Of a stretch of DNA of 64,000 bases, positions 1 through 64,000 are shown piece after piece; position 1 is the first letter of the stretch; every line of letters starts with the position of its first letter. The notes beneath the pieces were generated by a model, which searched no databases, was not told where the DNA came from, and saw nothing but the letters and a program-made list of their open reading frames with translations. The position numbers were made by a program, and so were the translations under genes. The stretch is from Candidatus Gastranaerophilales bacterium. GTDB taxonomy: Bacteria > Cyanobacteriota > Vampirovibrionia > Gastranaerophilales > Gastranaerophilaceae. The stretch covers positions 62,001-126,000 of the forward strand of contig CALVBT010000002.1 of assembly GCA_944325885.1 (NCBI GenBank). The letters run 5' to 3'.

Positions 1-1
1 G

Positions 2-1519
2 GGCGCAAACCTCGGCGATGATACGGAAGATAGAGAAATAAAGGCAGAAATCAATATAGGTGCCAATAATGTCTATTATCTCAAAAAACTTGATTATACA
101 CGGTTTATGACCTCTCAAAACAACAAGATATATCCGTTGACTGTCTTGAGAGCAAATGGGGTGTTCCAATCAAATAAGAAAAAAATATATATAAGAAATT
201 TAAATATCGAAACCTTGAACAATGCTAATGTGAAAATGTTTAATGTCATTTTCAAAAAATCCGTACTCAAAAACGGAATGTTCAACTGTAAACTGAATAT
301 AAAAGGCTATGTGGACAATCCTCATATCAGAGGTTCAGTATTTATGGACAATCTTGATATGCCGTTGTATGACACAATAATAAAAGGTGTCGTGCTGCAT
401 TTTAAGGAAAAGTCTGTTGATATAAAAGCCAGCGGGGTGGCTTTTGCATCGGATTTTGTATTGACTACAACGATACAAAACCATATAAAACCGCCTATAG
501 TCATCGAAGATATGACCCTAAAATCTCAAAAATTCAATCTGGATACTTTGATAGACTCACTTACAAGAATCCCTACACCGGATACATCTATCAGGCTGGT
601 TGATCAATCAAAAAATTCAACAAAACTGCCTTTGGACATTTCTGATTTTCAGATAAAAAAAGGTACACTGATGGCAGATGAGGTTGTTATAAGAAATTTG
701 ACAGCAACAAATTACCTTGCTAATTTTTCTATGACAAAAGATATGCTTCTCAATCTTAATAAGATGAGCTTTGATGTTACTACAGGCAAAATTCTCGGTA
801 CAGCATCTTACGATTTTTCTAACGGTCTAATAAAAGCAAATCTGTCTGCATTAAATGTAGACGCAAATAAAATAGCTTCATCGTTTTTTGATTTCAGCGA
901 TCAGATTTTTGGAACATCAAACGGAAACATTGTTATAACTACCTCAGGCAATTCCGAAATAGAACGTATAAAAAATATGTTCGGCTATGTTTATTTTGAA
1001 ATAGCCGACGGCAAAATGCCAAAACTCGGCTCTGTTGAGTATCTCTTAAAGGCAGGCAATTTTATAAAAAGCGGCATAACAGGTGCAAGTATTAGCAATT
1101 TTATCGATTTGATTGCTCCTATAAAAACAGGCTATTTTGAATCAATAAAAGGCAGTTTTGCATTGAAAAACGGTGTTGCTCAAAATATAGAAATCTATTC
1201 AAAAGGCGAAAATCTCAATATTTATATAAACGGAGAATATGATATTTTGCAAAATTATGCAAACCTGAGAGTCTTTGGCCGTTTGACAAAACGTGCGACA
1301 AACATTCTCGGTGCTGTGGGCAATATTTCTTTCAATACTTTGTTGAACAAAATTCCGGGCTTTAAACTCGGAAAAGAAGATAAACTAAGACTGATTAAAG
1401 ACCTCAATAAAATCCCCGGGGTAGAGCTGAGCGACCAGCAGTACAGAGTGTTTACTGCAAAAATCGACGGAAATATTAACGAAAATAAATATGTAAAAAA
1501 TTTCAGATGGATAGAGTAA
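2..1519 (+). CDS. AsmA/TamB-like envelope protein, C-terminal part (5' end outside window)
   Basis: The frame is open from base 2, so only the C-terminal ~505 residues are present. The protein alternates short beta strands, with repeated hydrophobic/polar patterns and many Asn and Gly. The last third, with its GYVYFEIADGKM-type segment followed by an 'SIKGSFALKNGVAQ' segment, resembles the C-terminal AsmA-like domain of AsmA, YhdP and TamB proteins. In diderm bacteria these span the periplasm and move lipids or help outer-membrane protein assembly. That domain is usually preceded by a large N-terminal part with one transmembrane anchor, which would lie upstream of this window. The family call is from pattern recognition only. 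An internal ATG at 107 is not a convincing start because the frame runs on upstream of it. A 95-bp gap with a TATAAT at 1581-1586 separates it from the next gene. Confidence 0.6.
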   Translation, partial: GANLGDDTEDREIKAEINIGANNVYYLKKLDYTRFMTSQNNKIYPLTVLRANGVFQSNKKKIYIRNLNIETLNNANVKMFNVIFKKSVLKNGMFNCKLNIKGYVDNPHIRGSVFMDNLDMPLYDTIIKGVVLHFKEKSVDIKASGVAFASDFVLTTTIQNHIKPPIVIEDMTLKSQKFNLDTLIDSLTRIPTPDTSIRLVDQSKNSTKLPLDISDFQIKKGTLMADEVVIRNLTATNYLANFSMTKDMLLNLNKMSFDVTTGKILGTASYDFSNGLIKANLSALNVDANKIASSFFDFSDQIFGTSNGNIVITTSGNSEIERIKNMFGYVYFEIADGKMPKLGSVEYLLKAGNFIKSGITGASISNFIDLIAPIKTGYFESIKGSFALKNGVAQNIEIYSKGENLNIYINGEYDILQNYANLRVFGRLTKRATNILGAVGNISFNTLLNKIPGFKLGKEDKLRLIKDLNKIPGVELSDQQYRVFTAKIDGNINENKYVKNFRWIE

Positions 1520-1614
1520 TACCATTTAATTTGCTGTAATATTTCTTATTATTACACTTACAATAAGCGTGCGTTCAGTTTATAATATATTTGCAATAAT
1601 GAGAGGTCAGAAAA

Positions 1615-1932
1615 ATGCAAGTTGCCACGCTAAGCAGAAATAATTATTCTTCTCAAAAAGCTTTTGTGAAAAATTATTCTTCACAGTCGTTTCGTGCTGC
1701 GGATAATAATTCCTCAGCTGCTGATACTTTTTCTGCCTCTAAAGAGGATGTTAGCAAAAAACAGTTGAAAAATGCTGCAAATTTGATTACAAAAATGGCA
1801 ATAGGCGGCGTTGTCATAGCTGCATTGTGGATACACGGAATTGTCCAGAAAAGAAAAATTGACGATATGTCTGTTATGATTGAAAAATTGTCAAAAGAGC
1901 TTGAGCAGCTAATGGCAGCAGTTAACAAATAG
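1615..1932 (+). CDS. Small single-pass membrane protein with C-terminal coiled coil
   Basis: This is a 105-residue protein of no family I recognise. The first ~55 residues are Ser/Asn/Ala-rich and probably disordered. A hydrophobic helix follows at about residues 60-80 (KMAIGGVVIAALWIHGIV), then a charged helix with coiled-coil spacing to the end. It therefore looks like a membrane-anchored protein with a short helical tail. The start is supported by GAGAGG eight bases upstream of ATG, and a TATAAT box lies at 1581-1586. The convergent phosphoesterase gene ends 4 bp away. It is hypothetical but likely real because of the RBS, the promoter-like box and the coherent architecture. Confidence 0.65.
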   Translation: MQVATLSRNNYSSQKAFVKNYSSQSFRAADNNSSAADTFSASKEDVSKKQLKNAANLITKMAIGGVVIAALWIHGIVQKRKIDDMSVMIEKLSKELEQLMAAVNK

Positions 1933-1936
1933 TTTT

Positions 1937-2782
1937 TTATATTGCCGGTTTTTGTTGTACGTCTATTTTAAAATCTGACGGTTTTGAAAACAGTTTGTGT
2001 TTGTAATCCACTGTTATGTCAGAATAGTTGTAAGGTTCTTTGAATAATGCCGGTACAGATACGTGATGTACGTTCTTTTCATCTTTTTTGTAACCGTATT
2101 TGTGGGATGCGTGATAGTGACCGGAGCAAACCATTACAACATTTTTGTGGCGGTGGATAGTTGCTTTATAGTCTTCTTGTTCCAGTATGTTGTGTGTACG
2201 GTCAGGATAGGGTTCTATTAAAGGAACATGCTGAAAGATTATTGCAGCCTTGTTTTCGTTTTGGGTTAGGGTTTCATCGAGCCATTTTAGAGTTTTTTGT
2301 GTAAAAACACCGTGGTTGCTCGGCAGTCCTGATGATACTCCATCCAGCACTATCACTATTACATCAGATTTTGGATAAAAGTAGTATGATGCCTTTTTAT
2401 TCCTTTGATATTTATTTTGTTTTGAAACTATTTTTATGTACTCTTTCTTATCCAGTCCGGAAATTTTGTGTACATCGTGATTGCCCATAACAAGGTAATA
2501 CGGAGTTTTTACTTTTTTTGCTATTTTTAAAAAGTTAGTCAGGCTTTCCTGATTTGATTTGTCTATATTGTCGCCAAGAAAAATAACAAAGTCGTAGTTG
2601 TTTTCGTTCACTCTGTCAATAAATCCATTGAGTGCTTTTTCTCCAATGGATTTTTGTCCTGCGTTTTCTTTTGTGTAATGTATGTCAGAAGCAACTGCAA
2701 AATTCAGTGTTTTTGCTTCAACTGATATCCCTGTGAATAAAGCAGCAATACATAAAAATATTTTGAAAAAACAAGACTTCAT
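1937..2782 (-). CDS. Secreted calcineurin-like metallophosphoesterase
   Basis: The protein has a typical signal peptide (MKSCFFKIFLCIAALFTGISVEA) followed by a metallophosphoesterase core. The visible metal-ligand motifs are SDIHY near residue 32, GDNID near 70, GNHDVH near 100, a single His in FQHVP, and GHYHA near 225. These match the D-x-H, G-D-x-x-D, G-N-H-D/E and G-H-x-H signature of calcineurin-type dimetal phosphoesterases. The substrate cannot be read from the sequence. I start it at the ATG at 2782, because GGAG lies seven bases before it; a longer start at 2797 would put that Shine-Dalgarno inside the gene. It would act outside the cytoplasmic membrane. It faces the small membrane protein gene convergently. 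Confidence 0.85.
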   Translation of the reverse strand: MKSCFFKIFLCIAALFTGISVEAKTLNFAVASDIHYTKENAGQKSIGEKALNGFIDRVNENNYDFVIFLGDNIDKSNQESLTNFLKIAKKVKTPYYLVMGNHDVHKISGLDKKEYIKIVSKQNKYQRNKKASYYFYPKSDVIVIVLDGVSSGLPSNHGVFTQKTLKWLDETLTQNENKAAIIFQHVPLIEPYPDRTHNILEQEDYKATIHRHKNVVMVCSGHYHASHKYGYKKDEKNVHHVSVPALFKEPYNYSDITVDYKHKLFSKPSDFKIDVQQKPAI

Positions 2783-2836
2783 TGTTATACTCCGCATAAA
2801 TAATTACTTATGCATATAAGTATAGCAGAAGAATTG

Positions 2837-3580
2837 TTAATTAGAACTATTTTCTTTTACGTGTTTTGCTGTTTTGGTTCCTGCTTCGTATCCGCAAATC
2901 AGGAATATTGCCGGCAGTGCTTTTGAAATAAATCCTTTAATTTTGTCCCCGATAGGTGTCAGTGCCGCTACCGTCAAAAGGTCATCCACGTGGATGCAAA
3001 AATCTTTTGCTTTTACTTTTCTGTCATCGTTTTCTTTAAATATAGCTTTGTTTACTTTTGATGCAGCCCAGTTGCCTGCGGTTACTCCTGCACCTACACC
3101 TGCCACAGCAGCCAGTGCGCTCAGAGTAATTTCTTTTACTCTTGAGAATTTTCTTTTTTCAATAGCTTCACCGGCAATACCAACAATAGTAATAGGTGTA
3201 ACTACGTTGCCAAGAAACTGGTGGACTGCTTCTTTTAGTTTTGGTTTTCTGTTTTCTTTTGTATCAGCAGCCATTCCGCCTAACAAACCGCCTACAACAG
3301 CGGATGTGGCCAGTCCCATTACTTTGAACATGTTTTTGAAATCAACATTAAACATGTCTTTAACTTTAAAGCTTCCTTTTTTTGCAAATTTTGCAACAGC
3401 AAAAAGATATGCGAGCGTAGTTGCTGCGCTTCCTGCCAGAGCAGCTCTTTTTACCTGTCCTTCACGGTCATTTTTTAGCAGGCCTTTTAGCGGATTTTCG
3501 TTATATTTTATAGTCCCTGCATTTTTTACATTGTGTGATGGTGAATAATTTATAGTATTTGTAATAGTGGTCATGGTCAT
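2837..3580 (-). CDS. Multi-pass membrane protein of unknown function
   Basis: The 247-residue protein has a polar Asn/Thr-rich N-terminus and then repeated small-residue hydrophobic segments rich in Gly and Ala: ALAGSAATTLAYLFAVAKFA near 48-67, VMGLATSAVVGGLLGGMAA near 88-106, one near 125-140 and ALAAVAGVGAGVTAGN near 155-170. A last hydrophobic stretch, AIFLICGYEAG, lies near the C-terminus. These are joined by lysine-rich linkers. Such Gly-zipper helices suggest a membrane protein, but I recognise no family. An overlapping 224-codon frame on the plus strand is a shadow of this gene. Two closely spaced ATGs at the start leave the exact N-terminus uncertain by two codons. Confidence 0.6.
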   Translation of the reverse strand: MTMTTITNTINYSPSHNVKNAGTIKYNENPLKGLLKNDREGQVKRAALAGSAATTLAYLFAVAKFAKKGSFKVKDMFNVDFKNMFKVMGLATSAVVGGLLGGMAADTKENRKPKLKEAVHQFLGNVVTPITIVGIAGEAIEKRKFSRVKEITLSALAAVAGVGAGVTAGNWAASKVNKAIFKENDDRKVKAKDFCIHVDDLLTVAALTPIGDKIKGFISKALPAIFLICGYEAGTKTAKHVKENSSN

Positions 3581-3737
3581 CTCGTATTCTATACATTTAC
3601 ATAACTCATCTAAAGAAAATTTTTTGCCATAGCTAAGAGGCTAGTGTTAAATAAAATTAACAGATAATTTATTCACATGTTTATTGTACGACAAAGATAA
3701 AACTTGGCACGGTTTATTTTTTTAGTAACATATTAAT

Positions 3738-3983
3738 ATGAGATTAGACAAATTTTTGAAGGTTTCAAGACTTATAAAAAGACGTACTGTTGCAAATGAC
3801 GTTTCTGATCAGGGGCGTGTTTTTGTCAATGACAATCCTGCAAAACCTTCAAAACAGCTAAAAGAAGGCGATATTATCAGAATTGAACACTTTAACAAAT
3901 CTGTATCCGTGAAAGTAGTGAAGATTCCAACCGGAAATATTTCTGTGCAGGAGGCTTCCTCATTATATGAAGAAATAAAATAA
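3738..3983 (+). CDS. rqcP: S4-domain RNA-binding protein, RqcP/YabO type
   Basis: The 81-residue protein is almost entirely one S4 fold. It begins MRLDKFLKVSRLIKRRTVAN and continues with QGRVFVNDNPAK and LKEGDIIRIEHF. This is very close to the pattern of Bacillus RqcP (YabO), which joins RqcH on stalled 50S subunits and helps add C-terminal alanine tails in ribosome-associated quality control. The shorter Hsp15 family is the main alternative, but length and motif spacing favour RqcP. No strong Shine-Dalgarno is visible before the ATG. It stands alone, 66 bp upstream of the secreted protein gene. Confidence 0.85.
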   Translation: MRLDKFLKVSRLIKRRTVANDVSDQGRVFVNDNPAKPSKQLKEGDIIRIEHFNKSVSVKVVKIPTGNISVQEASSLYEEIK

Positions 3984-4048
3984 TATTGCATTTTGTTGAC
4001 GCAAAACCTAAAATAATTTTATACAAACTTTAATTGAGGAGATTTTAC

Positions 4049-4741
4049 ATGAAAAAATACATTGCACTTGGTGTTGTATTTGCCGCACTTGCATTAAATA
4101 TGAATATTTTTGCTGCAGCACAAACAGCTACAAAAACTATGAACGCTGATATTCAGTCCATACGTATCCCTGCAGGTACATCTATAAAATTGGAAATGAT
4201 GGAGCCTGTTTCTACTGCTGACGGCGGTGTGGGTGATGAATTTTCTGCAATGCTAAAGGAAGATAAAATAGTAAACGGTCAAATTGCTTTGCCTGCTGGC
4301 TCTATAATAAGAGGTACGATTAACAAAATTACACCGGCAAGAAGATTGTCCAGATGCGCTGTTGTTTATCTCAACTTTGACCACGTAGTGACACCTACAG
4401 GCAGACAGATTCCGATTAGCGCAGGTTTGTATAATTATGCTAACATTACACTTGACGGCGGAATCTATGAAGGCGGAAACTACGGCTATGCTATTCAGCA
4501 AAACTGGCAAAAAACCAAAGATATATTTGGCAAAACTATAGAATGGGGTAAAGGTACAGGCCCTAATATGCAATATCTGTGCGTTCCTGTAGGAGCTGTC
4601 GGCGGTGTAATCGGCGGCGGTGCATACTACGTCGGTATGGATGTGGCAAAATTGTTTATGAAAGGCAACGAGGTTACCCTTCCTCAAGGTTTGAATTTTG
4701 AAGTTATGCTGACACAGCCTCTGGATATACCTTTGCACTAA
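4049..4741 (+). CDS. Secreted protein with beta-barrel-like core, family shared with 57335 and 52352
   Basis: A signal peptide (MKKYIALGVVFAALALNMNIFAAA) leads into a beta-rich domain: 'IPAGTSIKLEMMEPVSTADG', then a 'VGDEF' turn, an 'LPAGSIIRG' strand and an 'RLSRCAVVYLNF' strand. A glycine-rich hydrophobic loop (AVGGVIGGGAYYVG) follows, and the protein closes with 'LPQGLNFEVML'. The order 'strand, GD-x-F, GS-x-x-x-G, loop, closing strand' recurs in the SLH protein at 57335 and, more weakly, in the one at 52352. I infer a lineage-specific envelope family. The start is set by GAGGAG seven bases before ATG at 4049; a TTG at 4034 overlaps that site. The next gene, cinA-C, starts one base after its stop, so they form an operon. 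Confidence 0.7.
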   Translation: MKKYIALGVVFAALALNMNIFAAAQTATKTMNADIQSIRIPAGTSIKLEMMEPVSTADGGVGDEFSAMLKEDKIVNGQIALPAGSIIRGTINKITPARRLSRCAVVYLNFDHVVTPTGRQIPISAGLYNYANITLDGGIYEGGNYGYAIQQNWQKTKDIFGKTIEWGKGTGPNMQYLCVPVGAVGGVIGGGAYYVGMDVAKLFMKGNEVTLPQGLNFEVMLTQPLDIPLH

Positions 4742-4742
4742 A

Positions 4743-5273
4743 ATGAAAATTTTTTATATTATAAAACTTTTATCTCTTATATTGAATACTGCAGCAGAGG
4801 ATAAAGCAGGCAGGATTTTGATAGAAAAAAATCTTAAACTTGCAATAGCAGAATCCTGTACTGGCGGGCTGCTCAGCTCTCTTATGACGGATGTATCGGG
4901 CAGTTCTTCATATATACACGCAAATTTTGTGACTTATGCAAATGAAGCTAAAATGAAGTTTTTGAATGTCAGCGATTCGACACTTTGCAGCCACGGCGCA
5001 GTGAGCATAGAAACGGCACAGGAAATGGTTCTGGGATTGTTGAACAATACCGGTGCTGATATGGCTGTTGCAACTACAGGAGTGGCAGGCCCCACCGGCG
5101 GTTCTGAGCAAAAGCCTGTAGGCCTTGTTTATATAGGCGTTGGTATGAGGGATAATATAAAAGTTTTTAAATATAATGTAAACCCTAAATACCCTCGCAG
5201 ATTGGTAAAATACCTTTTTGCAAAGCGTGCGGCAAAACTTTTGTGTGAATTTTTAGAGGAAAACGTAAAATGA
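4743..5273 (+). CDS. pncC: CinA C-terminal domain protein, nicotinamide-nucleotide amidase
   Basis: The 176-residue protein has the full CinA-C signature: AESCTGGLLSS near residues 36-46, SYIHANFVTYANEAKMKFL near 60, and the nucleotide-binding loop ATTGVAGPTGGSEQKPVGLV near 114-133. This family deamidates nicotinamide mononucleotide to nicotinic acid mononucleotide in pyridine-nucleotide salvage. The N-terminal molybdopterin-binding domain of full-length CinA is absent, so this is the stand-alone PncC form, preceded by a ~20-residue hydrophobic N-terminal stretch. The ATG lies right after the upstream stop codon, and the stop overlaps the start of icd by four bases (ATGA). This indicates translational coupling. 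Confidence 0.9.
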   Translation: MKIFYIIKLLSLILNTAAEDKAGRILIEKNLKLAIAESCTGGLLSSLMTDVSGSSSYIHANFVTYANEAKMKFLNVSDSTLCSHGAVSIETAQEMVLGLLNNTGADMAVATTGVAGPTGGSEQKPVGLVYIGVGMRDNIKVFKYNVNPKYPRRLVKYLFAKRAAKLLCEFLEENVK

Positions 5274-6265
5274 AAAATGTAACTTTGATTCCCGGTGACG
5301 GCATAGGGCCTGAAATATCTCAGTCTGTACAAAAAATAATAAGTGCTGCAGGTGTGGAAATAAACTGGGATGTCCAGTCAGCAGGAGCGGATGTTGCACA
5401 AAAAGAAGGCACGCCTCTGCCGCAGCGGGTTATAGATTCAATTAAAAAAAACAAAGTCGCATTGAAAGCACCTGTCACAACACCTATAGGAAAAGGCTTT
5501 CGCAGCGTTAATGTTGCATTAAGAAAAGAGCTTGATTTGTATGCAAACATCAGACCCTGCAAAAATATTGACGGCATAAAAACACCTTTTGACGGGGTGA
5601 ATCTTGTTGTTGTCAGAGAAAATACAGAGGATTTGTATGCCGGTATAGAACGACAGATAGATGCTGATACTGCTGAATCTATAAAAATTATTACAAGAAA
5701 AGCCTCTTTAAGAATTGCTAAATATGCGTTTGACTATGCAAAAAATAATAACAGAAAAACCGTACACGCAGTGACAAAAGCCAATATTTGCAAACTTACT
5801 GACGGATTGTTTTTGGAATGCGCAAGAGAGATTGCTCAGCAATATCCGGATATTGAGTATAAAGAAATACTTGTGGATAATTTGTGTATGCAGCTTGTTC
5901 AAAATCCGCAAAAGTTTGATGTGCTGGTGCTGCCAAATCTCTACGGCGATATAGTTTCTGATTTAACAGCCGGTCTGATAGGCGGGCTTGGTGTAGCTCA
6001 GGGCGCAAATATTGGTGAAGATTGCGCCGTGTTTGAACCTGTACACGGCTCAGCCCCTGATATAAAAGGTCAGAATAAGGCTAATCCTACAGCTTTGCTT
6101 TTGTGTGCAATTAATATGTTAAGACATATTGGTGAAACAGCCGGTGCAGATAGGATTGAAAAAGCTCTTTATAGCGTGCTTGCACAGGGAAGAGTTTTGA
6201 CCGGTGATTTGGGCGGCAGTGCTTCAACAGATGAGTTTACTGATGAAATTATAAAGCAGCTTTGA
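5270..6265 (+). CDS. icd: NAD-dependent isocitrate dehydrogenase (isocitrate/isopropylmalate family)
   Basis: This is a 331-residue beta-decarboxylating dehydrogenase. Visible signatures are LIPGDGIGPE at the N-terminus, the substrate loop KGFRSVNVALRKELDLYANI with its arginines, RENTEDLYAGIE, and NLYGDIVSDLTAGLIGGLG carrying the metal-binding aspartates. The adenosine-binding part is VFEPVHGSAPDIKGQNKANP. The short length and the substrate loop fit NAD-type isocitrate dehydrogenase rather than 3-isopropylmalate dehydrogenase, though the two are close and homoisocitrate dehydrogenase cannot be excluded. It would convert isocitrate to 2-oxoglutarate and CO2 in the cytoplasm. It is coupled to pncC by an ATGA overlap. 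Its 3' end overlaps the convergent small gene by 17 bp. Confidence 0.88.
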   Translation: MKNVTLIPGDGIGPEISQSVQKIISAAGVEINWDVQSAGADVAQKEGTPLPQRVIDSIKKNKVALKAPVTTPIGKGFRSVNVALRKELDLYANIRPCKNIDGIKTPFDGVNLVVVRENTEDLYAGIERQIDADTAESIKIITRKASLRIAKYAFDYAKNNNRKTVHAVTKANICKLTDGLFLECAREIAQQYPDIEYKEILVDNLCMQLVQNPQKFDVLVLPNLYGDIVSDLTAGLIGGLGVAQGANIGEDCAVFEPVHGSAPDIKGQNKANPTALLLCAINMLRHIGETAGADRIEKALYSVLAQGRVLTGDLGGSASTDEFTDEIIKQL

Positions 6266-6575
6266 TATTGATAATAAAACTTGTTAATTGAAAAAATAAT
6301 GCAACCAGAACCATTATCAATAAAAGAAATACCATTATTTTTTCTGGCAAAAGGAATTCTCTTCTTCTGCTGTTATTTGTAGAAAAAGCGTAATAAGGCT
6401 GTTCTAAAGGGTCAAGCCCAAACTCCATTGCTTTTCTGTAATCTGCTTTTGCTTTTTCTTCTTCGCCGTTTAAAAAATACCAGAAACCACGTTCATTATA
6501 AAGCTCCCACATGTCGCCGCGCTTTTCTATTTCTGCGCTGAGCGCATCTATATGCTCCTGATAATTTTTTTCCAT
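6249..6575 (-). CDS. Small TPR-like protein with C-terminal membrane anchor
   Basis: The 108-residue protein carries one tetratricopeptide-like helix pair at about residues 20-50 (WELYNERGFWYFLNGEEEKAK followed by a second helix). After a short linker there is a strong transmembrane segment at about 78-97 (MVFLLLIMVLVALFFQL). It would be a tail-anchored cytoplasmic TPR unit; no partner is evident. It lies downstream of ftsL with a 22-bp gap and the same orientation, so it may belong to the rsmH-ftsL transcript. An AAGG sequence precedes the ATG. Function unknown. Confidence 0.6.
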   Translation of the reverse strand: MEKNYQEHIDALSAEIEKRGDMWELYNERGFWYFLNGEEEKAKADYRKAMEFGLDPLEQPYYAFSTNNSRRREFLLPEKIMVFLLLIMVLVALFFQLTSFIINIKAAL

Positions 6576-6597
6576 ATTTTAAAAACCTTAAATTTGA

Positions 6598-7089
6598 TTA
6601 AAATCCGATAGACCATTGAACAGGTTTTTGAGAAGCTTCTGCAACTTTTGCGATTGCACCTTTAGAAACAGGTGCTGTAGCCGGAGAATCTTTAACTTCT
6701 ATAACTGTTTTTGCTTTTTGGAGCAGATGTTGTTTTTGCATAGCTTTGTCTACATTGTAGTAGGATTTTAAATAATCAAGTTTGTTTTGCAGTTCTACAT
6801 TTTCGTCATTCAAAGCAAGAACCTGTTTTCTGTATTTGTTCAGCGTAATTTCACTGGCAGTAACAAAATAGTAACTGACTGCTGACACAAGTATAAATAA
6901 AATTAATATGGAGCAAAGTGTTCTGTTCACTCTTGTTATAGCCATTTCTTTGTAAGTTTTGTGGGTGGGGAAGTATCCGTCAATTACCGGATTCTGCGTA
7001 TTTCTGTATTTTACAGGGTTTGATTGAACATTGTATTGTGAATTGTAGTTATGATATTGATTCTTAGAATCTATTACAGGTCTTGTCAA
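6598..7089 (-). CDS. ftsL: FtsL-like cell division protein
   Basis: The protein has a basic cytoplasmic N-terminus, one transmembrane helix near residues 60-82 (CSILILFILVSAVSYYFV), and then a leucine-zipper-like coiled coil (ITLNKYRKQVLALNDENVEL and onward), the layout of FtsL/FtsB division proteins. Sequence identity in this family is low. The call rests on topology plus position directly after rsmH (mraW), which is the usual place of ftsL. I choose the TTG at 7089, one base after the rsmH stop, because GGGAG lies seven bases upstream. A TTG at 7110 would overlap rsmH and lacks a site. The ~55-residue Asn/Tyr-rich N-terminal part is longer than in E. coli FtsL. Confidence 0.78.
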   Translation of the reverse strand: MTRPVIDSKNQYHNYNSQYNVQSNPVKYRNTQNPVIDGYFPTHKTYKEMAITRVNRTLCSILILFILVSAVSYYFVTASEITLNKYRKQVLALNDENVELQNKLDYLKSYYNVDKAMQKQHLLQKAKTVIEVKDSPATAPVSKGAIAKVAEASQKPVQWSIGF

Positions 7090-7090
7090 T

Positions 7091-8041
7091 TTAGTTCTCC
7101 CATGACGCAATTTTTTTAGCTACCCTCAATTTTGCAGATCTTGACGGAGGGTTCTCCTTCACTTCTAATTCTGTGGCCAGTATCGGCTTTTTGTTTATTA
7201 ACTCAAGCATTGGAGGCTTGCAGTGACAAACCGGTTCATTAGGTTTGCAGCGACATCGTGACGCATAATACTTGAAGCATTGTTTAACAAGTCTATCCTC
7301 GAGAGAGTGAAAACTTATTACACTAATTATAGCATCAACAGATAATAAAGTAAGCACTTCATTTAATGTATTTTTAATATTTTGTAATTCATGGTTTACT
7401 TCTATTCGAATCGCTTGAAACGTGCGGGTTGCGGGGTGAATTTTTTCCTTTGTTTTTGGTACTGAATTTTTTATAATATCGGCCAATTCGCCCGTTGTGA
7501 CTATGTTTTTATTTTTTCTGTAATTTATAATATTTTTTACAATTCTTTTTGTAAATCTTTCTTCACCATATTCACTTATGATTCTGACAAGGTCGTCTTC
7601 TGAGTAATTGTTTACAACATCATAAGCACTAAAGTCTGAATCCCTGTCAAATCGCATATCAAGCGGGGCATCTTTCATAAAACTGAATCCTCGTTCTTGC
7701 TTTGTGAGCTGATGATATGATGCGCCTAAATCAAAAACAATTCCCCCTGTGATTTCTTTTATGCCTAAATCTTGTAACACTTTTTTAATATTGGAGTAAG
7801 ACTCTTTAACTATTGTTAAGTTTTTGTAATCTTTTAATCTTTCTTTGGAAGCTTTTATAGCGTCTTCGTCAATATCAAAAGCTATCAGTTGTCCGTCCGG
7901 TTGAATTTTTTGGAGTATTAGTTCGCTGTGTCCGCCTCCGCCAAGGGTCGCATCCACATATATTTTTCCGGGTTCACAATTTAGAGCATCCACTGCCTCG
8001 TGAGTCATTACTGTATAGTGTTGAAAATCATTGCTAGACAT
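7091..8041 (-). CDS. rsmH: 16S rRNA (cytosine(1402)-N4)-methyltransferase RsmH
   Basis: The 316-residue protein shows the RsmH/MraW hallmarks: HYTVMTHEAVDAL at the start, the SAM-binding loop VDATLGGGGHSELIL at residues 29-43, FDLGASYHQLTKQERGFSF, the substrate segment APLDMRF, TRTFQAIRIEVNHEL, ISFHSLEDRLVKQ and a C-terminal RSAKLR. It methylates N4 of C1402 in the 30S decoding centre. A small cysteine/histidine cluster (CRCKPNEPVCHCK) near residue 265 sits where many RsmH proteins have a similar Cys-rich insertion. It is the first gene of the rsmH-ftsL unit. Confidence 0.97.
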   Translation of the reverse strand: MSSNDFQHYTVMTHEAVDALNCEPGKIYVDATLGGGGHSELILQKIQPDGQLIAFDIDEDAIKASKERLKDYKNLTIVKESYSNIKKVLQDLGIKEITGGIVFDLGASYHQLTKQERGFSFMKDAPLDMRFDRDSDFSAYDVVNNYSEDDLVRIISEYGEERFTKRIVKNIINYRKNKNIVTTGELADIIKNSVPKTKEKIHPATRTFQAIRIEVNHELQNIKNTLNEVLTLLSVDAIISVISFHSLEDRLVKQCFKYYASRCRCKPNEPVCHCKPPMLELINKKPILATELEVKENPPSRSAKLRVAKKIASWEN

Positions 8042-8088
8042 TTTATTTTAAATCCTTGTTCATATTTTATATGAAAAATATAAAATAT

Positions 8089-10587
8089 TTAATTAATTGA
8101 TGGTGTCAGCAAAAATTCTTGAGAAAAATCTTTTTGTGTTTCTTGTTTGTTTTCGATTTGCGGTTTTGTAGAAGCAGCTGTCTTTTTGCCTATAGAGTAC
8201 GCAAGGGCTTTTTTAATCGGGCTTTTGGATTTTTGATTTTTTTTGTCTATTTCTTCAAGCTCTTTTTGTGTTTTTGCTGTCAGCGGTACACCGACGACTT
8301 CTCTTGAAATAGAGTCGTTGATTGAAGAAGTCAGAGCTGTCAGTGTGAAGGCTCCTGCCAGACTGGAATTGCAGAGTTTTGAGAGTAGATTGTGTACAAA
8401 TGCCATAATATAAGCGGATACGCTGATTCTTGAAATTTCTTGTGCAGCCCTGTTTTTCGCACTTTTGTTTGCGTCTTTTCTGTTGTCATTGCTGTATTGC
8501 ATAGTCAGGTTGTATGCATCTGTTACAAGAAACAGTGTCGTTATTGCACGTGAAAGGTTTATGTTTGTTTGTGCAAGAGTATTTCCGTCATATTCCAGCT
8601 GCTTTTCTCCGTCAGCTCTCATTACAGAGGCCTTCATTATATTTTTTACTTTTTTAAGGTCTTCTGGGCTGAGTTTGCCGTTTTCGTCAACTTTTATACC
8701 TTCTTTTTTGATTTGTTTGTCTATCCACAAAAGAATATTTTTTGCGCCTTCAATGTCTTCTTTGCCTTTGTTTTTCATTCCTTTAAATTCGGAAAAAATT
8801 CTCAAGCGTTTTTCTTCATCACTCAGCGGTGATTTTGCCCAGGCCTCATAGCTCATTCTTTCTTCAAAAAATTTGTTGAATTTTTCAAGCCTTTTTTTGT
8901 CGACTTCTTTTTCGCTTTTTGAAAGGCTGTTTAATTCATTCAGCAGCTCATTGTTTTTTCTTCCGGATATAAAATTGAAAGCTTTGTTTGTAAATTTAAC
9001 CGTTGATTTGCCTAAATTTTTGGCAAAATTTACCGGTACAAGTATGCTTTTTGTCAATTTTCCCCAGACAGTTTCCTGGGTGCCAACCGGAACATCTTTA
9101 TAAATTTCTTTTGCAATCAGTTCTTCATAATTTTGAGGAACGGGTATTTTGTTTTCTTTGTAATATTGGGATTTTTTTGCTGATTTTATTATAGAATCTT
9201 TTATTGTGTCGCCGATTTTTGAATCTGCCTGTTCAATAATATTTACAACCTGTTTTATTCTGTTTTTGTCTATTATTTTGTCAACTTTATAAAACCCTTT
9301 GAAAGATGGTGTGGAGCTTTTTTGTTCTTCTTTTTTTGTAAAAGCACCAAATGTGCTGTTGGATACATTTGATTTTTGAACAGGCATGTTGGCAGCAGGG
9401 GTGTATTTTTGTGCGGGGGGTTCTTTCTTTTTGACATTGGTCAAGAGTCTGCCGATAGCGGGGAGAATCCCTTTTTTCTCATACATTTCTTTTTCGAGCC
9501 TGTCTAATGTATCTTTGTCAGACGGCATAATCGGTTTTCCGACAAGTTTTCTTCCCAGTATCTCAGAAAACGCTACAGTAGAACCTGACACAAACATAGC
9601 AGTCGGAAGGCTTCTGTTTACGGCAGTTTCAAAAGTGCCGAACAACAGATTCTGAATGTACATATTTAAACCGATTCTGGAAAATTCCTGAGCAATACGG
9701 GAATTTCTTTGCGCAGCAGCTTCGTGTTCGTTGTTGCTGTATCGCATAGTCGTGTTGTAGGCGTCAGTTCCCAAAAAGTATGAATAAACAATACCTGATA
9801 TGAGCCTGTTGCCTATCATCAAAGAGTTTGAGGAGTATTTTCCTTTGTTGGGGTCAACGATTTTGTTTCTTCTTCTGGTTATTTTGCTGTACAAAACCTT
9901 GTCAGGTATTAAAAATGAATTGTTTTCGTTCCATTTTTGATGTCCGCTTAGTTTTCTGTAGCCGTTTTCCCAGATTTCGTGTGATTTTATCAACCCTTCT
10001 AATGCGGCAAAGTCTTTTAATATTGCTTCTTTTTCTTTGCGGGCTTTTAGTTTTGGCGAGTCTTTTTTCAGTATAAGTTTTTCGCCCCATCTGTACAGCC
10101 CCTTGAACGGAGAAACAACCTGAACCAAAAATTTGGACAGAACTGTTTGTTTTGGCAGGTAAATCAGGTGATTTTCGTCCAGAGTCGAAAGCACTTCTTC
10201 TGTAATTGAATTTTGTTTCCTAAAAGCAATACTGGCCGGATTTTTTTTGTCTTTTAAAAAGTTTATGTAATTGTTTTTAATTTCTGTATAGTATCTGTAC
10301 TGCTCATCGCTGATATTTTTAAGAGAATCAAAAACTTTTTTTGTAAGTTTTTCGGGTACAGGCTTTATAAGCGGTTTTAATGCTTTTTTCGCTGAGATAT
10401 TAAAACCCTTGAAGGATATATGCGTTTGTACACTTCCTTGCAAGGGTTCTGTTGTTGTATTCTTATCCTGTGTGTGACCGTACAGTTTGCCCTGAGGGAG
10501 CGAACCATGTGCCGCATAATGATGGCGGAACTCTTTTCGCTTCAGACCGTATTGATTTTTTATGTCAATTTGTCCGAGTTTTTTCAC
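8089..10587 (-). CDS. Large lineage-specific protein with internal duplication and SFKGF motifs
   Basis: The 832-residue protein matches no family I know. It contains two SFKGF-type motifs, ISFKGFNI near residue 57 and PSFKGFYKVDKI near 440, and each opens a homologous half. The halves share a lysine-rich helical part and then a matching segment: 'AYNTTMRYSNN' with 'QEFSRIGLNMYIQNLLFG' in the first, and 'AYNLTMQYSND' with 'QEISRISVSAYIMAFVHNLL' in the second. Each segment ends in a hydrophobic stretch and a conserved 'REVVGVPL / RKLVGKPI' turn. A membrane-associated helical protein is likely. The start is GTG at 10587 with only a weak ribosome-binding site. Proteins opening with an SFKG/SFGR motif also occur at the window's right edge, so this is probably a clade-specific family. 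Confidence 0.7.
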   Translation of the reverse strand: MKKLGQIDIKNQYGLKRKEFRHHYAAHGSLPQGKLYGHTQDKNTTTEPLQGSVQTHISFKGFNISAKKALKPLIKPVPEKLTKKVFDSLKNISDEQYRYYTEIKNNYINFLKDKKNPASIAFRKQNSITEEVLSTLDENHLIYLPKQTVLSKFLVQVVSPFKGLYRWGEKLILKKDSPKLKARKEKEAILKDFAALEGLIKSHEIWENGYRKLSGHQKWNENNSFLIPDKVLYSKITRRRNKIVDPNKGKYSSNSLMIGNRLISGIVYSYFLGTDAYNTTMRYSNNEHEAAAQRNSRIAQEFSRIGLNMYIQNLLFGTFETAVNRSLPTAMFVSGSTVAFSEILGRKLVGKPIMPSDKDTLDRLEKEMYEKKGILPAIGRLLTNVKKKEPPAQKYTPAANMPVQKSNVSNSTFGAFTKKEEQKSSTPSFKGFYKVDKIIDKNRIKQVVNIIEQADSKIGDTIKDSIIKSAKKSQYYKENKIPVPQNYEELIAKEIYKDVPVGTQETVWGKLTKSILVPVNFAKNLGKSTVKFTNKAFNFISGRKNNELLNELNSLSKSEKEVDKKRLEKFNKFFEERMSYEAWAKSPLSDEEKRLRIFSEFKGMKNKGKEDIEGAKNILLWIDKQIKKEGIKVDENGKLSPEDLKKVKNIMKASVMRADGEKQLEYDGNTLAQTNINLSRAITTLFLVTDAYNLTMQYSNDNRKDANKSAKNRAAQEISRISVSAYIMAFVHNLLSKLCNSSLAGAFTLTALTSSINDSISREVVGVPLTAKTQKELEEIDKKNQKSKSPIKKALAYSIGKKTAASTKPQIENKQETQKDFSQEFLLTPSIN

Positions 10588-10750
10588 TGTATCCGGTACC
10601 TTGTATAATCTGTTTGAGAATTAAATTTTGCCTTTAATAAAAATTAGAAAAGGCATGCGTTGACAAAAAATCTGTCCAATTGCTTTAAAACCCGTAAAAA
10701 ATTATTTTGCTAGTGATTATTCAGTTTGCAACAAAAGTTAACCAAAAAAT

Positions 10751-10771
10751 AGAGGCTTGTAAAAAGCCTCT
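10751..10771 (-). terminator. Rho-independent terminator of gyrB
   Basis: AGAGGC and GCCTCT form a stem around an AT-rich loop. Read on the minus strand, the stem is followed by ATTTTTT. It lies 6 bp beyond the gyrB stop codon at 10777. Confidence 0.85.
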
Positions 10772-10776
10772 GTTTT

Positions 10777-13248
<2,472 letters not shown>

Positions 13249-13301
13249 TCATAACAATATTGTACAACAAACAAGTTGATTAAGCTAATTTGTAAAGTAT
13301 A

Positions 13302-13682
13302 TTAATGGCAAAAGCTTGCATCGCCGATGTCGGAGCAGTGAGAGTTGTAATCCCCGTATCCGCCTTTAACTTTTCTTATCCTCGTGTAATTAAGAGTGTT
13401 GTATCTGAAAGGCACCGTGTTTGCCTGAGTGTAACTTTGTGCTGAATATGAAGCAGCTCCGGAGAGAGCTTTTTGTTTGCGGTTGTTGGCATACCATGCC
13501 GAAGAAGAATAATCACTGCTGTTGTATCGAGAAGATGATGAAGAGGACGAAGATACATTGGTCATCTGCTTCCAGCTGCCGGAGTAGTTGCCGTTTTCGT
13601 CAAACATTGATTTTGCATATACAGTGCCTGCCGTTGCACAAATAAAAATTAAAACCCAAGTAAAAAATAATTTTGTCTTCAT
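13302..13682 (-). CDS. Small secreted Ser/Tyr-rich protein
   Basis: The 126-residue protein starts with a clear signal peptide (MKTKLFFTWVLIFICATAGTVYA). The mature part opens with 'MFDENGNYSGSWKQ', followed by a long serine run, then Tyr/Asn/Ser-rich low-complexity sequence, and ends with two cysteines (HCSDIGDASFC). No family is recognised. The opening 'DENGNYSGSWKQ' loosely recalls the YD-repeat unit of the protein at 46028. It is probably exported and small; function unknown. Confidence 0.6.
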   Translation of the reverse strand: MKTKLFFTWVLIFICATAGTVYAKSMFDENGNYSGSWKQMTNVSSSSSSSSRYNSSDYSSSAWYANNRKQKALSGAASYSAQSYTQANTVPFRYNTLNYTRIRKVKGGYGDYNSHCSDIGDASFCH

Positions 13683-13888
13683 AAAAGAATTATATCACGT
13701 ATCTTAATTTTCATACTAAAGCATTAAATACCTCAAACTAAAAATCAATGCAAAAGAGGGGAAAAATGGCGGAATATAGGAATAAGGGAATATCAAAAAT
13801 TAGCACAGTGCATTATTCCAAATAGTAAAACAGACGGAAAATCAAGGATGATAAATGACAACTCTCCTTCAAAAGGCGGTGAGCTTAT

Positions 13889-14380
13889 TTGATAAGTGTT
13901 AATACCGACCCGCTGAATATATTAATGCAGAAAAATTTGAACACTGCCCAAAACGCAGTGTCAAAAGCGCTGGAGAGAATGTCTACGGGGTTTAAAATAA
14001 ATTCGGCAAAAGATGACGCCGCAGGCCTGTATATTGCAACAAAAATGAATAACCAAATAAGAGGTCTGAAACAAGCATATAAAAATACACAAACCGGAAT
14101 ATCCTTTTTAAATACAGGACTTGGAGCATTTAGCAATATGACGGATATCTTAAATAGATTAAGAGATTTGTCAGTACAAGCAGCTAACGGAGTCTACGAC
14201 GAAACAGCCAGAACCGCTATGCAAAAAGAAGCAGATTCCCTCGTCGCACAACTGGAACAAATAACAAATAGCACAAATTTTAATGGCCGCTATCTTTTTA
14301 ATCAGGCTGAAAATGCAGGCGTGGCAGGTATTTCCGGACTTCGGGGGGGGGGGGCTGAATGGTGCTACATGGCATCTTAG
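13889..14380 (+). CDS. Flagellin, N-terminal part up to the G12 frameshift
   Basis: The first ~150 residues are an unmistakable flagellin D0/D1 domain: LNILMQKNLNTAQNAVSKAL, RMSTGFKINSAKDDAAGL, NTQTGISFLNTGLGAF and LRDLSVQAANGVYDETAR. In the present sequence the frame leaves this domain at a run of twelve G (14343-14354) and stops at 14378-14380 after 163 residues. It is the first half of one gene, the rest being the entry at 14283-17906; with 11 G the two join into a 1338-residue protein. The start codon is TTG at 13889, directly preceded by an in-frame stop at 13880 and by GGTGAG five bases upstream. No other flagellar gene is in the window. The truncated product would lack the C-terminal D0 helix needed for filament assembly. 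Confidence 0.9.
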   Translation: MISVNTDPLNILMQKNLNTAQNAVSKALERMSTGFKINSAKDDAAGLYIATKMNNQIRGLKQAYKNTQTGISFLNTGLGAFSNMTDILNRLRDLSVQAANGVYDETARTAMQKEADSLVAQLEQITNSTNFNGRYLFNQAENAGVAGISGLRGGGAEWCYMAS

Positions 14381-17300
14381 GACAGATGATATCCCTGCAC
14401 AAAATGTAAACAAACCCGTATCAGGTACAAGTACAAGTGCGCCGTCATTCACTACGCCTGCGCCAACTGACCCCGGCAGTCAAGCGGACGGTGATTTTTC
14501 AAACTCCATTACCTTTTCTTCCGGCCAAACTCAGACTATCAATATTGACGGCGTAAACTATACTGTGCGAAACACCCAGACGACAGATAATGATTTTAGT
14601 TATTCCAAAAATCTTGAAACAGGAGAGATTACTTTTTTGTGTTCAAATTTTGAGATAACAGGAGCCAAAGATGTAAGTCATGATGTTATTTTAAACGGCA
14701 GAGGTTTAACTTTTTACGGCGGCGACCTGTCAGACAAAATATATATTCATGAAAATGCAGAATCTATTTATATTTACGCTAAAGGCGGTGATGATGAAAT
14801 AATTTCTGATGCTTATGGTTGCGTTATTAATGGAGGTGACGGCAGTGATACGATTACAGTGAATGCAGATTCTAATACAGTAAACGGTGATAGTGGAAAC
14901 AATATTTATAATATTAACTGGACAAATACTACTATAAATGGCGGTGACGGAAACGAAACATTTAATTTAAATGGCAAGGTCGGCTATACAAATAGCGGTA
15001 TTAATGCGCATGGTAAAGGCGGAGATGATATTTTTAATGTTTCTTCTATTTGTGACGGTTTATTTGTAGACGGCGGTGAAGGTTATAATGTCATAAATGA
15101 TGACGGAAAAGATACTGTTAAGGCAAATGTCGTAGATTCTAACGGTAACGATGTTTCTAACACATTTAGGGTGGATTTTGCGGGTAATGAAACAAAAACA
15201 ATTCTTATTGACGGAAAAGAGTACAAAATCACAAACGAAAGAACAACTGAAAATCAAATTTATTACTCTATTGTAGATGGTACGATTAATTTTAGAAGGT
15301 GTGAATATTTTTCTATAGAAGGACAAAAAGATGTTGCTCATAATGTTGTACTTTGGGGCAACAGATGTACTTTTTATGGAGGTGATCTTGCCGATACAAT
15401 ATTAATCAGAAGAGGCAATACAACTGTTTATGGTGGTGCCGGTGATGACAACATCACGGTGAATGCTGATAATAGTAATCAAAAAGTATATGGTGAGGAC
15501 GGTAACGACACAATAACTATTATAGGAAGCTTTTATAACAATAGTATAGCTGATGGCGGCAATGGCGATGATGTGTTTAATATTGCATCTCGTATGCAGG
15601 GGATTTACGGCAGAGACGGAAACGATACATTTAATATCTCAGGCAGCAACAACGGTGTAAACTGCGGTGACGGCGATGATATCATTAATTACAAAAACTC
15701 AAATTGCTCAAACAACGTAATAATAGGAGGCTCAGGTACAAACACTGTGAACGGAAGCTCAGGCTCTAACTATACCTCCGGTTTTGACGATTCTGCCGGC
15801 AGCAGTGTTAGTTTTAGCGCAAAAGGCGAGCAAAAAACAATCTCCATAAACGGAGTACAATACACAATCACCAACAATCTTGACGGTGCAAACGAGCTGT
15901 TCTATTTTTACAATCCGGTGTCAGGAGAGATTGTCTTTGGCGGGAGCTATTTGGATATCAAAGGAGAAGAAAACAAACAGCACAATATTCTGCTTTATAC
16001 ATCGTCCTCTACCTTAACAACCGGCAGTCTGGATGATAATGTCACTGTTTATGGCGAAACAAATACAGTATACGCTGGTGCCGGCAATGATATTTTGACC
16101 AGCAACACAGGTTGTCATTCTTATTTGTATGGAGAGGATGGAGACGATGTTTTTCACTCCAACAGCGGACGTAATGGTGTTTATGGCGGGAATGGTAATG
16201 ATGAATTTTTTATGCATGTATATGGCCAGTGCGTTTATCAGGGTGATGCGGGAAATGACCTTTATCACTTCTTGACGGATAATTTACGTGTTACAGACAC
16301 AGAGGGTAACAATGTCTACAACATAGATACAGATAACAACAAAGTAATAGGCGGTTCAGGGCAGGATACTTTTTATGTCAGAGGGGATAACAACACAATA
16401 AATGGTCAACAGGGAGATGATTTTCTTGTAGTAGACGGAAACAACAACTATGTAGACGGAGGTACGGGAATGAACCTTATTTCCGGCTCTTCTTTAAATT
16501 CAACAATCATAAACGGAACAAAAGACCCGAACTCCGGCCAGATAGTGTTTGCGTTTGTAAACGAACAAAAAACAATAGTAATAAACGGAAAAACATATAC
16601 CTTCACAAACCAAAATGCAGACGGAACCTCCCCCGCATCTAATGTGATAAATTATTCCTTCAACCCGATAACAGGAGAACTGGTGCTCTCCGGCTCTAAC
16701 TATACACTGGATGCCCAGCCGGATACAGACCATAGAATCCAGATACAAGGAGATAACAATACAATAAACGGAGGCAATGCGCAGGATACAATAACTGTCC
16801 AATCCGGCTCAAATAATATTATAAACACAAATGACGGCAATGATACAGTTATAACAAACAGCGCAGGCAATACCGTAAATACAGGCAACGGAGATGACTC
16901 AATAACCCTTAACTCCAATGCTGATAATACTATAGTAAATAGCGGTGACGGCAATGACAGAATCAATGTATCCTCAGATAGAAATAACATAAACTCGGGC
17001 ATTGGAAATGACACACTCAATGCTTCTGGCTCAAACAATACCCTGCAGGTGAATGATGGAAATAATAATGTAGTGTCAAACGGCTCAAACAACAATATAA
17101 TAGCAGGCAACGGAAATAACAATCTGTCCGCCTCAGGAAGCTTGAATACAATAACAACAGGAAACGGAGATAATATTATAGCGATTCAGGGTAATGAAAA
17201 TACCCTGAATACTCAGGACGGAAACAATAGAGTCAATATCTACGGTGACTCAAATACTGTTTCTTTAGGCGCAGGACAGGACACAATACAGATTAACGGA

Positions 17301-17906
17301 AATACAAATAATATAACAACAGGAGCAGGCCAAGATTCCATAACAATAAGCGGAAGCAGAAACATAGCAGCCGGCGGCGACGACAATGATGCCTTTGTAA
17401 TCAATAGAGGTACAGAAAACAACATTGACGGAAACGCAGGCGACTACAATACAATGATAAACTATGGAAACAATACAATATATCGCAATGTAGTAGACAT
17501 AACACCAGACCCGACAGATATAAGACTGCAGGTCGGAGCAAATGCTGATACTTCCTCTTGTATAAATATAACGATAGATTTTAGATGGAAAGGATTAACA
17601 TTAGATTTTACAACAACAGAAAGCGCAAGAAATAATATAGAGTTGATAGATGAGCTGCAAGATGAGATAAATACAGAGCAGGCAAAATTCGGAGCAGTAA
17701 TAAACAGACTGGAAAGTGCAATGCAGCTGCAAACAACCCAGATAGAGAACCTGACAGCATCAAAATCCACAATAATGGATGCAGATATAGCGCAGGAAAG
17801 TGCAGAGTACGTAAAACAGCAGATACTCTCACAGACTGCTGCTGCGTTAATGGTTTCTTGGCAAAATTCGAGAGCAAATTCTATTCTTAATTTGTTGCCA
17901 GCTTAA
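14283..17906 (+). CDS. Flagellin, RTX-like central modules and C-terminal domain (downstream of frameshift)
   Basis: This frame contains the rest of the flagellin. After a linker come four repeating modules starting near 14508, 15162, 15807 and 16542. Each has a beta segment ('GQTQTINIDGVNYTVRN', 'ETKTILIDGKEYKITN', 'EQKTISINGVQYTITN', 'EQKTIVINGKTYTFTN') followed by many GGDGxDxI/NTVNGG-type turns like RTX or beta-roll repeats. From about 17494 the sequence returns to flagellin: 'LQVGANADTSS', a long helix and the C-terminal 'KSTIMDADIAQESAEYVKQQ' and 'SQTAAALMVSWQNSRANSIL'. The ATG at 14283 has no Shine-Dalgarno and lies inside the flagellin D1 coding region, so it is not a real start. The true product needs a frame change at the G run. 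Surface filament localisation and calcium binding are inferred. Confidence 0.85.
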   Translation: MAAIFLIRLKMQAWQVFPDFGGGGLNGATWHLRTDDIPAQNVNKPVSGTSTSAPSFTTPAPTDPGSQADGDFSNSITFSSGQTQTINIDGVNYTVRNTQTTDNDFSYSKNLETGEITFLCSNFEITGAKDVSHDVILNGRGLTFYGGDLSDKIYIHENAESIYIYAKGGDDEIISDAYGCVINGGDGSDTITVNADSNTVNGDSGNNIYNINWTNTTINGGDGNETFNLNGKVGYTNSGINAHGKGGDDIFNVSSICDGLFVDGGEGYNVINDDGKDTVKANVVDSNGNDVSNTFRVDFAGNETKTILIDGKEYKITNERTTENQIYYSIVDGTINFRRCEYFSIEGQKDVAHNVVLWGNRCTFYGGDLADTILIRRGNTTVYGGAGDDNITVNADNSNQKVYGEDGNDTITIIGSFYNNSIADGGNGDDVFNIASRMQGIYGRDGNDTFNISGSNNGVNCGDGDDIINYKNSNCSNNVIIGGSGTNTVNGSSGSNYTSGFDDSAGSSVSFSAKGEQKTISINGVQYTITNNLDGANELFYFYNPVSGEIVFGGSYLDIKGEENKQHNILLYTSSSTLTTGSLDDNVTVYGETNTVYAGAGNDILTSNTGCHSYLYGEDGDDVFHSNSGRNGVYGGNGNDEFFMHVYGQCVYQGDAGNDLYHFLTDNLRVTDTEGNNVYNIDTDNNKVIGGSGQDTFYVRGDNNTINGQQGDDFLVVDGNNNYVDGGTGMNLISGSSLNSTIINGTKDPNSGQIVFAFVNEQKTIVINGKTYTFTNQNADGTSPASNVINYSFNPITGELVLSGSNYTLDAQPDTDHRIQIQGDNNTINGGNAQDTITVQSGSNNIINTNDGNDTVITNSAGNTVNTGNGDDSITLNSNADNTIVNSGDGNDRINVSSDRNNINSGIGNDTLNASGSNNTLQVNDGNNNVVSNGSNNNIIAGNGNNNLSASGSLNTITTGNGDNIIAIQGNENTLNTQDGNNRVNIYGDSNTVSLGAGQDTIQINGNTNNITTGAGQDSITISGSRNIAAGGDDNDAFVINRGTENNIDGNAGDYNTMINYGNNTIYRNVVDITPDPTDIRLQVGANADTSSCINITIDFRWKGLTLDFTTTESARNNIELIDELQDEINTEQAKFGAVINRLESAMQLQTTQIENLTASKSTIMDADIAQESAEYVKQQILSQTAAALMVSWQNSRANSILNLLPA
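14343..14354 (+). repeat. G12 homopolymer in flagellin gene, candidate phase-variation tract
   Basis: Twelve consecutive G sit in an otherwise AT-rich gene, at the exact point where the flagellin frame breaks. With n = 12 translation ends after 163 residues. With n = 13 it meets TGA at once. With n = 11 (or 8, 14) it reads through into the RTX modules and the C-terminal flagellin domain. This three-state behaviour is what slipped-strand contingency loci show. A sequencing or assembly length error in a homopolymer is the alternative. Confidence 0.8.
14508..17490 (+). repeat. Four tandem ~215-240-residue modules with RTX-like glycine/aspartate repeats
   Basis: The modules start near 14508, 15162, 15807 and 16542. 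Each holds a ~75-residue beta segment ending in a 'conserved H-x-V/I-x-L' strand, then 10-20 short repeats of the G-G-x-G-N/D-D type. Later modules are richer in Asn (N-N-T-I-N-x-G). The periods of about 650, 650 and 730 bp and clear protein-level similarity show internal duplication. Nucleotide identity between modules looks low, so the duplications are not recent. Confidence 0.8.
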
Positions 17907-17983
17907 TGTATTAGTTCTTAATGTGGTTTTCTAAATGGGTTCTTCTGTTATAATACTTTTTGTGTGTAAAGGCGGGAGCAGAT

Positions 17984-18604
17984 ATGTTTTTTGTAAAACA
18001 GGCTGACAAAGATATTTTTGATGATATTTATTGTGATATGAAAAGGCAGTTCCCTCTGCAGGAGCTAAAAAACCGTGAGAGTTTTGATAAACTCCTTTCT
18101 GATGGAAAGTATTGTCTTTATTGTGCATTTGACGGTGAGTGCAGGGTCGGTTATTTTCTGGTTTTTAAAGATAGTATGAGCCTGTGGCTGGATTATATTG
18201 CAATATTTAAGGAACATCATTCAAAAGGCTACGGACACAAGATTTTTGATTTGATGAAACAATTTTTTGCAGAGGATTTTAACGGTATTTATCTTGAGGT
18301 TGAAAAACCTGATGAAAGAGAGCCAAACACCTTGCGCCGCATAAAGTTTTATGAATCCCTCGGCGCAAAAAAGCTGGATATAGATTATTTTTATCCGAAC
18401 AAAGACGGGTATATTTCGCTGGATTTGTATTTTATGCCATTTAAAACAGGTCTATCTATGCCGGACAAAACCGCTGTAAAAAGTACGATAAAAACCGCCT
18501 TTTCCGCATTGCATGGTGATATACCGCATGTCAGAGAAGTTTTTGAAAAAATAAAATTGTCTGAGGCGGCTTCGCTTGTAGAAGTGTACACGGAGTGCGA
18601 GTGA
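17984..18604 (+). CDS. GNAT-family N-acetyltransferase
   Basis: A ~206-residue protein with the GNAT order of elements: an N-terminal strand-helix pair, 'YCLYCAFDGECRVGYFLVF', the core strand 'LWLDYIAIFKEHHSKGYGHKIFD' containing the acetyl-CoA pyrophosphate loop (H-x-x-K-G-Y-G-H-K), and 'RRIKFYESLGAKKLDIDYF'. The acceptor substrate is unknown. A ~45-residue C-terminal tail is not part of the GNAT core. I start at ATG 17984 because GGGAG precedes it by five to seven bases; a TTG at 17960 would overlap that site. A TATAAT lies at 17949-17954. It is downstream of the flagellin gene by 77 bp. Confidence 0.82.
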   Translation: MFFVKQADKDIFDDIYCDMKRQFPLQELKNRESFDKLLSDGKYCLYCAFDGECRVGYFLVFKDSMSLWLDYIAIFKEHHSKGYGHKIFDLMKQFFAEDFNGIYLEVEKPDEREPNTLRRIKFYESLGAKKLDIDYFYPNKDGYISLDLYFMPFKTGLSMPDKTAVKSTIKTAFSALHGDIPHVREVFEKIKLSEAASLVEVYTECE

Positions 18605-18897
18605 CGCCACCAGGTAGGGGCATAACATCAGGCTTCGCTTTAGCTCAGCCGATGTTGCAGCCAGTCTAGCATTTTGCGACTCTGCCGAAGAAACAATTAA
18701 GTATTGTTTCTGAGAGGAAGACCCCATGCACTGTCTTGAAATCAGACGCTTCGTCCCCCTGAACGTGGGACTACGCATGGGGCAAAGCCCCGTCTGATTC
18801 CGCTTGTTGCCTGTGCCGGACTTGTTTAACAAAACGGACTTGCCAAATGTACAGGTTCTACAAGTAGTCGGAGTCAGTTGACTATATGAAATAGTTA
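18605..18897. ncRNA. Candidate structured RNA or palindromic repeat element, GC-richer than surroundings
   Basis: This 293-bp gap has visibly higher G+C than its surroundings and many inverted repeats: AACATC-A-GGCT pairing with AGCC-GATGTT (18624-18655), GAAACAAT with ATTGTTTC (around 18691-18711), and CCCCATGC with GCATGGGG (around 18722-18781) enclosing the smaller stems GTCT/AGAC and GTCCC/GGGAC. A weak hairpin with a T run (ACTAT-ATAGT, then TATTATTTTTT) ends it near 18905 on the plus strand. I checked for the hallmarks of tmRNA, SRP RNA, RNase P RNA and 5S rRNA and saw none clearly. It could be an unknown RNA, a 3'UTR element, or a small non-autonomous mobile element. Strand not determined. 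Confidence 0.4.
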
Positions 18898-20526
18898 TTA
18901 TTTTTTGACTGTGGTTTGTTGTGTTTTTGGTAAAGAAAAGCCAAAGATACAGGTTTCGTCTTTTGTGCTGCTGGCGTGGATTTCACCTTTGTGTCCTTTT
19001 ATTATTTGTTTGGACAGATACAGCCCGAGTCCTGTACTGGCTTTGTTAAATCTGGCGTTTTCTGAGGTTTTGTATTTTTCAAAAATCTCATTGATTTTTT
19101 CTTCCGAGATATATCTTGCACTGTTTTTTATATCGAATTTTGTTGAGTTTTCGTCTTCGTCGAGGGTGACTTCTATATCTGTTTTTTCAAATCCGTAGGT
19201 TATTGCATTGGATACAAGATTCATTATTGCTCGTTTTACCTGCAGTTTGTCTGCCGAGATTATGGGGTTTTTTATGTTTGATTTTAGTATTATATTTTGC
19301 TTTTTTGCATCAGCAAGGTTCGACACCTCTTTGCAGGTTGTGTTTACGAGTTCTACAAAATCAAAGCTGTCTATTTTTAAGATAGGGCTTTCGCTGTCGG
19401 ATTTAAAAGTTTCCAAAATAGTAGAAATCATATTTAGCATATAGATATTTGACTCCAGTGTCATCTGGATAATGTCTTTTTGATCTTCATTCAAGGGGCC
19501 TAGGGATTCGTCCAGAAGAATATTCATTGCTCTGGTTTGGGCATTTGTGGGTGTTTTTAGGTCATGTGTGAGTGTTGCCACGAGTGTTTCTTTTTGGGCT
19601 TCCAGTTTCTTTTCGTCATCTATGTTCCTTGCGTGTACGATTATTCCGATTACATCATTTTTGCTGTTAAAAATCGGTGCCTTTGTTATATTAAACCAGT
19701 GTTCGCCTTTAAGTTTTATGTTGACAGAAATGCCTCTTTTTTCTGTTATAACTATTGCATCTTCTTTTTGGATTTCGTCTGCTATTTCTTTAAAAAAGCT
19801 TTCTGCCGGTTTCAGTCCTTTAATTTCTTCTATAGGCAGATTAAAGTTCTCCGCAAGTTTTTTATTGCCTGTAATGATTTTACCTTCCAAATCTTTCAGG
19901 TAAATTACAAACGGAACATTGTTGAGGATGCTGTTGAGTTGTGCATTTTGTATAAGTGCCTGTTCTCTCAGCTGTTCCAGCTGGGTGATATCACGCATTA
20001 TCCCTATTATGCCTTTTATGTTGTCTTTTTCTATTACGGGAGATAGCAGTGTTTCGTAGATTTTTGTTTCTTTTTCCGGCAGCTTTTTTTCGATTTTGAA
20101 AGAGATAACCTGTTTGTCTTCAATAACTTTTTTGTCGTATTTTCTTAAAATTTCTGCTGTATTTTCCGGAAAAAAGTCAAAATCCGTTTTGCCTGTCAGG
20201 TTTTCTGTCTGGGAGATATTGAGCATCTCTCTCATATAGGGGTTGCAGTCAATATATTTTGAGTCAGGATCCTTTTGATAAATCAAATCGTGACAATGCA
20301 TAAATATATTTTTTAAAAGCTTTTTTTGATTTATGTATTTGTTAGAAATTTGGTTGAGCAGATATTTTTTGTTTAGCCAGTTGTGAATAAAAAATATGAA
20401 CAGCACGCAGATGATACCGTCTTTGAAAGAGATATTGTGGTGTTCCATTAGCGAAATAACAAAAATAATAGCAAAACAAAAAAGAGGAAAAAATAAAAAT
20501 CTCCTAAATTTTTTACTAAAAATCAA
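18898..20526 (-). CDS. PAS-domain sensor histidine kinase
   Basis: Two N-terminal transmembrane helices (about residues 10-50) are followed by two PAS domains. The first contains 'DLIYQKDPDSKYIDCNPYM' and the second 'VPFVIYLKDLEGKIITGNKK'. Then comes the HisKA dimerisation helix with the phospho-acceptor His in 'ATLTHDLKTPTNAQ', and the HATPase domain with an N box (AIMNLVSNAITYGF) and G boxes (STGLGLYLSKQIIKGHKGEI). It is a complete class I kinase probably sensing a cytoplasmic or redox/ligand cue through PAS. The second TTG (20526) has AGGAG seven bases upstream and is preferred over TTG 20532. The response regulator gene ends 10 bp upstream on the same strand, so the two form a two-component operon. 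Confidence 0.92.
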   Translation of the reverse strand: MIFSKKFRRFLFFPLFCFAIIFVISLMEHHNISFKDGIICVLFIFFIHNWLNKKYLLNQISNKYINQKKLLKNIFMHCHDLIYQKDPDSKYIDCNPYMREMLNISQTENLTGKTDFDFFPENTAEILRKYDKKVIEDKQVISFKIEKKLPEKETKIYETLLSPVIEKDNIKGIIGIMRDITQLEQLREQALIQNAQLNSILNNVPFVIYLKDLEGKIITGNKKLAENFNLPIEEIKGLKPAESFFKEIADEIQKEDAIVITEKRGISVNIKLKGEHWFNITKAPIFNSKNDVIGIIVHARNIDDEKKLEAQKETLVATLTHDLKTPTNAQTRAMNILLDESLGPLNEDQKDIIQMTLESNIYMLNMISTILETFKSDSESPILKIDSFDFVELVNTTCKEVSNLADAKKQNIILKSNIKNPIISADKLQVKRAIMNLVSNAITYGFEKTDIEVTLDEDENSTKFDIKNSARYISEEKINEIFEKYKTSENARFNKASTGLGLYLSKQIIKGHKGEIHASSTKDETCIFGFSLPKTQQTTVKK

Positions 20527-20536
20527 ATCCAATCTC

Positions 20537-21211
20537 CTAATTTATAATTTTTGAGCGGACAGCTTTTACTGCCGCCTGTACACGGTCGGATACAGATAAT
20601 TTTGACAGGATGCTTCCTACATGTGCTTTTGCTGTGTGTATGCTTATCGACATTTTGTCGGCTATTTCTGTGTTTGTTTTCCCGTCCACTACGAGCTTTA
20701 GCACGTCCATCTCTCTTTCTGTAAGATTTAGTCCAAAGTCTATATTTGTATACAAATTGTCAAAGTCAGTGGAGTTTGGCTTCGGTGCGAAAACGTTCGC
20801 TACGTCTGCTATGTGCGGGTGCAGCCATACTGCCCCTTTGTAAACATCTTTTATAATATTCTGTATTAACAGGGTATCAATATCTTTTAAACAATATGCG
20901 CTTGCCCCTGATGCCAGTGCGGCAAGGACTTCGTCCCTTTTTTCATGAGAGGTTAGGATAATTACTTTTGTTTCGGGGTTTTTCTTTTTTATAATTTGTG
21001 TTGCTTCCAGACCGTTTATACCGGGCAGGCCCAAATCCATAATAACCACATCGGATGGGTGTTCTTCTAACACTTCTATGCAGTCTTCTGCATTGTCAAA
21101 ATCTCCCAAAACATCGAATTCTTCTGCTTTTTTTAACATGTGTATGAGAGATTTTCTAATAAGGAGATAATCTTCAACAATGTAAACAGAAATTTTCTTC
21201 TGTGTATTCAA
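20537..21211 (-). CDS. NarL/FixJ-type response regulator
   Basis: The 224-residue protein has an N-terminal receiver domain (YIVEDYLLIRKSL with acidic pocket residues, phospho-acceptor Asp in 'DVVIMDLGLPGINGLEA', 'VIILTSHEK', and Lys in 'AYCLKDID'). The C-terminal LuxR-type HTH reads 'LTEREMDVLKLVVDGKTNTEIA' onward to 'STHTAKAHVGSIL'-like helices. It is the partner of the kinase 10 bp downstream. LuxR-type kinases usually carry HisKA_3, whereas this kinase has a classical HisKA domain, so the pairing is a mixed type. It starts at TTG with GGAG 11 bases upstream. A plausible target is the divergent secreted protein gene at 21512, but nothing in the sequence proves this. Confidence 0.93.
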   Translation of the reverse strand: MNTQKKISVYIVEDYLLIRKSLIHMLKKAEEFDVLGDFDNAEDCIEVLEEHPSDVVIMDLGLPGINGLEATQIIKKKNPETKVIILTSHEKRDEVLAALASGASAYCLKDIDTLLIQNIIKDVYKGAVWLHPHIADVANVFAPKPNSTDFDNLYTNIDFGLNLTEREMDVLKLVVDGKTNTEIADKMSISIHTAKAHVGSILSKLSVSDRVQAAVKAVRSKIIN

Positions 21212-21384
21212 TTTTTTTACTACTCCAATATTAATAACTATTATTAAATATATTGACTTTGCCTGTTAAAATATATAACCCACATGTCTATATTTAATTT
21301 TCAGTGTAACAATAACACTTATTATTCATTTTTATTAAAAATAATGTTTACATATATGTAATGTTATTTACAGTTTTTGGTTTA

Positions 21385-21412
21385 TTGACACATCTAAAAA
21401 GATTATTATACT
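21385..21412 (+). promoter_or_regulatory. Sigma70-type promoter of the Spy/CpxP-like gene
   Basis: TTGACA at 21385-21390 and TATACT at 21407-21412 are separated by 16 bp. Transcription would begin near 21419, leaving a ~93-nt leader that contains the inverted repeat at 21451-21475. Confidence 0.65.
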
Positions 21413-21450
21413 TGTGATATGCAAAAAATTTTATTGCTGAAAAATTTTTT

Positions 21451-21475
21451 ATATTAAGTTAAGAAAACTTAATAT
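21451..21475 (+). promoter_or_regulatory. Perfect inverted repeat in the leader of the Spy/CpxP-like gene
   Basis: ATATTAAGTT and AACTTAATAT are perfect 10-bp arms around a 5-bp spacer. The repeat lies between the predicted transcription start and the ribosome-binding site. It may be an operator for a dimeric regulator or an RNA hairpin. Confidence 0.55.
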
Positions 21476-21511
21476 AAGGAGTTTGTAGATGTGAAAGGAA
21501 AAGGAGATTTT

Positions 21512-22159
21512 ATGAAAAAGAAACTTTTATCATCTGTTATTGTAGGTACCATGGCTTTGACTCTCGGTGCTTTGTTCAGCACTCCTGCTTTTGCCGGATG
21601 CCCTGCCAAAGGCCCTTGTGAAAAGAAATGTGAAAAACAGGTTCAACCGCCAAAATGCCACAAACCTATGTCACCTGAAGAAAGAGCTGCTGCAAGAGAA
21701 GCTAAAAAAGCAGAATTTGAAGAAAGATTGCAGCTGACAGAATCTCAAAAAGCTCAACTCGAAAAAATCAAAGCTGATGAGAAAAAAGCTCTCGCTCCTT
21801 ACAGAGAAAAAATCGAAAAAGAACGTGCTAAAATCGATGAACTTTTTGAAAAAGAAAAAGCAATCAGAATGGACAGCATGAAAAAATTCGAAGCTACTTT
21901 GACTGCTGAACAAAAGGCAGAGCTTGAAAAAATTAAAGCAGAAGTAAAAGAAGAAATGGAAAAAATGGGACCACGCGGCCCGAAAATGGGACCGAGAGGC
22001 CCGCATCATCCTGATTTTGGCAAAAAACCTGTTTGCCCTCCGGATTGCAAATGCGGCTGCCACAACCCTGGTGCTGCTGAACCTGCTGATTGCAATTGTC
22101 CTTGTCACAAGGATGCTGCTCCTGCAGACAAAAATGCAGAAACTCCGGCTGAAAAATAA
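21512..22159 (+). CDS. Secreted Spy/CpxP-like protein with cysteine-rich C-terminal tail
   Basis: After a signal peptide (MKKKLLSSVIVGTMALTLGALF...AFAG) comes a cysteine-containing stretch (CPAKGPCEKKCEK). Then follows a long charged helical region with two 'L-T-x-x-Q'-like segments: LQLTESQKAQLEKIKADEKK and ATLTAEQKAELEKIKAE, the signature of Spy/CpxP periplasmic stress proteins. A Gly-Pro-Arg repeat (MGPRGPKMGPRGPHH) leads to a tail with paired CxCxCH units (CPPDCKCGCH, DCNCPCH). The tail suggests metal or thiol chemistry; this is inference. The ATG at 21512 has AAGGAGATTTT upstream, so the longer GTG start at 21491 is rejected. It lies divergent from the two-component operon. Confidence 0.72.
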   Translation: MKKKLLSSVIVGTMALTLGALFSTPAFAGCPAKGPCEKKCEKQVQPPKCHKPMSPEERAAAREAKKAEFEERLQLTESQKAQLEKIKADEKKALAPYREKIEKERAKIDELFEKEKAIRMDSMKKFEATLTAEQKAELEKIKAEVKEEMEKMGPRGPKMGPRGPHHPDFGKKPVCPPDCKCGCHNPGAAEPADCNCPCHKDAAPADKNAETPAEK

Positions 22160-22192
22160 TTAAACAGCTTATACTTATTGAGGATTTGTACG

Positions 22193-22226
22193 GTGGTAAT
22201 TCAACAATGTTGGATTACCACTTTTT
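22193..22226 (+). terminator. Terminator after the Spy/CpxP-like gene
   Basis: GTGGTAAT-CAAC pairs with GTTG-ATTACCAC around a short loop and is followed by TTTTT. It overlaps the stop codon of the convergent DUF486 gene. Confidence 0.85.
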
Positions 22227-22556
22227 AAATATAAAAAATACAGCCAGAACTATAAACAAAAATCCGACTATATAGTTCCATTTTAGTTCTTCCTTCAGAT
22301 AAAATACGGAAAAAAGACAAAATACAACAAGGGTAATTACTTCCTGTATTGTTTTTAGGTGTGCTGCATCGTAATATCCGTAGCCGATTCTGTTTGCCGG
22401 TACTTGAAAACAGTATTCAAAAAATGCTATTCCCCAGCTTATCAAAATAACTGCCCACAGGGCTGCATTTTTGTATTTTAAATGACCGTACCACGCAAAC
22501 GTCATAAATATATTTGATATTGTTAATAAAATTATCGGAGCAAGTTGTCTGTACAT
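22215..22556 (-). CDS. DUF486-family small multidrug-resistance-like membrane protein
   Basis: The 113-residue protein has four transmembrane helices in the small-multidrug-resistance size range and the DUF486 pattern: 'SNIFMTFAWYGHLKY', 'ISWGIAFFEYCFQVPANRIGY', 'LKTIQEVITLVVFCLFSVFYL' and 'KWNYIVGFLFIVLAVFFIF'. The family is widespread and its substrate is unknown. The gene is convergent with the Spy-like gene and shares its terminator. Confidence 0.85.
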   Translation of the reverse strand: MYRQLAPIILLTISNIFMTFAWYGHLKYKNAALWAVILISWGIAFFEYCFQVPANRIGYGYYDAAHLKTIQEVITLVVFCLFSVFYLKEELKWNYIVGFLFIVLAVFFIFKKW

Positions 22557-22625
22557 AAAAATATAATAGCAAAAAATACAAAAATGGTTTATACTAAATT
22601 ATCAAAATATAATAGGAGTTTGTAT

Positions 22626-23375
22626 ATGAATAATATTAGAGAAATAAAAGACTATCAGATTGTAATTCTTGGCTTGCTCATTGCTTTGGGTGCTATTATT
22701 TCTACTTTTGTGTTAGCGCATGGCATTGTTTCTTATCAAAAATTGCAAAACCAGACTTTGTCTGTTACAGGTTCTGCCTCACAGGAAATAAATTCTGATT
22801 TGGCTGTGTGGAAAGCTTTTTATGAAGTAAGAAGCAAAGACCTGAAATCAGGTTATGCCAAGATTAATGCAGACAAAAAAGTTCTTAATGATTTCTTGAT
22901 TGCAAACGGCATGCAGCAGAATGACATTCAGTTTTCGCCGGTTTCTTCTTTCCCTGTGTACAAAAAACTCGGTAACGGCTATGACTCAAACGAAATAGAC
23001 GGCTATAGATTGTCACAGAATGTTCAGGTTTCTTCCAAAAATGTTGATGCCGTAGATAAAATGTCTCAGCAGACTGTACAGCTGGTAGACAAAAATGTTG
23101 AAGTTACTTCAAACAATATCGAATACTATGTTTCTAACCTTGATGAACTCAAAATAAAAATGCTCGCTGCTGCTACAAAAGATGCCAAAGAACGTGCAAA
23201 AAGCATGGTGCAAAGCACAGGCGGACATATTGGGTCTATGAATTCTGCAAAAATGGGCGTTTTCCAGATTGTAGCAAAAGATTCTACAGATGTTTCTGAC
23301 TACGGCATATACAACACTAGTGCAAGATACAAAAAAATTAACGCTGTTGTTAATGCTACTTTTACAATAAAATAA
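22626..23375 (+). CDS. SIMPL-domain (DUF541) exported protein
   Basis: An N-terminal transmembrane or signal-anchor helix (IVILGLLIALGAIISTFVLA) precedes a SIMPL domain: 'LSVTGSASQEINSDLAVWKA' opens it, 'GMQQNDIQFSPVSSFP' and 'YRLSQNVQVSSKNVD' follow, and a helix 'LAAATKDAKERAKSMVQSTG' near residue 190 leads to the closing strands. SIMPL proteins are periplasmic or surface proteins of poorly defined role. The ATG at 22626 has AGGAG eight bases upstream; the longer frame from 22545 overlaps the divergent gene and is rejected. panE follows after 4 bp. Confidence 0.85.
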   Translation: MNNIREIKDYQIVILGLLIALGAIISTFVLAHGIVSYQKLQNQTLSVTGSASQEINSDLAVWKAFYEVRSKDLKSGYAKINADKKVLNDFLIANGMQQNDIQFSPVSSFPVYKKLGNGYDSNEIDGYRLSQNVQVSSKNVDAVDKMSQQTVQLVDKNVEVTSNNIEYYVSNLDELKIKMLAAATKDAKERAKSMVQSTGGHIGSMNSAKMGVFQIVAKDSTDVSDYGIYNTSARYKKINAVVNATFTIK

Positions 23376-23379
23376 TTTT

Positions 23380-24309
23380 ATGAAAGAAATAAAAAATGTT
23401 TTGTTGTGCGGGCTGGGTGCTATAGGCAGCATCTATGCCGTAAATATTGATAAATATGACAAAAATTCTTTAAAGGTTCTTGTTGATGCTTCTCGTATAA
23501 ACAAGTACAAGGCTTCTCCTCTTATTTTTAACGGAGAGGAAAAGCAGTTTAACTATATTACAGATAAAGATACCGGCTTTTGCGCTGATTTGATTATCAT
23601 TGCAACAAAAAATAATGCATTGCCTCAGGTTATACAACAGGTAACGCCTTTTGTTGCTGAGGATACAATTTTTATTTCGCTGTTAAACGGACTAAAAAGC
23701 GAAGAAATTCTTGCAGAAGCCTTTGGGGCCGAACATATTCTGTATTCATATTTTATTGGCCATGCCAGTATGAGAGAGGGTCGACGCATCACCCACGACG
23801 GGGTGTACAAAACTGTCTTTGGCAAAAAGGATAACACTGTATATTGCGAGGATGTCCTGAGTGTAAAGAACTTTTTTGATAAGGCAGGAATAAATTACGA
23901 TATCCCTCAGGATATGCTTTATTCTATGTGGTGGAAATTCCTTGTAAATGTGGGCTACAATCAGGCATCGGCTGTATTGGATGCTGATTACGGTGCTTTC
24001 CAAAATTCACAAAAAGCTAATGACATAGCCATAAAATTAATGGAAGAAGCTGTTTTGGTTGCAAAGGCTCAGGGTGTACAAAATACGGAAAAATTGATAC
24101 CGGAAGTTCTTGAAATTTTAAAAACAATGATTCCGGAAACGAAAACATCTATGCTTCAGGATGTACTGGCAAAAAGACAGACAGAGGTGGATGTTTTTGC
24201 CGGTTATGTTTCAGAGCTTGCAAAAAAATATTCTATCAGTACTCCATACAACGATATGTTTTTTACTTTGCTGAGTGCTATTGACGAAAAAAATATGCTG
24301 TCAAAATAG
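23380..24309 (+). CDS. panE: 2-dehydropantoate 2-reductase (ketopantoate reductase)
   Basis: This is a 309-residue protein with an N-terminal Rossmann motif (VLLCGLGAIGSIYA), the 'IIATKNNAL' and 'LLNGLKSEEILAEAFG' segments typical of ApbA/PanE, and a C-terminal helical domain carrying 'WWKFLVNVGYNQASAVLDADYG' with the catalytic Lys and Asn, then 'SMLQDVLAKRQTEVD'. It reduces 2-dehydropantoate with NADPH in pantothenate/CoA synthesis. The family has many paralogues, so another 2-oxoacid substrate is possible. It lacks its own Shine-Dalgarno and starts 4 bp after the SIMPL gene, suggesting coupling. Confidence 0.85.
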   Translation: MKEIKNVLLCGLGAIGSIYAVNIDKYDKNSLKVLVDASRINKYKASPLIFNGEEKQFNYITDKDTGFCADLIIIATKNNALPQVIQQVTPFVAEDTIFISLLNGLKSEEILAEAFGAEHILYSYFIGHASMREGRRITHDGVYKTVFGKKDNTVYCEDVLSVKNFFDKAGINYDIPQDMLYSMWWKFLVNVGYNQASAVLDADYGAFQNSQKANDIAIKLMEEAVLVAKAQGVQNTEKLIPEVLEILKTMIPETKTSMLQDVLAKRQTEVDVFAGYVSELAKKYSISTPYNDMFFTLLSAIDEKNMLSK

Positions 24310-24311
24310 GA

Positions 24312-25211
24312 TTATTGTTTTTGAAGAAATTTTTGTTTGCATTTTTCTAAAAAAAGCCCTGCAGCTGGAGAAAATACCTGATATTTTTTCCAAACAAGGT
24401 CAAGCCCTGATTCCAGCCTTGGATATAAAGGACGGAAGCAAATTTCACTTTCTGATGAGGTGTTTGCCAGTTTGTCCAGTGTAACGGCGTACCCTAAACC
24501 TGCTTTGACCATAATTGCTGCATTGTATACAAGATTGTAAGTTGCAGTGATATTAATTTTTTCAAATTCATCTCCAAACCAGTCAAGAAATCCGCTTTCT
24601 GCTGAGTATTTTCGTGACATCTGACGGGATGCAATTATCGGTACGCCCATCAAGTCTTTTAGTTCTATAAATTCTTTTTTCGCAAGCGGACTGTCCTTTC
24701 TCATAATAACGCCCCAGACATCTTTTTCCGGCAGGGTCATATAATCGTACTTAGAAAGATTTATCGGTTGAATCAGAATACCAAAATCCAGCAGTCCCTT
24801 GTCCAGCTTTTCTGTAACATCTTCTGCATTGCCGCTGTGTATATGAAATTTTATCAGCGGGTATTCTTCCTGCAATTCTTTTAAAATTTCTGCAATGTAT
24901 TTCATTGAATCTGTTTCGCCGCTGCCAATATAGATATCTCCGCCGATTGTTTCGTTTATGGAGTGAAATTCTGCTTCTGTTTTTTCTGCCAGATCAACAA
25001 TTTCTTCTGCTCTTTTTCTCAGAATCATGCCTTCTGCTGTGAGCGTAATATGTTGTTTGCCTCTAATTAGCAGCTTTTGTCCCAGTTCTTTTTCAAGCTC
25101 CTGAATCTGTCTTGTCAAAGTCGGCTGTGTAAGATGCAGAGAATTTGCCGCAGCTGTAATGCTGCCTTCTCGTGCTATTGCCAGAAAGTATTTTAAAACC
25201 CTTATTTCCAT
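24312..25211 (-). CDS. LysR-family transcriptional regulator
   Basis: It has an N-terminal winged HTH (LKYFLAIAREGSITAAANSL, then LTQPTLTRQIQELEKELGQKL) and a C-terminal periplasmic-binding-type sensor domain from about residue 90 ('IYIGSGETDSMKYIAEIL' onward). The length of 299 is normal. It is transcribed away from the TetR/aldo-keto reductase cluster and is the likely divergent regulator of the redox genes at 25991-29381. Similar LysR genes sit beside aldo/keto reductase and flavodoxin genes in many gut bacteria. It ends 2 bp from the end of convergent panE. Confidence 0.93.
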   Translation of the reverse strand: MEIRVLKYFLAIAREGSITAAANSLHLTQPTLTRQIQELEKELGQKLLIRGKQHITLTAEGMILRKRAEEIVDLAEKTEAEFHSINETIGGDIYIGSGETDSMKYIAEILKELQEEYPLIKFHIHSGNAEDVTEKLDKGLLDFGILIQPINLSKYDYMTLPEKDVWGVIMRKDSPLAKKEFIELKDLMGVPIIASRQMSRKYSAESGFLDWFGDEFEKINITATYNLVYNAAIMVKAGLGYAVTLDKLANTSSESEICFRPLYPRLESGLDLVWKKYQVFSPAAGLFLEKCKQKFLQKQ

Positions 25212-25295
25212 TTAATTTATCTTATATTTTGGAGTTATGCCTGTCAAGTATCGTACACACAAAATTATGTCTGAATGTTATAAATTGTAAAATAG

Positions 25296-25338
25296 ATGAC
25301 TTGTAGTCATTGACTTTAGGTCAGCGAAAGTTTATAAT
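25296..25338 (+). promoter_or_regulatory. Promoter of the TetR gene with overlapping palindrome
   Basis: TTGACT (25310-25315) and TATAAT (25333-25338) are 17 bp apart. Immediately upstream and overlapping the -35 by one base is the perfect palindrome ATGACT-TGT-AGTCAT (25296-25310), a plausible operator for the TetR or LysR regulator. Confidence 0.7.
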
Positions 25339-25365
25339 AAATTTGTAAAAAGATAAGGACTAATT

Positions 25366-25974
25366 ATGAACAAAAGACAGCTTTGCGCACAGGAAACAAA
25401 AAGAAAACTGATATCTACTGCACTGGAATTGTTAAAGGAAAAGGGCTTTGATGCCATAAACGTTGAAGATATTACAAAAAAAGCCGGTGTTGCCAAGGGA
25501 ACATTTTATACATATTTTAAACGCAAAGAAGATATTGTTCTTGATATCAGCAGAGTTCCTTTTAGCGAAATTGCGCAGGAACTGCAAAAAATGTCTGATT
25601 TAAAACTCATAGACAAATTAACTCATTATTTTCACCGTTTTATGGAATGCGTGGAGTCCTGCGGGATAAACACCTGCCGTCAGTGGACACGTGATGTGCT
25701 GGATCCTAATAATGTTCCTGAAAATAAAGACGGTCAAAAATGGAAATACGATTATGAAATGTTGAGAGATATCCTTGCAAATGCTGTCAATACTGGTGAA
25801 TTAAAAAAAGATACTCCTGTAGAATTGCTGGCGCATGTTTTGATATGCGAACTTTACGGAATGATGACCTGCTGGTGTATGTCTGACGGAAAATTTGAAC
25901 CGCTGGATTGGACACAAAAATTTTGCGAAGTCCAGCTGTCACAAATTTTTAGTCAATACATTACAAACAAGTAA
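25366..25974 (+). CDS. TetR-family transcriptional regulator
   Basis: The 202-residue protein has the TetR DNA-binding domain: 'KRKLISTALELLKEKGFDAI', 'VEDITKKAGVAKGTFYTYFK' and 'RKEDIVLDI'. The helical ligand domain starts near residue 65 and has the cysteines CVESCGINTC near the middle and another Cys pair near residue 167. Clustered cysteines could give redox or electrophile sensing; this is inference. It is the first gene of a rightward cluster, and the aldo/keto reductase starts 16 bp later. The promoter with a palindrome upstream suggests autoregulation. Confidence 0.9.
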   Translation: MNKRQLCAQETKRKLISTALELLKEKGFDAINVEDITKKAGVAKGTFYTYFKRKEDIVLDISRVPFSEIAQELQKMSDLKLIDKLTHYFHRFMECVESCGINTCRQWTRDVLDPNNVPENKDGQKWKYDYEMLRDILANAVNTGELKKDTPVELLAHVLICELYGMMTCWCMSDGKFEPLDWTQKFCEVQLSQIFSQYITNK

Positions 25975-25990
25975 AAGAAAGGATGTATTT

Positions 25991-26989
25991 ATGAAACATA
26001 GAAAATTAAGAGATATTGAGGTTTCAGCTGTTGGTATGGGCTGTATGGGATTCAGCCACGGGTATGGTGCAATCCCGCCGGAAGAAGAATCCATAAGACT
26101 AATGCACAAGGCCTATGACCTTGGCTGTACATTGTTTGATACTGCAGAAGCCTACGGCCCTTATGTAAATGAAGAACTGGTCGGCAAAGCCGTTAAACCT
26201 TTCAGGGACAAAATTATTTTGACAACAAAATTTGTTCCTGTGTTCCAGCCGGGGCAGGAAATTCCTGAAGGTAAATTGAGTAAAAAAGGCGTGACAAATG
26301 CATTGAATGACTCTTTAAAAAGGCTTCAGACAGATTATATAGATATTTATTATGAACACAGAGTTCCGTTAGACAGTAATGTAGAAGAAGTTGCAGGATG
26401 GATGGGCGAATTTATAAAAGAAGGAAAAATCCGTGCCTGGGGTCAGTCGCAGTCCACTGTTGAACAGATAAGAAAAGCCCACGCAGTGACTCCGCTTACT
26501 GCAATACAGAGCGAATATTCTATGATGGAAAGAATGTTTGAAAAAGACGTTATCCCAACTTGTAAGGAATTGAATATCGGTTTTGTCGCTTTTTCTCCTA
26601 TGGCGTCTGGATTCTTGAGCGGAAAATATAACAAAAATATGGAGTACAAAGGCGATGATGTAAGACGTGTGATTACACGATTTAACCCTGAAAATGTTGA
26701 AAAGAATCAGCCTCTATTGGATTTGCTGCACGCTGTTGCTGACAAAAAAGGTGTAACTCCTGCTCAATTATCTCTTGCGTGGATGCTCCATAAATATCCT
26801 CATGTAGTGCCGATTCCGGGCATGAGAAAAGATGAAAGAGTCATCGAAAACCTCGGTGCTGCTGATGTTGTGTTGACTGATGAAGAGTTTAACAACATAG
26901 AAACAGAATTGAATAAAATCACAATCTACGGAAACAGAACAGATGAAGATATTCACAAACTCGGTTCTGTAAAGGCTCGTGAGTTTTAG
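25991..26989 (+). CDS. Aldo/keto reductase (AKR13-like)
   Basis: It is a 332-residue (beta/alpha)8 NADPH oxidoreductase. Visible are the N-terminal 'VSAVGMGCMGFSHGYG', the catalytic Asp and Tyr in 'FDTAEAYGPYVNEELVG', Lys in 'DKIILTTKF', the His position in 'DIYYEHRVP' and the cofactor part 'VPIPGMRKDERVIENLGA'. It would reduce small aldehydes or ketones. I begin it at ATG 25991, which follows AAGAAAGGATGTATTT; the frame continues upstream into the TetR gene but without a site. A second aldo/keto reductase of a different subfamily follows after 23 bp. Confidence 0.9.
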   Translation: MKHRKLRDIEVSAVGMGCMGFSHGYGAIPPEEESIRLMHKAYDLGCTLFDTAEAYGPYVNEELVGKAVKPFRDKIILTTKFVPVFQPGQEIPEGKLSKKGVTNALNDSLKRLQTDYIDIYYEHRVPLDSNVEEVAGWMGEFIKEGKIRAWGQSQSTVEQIRKAHAVTPLTAIQSEYSMMERMFEKDVIPTCKELNIGFVAFSPMASGFLSGKYNKNMEYKGDDVRRVITRFNPENVEKNQPLLDLLHAVADKKGVTPAQLSLAWMLHKYPHVVPIPGMRKDERVIENLGAADVVLTDEEFNNIETELNKITIYGNRTDEDIHKLGSVKAREF

Positions 26990-27012
26990 TATTAATTTAA
27001 GGAGAATGATTT

Positions 27013-27858
27013 ATGCAGACAGTAAAATTAAATAATGGTGTAGAAATGCCGATTTTAGGGTTTGGTGTTTATCAGGTGCCTGACCATAATGAGTGTGAAA
27101 GAGTTGTATCAGAAGCTCTGGATGTCGGATATCGTTTGATAGATACTGCTCAGGCATATTTTAACGAAGAAGCCGTGGGTAATGCCATAAAAAAGAGCGG
27201 TATAGACAGAAAAGATATCTTTCTTGTTACAAAAATATGGGTATCAAACGGCGGATATGAAAAAGCAAAAGCCTCAATTGATGAATCTTTAAGAAAATTG
27301 CAGACGGATTATCTGGATTTGATATTGATTCATCAGCCGTTCAATGATTATTACGGAACATACAGAGCAATGGAAGAAGCCTACAAAAACGGAAAAACCC
27401 GTGCAATAGGCATCAGCAATTTTTATCCTGACAGATTTGTGGATTTATCACATTTTTGTGAAATCCAACCTATGATAAATCAGGTGGAAACTCACGTATT
27501 CCAGCAGCAAAAAGCAGCCAAAGAAATTATGAAAAAGCATAATACACAGATTATGTCGTGGGGGCCTTTTGCTGAGGGTAAAAATAATTACTTCCATAAC
27601 GAAACCCTTAAACAAATCGGTGAAAAATACGGAAAATCAGTTGCTCAGGTTGCTCTTAGATTTTTAACACAAGAAGGTGTTATTGTTATTCCAAAATCTA
27701 CCCACAAAAACAGAATGGAAGAAAACTTTAATATCTTTGATTTTGAACTGTCTTCTGATGATTTGGATAAAATCAGAGCTTTAGATATGGGAAAAAGCCT
27801 TTTCTGTGACCATTACAGTCCTGATTTTGTGGAATTTATAGTTAATTATAATCTTTAA
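27013..27858 (+). CDS. Aldo/keto reductase (AKR5-like, 2,5-diketogluconate reductase type)
   Basis: A 281-residue reductase beginning 'LNNGVEMPILGFGVYQVPD', with the AKR signatures 'GYRLIDTAQAYFNEEAVG' (catalytic Asp and Tyr), 'LVTKIWVSNGGYEKAKASID' (Lys), 'LILIHQPFNDYYG' (His) and the C-terminal cofactor motif 'VIPKSTHKNRMEEN'. The short length and motifs place it with the AKR5-type enzymes that act on aldehydes and diketo sugars. AAGGAG lies eight bases before ATG. It is in one transcription unit with the TetR and first reductase genes. Confidence 0.92.
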   Translation: MQTVKLNNGVEMPILGFGVYQVPDHNECERVVSEALDVGYRLIDTAQAYFNEEAVGNAIKKSGIDRKDIFLVTKIWVSNGGYEKAKASIDESLRKLQTDYLDLILIHQPFNDYYGTYRAMEEAYKNGKTRAIGISNFYPDRFVDLSHFCEIQPMINQVETHVFQQQKAAKEIMKKHNTQIMSWGPFAEGKNNYFHNETLKQIGEKYGKSVAQVALRFLTQEGVIVIPKSTHKNRMEENFNIFDFELSSDDLDKIRALDMGKSLFCDHYSPDFVEFIVNYNL

Positions 27859-27867
27859 AAGCATTGC

Positions 27868-27898
27868 TTGACTGATAGTTACTCTAAGGTATTAAAAT
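27868..27898 (+). promoter_or_regulatory. Promoter with 19-bp spacer, MerR-type architecture
   Basis: TTGACT (27868-27873) and TAAAAT (27893-27898) are separated by 19 bp. The spacer contains AGTTACTCTAAGGT, close to the interrupted palindromes bound by MerR-family activators. No MerR gene is in the window. Confidence 0.45.
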
Positions 27899-27922
27899 GT
27901 CACTAAAAACATAGGAGGACAA

Positions 27923-28498
27923 ATGAAAAAAATATTAGCAATCCTTATACCCGTAGTTTTGATTGCAGGGTTTTCAGTCTACAAAATAGCGGCAAATGCA
28001 ACAACACAACCAAAGTTAGGAGGCCTTATGGACAAAAAAGTTTTGGTGGCTTATTTTTCCTGGAGCGGTAATACAAAATCCGTTGCAGAAAAAATTCATT
28101 CACAGGTCGGCGGTGATATATTCAGAATAGAACCCGTTACTCCATACCCGAGTGATTACAATGAAACTGCCTACGGCATTGCAAAAGAACAAAAAGATAA
28201 AGGCATACATCCTCCGATTAAAAATACTGATGTAAGCTCTTATGACGTAATATTTGTCGGAACACCGGCATGGTGGTATACAATGGCTCCGCCTGTTATG
28301 ACCTTCCTGTCAGAAAATAATTTTGAAGGCAAAACAATAGTTCCGTTTGTCACACACGGCGGCGGTGGCGGCTATACCATAGACAAGGATATGGCCAACC
28401 TTGCTAAAGGGGCAAAAGTTCTCTCGCCATTTGTTGTGTATGGCAAAGGCGGGGCTAGCGTGGACAAAGATTTGGCAGAATGGATTAACAAATTATAA
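27923..28498 (+). CDS. Membrane-anchored or exported flavodoxin
   Basis: The protein has an N-terminal hydrophobic segment (MKKILAILIPVVLIAGFSVY) and then a flavodoxin domain: the FMN phosphate loop 'VAYFSWSGNTKSVAEKI', 'IFVGTPAWWYTMAPPVM' and 'PFVTHGGGGGYTIDKDMANL'. This is the flavodoxin_4 type often found with aldo/keto reductases. The leader is unusual for an FMN carrier and suggests it acts at or outside the cytoplasmic membrane. An internal ATG at about 28028 would give a cytosolic form, but the AGGAGG site is before 27923. It lies 64 bp after the second reductase gene, with its own MerR-like promoter. Confidence 0.88.
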   Translation: MKKILAILIPVVLIAGFSVYKIAANATTQPKLGGLMDKKVLVAYFSWSGNTKSVAEKIHSQVGGDIFRIEPVTPYPSDYNETAYGIAKEQKDKGIHPPIKNTDVSSYDVIFVGTPAWWYTMAPPVMTFLSENNFEGKTIVPFVTHGGGGGYTIDKDMANLAKGAKVLSPFVVYGKGGASVDKDLAEWINKL

Positions 28499-28517
28499 TG
28501 TTTTTAGGAGCTAACAA

Positions 28518-29381
28518 ATGAAGACAATAAGACTGGTATATCCTCAATGGCAGGGCGGAAATGTTGCAAGAATACTACCTGAATTGACAGAGGAAGAGGC
28601 AGATACAGGATATGTGCTGGGGGCTTATTTGTTGAATTTTTTAGCTCCCGATACTAAAAATAAAACAATTACAGTGCCAGTATCCGAGGATACAAACAGG
28701 GCCGAAGAAAACGGAATACTTTCTTATCGTCCTATTTTGAAGCAGAACGATGCTGCACTTCAAATATTAAAAAATGAATCTCCTGATAAAATTGTGGTAC
28801 TGGGCGGTGAATGTTCTGTGAGCGTTGTGCCTTTTACATATCTGGCTCAAAAGTATGAGAATGATGTTGCTATGGTGTGGATAGATGCGCATCCTGATAT
28901 AACTCTCCCTCAGGACAGAACCTATAACGGTTATCACGCAATGGCTGTGACTGCTATTATGGGCAAAGGGGATGAAAAGCTTGTGTCTTCGTTACCTGCA
29001 AAGATTGATTCTCGCAGGATTTTGTTCGTTGGGCTTAGAGATTGGGAAAGACAACAAATCAAAGACAGACAGGCTGAATATGGAATAAAACACCTTTCTT
29101 CTCAAGAGGTTGCAGAAGAGAGTACAAAGGTTCTGGATTGGTTAAAATCAACAGGTGCAAAGCATGTTGTTATCCATTTTGATATGGATGTATTGGAGCC
29201 TTCAGAAATTATTCCTGCTGTCGGTGTTGTACCTGACGGAATGAAAATCGCAGAGGTAACAAGAGTAATTAATGACATAAACCGTGAATTTGATATTGTT
29301 GGGCTTACTGTTGCAGAGCCGATGCCAAGAATTGCTATTAAATTGAAAAAGATGTTGAATCAGCTTCCTTTGTTGAAATAA
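28518..29381 (+). CDS. Arginase/agmatinase-family hydrolase
   Basis: A 287-residue ureohydrolase-fold protein with the three metal-ligand blocks: 'VVLGGECSVSV' near residue 95 (the usual GGDHS has Glu-Cys here), 'MVWIDAHPDITLP' near 117 and 'VVIHFDMDVLEP' near 218. The His-to-Cys change in the first block removes one usual manganese ligand, so activity or metal use may differ from true arginase. Several gut-bacterial 'arginase family' proteins show this. The substrate is unknown. It follows the flavodoxin gene by 19 bp with AGGAG before ATG. Confidence 0.85.
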   Translation: MKTIRLVYPQWQGGNVARILPELTEEEADTGYVLGAYLLNFLAPDTKNKTITVPVSEDTNRAEENGILSYRPILKQNDAALQILKNESPDKIVVLGGECSVSVVPFTYLAQKYENDVAMVWIDAHPDITLPQDRTYNGYHAMAVTAIMGKGDEKLVSSLPAKIDSRRILFVGLRDWERQQIKDRQAEYGIKHLSSQEVAEESTKVLDWLKSTGAKHVVIHFDMDVLEPSEIIPAVGVVPDGMKIAEVTRVINDINREFDIVGLTVAEPMPRIAIKLKKMLNQLPLLK

Positions 29382-29392
29382 ACGGTATTTTA

Positions 29393-30088
29393 TTATTTTT
29401 CAGTAAATCCGTGGCTTTCTTCTATGAGCTGCATAATTTTGTCATCGGCGACTGTGTCATCTAATATTACAGTTATCCAGTATTTTTTATTCATGTGCCA
29501 GCCGGGGTAGAAATGCTCTTGTTTCGTTATTCTTTCAACCTTATCGGGGCTTAATTTTATCAATGCAATTTCAACGAGTTCTTTTTTGTCTTTTTGACCC
29601 TTTTGACCATCTTGAATTTTTGACCTGTCCACATCTAAAATTGCCAGATACCATTTTTTGCTCTCAGGGTTTCTGAAAATACCGCTCCCAGGAGTCTTTT
29701 CCCATAGAAATTCCGGTTCATTACCGTATTTTTTTATTATTAGATTTGTTATCCTGTTTGATTGAGGGTAGATATAATATTTTTTTGTAAAACATTTTTC
29801 TCTTATATCTTCGAGTATCTTTTCATAAGCCGCTCGAATTTCTCCGACAAACGCACCCTGTCCGTTCCCTCCCTCTATTCTCAGAGGCAGGAATTCATCA
29901 TTGTTTTCTATATCATATACGGTTGCCGTTATTTGTTCGTTTGTATTTACTACAACAACAGCCTTGAATAAGCCGTCTTGAAACATTTTTTCAAATACAA
30001 AGCTGTTATTCTGCTTTATAAATCCGTATTTTTCTAATTGATTGAAATCCGGAGAATATCTTTGAAATATTTTGTCTTCTATATTCAT
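29393..30088 (-). CDS. MmcQ/YjbR-family protein
   Basis: The 231-residue protein has a C-terminal MmcQ/YjbR (CyaY-like fold) domain: 'PEFLWEKTPGSGIFRNPESK', 'KWYLAILDVD' and 'PGWHMNKKYWITVILDDTVA' ending in 'LIEESHGFTEK'. The N-terminal ~100 residues form a second beta-rich part (VFEKMFQDGLFKAVVVVN) seen in longer family members. Such proteins are described as putative DNA-binding, but the role is not established. The gene is convergent with the arginase-family gene, 11 bp apart. Confidence 0.82.
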   Translation of the reverse strand: MNIEDKIFQRYSPDFNQLEKYGFIKQNNSFVFEKMFQDGLFKAVVVVNTNEQITATVYDIENNDEFLPLRIEGGNGQGAFVGEIRAAYEKILEDIREKCFTKKYYIYPQSNRITNLIIKKYGNEPEFLWEKTPGSGIFRNPESKKWYLAILDVDRSKIQDGQKGQKDKKELVEIALIKLSPDKVERITKQEHFYPGWHMNKKYWITVILDDTVADDKIMQLIEESHGFTEK

Positions 30089-30103
30089 AGTCTTAATTCA
30101 TTG

Positions 30104-30388
30104 TTATTTGTTTGTTTCATCATTGATTACCGGTGCGGGATTGTTCTTGTACCTTATGTATAGCCCCATATCGATAAGCAAAAATATCATGTTCAAAAGA
30201 TACAAGATGATAACCCAATCTCTGTAGAAGAATAATTTGTGAATTATTCCGCAAACATAACCGGTTAATATCAAACAAGAGAATGCAAAGCTTTTGCCGT
30301 GTACGCATTTTGCCTTATATGTTTTGTATGCAGCAATCGGCCAGCTTATTCCAAAACAAACCATCATCCCTGCTTCAAATATACTCAT
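30104..30388 (-). CDS. Small PQ-loop/SemiSWEET-like membrane protein
   Basis: The 94-residue protein has three hydrophobic helices: 'AGMMVCFGISWPIAAYKTYK', 'FAFSCLILTGYVCGIIHKLF' and 'VIILYLLNMIFLLIDMGLYI'. The 'GISWP' in helix 1 followed by 'G-K-S' resembles the single PQ-loop unit of SemiSWEET-type carriers, which work as dimers. The substrate is unknown. GGAG lies before the ATG. It is the last chromosomal gene on the left of the integrated element. Confidence 0.65.
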   Translation of the reverse strand: MSIFEAGMMVCFGISWPIAAYKTYKAKCVHGKSFAFSCLILTGYVCGIIHKLFFYRDWVIILYLLNMIFLLIDMGLYIRYKNNPAPVINDETNK

Positions 30389-30416
30389 TTTTATCTCCTA
30401 ATCCTTTTGTTAAAAC

Positions 30417-30446
30417 AAAAAAGCCACCTCAATGGTGACTTTTTTA
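30417..30446 (-). terminator. Terminator left of the element, probably original tRNA-Asp terminator
   Basis: AAAAAG-CACC pairs with GGTG-CTTTTT with one mismatch. On the minus strand it follows a tRNA 3'-end-like sequence (30449-30480), the same order as tRNA-Asp and its terminator at the right end. Confidence 0.75.
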
Positions 30447-30448
30447 TT

Positions 30449-30465
30449 AAATGGCGGAACTGACG
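30449..30465. repeat. Left attachment site (short repeat of tRNA-Asp 3' end)
   Basis: It shares the nine-base identical core AAATGGCGG with 52025-52033, and then matches 6 of 8. On the minus strand it reads as a tRNA 3' end (…GTTCC-GCCA). The frame of the recombinase at the right end would continue through this site if the element circularised. Confidence 0.6.
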
Positions 30466-30608
30466 CTTCTAGGTTCGAACTTTTAGAACGATATAGGAAG
30501 CACTTATTTTCCACAGATATTACAAAGATTTGTCATCTTATAACCAAGTTAAAACTAATTGCGTAATGTATGTTTATAGATTCTAAAAATAAATTGAAAA
30601 CAATTTCT

Positions 30609-31643
30609 TTAATATGATTTAAGCATATTATATTCTTTCAGAATATATGCAGCTTTGGTTAAATCATTTACACATAAATTGTTATATATGTAACTATTTA
30701 CTCTTTGTTTCACATTATTCTCAGAAATATTATATATACCATTATTTGACATATACTCTGCAATATCTTTATATGTAACCTTGCCACATTTTGTATTTTC
30801 AAGATGATACTTCACTGAAATAATGTGGATATCTCTATCTTGAAGCCTTTTTAAGCCATTTAAAGTTATACTATCAATATTTTTGCTTTTTATTTCGCTA
30901 CTTTCAGTAACAACATTATTATTTTCATAGTCAGTTATAAAACCATTTTCATATATAATGCATTTATAAATAAGTTCATTATTATCATTAAATCCAATAT
31001 AGTCATTCTGAATTATAAGTTTTCCTGCTTGCTCACAATCTAAAAGAGCTTTGATGTACTTTATATCACTAATATGAAATTGATTAAGATTATAATTATA
31101 CTCAGTTAATAGCTGATAAAGTTGTTTCTTTTGTGTTTTATAATCAAATATATTTTCATAATCATTATAAACTTCATCACATTTATATCTGTAAAGATAT
31201 TCTCTAAGAGCTTGCATTGCTTTTTCTTTATTAGTAACTGAAAATAATATCTGAATATCTGTTTTAGATTTTTTGTTGTATTTAACTTCAAACATGAAAT
31301 TGTTATTTATTACTTCCTTATCAGACTCAATCAAGAAATTATAATAAGATTTTGCATTATTCTTTGAATAATCTGGCATATAAGGTTGAGCTTTATATTC
31401 TGTACAATCATCAATTTCGTATTGAAAACAAGGATGTTCTAAATAATTATCTTCATAAGCATAGTAATAGTATGTAAAATTGTTGAAGATATCATCAATA
31501 GCAACTTCAATACTGGTAAATTGTTCTTGGTTATATGCTGTAAGTTCTACATTGCTTGTATGTAGTGCAGAAACAATGAGAGCTAAAGAACTATTTAATA
31601 CATCATTACAGTATAATTGAATTTCTTCTTGCCCGAATTCCAT
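30609..31643 (-). CDS. Hypothetical protein of the element
   Basis: The 344-residue protein is rich in Asn, Tyr, Ile and Lys, in line with the low G+C of the element. I recognise no domain. The first half is acidic and tyrosine-rich. The last ~70 residues (CGKVTYKDIAEYMSNNGIYN and onward) look like a winged-helix or HTH segment, with a 'Y-K-D-I-A-E-Y' helix followed by a second helix. A DNA-binding role is possible but unproved. The start is supported by GAGGGA before ATG. It lies next to the left border, transcribed toward it. Confidence 0.6.
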   Translation of the reverse strand: MEFGQEEIQLYCNDVLNSSLALIVSALHTSNVELTAYNQEQFTSIEVAIDDIFNNFTYYYYAYEDNYLEHPCFQYEIDDCTEYKAQPYMPDYSKNNAKSYYNFLIESDKEVINNNFMFEVKYNKKSKTDIQILFSVTNKEKAMQALREYLYRYKCDEVYNDYENIFDYKTQKKQLYQLLTEYNYNLNQFHISDIKYIKALLDCEQAGKLIIQNDYIGFNDNNELIYKCIIYENGFITDYENNNVVTESSEIKSKNIDSITLNGLKRLQDRDIHIISVKYHLENTKCGKVTYKDIAEYMSNNGIYNISENNVKQRVNSYIYNNLCVNDLTKAAYILKEYNMLKSY

Positions 31644-31693
31644 ATATCAATATTCCCTCAAGAAAACTCTACCATAAAAATGCCAATAATACT

Positions 31694-31909
31694 TTACTTT
31701 ATCTTAACAGCTGTTATTCCTGCTCCACCATTTTTGTTTTCTACTGTAAATATTCTGTATGTACCTTCATCTGTATTAATTGTAGTCGTATATATATAAT
31801 TTTTATCAGTCAGGATTACTTTCATATGATTTATATAAGACTGGTCTTTTGCAATACAACAAGCAGTACAAGTTAAACCGATTATTATTCCAAATATTAA
31901 ATTCTTCAT
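31694..31909 (-). CDS. Small exported protein
   Basis: The 71-residue protein has a hydrophobic N-terminal segment with cysteines (MKNLIFGIIIGLTCTACCIA) that could be a signal peptide or an imperfect lipobox. A short beta-rich mature part ends in 'NKNGGAGITAVKIK'. GGGAGATAATCAT precedes ATG. Unknown function. Confidence 0.55.
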   Translation of the reverse strand: MKNLIFGIIIGLTCTACCIAKDQSYINHMKVILTDKNYIYTTTINTDEGTYRIFTVENKNGGAGITAVKIK

Positions 31910-31995
31910 ATGATTATCTCCCTATAGTCTTTATGTCGCAATATGTAAAACTTCCCCAAAATTCAATTCTCAGTGTGAGGATTTTAACTTATATC

Positions 31996-32277
31996 TTAGC
32001 CTTTATTAACGGGTGTCTCTATCTGCGTTTTTGGAACTATTTTCAATTCATAATTAAATAGGTCTAAAATTTCTATTACTTCCGAAAGCTGAAATGTTGC
32101 TTTAGAGAATTTCTTAACCAAATTTGTTCGACATCCAGACCGACCAAGTTTTTCTTCCAATATTTTTGCAAGTCCTGCTTTTGTTAGGTTTTGAGACTCC
32201 ATGAATTCATTCAGGAAATCTTGTACTCTTTTTTTAATCTGGTCCGGGACTATATATTTGGGTTTTTGTTCTCGCAT
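31996..32277 (-). CDS. HTH-type regulator, probable repressor of the element
   Basis: The 93-residue protein contains an HTH-like helical core: 'RVQDFLNEFMESQNLTKAGL', 'AKILEEKLGRSGCRTNLVKK' and 'FQLSEVIEILDLFNYEL', similar to small Xre-type regulators. It is divergently transcribed from the operon starting at 32445. The shared intergenic region has two related palindromic operators, one in each promoter. It is therefore the best candidate for the element's switch repressor. GGGGGTAGAG precedes the ATG. Confidence 0.65.
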   Translation of the reverse strand: MREQKPKYIVPDQIKKRVQDFLNEFMESQNLTKAGLAKILEEKLGRSGCRTNLVKKFSKATFQLSEVIEILDLFNYELKIVPKTQIETPVNKG

Positions 32278-32295
32278 CTCTACCCCCTTATCTAT

Positions 32296-32323
32296 ATGAT
32301 AACTATATAGCTACTCTTGTCAA
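32296..32323 (-). promoter_or_regulatory. Promoter of the HTH regulator with operator 1
   Basis: On the minus strand TTGACA (32323-32318) and TATCAT (32301-32296) are 16 bp apart. The spacer contains TAACTATATAGCTAC (32300-32314), a relative of the perfect palindrome at 32370-32385. Confidence 0.65.
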
Positions 32324-32357
32324 GTAAAGAATTGCTGCAAAAAACTATGCCTAAAAG

Positions 32358-32387
32358 TTGACAAGATTAGTAACCATATGGTTACAT
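32358..32387 (+). promoter_or_regulatory. Promoter of the rightward element operon with operator 2
   Basis: TTGACA at 32358-32363 is followed after 18 bp by TTACAT. The perfect 16-bp palindrome GTAACCATATGGTTAC (32370-32385) fills the spacer, so a bound repressor would block RNA polymerase. Confidence 0.6.
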
Positions 32388-32444
32388 GTATAGCGAAAGC
32401 AGCGCTGCTTCTAGTTATTAAGCAAAATAACAAGGAACAAAAAC

Positions 32445-32738
32445 ATGCAAAACAAAATCATCACAACAAACCTAAACTTAGAAGAAGAAATCAGACTAAT
32501 TAAAGCTTATGAAGCAAAAGAAAAAGAGCTCAAAGAACTTCGTGAAGAAAAAGAAGCAGAACTTAAAAAGTTATTGGATAATGCAGGACTTGAGGAGTTA
32601 GAAGTCGGTGCATTCACAATTAGATTTACTAATGTAGTTAGAAACAACTTCAATACATCAGCTTTCAAAAAGAAATACTTAGAACTTTATAATTCCTTCA
32701 TCAAACAGACTAATTACAGGAAGTTCACAATTTCATAG
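32445..32738 (+). CDS. Phage-type small coiled-coil protein
   Basis: The 97-residue protein has a charged coiled coil (about residues 10-50, rich in Glu/Lys/Leu) and a compact C-terminal part 'FTIRFTNVVRNNFNTSAFKK' followed by 'YNSFIKQTNYRKFTIS'. The R-x-x-F-x-x-x-x-F-K ... Y ... R-x-F pattern recurs in small early-region phage proteins of unknown function. It is the first gene under the divergent control region. CAAGGAAC precedes ATG, and a GAGGGG/CCCCTC hairpin starts at its stop codon. Confidence 0.65.
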   Translation: MQNKIITTNLNLEEEIRLIKAYEAKEKELKELREEKEAELKKLLDNAGLEELEVGAFTIRFTNVVRNNFNTSAFKKKYLELYNSFIKQTNYRKFTIS

Positions 32739-32754
32739 AGGGGTTAATCCCCTC
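32738..32754 (+). terminator. Intercistronic hairpin
   Basis: GAGGGG-TTAAT-CCCCTC lies at the stop codon of the first operon gene. It lacks a long T run, so it may act as an attenuator or RNA-stability element rather than a full terminator. Confidence 0.55.
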
Positions 32755-32808
32755 CTCCCCATTAAGGGGTAACAATTAAGCAATAGTAAAAGATGAAAGG
32801 ATTATACA

Positions 32809-33249
32809 ATGACAGTAACATATAAAGATGTAAACGATATATTCAGCAGAAACTTTGGTTCAGAAAACCTATACAAACGCAATTATTGCAATAACCTATT
32901 ATATACAGAAGGAATTTTAGATTTCGCACAAACTTTAGATGCCTATTGGCTAATAGATACTGTAATCTCTTACATGCCAGATGTCATAAAGACTTATGAA
33001 ACAGAAGAAGAGTCCTTCTTTGTTGTTGAAATTACAGTAGATAAAAAACATCAAGGTTACTTTGAGATTTACCATGAAGGTTGGGTTGGTAATGATTACC
33101 ACGAATGCATAACTGTAGCCAAGCAAATAATTCCATTTATAGATTTGCCAACAAAAGATGATGAAGAGATTACAACATACAAGTTCTTTTTAGAATTATC
33201 ATCAGTAAATCCAATTGTTTATACCCTGCTACTAAGTTCAGAGCACTAA
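32809..33249 (+). CDS. DUF6876-like protein of mobile elements
   Basis: The 146-residue protein opens 'DVNDIFSRNFGSENLYKRN' and continues with 'LLYTEGILDFAQTLDAYWLI', 'DTVISYMP' and a beta-rich middle ending 'EIYHEGW'. The 'Y-T-E-G ... A-x-x-L-D-A-Y-W-L-I-D' pattern recalls the DUF6876 family found in plasmids and phages, whose function is not known. The C-terminal ~40 residues are less typical. AAGGATTATACA precedes ATG. It is followed by a GGGGG/CCCCC hairpin. Confidence 0.6.
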   Translation: MTVTYKDVNDIFSRNFGSENLYKRNYCNNLLYTEGILDFAQTLDAYWLIDTVISYMPDVIKTYETEEESFFVVEITVDKKHQGYFEIYHEGWVGNDYHECITVAKQIIPFIDLPTKDDEEITTYKFFLELSSVNPIVYTLLLSSEH

Positions 33250-33254
33250 TTTTA

Positions 33255-33274
33255 AAGGGGGATTATTCCCCCTT
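33255..33274 (+). terminator. Intercistronic hairpin
   Basis: AAGGGGG-ATTATT-CCCCCTT forms a perfect 7-bp stem 5 bp after the stop codon at 33247-33249. Like the hairpin at 32738 it has no strong T run. Confidence 0.55.
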
Positions 33275-33296
33275 ATCACTAATAAAGGAATTAAAG

Positions 33297-33602
33297 ATGG
33301 AAAAAATAGAAAAAGTTAAAATAAAAACATTTGAAGATTTTAAAGAACAATTAAACAAAGTAAAGAAATCACAGTCAGAAATTGTTTTATCCTATTACAA
33401 ATACTGCCATCTATATGATAAGGATGAAGATTTGGATTTCAATTTCTATAAAGATTTAATTTTGAAAGAGCTTGAACCTTATGGCTTAGAACCTATAAAA
33501 ATCACAAATGATTTGGATTTGATTTTCAGATTTAAAAACAAGGCTGAAGCCGTTATCCACATTAAACCATTTGGGATTGACTACCTCATATACAAAAAGT
33601 AA
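33297..33602 (+). CDS. Hypothetical small protein of the element
   Basis: The 101-residue protein has a Lys/Glu-rich helical N-terminal half and a strand-rich C-terminal half (ITNDLDLIFRFKNKAEAVIH then PFGIDYLIYKK). I recognise no family. AAAGGAATTAAAG precedes ATG, and it is spaced like the neighbouring genes of the rightward operon. Confidence 0.55.
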   Translation: MEKIEKVKIKTFEDFKEQLNKVKKSQSEIVLSYYKYCHLYDKDEDLDFNFYKDLILKELEPYGLEPIKITNDLDLIFRFKNKAEAVIHIKPFGIDYLIYKK

Positions 33603-33669
33603 TTGTGCCACAGTAGGTAAACTTTGTAGAAAATCTAAAAATTCTCCAAACCAAAAGAAAGGATTTAAA

Positions 33670-34260
33670 ATGAGTAAAATATTTGCATACATAAGAGTGT
33701 CGACTCGTGAACAAAATGAAAATAGACAACTGGATGCACTTAAAGATTTGAAGATAGATGAAATAATCGTAGAAAAGGCTTCTGGCAAAAACTTTATAGG
33801 TAGAGAAAAATACCAACAAATGAAAGCTCAATTAAGAGAAGGCGATTTATTGATTATTCACTCGATTGATAGATTTGGTCGTAATTATAGCGAAATCTGC
33901 AAGGAATGGGAAGGATTGATTGCTAAAGGTGTTGATATCCAAGTCTTGGATATGCCTATTCTAAACACAAGAGATAATCAAAATGGATTAACCGGGAGAT
34001 TAATTACCGATATTGTATTAAAGTTACTAGGCTATGTAGCAGAAAAAGAAAGAACCAATATAAAAACAAGACAAAGGGAAGGCATTGATTCTGCTCTTGC
34101 AAACGGAGTTAAATTTGGAAGACCTAAATCAGAAATACCCAAAGACTTCATAAGAGCTTATGAATTATATAAACAAGGGTTGATTAAAGTTAAAGATGTA
34201 ATGTCGATGTGTAACATTGCAAAAAGTACATTTTATAAGTATTCCAGCCAAATAAATTAA
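33670..34260 (+). CDS. Small serine recombinase (resolvase/invertase)
   Basis: The 196-residue protein has the serine-recombinase catalytic domain: 'FAYIRVSTREQNENRQ' with nucleophile Ser at about residue 11, 'LREGDLLIIHSIDRFGRN' with the catalytic arginines, and the long E helix 'GYVAEKERTNIKTRQREGI'. A C-terminal HTH follows ('MSMCNIAKSTFYKYS'). This size fits resolvases and DNA invertases rather than integrases. It may resolve multimers of the element's circular form or invert a nearby segment; I saw no inverted-repeat pair to support inversion. The ATG at 33670 has AAAGGATTTAAA upstream. Confidence 0.92.
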   Translation: MSKIFAYIRVSTREQNENRQLDALKDLKIDEIIVEKASGKNFIGREKYQQMKAQLREGDLLIIHSIDRFGRNYSEICKEWEGLIAKGVDIQVLDMPILNTRDNQNGLTGRLITDIVLKLLGYVAEKERTNIKTRQREGIDSALANGVKFGRPKSEIPKDFIRAYELYKQGLIKVKDVMSMCNIAKSTFYKYSSQIN

Positions 34261-34299
34261 TGGTTAAATTTGTGGTATGATATAGAAGAGGTTAATTCC

Positions 34300-35043
34300 A
34301 TGTATAACAATCGCTTTAAAGATAATAATGAATGCAGAACAAAAATTAATGAGCACAGACCGCTATCTGAGGATGCTCTAAAGCAAATTAAAGAATATTA
34401 TAAAATTGGTTTAACGTACGCATCTAACGCTATTGAAGGAAACACTCTTAATTTAGCTGAAACAAAAGTAGTGCTTGAAGATGGCATAACTATTGGCGGT
34501 AAATCATTAAAAGAGCATTATGAAGCAATAGGGCATGCAAAAGCATTTGATAAAATTGTGGAATTATCTCAAAATGCTATTTTTACTGAAGAAGATATAA
34601 AATCACTACATAAGCTTTTTTACAACCAAATTGATGAAGTAAACGCTGGCAAATATAGAACCAGTCAAGTTATTATCACAGGTTCTGATGTTGAATTGCC
34701 AAAACCAGAAGAACTTAATGCAAAGATGGCTGAATTTGTTAATTCTCTGCCACATCTAAAGGAAACATTGCATCCTGTTGAATATGCTGCAATGATTCAT
34801 ATTATTTTTGTAAATATACATCCGTTTTTAGATGGCAACGGAAGAGTTGCAAGATTGCTTATGAATTTGGCATTGTTGCAAAGTGGTTATAATATTGTTG
34901 TAATTCCACCAGTAGTTAGAGCCGATTATATTTCAGCATTGCAAGATTCTAATCATGGGGATTATGTTCCTTTTGTAAACTTCATATCTGAAATGGTATT
35001 GGAATCGCAAAAAGAATATCTAAAAATTATTAGCAGATTTTAG
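34300..35043 (+). CDS. Fic-domain protein with N-terminal inhibitory helix
   Basis: The ~247-residue protein has the canonical Fic motif HPFLDGNGRVAR near residue 178 and an upstream flap region. Near residue 45 it carries TYASNAIEGN, matching the (S/T)xxxE(G/N) inhibitory motif of class II Fic proteins, so activity should be self-restrained. It would AMPylate, or otherwise transfer nucleotides to, protein hydroxyls. No separate FicA-type antitoxin is adjacent. I start at ATG 34300 after AGAAGAGG; a TTG 30 bases upstream is possible. It is the last gene of the rightward operon, after the resolvase. Confidence 0.9.
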   Translation: MYNNRFKDNNECRTKINEHRPLSEDALKQIKEYYKIGLTYASNAIEGNTLNLAETKVVLEDGITIGGKSLKEHYEAIGHAKAFDKIVELSQNAIFTEEDIKSLHKLFYNQIDEVNAGKYRTSQVIITGSDVELPKPEELNAKMAEFVNSLPHLKETLHPVEYAAMIHIIFVNIHPFLDGNGRVARLLMNLALLQSGYNIVVIPPVVRADYISALQDSNHGDYVPFVNFISEMVLESQKEYLKIISRF

Positions 35044-35206
35044 TCCATAAAAACTTAAGTGTATTTCGTGTACCTTTTTTGTATGAAATCACCTTTGAAA
35101 TTGGTTGATTTTACATTCAAAAAAATAGTCCACAAAAAGTGTACTTTTTATAGACCATTGAAGTTTATACAGGAAAATTGAATTGCATTGCTCCTTAAAA
35201 TGCACA

Positions 35207-35243
35207 AAAGCCTTGTAATCATTGATATTACAGGGCTTTTTGT
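35207..35243. terminator. Bidirectional terminator in a 316-bp gap
   Basis: AAAGCCTTGTAAT pairs with ATTACAGGGCTTT and is flanked by A and T runs. It sits between the Fic gene and the convergent metallopeptidase gene. The rest of the gap (35044-35359) shows no gene that I can support. Confidence 0.8.
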
Positions 35244-35359
35244 TCTATTAAGTCCACTAAACTTTTCATGCCAGTTCTAAAAGACAATATTCACAACAGT
35301 TTTAGGGATTACAATAAACTCCTTATACAATGACTCAAGTTAGACTAATATATAATATG

Positions 35360-36064
35360 TCAGTCAAATGTAACAGAATTAATATCATTCTTATACAATG
35401 TCCAATTTGGCATGTATTTGTTTAAGTAACCTATGAAATCCTTATTATGAGTGCGAATTTCTGTATGGATAAGTTCGTGCAAAATAATATATTCAATATT
35501 TCTAATCTTTGTTTTGCTTAACTCAGGGTTAAAAATAGCCGTTTTATTTTCAGGATTACAAGAACCCCATCTTGATTTCATTTTCTTTATTTGCCAAGAA
35601 TTAAATTTAAAACCTGTAATATTTTCCCATCTCTTTATCAATGTGTTTAGTTTATCTTCTAATTTGGTTTTATACCATTTATTCATTAATTTATGTTTGT
35701 AATCTCTTGTTACACCTTCTTTTGCATACATTACAATTGTATTTGCACCTTGAATTTCTATTCGAGTTTTTTTATCATTTACTAATTTAAATCTATATCT
35801 TCGTCCAAATAAATAATGACTTTCTCCAGAGACATAATCTTTAGGCTCAATACGTTTTTGTTTTTGAATTATTTCAATATTATCTTTAATCCAAGATAAT
35901 TTAGAAATTGCAAAATGTCTAATTGTATCAATATCATAGCTTTCAGGTGCAGAAATTCTAACTTCAGCATTAGGAGGATATACTGAAAGATGAATGTTTT
36001 TAATGTCCTTTTTTATAACATCAATATCTATATCTTTAATTCTGACTACTGTTTTTTCTGTCAT
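35360..36064 (-). CDS. YgjP-like (DUF45) zinc metallopeptidase
   Basis: The ~234-residue protein ends with the YgjP/WLM-type zinc-peptidase signature: 'MKSRWGSCNPENKTAIFNPE', then 'IEYIILHELIHTEIRTHNKD' holding the HExxH residues and a third His. The N-terminal half is beta-rich, with 'LSVYPPNAEVRISAPE'. Family members are often encoded within or beside type I restriction operons, and their role there is not settled. ATG at 36064 is one base after the hsdR stop, so it is translated as the last gene of the restriction operon. The TTG alternative at 36082 overlaps hsdR. Confidence 0.87.
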   Translation of the reverse strand: MTEKTVVRIKDIDIDVIKKDIKNIHLSVYPPNAEVRISAPESYDIDTIRHFAISKLSWIKDNIEIIQKQKRIEPKDYVSGESHYLFGRRYRFKLVNDKKTRIEIQGANTIVMYAKEGVTRDYKHKLMNKWYKTKLEDKLNTLIKRWENITGFKFNSWQIKKMKSRWGSCNPENKTAIFNPELSKTKIRNIEYIILHELIHTEIRTHNKDFIGYLNKYMPNWTLYKNDINSVTFD

Positions 36065-36065
36065 A

Positions 36066-39000
36066 TTAATAATTCTCTGCAACTATCGCATAAATTCTTT
36101 TAGTTGTTTCTTCATCGCAATTAAGCGTGTTTTGTATTATCTGTTTAACTCTTCTGATTTTCATTGGATGAGTTTGATAACCTGCTGGAATGTTTTTTCT
36201 AAGTTCTGCATCTAATTTTATAGCAAGCTCTTCATTTGCATCCAAATTATCATATAGAGCCTTTAATGGTTTTATATTTATACTATCAGGATAATGCTTA
36301 CCCCCAGCTTGGATATCTTTTGCCAACTCTGTAATTTTTTTCAAGTATTCTTTATATTTAATTTTATCTTGTTTTTGTTCTTCTATAATATTTGTAAGCA
36401 ATTCAGACATTTTCTTATAATATTCAGGGTTAGAAGAATATTCATAATTTACAACTCTCCTAATATGGTTTGCTATAGTTTCAGCTACAGCTTTTTCTCC
36501 ATACTGATTTTCCATTTGTTCAAGTTTTTCATCAGCCTTATCACCAATAATAATCTCAATCAAAGGCATACCTTCAAAGTCAACTAGCTTATGAGCTGCA
36601 CCAGCCTCTATATAATTATCAATTAGAGTCCTCATGTCAGGCTCATACCTTTTTAAATCTATTGAATCGCCACTGGATAGAGCGACTAAATCCTTTAATC
36701 TTGTGTAATTAGCGACTTTTTCATCAATTTGTTTTGCTACTTCTGGAGTATATCCATACTCTTCATCTAAAATATCGCTTTTAAAATTTGCATAAGCTCT
36801 TATTAAGCTATTAACAGCTTTATACATATTTAATCTTTTTTTGTTATAAAATTCTTCGTCATCACCAAATTGACAACCAAAGAAATCTCTACAATCATCG
36901 TCAGTTCTAGGTTCTCTAACATCTTCACAAATACTATCGATTCTTTCAATAGCTTTGTCTAAATCAGCTCTTGCTTCTTCTTTCCTATCTTTTAACAATC
37001 CAACGATATCATCAGCGTCAAACTTTTCAAAAGCGTTAGAGGTGTAATCGTGAACAGATTTTTCAAGAGCGTTAAACAAATCTTTATAGTCAACAATATA
37101 ACCATAATCTTTAGTTTCACCATCAAGTCTGTTTACCCTACAAACAGCTTGAAACAATGTATGGTCTTGCATTTTTTTATCTATATACAAATAAGTCGCA
37201 GATGGAGCATCAAAACCTGTTAATAATTTATCTACTACTATTAACAGCTTCATATTATTAGGCTCTTTTTTGAACTTGTCCTTTACTTCTTTTTCATACT
37301 GTTCCGCAACTTTTTCTTTATTTGGAGTTTCATTACTAATTCCTAACATTTTCAAATATATATCATATTTTTCCAATGTTTGAGATGGAGTTTCTTCTCC
37401 AGTATCTTCTGTTCTGATATCTTTATGAGATGGTGAATAAGAGGTAACAACAGCACACTTCTTAAAATTTTTTGCTTGGAATATTTCCCAAAATTTACAA
37501 GCTTCATAGATACTGCCAGCAACAAGCATAGCATTACCTTTGCCACTTTCCAATCGTTCTTTTATGCCAAAATCATAGATAATATCATTTGCAATTTTTT
37601 CTAATCTTGAGTGAGAACTTGATACAACTTGCAAATTAGCCCATTGTTTTTTTAACTTTGTTTTTGCAGATTCAGTCAATCCACTAGTTTTAAGTTCAAA
37701 CCATTCATCAATTTTATCTTGCTGTGTTATATATTGAGGAACATCTCGAGGTTCATATCTTAAATCCAATATAACTTTATCTTCAACAGCTTCTTTAAAT
37801 TTATATGTATGAATATATGAGCCAAAGGTCTTAACAGATTCTTTGTTTTCCTTTAATAACGGTGTGCCTGTAAAACCAATAAATATTGCATTTGGCAATA
37901 TCTCTTTCATTGCTTCATGAAGTTTGCCAGATTGAGTTCTATGACATTCATCTACAAAAACAAGTATCTTTCCTTTAGGAGAAAACTCTTTTGAAATAGT
38001 TTTTTTAAGATTCTCTATAAACTCATCAGTTGCTTTATCATCGTTAGATTTTGTAGCACATCCGAATTTGTGAACTAACGAGCATATTAACCTATCTTCG
38101 CTTTTATCAAGTCTTTCAATTAAATCAGAGCCACTTTTTGTTCTAATTATTGTCTCGCCAACTCCAGCAAAAACACCTTCAATCTGCTCATCAAGTTCAA
38201 CTCTATCAGTAATTACAAGAACTCTTCCATCTGGATAAAATTCTTTGTACCATTTTGCAAGCCATACCATTGTAAGGCTTTTACCACTTCCTTGTGTGTG
38301 CCAAATAATACCATCATTGCCATCTTGAATTCTTTTTTGTGCACACTTTACACCAAAATACTGGTTTTGTCTACACAATTTCTTAACACCACAATCAAAC
38401 ACAATAAAATCGTGTATCATTTCAAGAAATCTTTTCTTGTTTAACAATGCTTTTATTTCATCAAAAAATCCTATTTTAAAAGCCTCTTTAGCTTCATAGT
38501 CGTATTCCTTCCACTGAAGATAATATTTTTCAGGTGTTAATGTTGTTCCATACCTCAGCCCTTGAGATTCATTTCCTGCTATTACAAACTGAACAGTCGT
38601 AAAGAATTGAGTAATTTCTCTTCTTTGATTTGTAAGATTTTGCCTTATCGCTTGTGCAACATCAACCCTACCACTTTTTAGTTCTATAACAGCTAATGCA
38701 ATCCCATTAACATAAATAACGATATCAGGTCTTTTTTCGTGATTTCCTTTATAAGTAACTTCTTCAGCTACATAAAAATCATTTTTTGTAATATCATTCC
38801 AATTAATATAATGTACTCTTTCACTAACAGAACTACCATCCAGTTTAAAAGCTTCACCATATCTAATTAATGAATAAAACTCTTTATTTGCGTTATATAA
38901 CTTATCAATATTATCATTACCAACACCCAATCTTGCAATATTTTCAAGGTGATTTATTGCTTTTCTGATTAGCTCATTGCAATAGCCTTGAGACTTCAAA

Positions 39001-39161
39001 AACTTTATCAAAGGCTCTTTTTCTATATTAGAATTACATTCTCTATCTTGCCAAAAACCAAGATATTTATATCCCATATCTTCTCTTAGCAACAAATCAA
39101 CAACCCTATTTTGGGTCTTTCGTTCTGTATCTCCAATTCTTCTTTCAAAAGTTATTGTCAT
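36066..39161 (-). CDS. hsdR: Type I restriction enzyme, R (motor/nuclease) subunit
   Basis: The 1031-residue protein begins with the HSDR_N nuclease domain (RPDIVIYVNGIALAVIELKS near residue 145, the D-x(n)-E-x-K nuclease motif). Two RecA-like motor domains follow: Walker A 'IIWHTQGSGKSLTMVWLAKW' near 285, the DEAD-type box 'DECHRTQSGKLHE' near 400, 'GFTGTPLLKENK' and the later 'LLTGFDAPSATYLYID' and 'VCRVNRLDG' motifs. It translocates and cuts unmethylated DNA in the R2M2S complex. It follows hsdS by 8 bp with TAGGAG before ATG. It appears intact. Confidence 0.96.
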   Translation of the reverse strand: MTITFERRIGDTERKTQNRVVDLLLREDMGYKYLGFWQDRECNSNIEKEPLIKFLKSQGYCNELIRKAINHLENIARLGVGNDNIDKLYNANKEFYSLIRYGEAFKLDGSSVSERVHYINWNDITKNDFYVAEEVTYKGNHEKRPDIVIYVNGIALAVIELKSGRVDVAQAIRQNLTNQRREITQFFTTVQFVIAGNESQGLRYGTTLTPEKYYLQWKEYDYEAKEAFKIGFFDEIKALLNKKRFLEMIHDFIVFDCGVKKLCRQNQYFGVKCAQKRIQDGNDGIIWHTQGSGKSLTMVWLAKWYKEFYPDGRVLVITDRVELDEQIEGVFAGVGETIIRTKSGSDLIERLDKSEDRLICSLVHKFGCATKSNDDKATDEFIENLKKTISKEFSPKGKILVFVDECHRTQSGKLHEAMKEILPNAIFIGFTGTPLLKENKESVKTFGSYIHTYKFKEAVEDKVILDLRYEPRDVPQYITQQDKIDEWFELKTSGLTESAKTKLKKQWANLQVVSSSHSRLEKIANDIIYDFGIKERLESGKGNAMLVAGSIYEACKFWEIFQAKNFKKCAVVTSYSPSHKDIRTEDTGEETPSQTLEKYDIYLKMLGISNETPNKEKVAEQYEKEVKDKFKKEPNNMKLLIVVDKLLTGFDAPSATYLYIDKKMQDHTLFQAVCRVNRLDGETKDYGYIVDYKDLFNALEKSVHDYTSNAFEKFDADDIVGLLKDRKEEARADLDKAIERIDSICEDVREPRTDDDCRDFFGCQFGDDEEFYNKKRLNMYKAVNSLIRAYANFKSDILDEEYGYTPEVAKQIDEKVANYTRLKDLVALSSGDSIDLKRYEPDMRTLIDNYIEAGAAHKLVDFEGMPLIEIIIGDKADEKLEQMENQYGEKAVAETIANHIRRVVNYEYSSNPEYYKKMSELLTNIIEEQKQDKIKYKEYLKKITELAKDIQAGGKHYPDSINIKPLKALYDNLDANEELAIKLDAELRKNIPAGYQTHPMKIRRVKQIIQNTLNCDEETTKRIYAIVAENY

Positions 39162-39169
39162 GTTTTCTC

Positions 39170-41029
39170 CTAATGACTATTTAGTAGATTTTTACTTTCT
39201 TGAATGGCTTTTATTATTGCACTATCTGTAAAGAATGGCTTTTCAAGTTTTGGCTTCCATTCTGCATTATTGTTTATATATTCTTTGATGTTGACAAGCG
39301 TTATTTCTTTATTTTGAGCTTTTAAATCAAGTATTGTATAGTCAATAGTTGCTAGGACCTCTAGTTCATTATTGCTTTTATAGCGGAAATTCTGTTCTAG
39401 CCATAATAAACTATCTTCTGAATAATACTTATCGAAATATGTTTTAGCTTTAGCTATTTCACTGGAAGCTATTAAGCCCCGTTGTTTTACTTCTTTCACA
39501 TATTTATTTCTAATCGCAATCCCTTCTCCTCCACTATATTTCATCTGTGGATTATATGGTCCCATTGCCTTTTTTAAATATTCATCTATTGGTAAATTAT
39601 TATGTCTTTTAAATAAATAAGATAGTTTTTGTCTTCTAAATGCTCCTAATGGATATTGATTACTTCCAAATTTATACGCTAACATTGATATAATAATTGC
39701 ATCTTTAAATTCATCATTTGCAACTTTTTTATTGGCAGGTGTACTCATTTTTTTTGCATTGAATAATTCAACTTTATTTGGACTATTTAAAAGTCTCTTT
39801 TTCCCGGTTAAAAGTTCTTGCATCATGCCTGTTTTTAAGTCTTTATACTTGTTAAGCTCTTTTTCTAATGCTTCAATTTCAGCATCCATATCAAATAATA
39901 AATGAGCAATCTTTTTTTGTTCTTCATATTTAGGTATTTTTATTGTAGATTGAATAAAATTATCTTTTGATAAGTTGTATCTTGTAGAGCCTTGAGCTAA
40001 TCGCATCATTAATTCTCTTCCAAATTTTGACCTAAACAAATATACTAAAAATAAAGAATCGACTTCGTTATTTTTCCTTAATCTAAATCCAAAACAAAAA
40101 CTATTTAAGTATAAATTTTCAATCTCATTCATTAAGACAGAACACATTCCGACTTCTTCGGGAGTCTCAGACGAAGTATTAAAGAAAATATCATTTTTTT
40201 TGCATAAGTATTGTGATTCTGTTGGCTTAATATTGACTTTTTCAAAAGTATTAGTATTTACAGAAATATTATTCATTATATTTAAAAATGTTATATAATA
40301 AGCATTTCCTGTTTCGAAATCTTGTTTTGTTTTACCAGATAATCCAGTATATGTAACTCCTAAGTCGCCTAAAATTCTATTCTCCCAATTCTCTTTAGGT
40401 GTAAGAAGTTTTTGCATAGTCGCAGTTTTTAGGTCTTTCTTTTTATTTATTAACTTTTGAGTTGCCTCAATGAGTTCATCTATATCACTCAAAACCTCTG
40501 CAATCTTCTCTTGCTCTGGTAATGGTGGAAGAAGAATCGGCAGATTCATAATAAGAGTCTTGTTTAATCCTCCTCTGCCTCCACCACCAGAAGACAATTC
40601 TCTCAATTCTTCGTATCTTTTATCAATGCATTGATAAAGAAATTCAGAATTAAAATATTTAGATGGAAGAATAGCAGCTATAGATTGGTTTGTTGACAGG
40701 TCAACATAATTTATTGCAGCAGTACCTCTTGTTTTCCCTTGCCCAGCTAAACCAATTAAAATAGAATTTTTCGGAATCATGTTTGCACTAGAATTATTTA
40801 AGCCAATTTCAGTAATTCTCCCTACAACATCATAAATTCTTTTGTTATTTAATTCTCCAGAACTCATCCATTTTATATTACCATTCCAATATTCAGAAAT
40901 AGATGTATTTGGAGTTCCTCCAGTTTTAACTTCGCTTTTATCTTTAATTTTAGCAACATCCCAATCTTCAGGAATATAGTCAAATTCTTCAGTAAATTTA
41001 TATCCTTGTTTTTCTTCTATATTATGCAT
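39170..41029 (-). CDS. hsdS: Type I restriction enzyme, S subunit with extra C-terminal domain
   Basis: Two target-recognition halves are visible. The first opens 'YIPEDWDVAKIKDKSEVKTG' and ends with the conserved 'LPPLPEQEKIAEVLSDIDEL' coil. The second opens near residue 215 ('NWENRILGDLGV') and ends 'PKYEEQKKIAHLLFDMDAEI' and 'LKTGMMQELLTGKKRL' near 415. A normal HsdS would stop there. This protein has another ~200 residues containing 'FRRQKLSYLFKRHNNLPIDE' and 'GPYNPQMKYSGGEGIA', which suggest a DUF4065-like (SocA/Panacea-type) helical domain; this is a tentative match. It overlaps the small membrane protein gene by 8 bp. Confidence 0.92.
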   Translation of the reverse strand: MHNIEEKQGYKFTEEFDYIPEDWDVAKIKDKSEVKTGGTPNTSISEYWNGNIKWMSSGELNNKRIYDVVGRITEIGLNNSSANMIPKNSILIGLAGQGKTRGTAAINYVDLSTNQSIAAILPSKYFNSEFLYQCIDKRYEELRELSSGGGGRGGLNKTLIMNLPILLPPLPEQEKIAEVLSDIDELIEATQKLINKKKDLKTATMQKLLTPKENWENRILGDLGVTYTGLSGKTKQDFETGNAYYITFLNIMNNISVNTNTFEKVNIKPTESQYLCKKNDIFFNTSSETPEEVGMCSVLMNEIENLYLNSFCFGFRLRKNNEVDSLFLVYLFRSKFGRELMMRLAQGSTRYNLSKDNFIQSTIKIPKYEEQKKIAHLLFDMDAEIEALEKELNKYKDLKTGMMQELLTGKKRLLNSPNKVELFNAKKMSTPANKKVANDEFKDAIIISMLAYKFGSNQYPLGAFRRQKLSYLFKRHNNLPIDEYLKKAMGPYNPQMKYSGGEGIAIRNKYVKEVKQRGLIASSEIAKAKTYFDKYYSEDSLLWLEQNFRYKSNNELEVLATIDYTILDLKAQNKEITLVNIKEYINNNAEWKPKLEKPFFTDSAIIKAIQESKNLLNSH

Positions 41030-41474
41030 TATTCACCGTACTTTTAAATTCTTTATTATCTTTTTGGAAACCATAATTTGCATTGCCAAGCACAAAATCT
41101 AGTTCTCCAAGCATTTCATTAAATCGTTTCATTATTTGAATCATTTCTTCTTGGTTTTTAACAGGATAGGTGTGGTAATTAAATAGAAAATTACACAGTA
41201 TTTTATATTTTTCTCTATCCTTTGTGTTTAACAAGAAAATAAATTTACTTGCTTTAGACATAAGCCATTGAAGAATCCTTTGAGCTTCGTCTTTGTTATA
41301 CACAGTAAATCGACTACACACCTCATCCAGTTCATTTGCAAGCTCAAGTCTTTGGTTTCTAATACTTTGAATATTTTGCTGATATGCCAAGTAACATTGC
41401 ACAGCACTAAAGAAAGTAATCGCTATAGCACACATCCATTCAGCATTTTGTTGTAATAAGTGTAGTAGTGTCAT
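41022..41474 (-). CDS. Small membrane protein inside the restriction operon
   Basis: The 150-residue protein has one N-terminal transmembrane helix (MCAIAITFFSAVQCYLAYQQ) followed by a ~100-residue helical cytoplasmic part with 'LANELDEVCSRF' and 'EEMIQIMKRFNEMLGELDFV'. No family is recognised. It overlaps hsdS by 8 bp and starts 28 bp after the OLD nuclease gene. Its position between a nuclease and a specificity subunit suggests a role in the same defence operon, perhaps as a membrane effector or anchor. That is inference from context. Confidence 0.68.
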   Translation of the reverse strand: MTLLHLLQQNAEWMCAIAITFFSAVQCYLAYQQNIQSIRNQRLELANELDEVCSRFTVYNKDEAQRILQWLMSKASKFIFLLNTKDREKYKILCNFLFNYHTYPVKNQEEMIQIMKRFNEMLGELDFVLGNANYGFQKDNKEFKSTVNNA

Positions 41475-41501
41475 AAAAATTTATTCCTTATAATCATTGT
41501 G

Positions 41502-43400
41502 TTAATTGTTTAAGTCAAAGTATTCAAGTATTTTATTGCAAATTACTTTTAATTTAGGATGATTACTAGATAAATTTGTAGGATTTGGCTTAAAATCTTC
41601 TGCTATTATTTTTTTTGCATTTTCAGTCAATTTTTCTACATCAATATCTTGATACTTTCGTCTAATATATATTTTCAATTCTTCAAGAATTGGTTTTTCA
41701 TTTGCATATTCAAAATCCCAACCCGTAACTTTTATCATTTCATTTAAAGCTTTTTTGTATTGTCTTATAACATATTCACTCTTTAGAGTATCTTCAATAG
41801 TTCCTTTTGAAATGATATTATCATCAAGTTCTTTTATTGTTTTAACATTATCATCAGAGTACGGGGAACCTAAATTAAGAATTCTTTTTTTATACTCAAT
41901 TCCATCATTATCAGCATCAACAATAGTAAACACTGGAACATTGTAGTAATTTAACATACTTGCAGTGGATACAATTTTTGAACCTAAGCCATTTGTTATA
42001 TTTATGCAATTATTCTTTTTTAGAGCATTTAGAGCTTGCTTTATTATGACACAATCTGAGTATCCTTCGACTAACACTTTATAAGGTGCCAACAAATCAT
42101 TAAGAACATTTAATCCAAATGCAATCCTCAACACTTCATCATCTGCTAAATCTTTAGTATTGTCCCATTGTACTATTTTAGTATTATTATTTGGTTTAGT
42201 TACAATGTAATGTCGTTCTTTATTTTTAATATCAATCATAAATTGGGAATGAGTTGCGATAAAAACATAATTATTTTGCCCAATTTTAAGCAATTCTTCT
42301 CTTATATATCTAATCCCAGAAGGATGCATGTGAACTTCTGGTTCATCAATCACAATTACATTATTTTTCAACATATTAGTTTCGTTTGCAACAGATATGC
42401 TCAAAATGAGAGATAAAATATGTTTAGCACCTTCACTCCTATCTTTCATTCCAAAGGAATTATCTGGGTCAGCTTTATCAATCACAAATATATCTAATTG
42501 CATAGTATCTTGAATGGTTATATCAAATTCTACAGAACTTTCTTTCCATACTTTTTGAACGTAGTCAGTGAGTGTATTTTTAAGCTTTGTCTCCAATCTT
42601 CTTATAGCTGTTTTATTTCCGTTAATTTCTGCAATTTTATTTGATATAGATTCTTGAGTTTTATAACCTGCAAGAGAAAATATGTTTTTTAAAGGGTATG
42701 ATATAGTTGAATCAGTTGCAAAATCGTTTAAATCAATTGTGTTTGTGATTAAATATTCAGGCTTTGCTTCCCATTTTGAGAAATTTAAATTACATTTATC
42801 ATATTCTTCATTAAATACATCTTCTAATATTGTATCTAATTCATTTTTTGACAGAGTTTTATATTCAATTGTTTGACTTGTTGATGAAGGAATTTTTGAA
42901 GTTAAGCAAATTTCATATTTGAAATTATCCTCTGGTTCACCTGAAGTTGAATCCAATTTTATATATGAATAATTGCTTAACATTTCTTCGTTTAGAATGT
43001 TAAAATTTGTACTATAACTTGTGATAAAAGAAGTTTTGCCTTTTTCTAAATATACATTAAGAGATATTTTATCAAATGCAAGATTGCTTAACAGGTCATT
43101 CGGTATATCTATATTATCAGATATTATACTCTTCCATTCTGATTCATCAGAGTATATAAAATCAAAATAAGTATCTACATATTTTCTATCTTCAAGTGAA
43201 GTATTTTTGAGGTCTTCATAATTTACAGGAGTTTTAGGTGGATTTATTAAACCAATAGCGTTTAAAAAATTAGATTTTCCAGTTTCATTTAGCCCAACTA
43301 ATACTGTTGTGTAACTTTCATCAATCTTTTTTACTTCAATATGTGTATCTTCAATAGACTTATAATTTAACACTCTAATATTAGATAATTGCAACGACAT
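41502..43400 (-). CDS. OLD-family ATP-dependent endonuclease (AAA ATPase plus TOPRIM)
   Basis: The 632-residue protein has an SMC/RecF-like ATPase: Walker A 'VLVGLNETGKSNFLNAIGLI' near residue 33, an ABC-type signature region 'RSEGAKHILSLILSI' and Walker B 'NNVIVIDEPEVHMHPSGIRY', then the switch His in 'VFIATHSQFMID'. The C-terminal TOPRIM domain follows: 'YKVLVEGYSDCVIIKQAL' with its Glu, and 'VFTIVDADNDGIEYK' with D-x-D. This is the class 1 OLD layout. OLD nucleases act in phage defence alone or with partners (for example GajA in Gabija). It sits between hsdM (11 bp upstream) and the small membrane protein, with AAGGAG before ATG. Confidence 0.9.
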   Translation of the reverse strand: MSLQLSNIRVLNYKSIEDTHIEVKKIDESYTTVLVGLNETGKSNFLNAIGLINPPKTPVNYEDLKNTSLEDRKYVDTYFDFIYSDESEWKSIISDNIDIPNDLLSNLAFDKISLNVYLEKGKTSFITSYSTNFNILNEEMLSNYSYIKLDSTSGEPEDNFKYEICLTSKIPSSTSQTIEYKTLSKNELDTILEDVFNEEYDKCNLNFSKWEAKPEYLITNTIDLNDFATDSTISYPLKNIFSLAGYKTQESISNKIAEINGNKTAIRRLETKLKNTLTDYVQKVWKESSVEFDITIQDTMQLDIFVIDKADPDNSFGMKDRSEGAKHILSLILSISVANETNMLKNNVIVIDEPEVHMHPSGIRYIREELLKIGQNNYVFIATHSQFMIDIKNKERHYIVTKPNNNTKIVQWDNTKDLADDEVLRIAFGLNVLNDLLAPYKVLVEGYSDCVIIKQALNALKKNNCINITNGLGSKIVSTASMLNYYNVPVFTIVDADNDGIEYKKRILNLGSPYSDDNVKTIKELDDNIISKGTIEDTLKSEYVIRQYKKALNEMIKVTGWDFEYANEKPILEELKIYIRRKYQDIDVEKLTENAKKIIAEDFKPNPTNLSSNHPKLKVICNKILEYFDLNN

Positions 43401-43411
43401 ACGATACTCCT

Positions 43412-45874
43412 TTAATACCCCATAGTAGCCAAATGAGCTTTTACTTTTGCTTTTAAGGCTTCTCTTTTGTTTTCTAATTGACTAACTGTTGATTCATAAC
43501 GCAACGAAACTTCTTTTACTCTTTTAGATAAAACTTGAGTCAAATCATTTAGATGTTCTTCAAATTTATCTTTTAATGTTGCAAGCCATTTATCATCAAC
43601 GACTAAAGTCTTTATTTCATCAACTGTAAGTTCTGCATATTTCTTTAGAACTTTATTATATAGACCTATTTTTATTTCTTTAATTTCTTTATTTAATTTA
43701 GCTTCTTTTGCAAGAATTTCAAGATATTTTCTGAGGAGTATAATTTCTTCTGCAAATACTGGATTATTTTTATTAGCAGTTATAAATTTTTCAACCTTGC
43801 CTTTAGACATCGAATCTCCATCATACAAGTCTTCTGTAACTTCTTGATTTACACCTTTTATATTCTTTTTGTATGTTAGAGTTAATCCATTAAGCTTTCC
43901 TTCATCAGAACAATTTTCTTCAAGAAATTCTTCTTTTTGAGATTGAACATCAGCAAGTTCATTTTCTTTGTCTTGAATTTGTTCTAAATCTTCAGGGAAA
44001 TATCTTTTCTCTACTAAAGGAGCTGGAACTAAGTCATTATAATAAGTTATGATTTCTTTTTTATTTTTTGTCTCACGATGCTCCTGAAGTTCAATTTTAT
44101 AACCAATTTCAGAAATAATATAAACATCATCCTGCATTGTTTCTTGCCAATATTCCATTAGCAACTGGTAAACTGCATATTTATCCGTAAGCTTATCAGG
44201 CTCATACTTAGTCAAAACAGTTTCACCTAAATCGGCAATAAATTTTTTAGGCTTAGTATTCAAAGGAATATTCCACAAAGTACTCTTATTTTCTTCTGCC
44301 CAAGCTTTAAATACACTATTGTAGTTATCTTTATATGATACAAAGTCGGAACTATTTATAATAGTAGGTTTGATTTGTTCCAAATCAGGCAATAGTTTTG
44401 AATATCCATCTGTATATTCAGCAAATAAATCCAACTTTGCAGAAGGAAATGCTTGCCAATACTTATCAAGTTCTTCTATATTAAAGTTTGGAATTCCTCC
44501 ATTTAAGTGTGCATTGATATCTTGGATATCTTCAGCCTCTTGAGTGTCTATGTATCTTGGAATATTTAAATTATATTCATTCTTTTCAGATATTTCGGAA
44601 ATTGGAACAAATCTTGAATACTTAGGGATTTCTTTCATATTATTAAAAGTATCAACAATCTTTTTAATATCACACTCTCTAAGTCTATTTTTATTTCCAT
44701 CTTTGATGAAATCTTTGCTTGCATCTATCATAAAAATACCTTGACGAGTTTCTGCATCAGCTTTATCCAAGACAATAATGCAAGCTGGAATACCTGTTCC
44801 ATAGAAAAGGTTAGAAGGCAAAGAAATAATCCCCTTAATCCATCTTTTTTCAATTAATGCTTTTCTAATATCAGCCTCTGCATTTCCTCTGAATAAAACT
44901 CCATGAGGCAATATTATAGCCCCTTTCCCTGTTTGTTTCATTGATTTTAACAAATGCAATAAATAAGCATAGTCTCCATTCTTTTCAGGAGGAACTCCCA
45001 AAGCAAATCTAGAGAAAGAATCTTCTGAAGGAGTTATTCCCATACTCCATTCTTTATCTGAAAAAGGTGGGTTTGCTACAACAAAATCAAAAGTTGTTAA
45101 TGTTGTATCATTGTCTTTATATTGTGGAGAGGCAATCGTGTTTCCTTGTTTTATTTCTGCAAGTTCATTATTATGCAGATACATATTCATAATAGCTAAA
45201 CCTACAGTCGCATTATCTTTTTCTTGACCATATATAGAAACTTCTGTTTGGGCTTCATATGCTACTTTTAAAAGCAAAGAACCAGAGCCACATGTAGGGT
45301 CATATATTGTTGTGCTGGCTGTTGAGATTCTATCTGCACCAATTACTTTTGCCATTATTCTGGAAACTTCAGCTGGAGTATAGAATTGACCTTTACTTTT
45401 GCCTGATTCTGCTGCAAATTTGCCCATGAGATATTCATAAGCATCGCCAAGTAAGTCATCGCCTTCTGCATTGTTCTTTGAGAAATCAATTTCATCTCTT
45501 TCAAATACAGCTATAAGTTTTGTTAGTCTATCAACTTGCTCTTTCCCATTACCAAGTTTTTGCGTATCGTCAAAATCAACTTTATCAATTAAACCAAGAA
45601 GATTTTCGTTTGCCTCTGCTATTTTTGCCAATATCTCTTTATTGATAAGTTCACCAATATTGGATTTACCTTTGAATTTAACCATATCATCAAAACTTGC
45701 ACCCTCTGGAACATCAACTAAAAAATTAGCATCAGCTTTAGCTTTATCTGAAATATATTTTACGAACAATAAGGTTAGCACATAATCTTTATATTGAGAG
45801 GCATCCATTCCCCCTCTTAATTTATTACAAGCATCCCATAATGCACCATATATTTCACTTTTCTTCTTAGCCAT
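43412..45874 (-). CDS. hsdM: Type I restriction enzyme, M (N6-adenine methyltransferase) subunit
   Basis: The 820-residue protein has an N-terminal HsdM helical domain ('LWDACNKLRGGMDASQYKDY'), then the N6-adenine methyltransferase core: 'QFYTPAEVSRIMAKVIG', SAM motif 'DPTCGSGSLLLKVAYEAQTE' near 195 and catalytic 'VVANPPFSDKEW' near 268. From about residue 480 a long extension (~340 residues) with coiled-coil segments follows and ends in a basic helix. It is longer than the ~520-residue E. coli type but fits the long HsdM subfamily. It is the first gene of the leftward operon hsdM-OLD-membrane protein-hsdS-hsdR-peptidase, with CAGGAG before ATG. Confidence 0.95.
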   Translation of the reverse strand: MAKKKSEIYGALWDACNKLRGGMDASQYKDYVLTLLFVKYISDKAKADANFLVDVPEGASFDDMVKFKGKSNIGELINKEILAKIAEANENLLGLIDKVDFDDTQKLGNGKEQVDRLTKLIAVFERDEIDFSKNNAEGDDLLGDAYEYLMGKFAAESGKSKGQFYTPAEVSRIMAKVIGADRISTASTTIYDPTCGSGSLLLKVAYEAQTEVSIYGQEKDNATVGLAIMNMYLHNNELAEIKQGNTIASPQYKDNDTTLTTFDFVVANPPFSDKEWSMGITPSEDSFSRFALGVPPEKNGDYAYLLHLLKSMKQTGKGAIILPHGVLFRGNAEADIRKALIEKRWIKGIISLPSNLFYGTGIPACIIVLDKADAETRQGIFMIDASKDFIKDGNKNRLRECDIKKIVDTFNNMKEIPKYSRFVPISEISEKNEYNLNIPRYIDTQEAEDIQDINAHLNGGIPNFNIEELDKYWQAFPSAKLDLFAEYTDGYSKLLPDLEQIKPTIINSSDFVSYKDNYNSVFKAWAEENKSTLWNIPLNTKPKKFIADLGETVLTKYEPDKLTDKYAVYQLLMEYWQETMQDDVYIISEIGYKIELQEHRETKNKKEIITYYNDLVPAPLVEKRYFPEDLEQIQDKENELADVQSQKEEFLEENCSDEGKLNGLTLTYKKNIKGVNQEVTEDLYDGDSMSKGKVEKFITANKNNPVFAEEIILLRKYLEILAKEAKLNKEIKEIKIGLYNKVLKKYAELTVDEIKTLVVDDKWLATLKDKFEEHLNDLTQVLSKRVKEVSLRYESTVSQLENKREALKAKVKAHLATMGY

Positions 45875-46027
45875 TCTTTTCTCCTGAACACTTTATTGAT
45901 ATCCTGATTATACCATAAACATGCTTTATTATTGGATTTGTAACAAGAGACCTTAATATTTTAATTAACACTAATATTAAACAATTCTTCTTTTATTTTC
46001 GTTATACTAAATAAAAAGGAGTTATGT

Positions 46028-46438
46028 ATGAAGAAATTTTTAGTTTTATTGTTAATGTTATTTTTTACAAATGTAGCTTTTGCGGTTAATTCTTATGACC
46101 GTTATGGGCAAAAGACTGGTTCTTATAGGCAAACAACTTCAGGCTACAATTCATATGATAGATATGGTTCTAAAACTGGCTCGTATAAGGAAACATCCTC
46201 TGGTTATAACAAGTATGATAAATATGGACAAAAGACAGGAAGCTATAAAAAGACATCTTCTGGGTATAATTCCTATGATAGGTATGGACAGAAAACTGGT
46301 AGTTACAAGACAAATTCTAACGGTGTAACTACAAAATATGATAAGTACGGGCAAAAAGTAGGTTCATTCAAAAAGGACTCTTCTGGTAGAATTACCGAAT
46401 ATGACAAATACGGCAGAAAAGTCGGTAGCTATAAGTAA
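46028..46438 (+). CDS. Secreted YD-type tandem-repeat protein
   Basis: After a signal peptide (MKKFLVLLLMLFFTNVAFA) the mature protein is five and a half tandem repeats of 20-21 residues. Each reads Y-D-x-Y-G-x-K-x-G-S-Y/F-K followed by a Ser/Thr/Gly/Asn linker. The last copies diverge (KVGSF, KVGSYK). Such repeats suggest an extended surface or adhesin-like structure; no function is established. AAGGAGTTATGT precedes ATG and TATACT lies at 46003-46008. It is divergent from the restriction operon. An imperfect hairpin with CAGCTC/GAGCTG arms follows at 46516-46559. Confidence 0.75.
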   Translation: MKKFLVLLLMLFFTNVAFAVNSYDRYGQKTGSYRQTTSGYNSYDRYGSKTGSYKETSSGYNKYDKYGQKTGSYKKTSSGYNSYDRYGQKTGSYKTNSNGVTTKYDKYGQKVGSFKKDSSGRITEYDKYGRKVGSYK

Positions 46439-46515
46439 TAGATATTCAAAACATTAAACGAGAGCCTGCTAGAATCGTTTTTAAGAAGGTTTGTATTCGC
46501 TTTGTATAATTTCTC

Positions 46516-46559
46516 CAGCTCAAAACACATACCAGCCTTATAAGGCAAGCTAGGAGCTG
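46516..46559 (+). terminator. Putative terminator between convergent genes
   Basis: CAGCTC and GAGCTG enclose the perfect palindrome GCCTTATAAGGC, and CTTTTA follows. It lies between the YD-repeat gene and the convergent candidate Rep gene. Confidence 0.5.
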
Positions 46560-46562
46560 CTT

Positions 46563-47615
46563 TTAGATGTTAAACTTATTATAGAGTTCATTATAATAAA
46601 TTCCTAAAGTTTGTTGTTGAATAGTTTTTATTGCTCTGTGAAATTTATCTTTATATCCAATTTCTGTAAATAATGGTTCAAATGCCATTAAATCTATTTC
46701 ATCATATTCTTCTACAAGGTCTTTTATTATCGGAATATACTTATTGTTAGATTCTTCTATATCTTCGACAACATCAAAAAACACATATTTTCTAAGTTCT
46801 TCGGTATAGAACTCATCTAATTTATTATATAGAGTTCCTTCTGACAGTAAATAAATAAGAGTAGATATTCTTAGTTCATTTTCTTCTTTTAAATTAAGCA
46901 AGAAATGTGTTATCCGTTTAATATTTGCAGTATATTTGTATCTTTGCTCACATCTGAGAATATTTAGTCCGTGTAAATTATCAAGGTACAACCTTCCTTT
47001 ATTTCCTTCGTAATTTAAAGGAGGAATTTGAGCAATTTCTTCGCTTGTAAGCCAAATATTATCAATAAATCTAGCATTTTTAGTTTTACTTTGGATTTGC
47101 TTTATTTTATCATAAAAAGTAATTTGCCTATTTAAGTTCCTGCAATTGGAATCTTTTTTTCTTTTTAATGGATTTAAGACCAAACTAGAGTTATTAATAT
47201 CAGAATTTTCATCATTAACTTTGTATGGATACTTGAACTTTCTGCCGTATAGAGCTTTAATATAAGTTTGTACAGGATTTTCTACAATAAGGTTCTTTGT
47301 AATATCAATCCAAGTTACATTACACTCCCCTAATAAGTGGTAAATGTATTGTAAAAGTCCAAGTAATTTCTTTTCATTAATCATATCGAGATTTAAATTT
47401 GGTTTCTTTGAACTTTCCTCAGTTACTTCATCCAAGTATCTGGTAGGGTTAAAATCAACCCTAAAAAACTTCTTGTCAAAATTAACATTAAATGCATTCT
47501 CTAGAAAATGTTTCTGTAATTCATTTTTTAATTCTTGTTGCAATACATAAGGAGTATCAATAAAGTCTATTCTCTTAGAAAATCTTATTTTATCGATTAA
47601 AATATTACCAAACAA
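46563..47615 (-). CDS. Candidate replication initiator of the element
   Basis: The 350-residue protein has features that recall phage/plasmid rolling-circle initiators: an N-terminal 'ILIDKIRFSKRIDF' strand, a middle 'NRQITFYDKIKQIQ', and 'LRCEQRYKYTANIKR' thirty to fifty residues later. The pattern 'Y-D-K ... L-R-x-E-x-R-Y-K' is typical of gpII/RstA and Rep_trans-like proteins. The catalytic tyrosine cannot be assigned with confidence. It starts at a TTG overlapping the upstream gene by 11 bp, so it is translationally coupled. It is probably the element's replication protein; this is a moderate-to-weak call. Confidence 0.5.
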   Translation of the reverse strand: MFGNILIDKIRFSKRIDFIDTPYVLQQELKNELQKHFLENAFNVNFDKKFFRVDFNPTRYLDEVTEESSKKPNLNLDMINEKKLLGLLQYIYHLLGECNVTWIDITKNLIVENPVQTYIKALYGRKFKYPYKVNDENSDINNSSLVLNPLKRKKDSNCRNLNRQITFYDKIKQIQSKTKNARFIDNIWLTSEEIAQIPPLNYEGNKGRLYLDNLHGLNILRCEQRYKYTANIKRITHFLLNLKEENELRISTLIYLLSEGTLYNKLDEFYTEELRKYVFFDVVEDIEESNNKYIPIIKDLVEEYDEIDLMAFEPLFTEIGYKDKFHRAIKTIQQQTLGIYYNELYNKFNI

Positions 47616-49173
47616 TTCTCCACAACTCCTCTCTCATCTTATCTATCAACCTATCTTTCTTTTTTGCAAGGCTTGTTTCAATGTCTTTATATAGCTTTCT
47701 AAATTCAGCTTTTTGTACCTTATCAGTTATCTTAAAATACTTATTGAGAATTGTTGTTAATTCTTCTTCATTTGGTCTTTTATGTATTGCTAAAAGCATC
47801 ACTGATAATAACTTTGGAACTAATCCATGAGTCTTTACACCTTTATATTTCTCAAGGTAAGCTTGTAGTTCAGTATAATAAGACTTTATTTCTAAGTCTT
47901 TTGAATAATTTAGACACGTTCTGAATAAATAGATTATAGGCTGCATTACCAACAATCCATAGGCATACATATTATTGAGATTTATATTGACCTCTGGGTT
48001 AGTATCTGAACTATATATTCTTCCCAAAGGATACTGTCCAGAAATAGTGAGTTCAAATAATGCTTTATTATCATTGTTTCCTCTCATAATTGTTAATAAA
48101 ATATCTATATGTTTGTCGTTTTTAACTTCGCCTATTCTTTTATCATTGCATATTGCACCTTGATATTCCTGCTTATATGCTTCAGTTAAGAAATCTGAAT
48201 TCTTTATTTTAAAGGTAATTTGTTGTCTTTCTTTTGTCCCTGAATCTGATAAATATTTGTTGTCTTTAGTCTTAAACCCTTTTAATTCTTCATAAAATTC
48301 TCCATAGCTTCTATTAAGTTCCAATTGTAGGAACATTTTCATGCCAGTAAAAACGGCTAGTGTTATTACCTTGTAGAACTTGATAAAATAAGCTTCTTCA
48401 TCTTCTTGTGAAATATTACAAATATGAGTAAATACAAGTAGCATATATAGTTCCCAATACATTCTTATATAGTCAAGAATAAAGATTTCTCTATCATCAT
48501 GAGGATTGAAGTTAAAGTTATCAGGAGTTATACCAAAATGAATAGTCCTAAAAGAATCAACATTAAAAGTAAAAATGATATTATCCAGTTTTGAATTGTT
48601 TTTATTCTTGGCTTGTGCTTTTTTAATGTAATAAGAAACAATGCTATTAATTGAACCATCTTTGTAGTAGTTGATGAAACTTGTTACCACATCTTCATCA
48701 AAGTAACTAAATGGTCTTTGGTTTAAATCTTTAACAGTATTAATATATTTGTAAACAACACGTTTTAATTCATTAACATCTAAAGGTACTTTATGTTTAC
48801 CTCTATATCTTAACTTATTAATTAATGTTTGATATTCTATTTTACCTTTCAGTATTTGTTTTATATTGTTATATCCAAATACAATAGATAATTCCCTATA
48901 TGCATTAGGAGGATTAATAAGATTAATAATACATCTTTCTTCTTTATCTATTATTTTATTATTATCATGGTTTAAATTATGTACATTAAGAAATATATTA
49001 TTTGTTATAGGAAGATTATTTATTTCTGCATCTTCTAAATCTTCATCAGCTATATCTTCAAACTTAAATGAGTTCTCAAAGTCATCTTCAAGAAACACAT
49101 ATTGCATATATTCAAGACTTTTTAAGATATTATTAGCATTATTGCTATTTGAGCTAAGCTCTAGATTCTCCAT
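47605..49173 (-). CDS. Large unknown protein of the element's replication block
   Basis: The 522-residue protein has an acidic Asn-rich N-terminal tail (first ~90 residues) followed by a mostly helical body. It has an aromatic segment near residue 235 (YIRMYWELYMLLVFTHIC) and a Lys/Arg-rich C-terminus ('KKDRLIDKMREELWRIVW'). I recognise no domain. It is coupled to the candidate Rep by an 11-bp overlap, so the two probably work together in replication or maintenance. GAAGGGAATTATATA precedes ATG. A hairpin (49223-49252) separates it from the upstream gene. Confidence 0.6.
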   Translation of the reverse strand: MENLELSSNSNNANNILKSLEYMQYVFLEDDFENSFKFEDIADEDLEDAEINNLPITNNIFLNVHNLNHDNNKIIDKEERCIINLINPPNAYRELSIVFGYNNIKQILKGKIEYQTLINKLRYRGKHKVPLDVNELKRVVYKYINTVKDLNQRPFSYFDEDVVTSFINYYKDGSINSIVSYYIKKAQAKNKNNSKLDNIIFTFNVDSFRTIHFGITPDNFNFNPHDDREIFILDYIRMYWELYMLLVFTHICNISQEDEEAYFIKFYKVITLAVFTGMKMFLQLELNRSYGEFYEELKGFKTKDNKYLSDSGTKERQQITFKIKNSDFLTEAYKQEYQGAICNDKRIGEVKNDKHIDILLTIMRGNNDNKALFELTISGQYPLGRIYSSDTNPEVNINLNNMYAYGLLVMQPIIYLFRTCLNYSKDLEIKSYYTELQAYLEKYKGVKTHGLVPKLLSVMLLAIHKRPNEEELTTILNKYFKITDKVQKAEFRKLYKDIETSLAKKKDRLIDKMREELWRIVW

Positions 49174-49222
49174 TATATAATTCCCTTCTGATTCTCTACT
49201 TTACCCATTCAAAAGAGAAGGG

Positions 49223-49252
49223 AGGAGTGATGGAGAATCTTTCATCACTCCT
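49223..49252 (-). terminator. Hairpin in the leftward replication-block transcript
   Basis: AGGAGTGATG and CATCACTCCT form a perfect 10-bp stem. No T run follows on the minus strand, so it is more likely an mRNA processing or stability element than a terminator. Confidence 0.45.
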
Positions 49253-49270
49253 TTCCTTAAAATATAATCA

Positions 49271-49729
49271 TCAGTAATTACAGTATTCTTCCATTTCTTC
49301 TTTAAATCGTCTTTCTCTGGCTACCCTTTGTGCTTCCCAAAGTTCTTTCCACGTAGGTTCTGTGGAAGATGTCTTTTCTCCTTCTTGGAGAGGTCTATCT
49401 TCTCTAATTACTTCAATTTTCGTCATATACTTCAATGTGTAATCAGTAACTTTAGTTTTATAACCTTTTTGGTAAGAACCTACCCTAGCATTGAAGGTTA
49501 TAACATCACCTTCTTTCAAATCGAGATTTTTTAATTGTTGACCTACAGTTTTCCATAAATGGTCTGTTACTAATTCTTCATTATCATCTGTAAGCAAATA
49601 TAAGTCTTTTAACAGAATGGTTCTTTCAGGAAAACCTTTATGGTCATTAGATTTAATGCCCATTCTTCCAACAGTTGCTCTATATCTTTCTCTGGTTTTA
49701 TTGCCGATTTCTTTTACTTTAGTTCTCAT
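49271..49729 (-). CDS. OB-fold-like single-strand-binding candidate
   Basis: The 152-residue protein has the segment order 'RTILLKDLYLLTDDNEELVT', 'DHLWKTVGQQLKNLDLKEGD', 'VITFNARVGSYQKGYK' and 'VTDYTLKYMTKIEVI'. This pattern of strands around 'G-D-x-I-x-F-x-A-R-V' with 'Y-x-K-G-Y' recurs in small OB-fold-like proteins of plasmids and phages. A ssDNA-binding role is inferred. The C-terminal ~40 residues are acidic and Trp-containing, like the protein-interaction tails of SSB-type proteins but not matching them. It overlaps the ribbon-helix-helix gene by 11 bp. Confidence 0.6.
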   Translation of the reverse strand: MRTKVKEIGNKTRERYRATVGRMGIKSNDHKGFPERTILLKDLYLLTDDNEELVTDHLWKTVGQQLKNLDLKEGDVITFNARVGSYQKGYKTKVTDYTLKYMTKIEVIREDRPLQEGEKTSSTEPTWKELWEAQRVARERRFKEEMEEYCNY

Positions 49730-50105
49730 AATTACCCCCTTTTATATCTTTTGAAGTCAACTCTGACATAATTTCCAATTCAGTTATCAAATTAGATAAA
49801 CTGAATCCAAGTGCTGTATAAACGATGTCTGATATTTTGACTTTGTGCTTTTTAGCTAAAGTTTGTAGTTGTTTAATAAGATATTCAGGTAATTTAACCT
49901 TTACACTGGACTGCAAAGAATTACTAGCTAATACATTCATATTTCTTATTGCATATTTATCTTCCATAAGCTTTCTAATAGAAGATTCAATAAAATCATT
50001 CATAATAATGTGTTTTTCCTTTTGGTATTCTAGTAATTCATTTTTGACCCAATTAGGTAACATAAGTTTGACTTTGCTGTTTTTATGTTTAGTTATATTT
50101 TTCAT
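49719..50105 (-). CDS. Tandem ribbon-helix-helix DNA-binding protein
   Basis: Within ~128 residues two similar units are visible. Unit 1 is 'KVKLMLPNWVKNELLEYQKE' continuing 'MNDFIESSIRKLM'. Unit 2, near residue 68, is 'SVKVKLPEYLIKQLQTLAKK' continuing 'ISDIVYTALGFSL'. Both have the strand-helix-helix spacing of CopG/Arc-type ribbon-helix-helix proteins. A single chain could thus form the whole two-fold DNA-binding unit. I start at ATG 50105, preceded by AAGGAGAAATT; a frame-start at 50144 abuts the 49-aa gene but lacks a site. It is probably the regulator of the replication block and may bind the repeats at 50354-50383. Confidence 0.68.
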   Translation of the reverse strand: MKNITKHKNSKVKLMLPNWVKNELLEYQKEKHIIMNDFIESSIRKLMEDKYAIRNMNVLASNSLQSSVKVKLPEYLIKQLQTLAKKHKVKISDIVYTALGFSLSNLITELEIMSELTSKDIKGGNYEN

Positions 50106-50144
50106 AATTTCTCCTTCATCACTTACACAAGTTATAGAGCTCAT

Positions 50145-50294
50145 TTACTTGTTGTTATTTAGATTTTGTTCTTCCTTTTGTCCAAGTTCACAAATTTTAG
50201 CGACATAGGACGTTAACCTTCTTACTTCCTCTTGATTAGAAGTTAAGCTGGCTCTGTGGAGTCTTATTGTGAAATTGTCAACTTTAAGTTCCAT
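50145..50294 (-). CDS. 49-residue protein upstream of the RHH gene
   Basis: A short frame from ATG 50294 to TAA 50145 encodes 49 residues starting MELKVDNFTIRLHRASLTSN and rich in Glu, Lys, Asn and Gln. AAGGACGCTAA precedes the ATG, and the following RHH gene begins 40 bp after its stop. It is the first gene of the leftward block. No family is recognised. Confidence 0.5.
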   Translation of the reverse strand: MELKVDNFTIRLHRASLTSNQEEVRRLTSYVAKICELGQKEEQNLNNNK

Positions 50295-50353
50295 TTAGCG
50301 TCCTTTTTTTCTTCTCTATTTTCATTTAAAGCTTTTTGCGAAAATTTAACCTT

Positions 50354-50383
50354 AACTTTGGTTATAACTTTGGTTATAACTTT
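50354..50383. repeat. Iteron-like 12-bp direct repeats
   Basis: AACTTTGGTTAT occurs twice in tandem (50354-50365, 50366-50377), followed by a third partial copy, AACTTT. They lie between the leftward block and the recombinase gene, a position that suits an operator or iteron. Confidence 0.55.
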
Positions 50384-50433
50384 ATGAATGATGAAGAACG
50401 TTTATAAGGTATGGACTGAAAAGTAGCGTTATA

Positions 50434-50462
50434 TTTACTTTTTGGGAATTTTTTACTATAAT
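50434..50462 (+). promoter_or_regulatory. Promoter giving a likely leaderless recombinase mRNA
   Basis: TTTACT at 50434-50439 and TATAAT at 50457-50462 are 17 bp apart. Transcription would start near 50469, which is the A of the ATG. No Shine-Dalgarno is present. Confidence 0.6.
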
Positions 50463-50468
50463 TGAAAT

Positions 50469-52085
50469 ATGAAAAAAGCTGTTTTATATGCAAGGGTATC
50501 AAGTACAAAACAAGATAAAGATGGGTTTTCTATACCTGCACAAATTAAATTTCTGCATGAGTATGCTAAGAAAAATAATTTTGAAATAGTTAAAGAATTT
50601 GTTGAAGCTGAGACTGCTAAAAAAGCTGGCAGGAAACAATTTAACAATATGGTTAGTTATCTGCAAGAAAATGAGGACAGCAGAGTTATTCTTGTAGAAA
50701 AAGTTGACCGACTTTACCGTAATTTTGTTGATTATTGTGCGATAGATAATATTAAAGGTTTAGAGGTTCATTTTGTTAAAGAAAATGAGATATTATCAGA
50801 AAAATCTCTTTCTAGTATAAAGTTTATTATTGGTATGCGAGTTTTAATCGCAAAACAATATATTGAAAATCTTGCTGAAGAATCAAAAAAAGGTCTAGAC
50901 GAAAGAATAGAGCAGGGATATGCGTTATATCCTGCCTTGGGCTATAAATATGGAGATGATGGAACACATAAACATGCTATTATTATTGACCCTGAAAGAG
51001 CTCCATATGCTAAAAGAATTTTTGAGATGTTTGTATATGATAATTACTCAGCATATACGATTAATAATATTCTATATGACGAAGGTTTAAGAAATCCTGA
51101 TGGAAATAAATATGCAGTTTCTACTATACAACGTATGCTTCGCAATGTTATGTATATTGGAGATTACATGTATCAAGGGAAATATTATCCAAATGGAAAA
51201 CATCCTGCTTTAATTAGTAGAGAATTATTTCAACTAGCTCAAAAAAAATTAAATAGTGCTGATGATAAAACTCGAAAACATGAAGTACAATTTCCATATA
51301 TAGGGATGTTCAAGTGTGGAGTCTGTGGTTGTAGTTATACTGCAGAACTAAAGAAAAAACCAAGTGGGAAACAGTATGTATACTACCATTGCACAGGTAA
51401 AGGTAAGATAAAAACATGTAAAAAAGAATCCTATATTAGTGAATCTAAGATAGATGCTTTTCTAGCAGAAATTTTAAAGGGTTTAAGTGATATCCCTCAA
51501 TATGTAATTGACGTTATTAAAAATGAATTGAAAATAGTTCATGACTTAAAAAATGAATATAGTATTCATAGTCAAAAAAATATAGAAAAAAGGATTAAAG
51601 AAATCGACCGTATGATACAAAACGGTTATAAACGCATGCTTAAAAATAATAATGAGCATGAAAATGAATTATGGAATACTACTTATCAAGCTTTAAGAGA
51701 AGAAAAAGAGGAATTAAGAAATCAACAATTAAAGTTTGATAAAGCTGATGATGACTTTTATAAACAATCAGATTTAATATTAAAGTTTTGTAAGAATGCT
51801 CATGCTCTATTTATAAAAGCTACTCCTGATGAAAAAAGAACAATTTGCGAAATTATAGGTTCGAACTTTATCGCAAATGGTAAAAATATAGATATAGACT
51901 TATATCCAGTCTTTTATGACATACTTTCTATGAAATATTTGGGAACTGAAAAAATAGCAGGGTTCGAACTCCCTGAAACCTCATCAGGGCAACAAAAAAG
52001 AGCCTCTGAAAAGGCTCTTGATTTAAATGGCGGGACCGACGAGGCTCGAACTCGCGACCTCCTGCGTGACAGGCAGGCACTCTAA
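50469..52085 (+). CDS. Large serine recombinase (integrase of the element)
   Basis: The 538-residue protein has a resolvase domain ('LYARVSSTKQDKDGFSIPAQ', nucleophile Ser near residue 11; 'ILVEKVDRLYRN'), the Recombinase domain ('LYPALGYKYGDDGTHKHAII' onward), a zinc ribbon (FKCGVCGCSY, then YYHCTGKGKIKTC), and a coiled coil near residues 360-430. This is the layout of phage and element integrases. Beyond about 51990 the frame passes through the tRNA-Asp terminator and then antisense through the tRNA, ending 'RTRDLLRDRQAL'. The last ~30 residues are therefore not native. In a circular element the frame would instead run from NGGTD into the left end and stop at 30566. Confidence 0.93.
   Translation: MKKAVLYARVSSTKQDKDGFSIPAQIKFLHEYAKKNNFEIVKEFVEAETAKKAGRKQFNNMVSYLQENEDSRVILVEKVDRLYRNFVDYCAIDNIKGLEVHFVKENEILSEKSLSSIKFIIGMRVLIAKQYIENLAEESKKGLDERIEQGYALYPALGYKYGDDGTHKHAIIIDPERAPYAKRIFEMFVYDNYSAYTINNILYDEGLRNPDGNKYAVSTIQRMLRNVMYIGDYMYQGKYYPNGKHPALISRELFQLAQKKLNSADDKTRKHEVQFPYIGMFKCGVCGCSYTAELKKKPSGKQYVYYHCTGKGKIKTCKKESYISESKIDAFLAEILKGLSDIPQYVIDVIKNELKIVHDLKNEYSIHSQKNIEKRIKEIDRMIQNGYKRMLKNNNEHENELWNTTYQALREEKEELRNQQLKFDKADDDFYKQSDLILKFCKNAHALFIKATPDEKRTICEIIGSNFIANGKNIDIDLYPVFYDILSMKYLGTEKIAGFELPETSSGQQKRASEKALDLNGGTDEARTRDLLRDRQAL
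51998..52019 (-). terminator. Terminator of tRNA-Asp
   Basis: AAGAGCCT pairs with AGGCTCTT around six bases. On the minus strand TTTTTTG follows. It lies inside the open frame of the recombinase gene. Confidence 0.85.
52025..52041. repeat. Right attachment site within tRNA-Asp 3' end
   Basis: AAATGGCGG-G-AC-C-GACG overlaps the last 14 bases of tRNA-Asp (52028-52041). It matches the left-end sequence at 30449-30465 in 15 of 17 positions. Confidence 0.6.
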
Positions 52086-52105
52086 CCAAACTGAGCTACG
52101 ATCCC
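52028..52105 (-). tRNA. tRNA-Asp (anticodon GTC)
   Basis: On the minus strand the 78-nt sequence folds fully. The acceptor stem is GGGATCG/CGGTCCC with one G-T pair; the D arm begins TAGCTC; the anticodon stem-loop CCTGC-CTGTCAC-GCAGG carries GTC; the T arm is GCGAG-TTCGAGC-CTCGT; and CCA is encoded. A terminator follows at 51998-52019. The gene is intact and marks the right border of the integrated element. Confidence 0.97.
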
Positions 52106-52218
52106 AATTTTATATTTAATTTTCAAGTTGGATGTAGCTCAGTTTGGTCTTAATCTTAAAACCGTTCGCTTTCGCTCACTGCGGGAGCTACGATCCCATT
52201 TAATTATTTAATTTTCAA
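52093..52218. repeat. Duplicated and inverted tRNA-Asp 5'-end fragments
   Basis: GAGCTACGATCCC plus ~21 following bases ending TTTAATTTTCAA occurs at 52093-52126 (as part of the tRNA and its upstream region) and again at 52185-52218 with a few differences. Between them, 52130-52148 (GGATGTAGCTCAGTTTGGT) is an inverted copy of the tRNA 5' half. These look like remnants of earlier recombination at this tRNA. Confidence 0.7.
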
Positions 52219-52290
52219 TCCGAACTGTGCGATAACCATGTCCGTGAAATAATTATAAACTGCTAAATTTTTATTTTCAACACTTTTTTA

Positions 52291-52320
52291 TTGTCAGATG
52301 AGAAAACTATCCTGTATAAT
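52291..52320 (+). promoter_or_regulatory. Promoter of the exported protein gene
   Basis: TTGTCA (52291-52296) and TATAAT (52315-52320) are 18 bp apart, with transcription expected near 52327 and GGTGGAG just before the ATG at 52352. Confidence 0.65.
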
Positions 52321-52351
52321 AAATATTGACAATCAGTTAGGTGGAGTTTAT

Positions 52352-53161
52352 ATGAAAAAAGTTTTTTATACATTACTCATATTTTTTGTTACATCTATAT
52401 GCATGCCGGCATGTGCTGCACAATCTGTAAAGGTCGCTGCACTTACGGAATTTAATTCGCTCAGACCCGTTGATACAATGCGGGTGATAGTTCTGGAAAG
52501 AGTTGAATTCAAAAACGGTATTGTCTTTGAAGACGGCACCGTAGTAGACGGACAGATTTTTGATGTAAAACAGCCAAAAAGAGCTAAACTTAACGCATCT
52601 TTCAAATTCAGACCGACAACTTATAGATATAACGGCAAAGTTTATAAGGTAGAAGATCCGGAGTTTTTTGCAAAGTATGCGGAATACAAGGAGCTGGATA
52701 AAGCTGCTCTTGCCACTTCTGCAGCTACAACTGCAGGCGGTTTGATTTTCCATATCCCGCTGCTTTCAGAGGGCGTTTCTCTTGTCAAAGGTATGTGGAA
52801 AAATCCGGAAAATAACAGGTTGAAATCCGGTGTTGTTCAGGTATACAAAGATTCTCCTCTTTCTTATATCGAAGAGGGTAAAGATATAGAAATTAAAAAA
52901 GATACTATGTTTATATTCAAGTTCAAATCCTCTGATGCAGAGGATTTGGATGCAGAAAATACTGATGCTGCTATGGTTGAGGATGATAAATCAGCCCAGA
53001 ATCCTGAAAAAAATATAAGCAATACTACTCCTGTCCCTGCAGCTAGTGTTGAAGTTCAAGAACCCGATAACACTTCTGTAAAACATATCCAGACTGTTGA
53101 TCCGGAAGAAGTTTTGAGAGAAGTTGAATTGAATACTTCAAAGCCGCAGCCTGTACAATAA
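52352..53161 (+). CDS. Exported protein with barrel-like core and acidic tail
   Basis: A signal peptide (MKKVFYTLLIFFVTSICMPACA) is followed by a beta-rich region: 'MRVIVLERVEFKNGIVFEDG', 'TVVDGQIFDVKQPKRAKLNA', 'FKFRPTTYRYNGKVY'. A hydrophobic small-residue helix follows (ALATSAATTAGGLIFHIPLL) and then a closing segment 'IEIKKDTMFIFKF'. The last ~70 residues are acidic and Pro/Asn-rich. The order resembles the proteins at 4049 and 57335. The longer start at 52298 is rejected because GGTGGAGTTTAT precedes ATG 52352. It is probably an envelope protein; its function is unknown. Confidence 0.68.
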   Translation: MKKVFYTLLIFFVTSICMPACAAQSVKVAALTEFNSLRPVDTMRVIVLERVEFKNGIVFEDGTVVDGQIFDVKQPKRAKLNASFKFRPTTYRYNGKVYKVEDPEFFAKYAEYKELDKAALATSAATTAGGLIFHIPLLSEGVSLVKGMWKNPENNRLKSGVVQVYKDSPLSYIEEGKDIEIKKDTMFIFKFKSSDAEDLDAENTDAAMVEDDKSAQNPEKNISNTTPVPAASVEVQEPDNTSVKHIQTVDPEEVLREVELNTSKPQPVQ

Positions 53162-53175
53162 TAGCTTTTATTTTT

Positions 53176-56133
53176 TTACACACCGAGTGAAAATATCTTG
53201 TAAATTTCTTCGTCAGAAAGTTCTGTGATGATTTTTTCACCTTCAAATACAGCTACATTGGCCAGATCTTTTTTGTTGTTAATCATCTCATCTATTTTTT
53301 CTTCAAACGTACCGAGTGTGATGAATCTGTGTACCATAACATTTTTGTCCTGTCCGATACGATAGGTTCTGTCTGTTGCCTGTTCTTCAACAGCCGGATT
53401 CCACCACAGGTCGTAATGGATTACGTTTGTGGCTGCGGTGAGGTTCAGCCCTGTTCCGCCGGCTTTTAGCGAAAGTATCATGACATTTGAGGCATTGTTT
53501 TCCTGAAAATCTTTGATTAAATCTTCCCTCTGTGTTCTGTTTAGTGACCCGTGGAAGAATAGCGGATTTATGCCGAGTTCGTCTTGCAAAATTGTTGAAA
53601 GTATGTTGCCCATTTCTTTGTACTGGGTGAAAATAAGCGTTTTTTCATTGTTTTCCAGAATCTGTTTTGTAATAGAAACGAGCTGTTCTGCTTTTCCTGA
53701 TACATCTTTTGAAATGTCACCTGTTTTCAGGTACTGATACGGGTGGTTACAGATTTGTTTTAATGCTGTAATTAATTTAAAAATCATACCACGTCTGTTA
53801 ATACCGTTGAGTTTTGCTATATCTGACATCAAATTGTCCAGAACACTTTGATACAATGCGGCCTGTGTTTTTGTCAGGTAGCAGTATTCGTTCAGTACAA
53901 CTTTGTCAGGCAAATCAGATATAATGGTTTTGTCTGTTTTTAATCTTCTCAAGATAAATGGCGATATCGCCAGTCTGAGTTTTTCTGCTCGATTTGTTTG
54001 TTTAAATTTTTCAATAGGTATTGCATAGCTTTTTTGGAAATCTCTTATTGAACCCAGATATCCTCTGTTTATAAAGTCAAATATACTCCATAGTTCAGTG
54101 AGTTTGTTTTCAACAGGAGTACCTGTCATAGCTATTTTTATATCTGCTTTGATTTGTTTTACAGCCTGAGTTTGAGATGTGTCAGGGTTTTTGATGTTTT
54201 GTGCTTCATCGATTATGAGCATTGACCATTTGTGCTTTTTGATTTGTTCAATATCAATCCTCAAAATCGCATAGGTCGTTATTATTACATCAGCTTTTGT
54301 ATCCAGCTGTCTTTCAATACCGTGGTAAATAGATGTTTTTAGCTGAGGGGCAAAGTTTTTAATTTCTTTTACCCAGTTGCCCAAAAGCGTTGTCGGACAT
54401 ACTACAAGAGCAGGCTGTTTGAGGTTGTTTGTCTCTTTTTGTTTAAGAATAAAACTGATTACCTGAATAGTTTTTCCAAGCCCCATGTCATCAGCCATAC
54501 AGCAGCCGAATCCTTTTTTTATGTTTGTGTACAGCCATTTGAATCCACGTTCCTGATAAGGTCTTAGGACGCCTTTCAGGGATTCCGGCGGCGGCACTTC
54601 TTCTGTTTTTGTCAGGTCTTTTAGTATATTGGCAAAAGCCTCGTCGTAGTCAAAGTCATAATCATCCATCTGTGATGACAGTGCGGCATGGAGAATTTCC
54701 ATTTTATTTTTGTCAGTAATTTTTGGATTTTTGACCTTGTCGATGAGTTTTGCATTCTCTTCTTTGTCAATAAGTACATAGTGGTCTTTGTATTTGATAA
54801 GACCCTGTGCATTTTTTGTTAATTCTTCGTATTCTTCAACAGAGAGTTTGTCATCCCCGATTGCAATAGTGTAAGAAAATTCGAATAAATCGTTTAATGC
54901 TGCGGTAGAGGCTCCGTTAGAGGTGATAATATCCCTGAGTTCTGACATTCTGGCAGCTTTTACCCTTGCATTTATAGAGGCTCTCGGGGTAACAATGTTA
55001 TCAATACCTTCCGGCAAAATTACATCAATAGAAGCCTTTTGAAGATAATAAGAAATTTGGGCAATTATCTTATACACTTCGTTAAGGTTCATATTCAATT
55101 CAAACTGATGCTCTTGCGCATAAAAATCTTCAAGCTCAGGGTAGTATCTTGCTACATAAGTGAGCTGTTTTTCTATCAAATCAACAATTTCTTGATTTGT
55201 ATAATCTTTAAAATGCACTGTTTCAGCGTAAACATCTTCTATACGGTATTTTTCACTGGTGTGAGTGTTTTTTACATTGATTTTCAGCTGATAGTCTTCG
55301 TCCGTTAGTTTAAGGATTTCAAACTCGGGCAATATATTGTATTTGCCTATGTATATCTCATCCAGCCACTCGGAGATTGCGAGTGCAAGGTCGTTGCCTC
55401 TGAAGTATCTTTTGTTCCACGCATCTTTTATAAAATATACAGCGGATTTTGCATCTTTAAATTTTGTTGATTTTATATGTAAAAATTTGAATATAGTATA
55501 GTTTAAAAAGCTGTCTAAAAGCTCGTTAAAATTGTATTTTTCTGCATCGGTCAAAAAGTCCTGAGGCAATTCGTCTTTTATTGATTTTATTGCCAGAGTG
55601 ACATCTTTGCTGTTTCTGTAGACTTCATATTTTATTTTGAACAGGTTTTCTGTTTCTTTTACAACAGGGATAAAATGCAGTTTTTCAACTATTTTCATCA
55701 CTGTATAAGCAAATTTGTTTAAGTAGTTGAATGACTCTGAGCCGTCTTCAAAGTTTAAAATTTCATTAAAACTGTCAAAATAATCAAAAATGATGTCCTG
55801 TTTTATAACATAGCCAATCATATCTTGTTTTTGGCCGTTGACCGGAATTTCTTTTATCTCAGAGCGGAAACGAAAAAGCGAGCCTTTTGACTTTGCATAG
55901 AAATCAAAGTTGTTTGTTGGAGTAACAAAAAAACTGCCGTCTTCGAGTACATAAAAATTTGTGTTTCTTAGAGGGGTGTTTTTCCCGACAAAAGCATCTT
56001 CAAATTCGTCTTCAAACAACTGATAAATTGTACTCAATTGAAGACGAAAGTCTTTGTTTTCCATTCCTACAGGGTTTTCTGTCAGATTCAAAAAAAGTTC
56101 GTCTATATTATTTTTTTTGATATTTAAACTCAT
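53176..56133 (-). CDS. SNF2-family DNA translocase (helicase-like)
   Basis: The 985-residue protein has an N-terminal ~500-residue region of unknown fold and then the SNF2 motor. Motif I is 'CCMADDMGLGKTIQVISFIL' near residue 555, followed by 'VVCPTTLLGNWVKEI', motif II 'MLIIDEAQNIKNPDTSQTQA' and 'MTGTPVENKLTELWSIFDFI'. The second RecA-like domain has 'KTLIFTQYKEMG', 'LKAGGTGLNLTAATNVIHYD' and 'QATDRTYRIGQDKNVMVHRF'. Bacterial SNF2 proteins of this RapA/HepA-like group remodel protein-DNA or RNA polymerase complexes; the partner here is unknown. It is convergent with the exported protein gene, 14 bp apart. Confidence 0.93.
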   Translation of the reverse strand: MSLNIKKNNIDELFLNLTENPVGMENKDFRLQLSTIYQLFEDEFEDAFVGKNTPLRNTNFYVLEDGSFFVTPTNNFDFYAKSKGSLFRFRSEIKEIPVNGQKQDMIGYVIKQDIIFDYFDSFNEILNFEDGSESFNYLNKFAYTVMKIVEKLHFIPVVKETENLFKIKYEVYRNSKDVTLAIKSIKDELPQDFLTDAEKYNFNELLDSFLNYTIFKFLHIKSTKFKDAKSAVYFIKDAWNKRYFRGNDLALAISEWLDEIYIGKYNILPEFEILKLTDEDYQLKINVKNTHTSEKYRIEDVYAETVHFKDYTNQEIVDLIEKQLTYVARYYPELEDFYAQEHQFELNMNLNEVYKIIAQISYYLQKASIDVILPEGIDNIVTPRASINARVKAARMSELRDIITSNGASTAALNDLFEFSYTIAIGDDKLSVEEYEELTKNAQGLIKYKDHYVLIDKEENAKLIDKVKNPKITDKNKMEILHAALSSQMDDYDFDYDEAFANILKDLTKTEEVPPPESLKGVLRPYQERGFKWLYTNIKKGFGCCMADDMGLGKTIQVISFILKQKETNNLKQPALVVCPTTLLGNWVKEIKNFAPQLKTSIYHGIERQLDTKADVIITTYAILRIDIEQIKKHKWSMLIIDEAQNIKNPDTSQTQAVKQIKADIKIAMTGTPVENKLTELWSIFDFINRGYLGSIRDFQKSYAIPIEKFKQTNRAEKLRLAISPFILRRLKTDKTIISDLPDKVVLNEYCYLTKTQAALYQSVLDNLMSDIAKLNGINRRGMIFKLITALKQICNHPYQYLKTGDISKDVSGKAEQLVSITKQILENNEKTLIFTQYKEMGNILSTILQDELGINPLFFHGSLNRTQREDLIKDFQENNASNVMILSLKAGGTGLNLTAATNVIHYDLWWNPAVEEQATDRTYRIGQDKNVMVHRFITLGTFEEKIDEMINNKKDLANVAVFEGEKIITELSDEEIYKIFSLGV

Positions 56134-56226
56134 AAGGACCCGATTCCGTAATGTTTCGTTTAGCTGTTTCAGACCTAAATTATAACAAAAAAGAATCTTA
56201 AAATAAATAAAAGCCCCAAAACTCCT

Positions 56227-57153
56227 TTATCTATTGAAAAGCCAGAGATTTGACCCTTCTATAAAACTGAGTGCTGTATCAATTTTTTCATCATTTATTT
56301 CATGGTCGCAGCCCTCAAGTTCAATGCAGGTTATATTTTTTTTATTTGCATTCTTTGCATAAAGCTTTTTACAAAGATTAACAGGAATTGTGTTGTCATC
56401 TTTGGTATGCAGCAACAATGTCGGGGCATATATTTTGTTTAGCGCTTTTTCGTTATTGAATCTGTTTTTTATCGGCAATAGCCAATCAGGCAGATTTTTT
56501 ACGGTGTTTTGTATAAAAGATGGCAGGCAGAGCTTTTGGGCTATGTTTTTTACCATATCAGCCGCTTTGTTAAAGGGGTTTATCAGTACAGCAAAAGCAA
56601 TATTTTTATCTTTTGCAAAATCAAGTGCAACGGCTGCTCCCATGGAATGTCCAATTATGCCTATGTTGTATTCATTTATTCCTTTGTCTGTAAGGTATTG
56701 AAACACACGGTTTGCATCTTGATTTGCGTTTTTCTGGCTGAATATGCCTTTGCTTTTCCCTCTGCCTCTATAATCAAAGGCAATTACACCATAACCTTTT
56801 TGTGTAATTTTTAAATATGCTTGTTGTAGATTTATATTGTTTTTTTCACTGCCAATGCCATTAAAAACAATAATATATTTATTGCTGTTTTGGAAATTTA
56901 TATCCCAGCAGTCAAGCATTGTATTGTCTTTATATTTGAGGGTAAAGTGTTTTATATATTTTTGCAGTTCATTTAAAACAGGAAAATTTTGGGAAGAACT
57001 TTCAATTTTCGGATTATAAAAAGTCTTTTCGTATTTGACTACACTTAAATAACACATTGCAATATTTATATTTTTAAATATAGAATTTTGGATTTTATTT
57101 GAATAAAAACCTTCCTGATTAAGGTTTTCTATGCAGGTTTGTACGGTTAACAT
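56227..57153 (-). CDS. Alpha/beta hydrolase
   Basis: The ~308-residue protein has the hydrolase fold: oxyanion region 'YIIVFNGIGSEKNNINLQQA', 'GVIAFDYRGRGKSKGIFS', nucleophile elbow 'IGIIGHSMGAAVALDFAKDK' with Ser near residue 167, then 'APTLLLHTKDDNTIPVNLCK' (Asp) and 'IELEGCDHEINDEKI' (His). It belongs to the BD-FAE/serine aminopeptidase-like group; substrate unknown. The ATG at 57153 is preferred; a TTG at 57159 has GAGGA four bases before it and is possible. Confidence 0.85.
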   Translation of the reverse strand: MLTVQTCIENLNQEGFYSNKIQNSIFKNINIAMCYLSVVKYEKTFYNPKIESSSQNFPVLNELQKYIKHFTLKYKDNTMLDCWDINFQNSNKYIIVFNGIGSEKNNINLQQAYLKITQKGYGVIAFDYRGRGKSKGIFSQKNANQDANRVFQYLTDKGINEYNIGIIGHSMGAAVALDFAKDKNIAFAVLINPFNKAADMVKNIAQKLCLPSFIQNTVKNLPDWLLPIKNRFNNEKALNKIYAPTLLLHTKDDNTIPVNLCKKLYAKNANKKNITCIELEGCDHEINDEKIDTALSFIEGSNLWLFNR

Positions 57154-57263
57154 CGTCAATTTGTCCTCTTTGATTTTGCTTTTGCCAACACAATAGCCTA
57201 CATTTTTTTATTTTTGTAATTTTATAAAAATAATAATTTTTGTGTTGAAACTTTATTTCAAGC

Positions 57264-57292
57264 TTGACTAAATTTTTTAAAAAGTTCATAAT
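57264..57292 (+). promoter_or_regulatory. Promoter of the SLH-domain gene
   Basis: TTGACT (57264-57269) and CATAAT (57287-57292) are 17 bp apart, with AGGAG just before ATG 57335. Confidence 0.55.
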
Positions 57293-57334
57293 ATAAGCCT
57301 GAATGGTTAAGGTAGTAATTATTAGGAGAAGTTT

Positions 57335-58774
57335 ATGAAAAAGCTTACAAAACTTTTTGTTTCTTTGTTGGCTGTTTTTGCGTTTGCTTCAGCTTCTTTT
57401 GCTGCTGATGCTGCCAAAACTCCAAAAATGGAAGCTTATGCACATCCGACAATGTTTGGCTCCCAGTCACAACAAACATCAGATGCTGATGCATCTTATA
57501 TTGTCGGTGCAAAAATTTACAAATCAAAAAATCAAATCGGCGTACAGAACAAAGATCAGGTTATCATTGATTCCTGGGTAAAAGATGTTATGTCTTTGAT
57601 TAAGGATCAGCAGCCGTTTGCTAACGGTCAGGTATTTAATCCCAAAATGCCTGTTTTGCGTTCAGAGCTGGCTGTGATTCTTGCAGAAGGTTTTAATTTA
57701 ACAAACAAATCCGCTTCAAAATCATATAGCGATATTTCGTCTGATTACTGGGCAAAAGACTGGATTTACGGCGCACTCAACGGCGGTGTAATGATTGGTT
57801 ATCCTGACAACAAATTCAGACCGGATCAACCCGTTACAAAAGCAGAAGTTTTTGCAACAGTTGCTCAATTGATTTCTGTTGCTACTGACAGAAGCCTTAT
57901 TGTTCCTGATTTTAACGGAAAAGAAATTAAATATATTCCAAGATGGGCAATTGCTCCTACAAAAGAAGTTGTTGCTTCTAAATTGTTAGATTCTGTTCCA
58001 AATCCTGATAAAGTTAACAATGATGAATACCTTTCAAAAGAACAGGTTGCTTATCTTGTTGGTGCTTTAAGACAGGATTGGGCTTACAAAAATTCTGTAG
58101 GCAAAAGCGGTGCTGCTGCAAGCAAAAATTACACTCCTACAGTATTGAATATCAAATTGGAAGACAGATTGTCAGCAAGACAGTCTAATGTCGGAGATAA
58201 ATTCTCTGCAAAAACAACTAAAGACGTTACTATCGGCGGTCAGTGCTTCAAAGCTGGCTCTTTAGTAAAAGGCGAAGTTGTTGAAGTTGTTAGACCCGGT
58301 GTAAAAAATCCCGGATACTTGAAAGTTAAATTTACACAAATCAAAGATGGTGATTTGTGTGTAGACTTCCCGAAAAACATTTCACAGGCTCAGGCTGATA
58401 TGATTAAAAATCCTAACTTCATTGCAAGACTTTTCGGCTTCCCGCTTAGCGGTGCAGGCAGAGTAGTCGGTGTTGTCGGAAGATCAGCCGGTTCTATTGT
58501 TAACGTTGCTGGCAATGGTATTGAACAATTTGGTGACAATCTTTCCAACGTATTTGTTGATACTTTGTCATTAAAACCGGTTGCAGGTGTTAAAAATGTC
58601 GGCAATGCTGCAGTAACACTGGGCAAAGGTATTTTTGATGTTTGCAAAGTTATCGTAAGCGGTGCATTCGGTATTGTTTATGAAGTTACTGACGAAGTAA
58701 GATACCTCATTGTACCTAAGTATTCAAATGCTTCCAGCTTGAATCCTGGTGAAGAATTAAGCATTATTTATTAA
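57335..58774 (+). CDS. SLH-domain surface protein with barrel-like C-terminal domain
   Basis: The 479-residue protein has a signal peptide (MKKLTKLFVSLLAVFAFASASFA). SLH repeats follow at about residues 100-200: 'PVLRSELAVILAEGFNLTNK', 'YSDISSDYWAKDWIYGALNG' and 'MIGYPDNKFRPDQPVTKAEV'. A C-terminal domain then shows 'LNIKLEDRLSARQSNVGDKF', 'AGSLVKGEVVEVVRPGVKNP' and a hydrophobic Gly/Val helix-rich part. The SLH part should bind cell-wall polymer; the C-terminal part resembles the proteins at 4049 and 52352. Fast use of common codons and a clear terminator at 58798 suggest good expression; this is inference. It forms its own transcription unit. Confidence 0.88.
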   Translation: MKKLTKLFVSLLAVFAFASASFAADAAKTPKMEAYAHPTMFGSQSQQTSDADASYIVGAKIYKSKNQIGVQNKDQVIIDSWVKDVMSLIKDQQPFANGQVFNPKMPVLRSELAVILAEGFNLTNKSASKSYSDISSDYWAKDWIYGALNGGVMIGYPDNKFRPDQPVTKAEVFATVAQLISVATDRSLIVPDFNGKEIKYIPRWAIAPTKEVVASKLLDSVPNPDKVNNDEYLSKEQVAYLVGALRQDWAYKNSVGKSGAAASKNYTPTVLNIKLEDRLSARQSNVGDKFSAKTTKDVTIGGQCFKAGSLVKGEVVEVVRPGVKNPGYLKVKFTQIKDGDLCVDFPKNISQAQADMIKNPNFIARLFGFPLSGAGRVVGVVGRSAGSIVNVAGNGIEQFGDNLSNVFVDTLSLKPVAGVKNVGNAAVTLGKGIFDVCKVIVSGAFGIVYEVTDEVRYLIVPKYSNASSLNPGEELSIIY

Positions 58775-58797
58775 TAATCTTATTCAAACAAAAATAG

Positions 58798-58827
58798 AAG
58801 GCGAAGGCTTATTGTCTTCGCCTTTTT
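58798..58827 (+). terminator. Terminator of the SLH-domain gene
   Basis: AAGGCGAAG pairs with CTTCGCCTT and is followed by TTTT. It lies 24 bp after the stop codon. Confidence 0.9.
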
Positions 58828-58907
58828 TATTTTTATGAATTTATGTAAAAAAATAGCAATAAAGTTCAATTTTTGTCTTTTATATAATTAATAGGCAAGG
58901 ATTTGTT

Positions 58908-61900
58908 ATGCAAAATAAGATTTTTTTACCAAATTTCGGACAAAAGTTAACTGTATTAAACTCACAGCCTGATAAAGATACAGGAAATACAAACCTTTTA
59001 AAACAACAGGCTGCTCCTGATACTGTAGAAATCGCAGGAGAGGTAAAGACTGCTCAGACTGCCGAAAATAAAAAGAAAAAAATGTCTAAAAAGAAAAAGG
59101 CTCTAATTGCTGCAGGTGTTATAGGTACAGCTGCTGTTATAGCTGCAGGTATGTCTTCTTTAAAAAGAGGAAAATTGCCTTTTGGCAGATCAAAAATTCC
59201 TTTTTCTCATGAACCGTTGATTCAAAATTTTCCAACTGCTGCTGATTTGGACAAAGCAGTTGCTGAAACGATAAAAGATGTAAAACTTGATTATGGTTTT
59301 TCTGAAAATATTACAAAAGCTCAAGATATAAAAACAGAACTGGAAAAATATTGCGGTGATTGGCGTTGGGGGCTGGGTACACTTGCTGCAAACGCTGAAA
59401 AGGACGAAGGCCTAAGATATGCTTTAAGAGTTTTGACGGGTAAAAACTTTACAGAATATGGAAAAGAAGCAAAAGTTAATCTGGATGGATATCATATTAC
59501 AAGTATTGCTGAAAATTTACCTGCAAATATCGACAAATCTAAGTTTCAAGATTTTATGAAGTTTATCATAAAAGCTTCTGATGAAAAACAAATAACTGCT
59601 TGGAATATGCGGTCGGTTTTGTCTGATTACAAAGGTGATTATGCAGATGCATCCAGATTTTTTGCTTTGTGCAAAAACATAAATGACCAGCTTTCTCTAA
59701 AGGGCTGGGGGTCCTTAAATGGGGCTGAAATATTGTCCGGAAATCCAAATCTAAACTTTAATCAGTTCAATGATTTCTTAAAAATTCTAAAAAAAGGCTC
59801 TGTTACTGATCCATACTTAGGTAATGTTACTTTGGCAGGCTTTAATGATGTATTTAAAAATAAAGACATCTCAATTAAAACTTTATCAAATTTATACAAA
59901 TCTATGAATGATAAAGTTATAGAGCATGTTAGTCTTGCGACTTTAAAAGATATGATGACAGCAAGCGATATAGACGCTTATGCTGCAATTAAAAAACTTA
60001 ATTCCTTGCCTGATGATGTTATTTCTAAATTTGAGGGCAGCGGCGATGCTATTACTTATATAAGATTTGAAAAATATCTGGGCAAAAACAATATAAATGA
60101 ACTCAATCAGGCAGAAAAAAGAGAATTGATGAACAAATTGATTCAAAACAATGCTTATTCATTTAATTCTTATTCTGATTTGTTTAAATTAATCCCTAAA
60201 AATCAAAAAGAATACTGCAATCTCTTAAATAAACTTGCAAAATCTATCGGTATCAGTACAAAACCACTCACTGCTGCAGAAAAGAAATTCTTTGAAGAAG
60301 GCATGGCCAGACTCGACAGAAGCATAAAAGATGTTGATTTTAACAATGTAGAGATTTCTTTGAAAATATCCAGAGAAGATTTTGTTAACAAAGCTCTGGA
60401 CAAAATGAAAAAGCTCGATGAACTGGAACAAAGAAAAGTTATGGACTATTTCGGTTTTGAAATAGAAAAAGGAAAACTGAAAGGTTATCCGATAAATCTC
60501 AATAACGGTGAAAAACTTGCTGAAATACCTGATAAAAAGACTAAAAAGGTTATCGAAGAATTAAGACCGTTTGTTGTTGATTTTTCTGAACACAACCCTA
60601 TCACGGTAACAGGTGCGTCTAAGTCGTTTGAAAAGGATTTGAACGACATACTGGGCGGATTGCCGGAACTGCGCTCTATTATCGGACGCAAACAGCATGT
60701 TACTCATTCTTATACTCTGGACAAACATACATTGAAGGTGCTGCAGGGAGTTGTTTCCAATCCGAAATTTGCTAATCTTTCTGCAGAAGACAAAAAAATA
60801 TTGTCTATTGCATCACTGCTCCATGATATTACCAAAGCTGAAGGACTGAGAGATTTTACTCATCCTATGGAATCGGCTTTTGATGCGTTTTATATTATCC
60901 AAAAAATGAATCTGCCTGAAGAACAGCAGTTGAAAATTTATGAACTCATAAAATCTCACAACTGGCTGGATAGAATGAATCATCCGAAAAATACGGCGGA
61001 TGATATTCAAAGAATAGCGCAGGACATTGCTTTTGATGCCAGACATACAAATACATTCGAGCTTGCAAAAATACTTTGCGAAGCTGACATGAAAGCTGTT
61101 AAAAAGGATGATTCTTTCTTTAAACATCACAAAAAGACACTTAATGAGATGAGTGCAATTGTGGATAATTATATTAAAAAAATCCACGAAACACAGATTG
61201 TTCTGCCTCAGACCATTATCCCGAAGGCCTCTCAAATTAAAAACGGCGTAGAAAAATCAGCCGGTGGTATTAAAAATACCGTAATTTATATGAATAAAGC
61301 TGATGAAAATTTGGAAAAATATGGCTTTGCTCCGGGTACTACAAAAGATAACTGGAGAGCAATAGTACACGCACTGGATAATGAAGATCAGATGCAAAAA
61401 TTTAATACCTTCTCTATCATTGATACAGAAGCTTTGTTAAGCACATCTTATATTGATACAAAGAGCTACAAAGTATTTAGAAAACAGGGCTTTATCCTTG
61501 ATGTAAATACAAATGATATCCACGCCGGTTACAGCTCTGATTTTGGCACCGGATATGCAAAAACAATCGAGTTGTTAAAGTCTGATTATCTCTTCTATGG
61601 TATGAGAAAAGGCGATAAGATTTCAAAAGATGCATGGCGTAATAACAGAACGGAATACAGACGCTATATCTCTGATTTGATAAAACAAAAAATGAATATC
61701 ACTGATAGCGAATATGTTGAACTTCTTGAAAAAATACAGGGCTGTAAGTCACTTACAGATATAGAAAAAGTTGATAAAAACTTTGCTCAAAAATTAAAAG
61801 AAACCTTTGCCGAAATGGAATCAAGAAAACGCAGAGGCAACAGACAATATAACGAAATGCTTGTTACAAGACCAAAAATTCAGGCAGTGTTTGCTTATGA

Positions 61901-61979
61901 CAAATCTTATGAAAAAATACCGGAATTTTTGAGAAAATATGCTGCTGATAATGATTTGCCGATTATAATATTTGGCTAA
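58908..61979 (+). CDS. Large HD-domain protein of lineage-specific architecture
   Basis: The 1023-residue protein has an N-terminal segment 'MQNKIFLPNFGQKLTVLNSQ' and a hydrophobic helix near 65-82 (ALIAAGVIGTAAVIAAGM). Then comes a long helical region of ~450 residues with no family I know. An HD phosphohydrolase domain lies around 600-720: 'HVTHSYTLDKHTLKVLQG' gives the first His, 'LSIASLLHDITKAEG' the HD pair, and 'FELAKILCEADMKAVKK' the last Asp. A C-terminal ~250-residue part follows. HD domains of this type cut phosphodiester or nucleotide phosphates; the substrate cannot be read. Start ATG 58908, with a TATAAT at 58884-58889. Its stop overlaps the convergent gene by 4 bp. Confidence 0.78.
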   Translation: MQNKIFLPNFGQKLTVLNSQPDKDTGNTNLLKQQAAPDTVEIAGEVKTAQTAENKKKKMSKKKKALIAAGVIGTAAVIAAGMSSLKRGKLPFGRSKIPFSHEPLIQNFPTAADLDKAVAETIKDVKLDYGFSENITKAQDIKTELEKYCGDWRWGLGTLAANAEKDEGLRYALRVLTGKNFTEYGKEAKVNLDGYHITSIAENLPANIDKSKFQDFMKFIIKASDEKQITAWNMRSVLSDYKGDYADASRFFALCKNINDQLSLKGWGSLNGAEILSGNPNLNFNQFNDFLKILKKGSVTDPYLGNVTLAGFNDVFKNKDISIKTLSNLYKSMNDKVIEHVSLATLKDMMTASDIDAYAAIKKLNSLPDDVISKFEGSGDAITYIRFEKYLGKNNINELNQAEKRELMNKLIQNNAYSFNSYSDLFKLIPKNQKEYCNLLNKLAKSIGISTKPLTAAEKKFFEEGMARLDRSIKDVDFNNVEISLKISREDFVNKALDKMKKLDELEQRKVMDYFGFEIEKGKLKGYPINLNNGEKLAEIPDKKTKKVIEELRPFVVDFSEHNPITVTGASKSFEKDLNDILGGLPELRSIIGRKQHVTHSYTLDKHTLKVLQGVVSNPKFANLSAEDKKILSIASLLHDITKAEGLRDFTHPMESAFDAFYIIQKMNLPEEQQLKIYELIKSHNWLDRMNHPKNTADDIQRIAQDIAFDARHTNTFELAKILCEADMKAVKKDDSFFKHHKKTLNEMSAIVDNYIKKIHETQIVLPQTIIPKASQIKNGVEKSAGGIKNTVIYMNKADENLEKYGFAPGTTKDNWRAIVHALDNEDQMQKFNTFSIIDTEALLSTSYIDTKSYKVFRKQGFILDVNTNDIHAGYSSDFGTGYAKTIELLKSDYLFYGMRKGDKISKDAWRNNRTEYRRYISDLIKQKMNITDSEYVELLEKIQGCKSLTDIEKVDKNFAQKLKETFAEMESRKRRGNRQYNEMLVTRPKIQAVFAYDKSYEKIPEFLRKYAADNDLPIIIFG

Positions 61980-62602
61980 GCCAAAGAGCCGTATTTTTTG
62001 CACAGCAGGTCAAAAACAGCATGAGCAATTTTTATGTGTGCTTCTTTGTCGTAGTGCAGACCGTCAGTGTCTGAGGCTTCTGCTATTTTGTTGAAATCTA
62101 TGAAGCTGCAGTTGTATTTTTCTGCTATTTTTTTGCATATTTGTGGAAGTTCAAATGATTTTTCTATGGAAGTTTCGTCAAACATAGCAGCAAAAAAGCT
62201 GCCAAGTATGTTCTTTTTGATTACGGAAGGTGCTGCAATTATTGTATCTATGCCGGAATTTGTATCTTTTATTGATTTTACAAGGGATTCCATACCTTTT
62301 TCTATGTCTTTAATGCTGTTGTTGTAACCGAATTGAAGGTCGTTAGTCCCTATAGCCAGTATTATGCAGTCGGGTTTGCTTTTTACAATCGGCTCCAGTG
62401 CTTTGTACCCTGTTTGCATATACCCTGCAGGATTGTCAGAAAAAGCTGTCCTGTTGTTGCAGCCGGCTTCTGTTATTTTGAATTTGTCTTTTGCCAGACT
62501 TTTCAGTATTCCGCTCCAGCGAGAATCCGCGTCATATCTTTCTCCTGTTTCCGGTATAAAACCAAAGGTGTTGCTATCTCCAAAGCATACGATTTTTTTC
62601 AT
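61976..62602 (-). CDS. SGNH/GDSL-type esterase
   Basis: The ~208-residue protein has the four SGNH blocks: 'KKIVCFGDSNTFGFIPETGE' with nucleophile Ser near residue 9, the Gly block near 70-80, 'CIILAIGTNDLQFGYNNS' with Asn, and 'DTDGLHYDKEAHIKIA' with catalytic Asp and His. It is an ester hydrolase, perhaps acting on acylated sugars; substrate unknown. The ATG at 62602 is preceded by GAGATGGA; a longer frame to 62656 has no site. No signal peptide is visible, so it should be cytoplasmic. Confidence 0.88.
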   Translation of the reverse strand: MKKIVCFGDSNTFGFIPETGERYDADSRWSGILKSLAKDKFKITEAGCNNRTAFSDNPAGYMQTGYKALEPIVKSKPDCIILAIGTNDLQFGYNNSIKDIEKGMESLVKSIKDTNSGIDTIIAAPSVIKKNILGSFFAAMFDETSIEKSFELPQICKKIAEKYNCSFIDFNKIAEASDTDGLHYDKEAHIKIAHAVFDLLCKKYGSLA

Positions 62603-62798
62603 ATTCCATCTCTTTTTATAGTCTTTTGTATTTATTATAAGTTTTTTGAAAAACAAATACCAGAAAATTAAACTTTTTGTTTAACCTTTTAGGCCTATGA
62701 ATTCCAATTGATTTCTATGTATCTTTTTAATATATTTGCATATAGTCTAAAATGAGGCTGTATAGGTTTTTATACGTATATTTTGAGAGGAACAAACA

Positions 62799-63698
62799 TT
62801 GAAAAGAAAGGTGCTTGGTGTATTAAACGGTGCTGTGGCGGCTGCCAGCTATGGGACAAATCCATTGTTTGCTCTGCCATTGTACTCTGCAGGAGTGGGT
62901 GTAAATTCTGTTTTGTTTTACAGATATGCTTTTGCTGTTCTAATTTATGGTATCTGGCTTAAATTTGTGAAAAAAACATCCCTGCATCTTTCAAAACAGG
63001 AGATTTTGCCGCTTTTGATGCTGGCATTGTTCTTTTCATTGTCGTCATTGACTCTGTTTGATGCTTTCAGGTACATAGAGGCAGGTATTGCCTGCACAAT
63101 ACTGTTTATTTATCCTGTGCTTGTTGCTATTATTATGGCTTTGTTTTTTAAAGAGAAATTGACCAAAACAGTAATATTTTCCATACTTTTGACCTCTGCT
63201 GGCATTGCTCTTTTATATAGAGGAAAACCCGGTGTCAGTTTGAATTTGTATGGTGTAATTATTGTTTTTGCTTCGGCTCTTTTATATGCTTTATACATTG
63301 TCGGAGTCAAAAATATTAAGGCTGTAAAACATATAAACAGAGCAAAACTAAGCTTTTATGTTATGTTGTTCGGGCTTTTTGTCTACATTGTCAATTTAAA
63401 ATTTTGTACCCAGCTCCAAATCATGGACAAACCGTGGCAGTGGCTGTGTGTTTTGGCTTTGTCGTTATTCCCGACAATTATTTCTTTAGAAACTATTAAT
63501 GTATCAATAAAACTAATCGGCTCAACAACTACCGCTATCCTCGGCGCATTAGAGCCTTTGACCGCTATATTCTTTGGCGTTTTGCTTTTTAATGAACATT
63601 TGACACTGCGTATTGTTTGCGGTGTAATATTGATTCTTTCAGGCGTATTTCTTGTTGTATTGAGAGATAAGATAAAAAAATTTGTAAATAAAAATTAA
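62799..63698 (+). CDS. EamA/DMT-family transporter
   Basis: The 299-residue protein has ten predicted transmembrane helices in two EamA halves. The first starts 'LNGAVAAASYGTNPLFALPL' and includes 'CTILFIYPVLVAIIMALFFK' ending 'KEKLT'. The second includes 'YGVIIVFASALLYALYIVG' and ends 'TTAILGALEPLTAIFFGVLL', 'NEHLTLRIVCGVILILSGVF'. The paired E-K-L/E-H-L motifs after helices 4 and 9 are typical. It exports a small metabolite or amino acid, not specified. The start is TTG at 62799 with GAGAGG eight bases upstream. It stands alone before the last gene. Confidence 0.9.
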   Translation: MKRKVLGVLNGAVAAASYGTNPLFALPLYSAGVGVNSVLFYRYAFAVLIYGIWLKFVKKTSLHLSKQEILPLLMLALFFSLSSLTLFDAFRYIEAGIACTILFIYPVLVAIIMALFFKEKLTKTVIFSILLTSAGIALLYRGKPGVSLNLYGVIIVFASALLYALYIVGVKNIKAVKHINRAKLSFYVMLFGLFVYIVNLKFCTQLQIMDKPWQWLCVLALSLFPTIISLETINVSIKLIGSTTTAILGALEPLTAIFFGVLLFNEHLTLRIVCGVILILSGVFLVVLRDKIKKFVNKN

Positions 63699-63779
63699 TG
63701 ATATTTGATTTTTCTGGCAAAAATATTTTTTTTCATTTTTATTGCATTGTGAGTTGGATATAAAGAGAAAGGATAATAA

Positions 63780-64000
63780 ATGAACGTAAATGCTTCCAAC
63801 AATAATCATCAGTCAGTTTCTTTCGGCAGATTGACTAGAGACAATATTACAATGACAAAAGACATGTTTAAAATAGTTTCTGATATGCCTGTTGTCAAAA
63901 CTTTTGGTCAAAAATTTAATGCTCGTGTTACTATGGATTCTTTTTTAAGCAGCAGACCGGGCAATAGACCACAAATGGCTCTTACTTTTACAAATGTACG
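63780..64000 (+). CDS. SFGR-motif lineage protein, N-terminal part (runs off window)
   Basis: The frame opens at ATG 63780 after AAAGGATAATAA and is still open at the window end. The first 73 residues begin MNVNASNNNHQSVSFGRLTR. The Asn-rich start and an early VSFGR motif match the N-terminal style of the 832-residue protein at 8089 (ISFKGF), so I class it with the lineage-specific SF-G proteins. Too little is present to assign a domain. Confidence 0.65.
   Translation, partial: MNVNASNNNHQSVSFGRLTRDNITMTKDMFKIVSDMPVVKTFGQKFNARVTMDSFLSSRPGNRPQMALTFTNV

Follow-up and report, generated by a model that had tools for sequence, protein, structure and literature searches.

An attachment site within a large serine integrase gene of Gastranaerophilales: support for a C-terminus exchanged on integration at tRNA-Asp

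How can a recombinase gene come to end inside a tRNA gene on the opposite strand, and what would its product look like before the element that carries it had integrated? The question is raised by one locus in the window, by which we mean the whole 64,000-nucleotide stretch of Candidatus Gastranaerophilales DNA that was analysed. The right border of an integrated element there has the following features.

50469 to 52085, forward strand: large serine recombinase gene in its integrated form, 538 aa, open, with TAA at 52083-52085
51994 to 52024, unstranded: terminator-like hairpin, the right end of the element, downstream of the tRNA (from the sequence; relatives have it at the same position)
52025 to 52033, forward strand: attR core AAATGGCGG at the 3′ (CCA) end of tRNA-Asp
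52028 to 52105, reverse strand: tRNA-Asp(GUC), the integration target, left intact

The recombinase stop lies 55 nt inside the convergent tRNA-Asp. Residues 1-522, as far as N-G-G, are the element's own, and residues 523-538 (TDEARTRDLLRDRQAL) are tRNA-Asp antisense; the hairpin doubles as code for the residues KRASEKALDLN. The sequence-only reading had held that a frame overrunning the tRNA antisense cannot have its native end there, and comparison with related elements supports this. The protein contains the Pfam domains Resolvase (PF00239), Recombinase (PF07508) and zinc ribbon (PF13408), and its model shows the fold of this class, with a long helix pair (336-381/387-438) forming the coiled-coil inserted after the zinc ribbon; Foldseek matched it to 9dxh at E 5e-17, with modest TM-scores. 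By domains, fold and a 5-bp motif offset described below, the open reading frame is assigned as a large serine recombinase (serine integrase), with recombination activity predicted. The 5′ end of tRNA-Asp (GAGCTACGATCCCA) occurs again at 52185-52198, 92 nt past the first, perhaps as a trace of an earlier insertion.

The left border of the element holds what appears to be the missing part of the gene.

30449 to 30457, forward strand: attL core AAATGGCGG, placed by comparison with G132/L187, from another genus, whose recombinase is 99% identical
30459 to 30566, forward strand: severed 3′ end of the recombinase gene, TDASRFELLERYRKHLFSTDITKICHLITKLKLIA plus stop

Here AAT-GGC-GGA-ACT-GAC encodes N-G-G-T-D at 30450-30464 and is followed by 33 sense codons and a TAA at 30564-30566, so that the left end, in the same codon phase as the recombinase, continues for 35 codons past N-G-G before its stop. 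These residues, frame and stop had been read from the sequence beforehand, and the coordinates proved exact to the base. The 9-mer AAATGGCGG is common to the left end (30449-30457) and the tRNA 3′ end (52025-52033). The crossover is placed within this 9-mer, because attL and attR of G132 match the window only inside the element, with host DNA on either side; its position inside AAATGGCGG is probably GG. A generic search for repeats failed to single out the att core.

The G132 copy (L187, contig C10) has a recombinase 99% identical to that of the window. Its integrase tail is NDEARTRDLMRDRHAL, from the tRNA of its own host, compared with TDEARTRDLLRDRQAL in the window, and its severed left-end tail is identical to the window's as far as the contig extends. 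The comparison indicates that the element was transferred recently between genera. An empty site is found in another genome of the window's genus (G018), where the left flank (29393-30399) is matched at 76% identity and is directly followed by the terminator and an intact tRNA-Asp, in matching synteny. The gene to the right of tRNA-Asp has a homologue in 23/23 genomes of the genus. The element and its main contents are as follows.

30453 to 52029, unstranded: integrated element, about 21.6 kb
30417 to 30448, unstranded: original host terminator of tRNA-Asp, pushed 21.6 kb away by the insertion (terminators of this sequence type also occur at other tRNA-Asp sites, such as L039)
33571 to 34260: small serine resolvase/invertase with HTH, adjoining Fic
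34270 to 35043: Fic protein
36066 to 45874: type I restriction-modification system
41502 to 43400: OLD-like ATPase

The OLD-like ATPase, which matches TOPRIM weakly, sits between hsdM and hsdS and may be defence cargo. HsdS (39170-41029) has a C-terminal extension (residues 419-609) with a weak match to a DarG antitoxin model (E 4e-6), and 46028-46438 encodes a secreted-looking protein with YDRYGQKTGSYK repeats. Several genomes of the genus also carry stacked non-coding cassettes of 173-230 bp beside tRNA-Asp (L034:445-848; L067:2526-2928; L045:651-1066; L038:2741-3134), each with a copy of the tRNA-Asp 3′ end at its start and its own terminator at its end. One cassette type is 82-90% alike between genomes, and the cassettes resemble non-autonomous passengers sharing this hotspot.

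Comparison with relatives shows the site, the frame, the conservation of the tail and both free and integrated forms, which together place attP within the integrase gene and have the C-terminus of its product exchanged on integration. The attP lies about 35 codons before the stop of the large serine integrase gene. On circularisation, the left arm would follow attP directly in the reading frame, and the product would be a 557-aa enzyme with predicted helices at its end. For integration this enzyme would join attP to the tRNA-Asp 3′ end, where it would recognise TCGAAC of the T-loop. The final 35 codons are then left behind at the opposite end of the element, and the integrase acquires a 16-codon tRNA-antisense tail. 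If the lost tail is needed for integration, or biases the enzyme toward it, integration would switch off or weaken the resident integrase and thereby stabilise the insertion, until another element supplied full-length enzyme or a neighbouring second insertion restored a complete gene. To this whole explanation, from the in-gene attP and the 557-aa enzyme to the tail swap and the tail-dependent integration bias, we assign a probability of roughly 85%. That the activity of the integrase changes with integration state is likely.

The simplest objection is that the frame runs through the tRNA by chance in AT-rich DNA after decay of a native stop. Antisense strands of tRNAs are often open, and an open stretch of 35 codons is available at 18-27% of positions across the element and window. 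However, the pattern is family-wide: of 84 recombinase homologues with a convergent tRNA or tmRNA close by, 65 have their stop inside it, a count of the overlap and not of the tail swap itself, compared with 1/17 other convergent ORFs, and that single control ORF resembles the recombinases at its end and is possibly a fragment of one. With 25 in-phase tails and free phage forms added, described below, chance has a negligible probability, and we regard this caveat of the sequence-only reading as disposed of.

Left ends of related elements were collected by DNA similarity, by matching of tRNA 3′ ends and by searching 239 genomes of the family at the protein level. In 25 of them an in-phase open tail of 35-45 codons carries the common motif RFELL...KIC.LI..L (aligned consensus NGGxDASRFELL..YY.HL.....KIC.LI..L..VA), with the +1 and +2 frames open in 0/25. 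Most of the 25 came from the protein search, which is biased toward open frames, and we therefore give beside them the left ends that came from DNA or tRNA-end matching without the protein search, of which 9/10 are open and 1/10 is degraded. Homologues had been expected to share a C-terminus like ASRFELLERYRK, and the predicted RFELL tail is indeed present in about 20 elements; several relatives contain internal stops within the coordinates given for them. Elements at tRNA-Ile also have in-phase severed left tails (WWGLTYSLTLYILKNAA, WWTLTYGLTLQIFKNAA).

Could the left end be conserved as att-arm DNA, with the open frame incidental? The residues RFEL are written by a TCGAAC motif of fixed position, as this would predict. 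Past the motif, however, the differences at codon positions 1/2/3 number 40/25/62 across ten pairs, pN/pS for the tails without the att motif is 0.37 (p 6e-9, the same number of pairs), and the codon signal vanishes or reverses in shifted frames. Phage contigs, moreover, hold the whole ORF. There is thus only a very slight chance that DNA conservation explains the tail, and the substitution pattern indicates codon-level purifying selection outside the att motif.

A tail that is coding could still be dispensable, with attP placed in the gene end for compactness, the residues after N-G-G functionless and the swap without effect. The catalytic, recombinase and zinc-ribbon domains all lie upstream of the site, and certain relatives have their stop in the core or before it. 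Such an arrangement would leave unexplained the purifying selection on the tail outside the att motif and its retention across subfamilies, both in phages and at left ends. The tail is also predicted to be ordered: in a model of a free form (L284), C-terminal helices span 482-500 and 503-515 at pLDDT about 67-81, and in the model of the integrated window form residues 491-527 are mostly below 50, both models coming from shallow alignments with pTM about 0.4. We find compactness alone improbable as an account, and favour an exchanged tail with a role in the reaction.

The exchange can be followed most directly by comparing free and integrated relatives. In contigs from IMG/VR, the integrase gene is found uncut. 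The free L284 has FFNNGG followed by INKPKLEPKFIYKLKTVLSQEFISKLKSFDFAA, while L285, integrated and 80% identical to it, has FFNNGG followed by TDEARTRDLLRDRQAL, the tRNA-Asp tail; the free L274 has LNNGG followed by VNKPMLELRQFTQFIYKLKTSINQDLISVLKIFKNAV. Similar contrasts occur at tmRNA (L289 free, L290 integrated), at a further tRNA site (L292, L295 and L296 free, L294 integrated) and at tRNA-Ala (L298 free, from one contig; L013 and L017 integrated), the pairs at tRNA-Asp and tmRNA being close relatives and those at the two further tRNA sites looser ones. Free and integrated relatives diverge after the att core. These contrasts support the earlier proposal that the circular form has a different, ASRFELLERYRK-like C-terminus, for which integration substitutes tRNA-antisense residues.

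Because endolysin, tail-chaperone and terminase genes lie just past the uncut integrase of L284 and L274, and the tRNA is absent, these contigs are most likely phage genomes with an unbroken attP. A small residual chance remains that a short phage contig is instead the junction of tandem prophages. At L284:6592-7455 there is a phage reverse transcriptase (phrog_1423, E 3e-53), possibly of a diversity-generating retroelement. A tandem arrangement is found in another Candidatus Gastranaerophilales genome (G210; L167:1-7400, named record L195), where two elements sit at tRNA-Asp and the first integrase continues in frame into the tail and stop of the second element. An out-of-frame junction would have spoken against the fusion; the natural uncut junctions in the phage contigs L274, L284, L272 and L273 and the tandem L167/L195 are all in frame. 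The useful free phages were found with queries A2, then L210/L274; with the fused window protein as query, the viral scan gave distant matches only. For the element in the window, no circular junction was seen, and a pattern search of its own genome matched attL alone; in plasmid and phage collections, relatives were all below 60% identity.

The two attachment sites share a motif at different distances from the core, which suggests how the target is chosen.

30475 to 30480, forward strand: TCGAAC of the attP arm, +23 from the core TGG, encoding part of RFEL
52046 to 52051, forward strand: TCGAAC of the attB arm, the tRNA T-loop, +18 from TGG

The motif starts 23 nt from the core TGG in 25/25 left ends (22 exact, 3 with one mismatch) and 18 nt from it in the intact tRNA. 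The attP/attB offsets are 23/18 for tRNA-Ala, 20/15 for tmRNA and 20/15 for L292/L294, so that every motif-bearing pair has TCGAAC displaced outward by 5 bp in attP relative to attB. For a Listeria serine integrase, an identical 5-bp displacement of the zinc-domain motif has been described (PMC3783163). A GG located 14-13 nt before the motif in attB is common to the Asp, Ala, tmRNA and L292/L294 types and is likely the crossover dinucleotide. Left ends at tRNA-Ile showed no TCGAAC at +23, and no mirror-image motif was seen on reading the right-arm half-site. TCGAAC is the tRNA T-loop and is near-universal in tRNA and tmRNA, which may therefore open many such genes as targets.

The targets found include tRNA Asp, Glu, Asn, Ile, Ala, Gln, Val, Tyr, His and Arg, along with tmRNA (L007, L290, L232), in hosts from Gastranaerophilales, Elusimicrobia, Zixibacteria, Acidobacteria, Fibrobacteres and Legionella. 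An 8-nt core scan did not find left ends for the His, Val, Glu and most Gln elements, and the Glu candidate in L122 is weak. Homologues ending well before the attachment site had been named as a result that would count against an exchange; none do so at tRNA-Asp, the exceptions being Saccharibacteria relatives at tRNA-Gln, which stop before the tRNA. Since these relatives end early and another Gln relative (L014) has its stop within the core, the swap is not universal.

At tRNA-Asp the integrated tail reads EARTRDLxRDRxxL in all cases, which raises the alternative that the antisense tail is itself functional and that integration switches direction, to an excision-proficient form, instead of inactivating the enzyme. 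The Mx8 integrase is also described as keeping an altered activity (PMC6070905). The constancy is explained by conservation of tRNA-Asp, though, and other targets yield unrelated tails of 2-30 residues, so that no tail sequence is selected as such. We consider a switch of direction unlikely, if less so than compactness, and prefer loss of the native tail as the event that matters.

The closest precedent is DsiB of the Dehalococcoides ssrA islands, a serine recombinase that always overlaps the att site and that, its authors suggest, may reach full function only while the element is circular (PMC3146451). DsiB and the window gene are both serine recombinases with a 3′ end overlapping att and a stop supplied from outside the element. 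They differ in the target, ssrA for DsiB (with the stop outside the island or in ssrA) and tRNA-Asp in the window, and in the small partner DsiA that adjoins DsiB and is not a neighbour of the window gene. The portion available does not present the DsiB 3′ fragment as conserved coding sequence and makes no free-form comparison (PMC3146451).

Other systems share the principle with different enzymes. In Myxococcus phage Mx8 (Tojo 1996 and Magrini 1999, cited in PMC6070905), attP lies within int, which acquires a new 3′ end on integration and then encodes a changed integrase. Mx8 and the window gene thus both have attP inside the integrase frame and a product altered by integration. Mx8 Int is reportedly a tyrosine integrase, and is said to be treated likewise by Islander, whereas the window enzyme is a serine recombinase; in Tojo's 1996 work on Mx8, 112 residues are said to be replaced by 13. 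In mycobacteriophage BPs, the gene altered by integration is reportedly the repressor and not the integrase. The abstract on BPs describes an attP situated within a coding gene, whose product is altered when integration takes place there (PMC4557955). The SSV-type 'suicidal' archaeal integrases, described as exclusive to archaea, have the target within the integrase gene, which is split by integration (PMC8371274). They are tyrosine recombinases from which the split removes the catalytic part, while the window enzyme is a serine recombinase with its catalytic domains intact. The serine integrases of A118/LI, phiC31 and Bxb1 share domain order and fold with the window enzyme, in contrast to which we know of no attP inside their integrase genes; the window system has attP in-gene, and its family targets tRNA and tmRNA. 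A literature search, with subscription papers mostly outside its scope, returned nothing on Gastranaerophilales integrases.

By analogy with Mx8 and the archaeal virus integrases, the tail may favour integration and its loss stabilise the inserted state. We hold more tentatively, at somewhat less than even odds, that the severable tail acts as a sensor of integration state. Full-length integrase would exist only before integration, and the trimmed one could not reverse the reaction alone. Because a second element inserted beside the tRNA would remake the complete first integrase (in frame in L167/L195), mobilisation would be tied to superinfection, and T-loop recognition by the zinc domain would let the clade shift between tRNA and tmRNA targets across phyla.

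While this kind of arrangement is itself already known, the family described here appears to be a widespread serine-integrase version of it, aimed at tRNA T-loops, and it adds to Mx8 and the archaeal SSV group a broad bacterial clade with 'attP inside int'. Serine integrases targeting tRNA genes were not known to the Islander survey. Serine integrases are in use for genome engineering, and if the tail sets direction it would provide a new way to act on them. The conserved left ends are also the first comparative evidence we have found that the lost tail is a real, conserved protein segment, and they answer the question that DsiB had raised.
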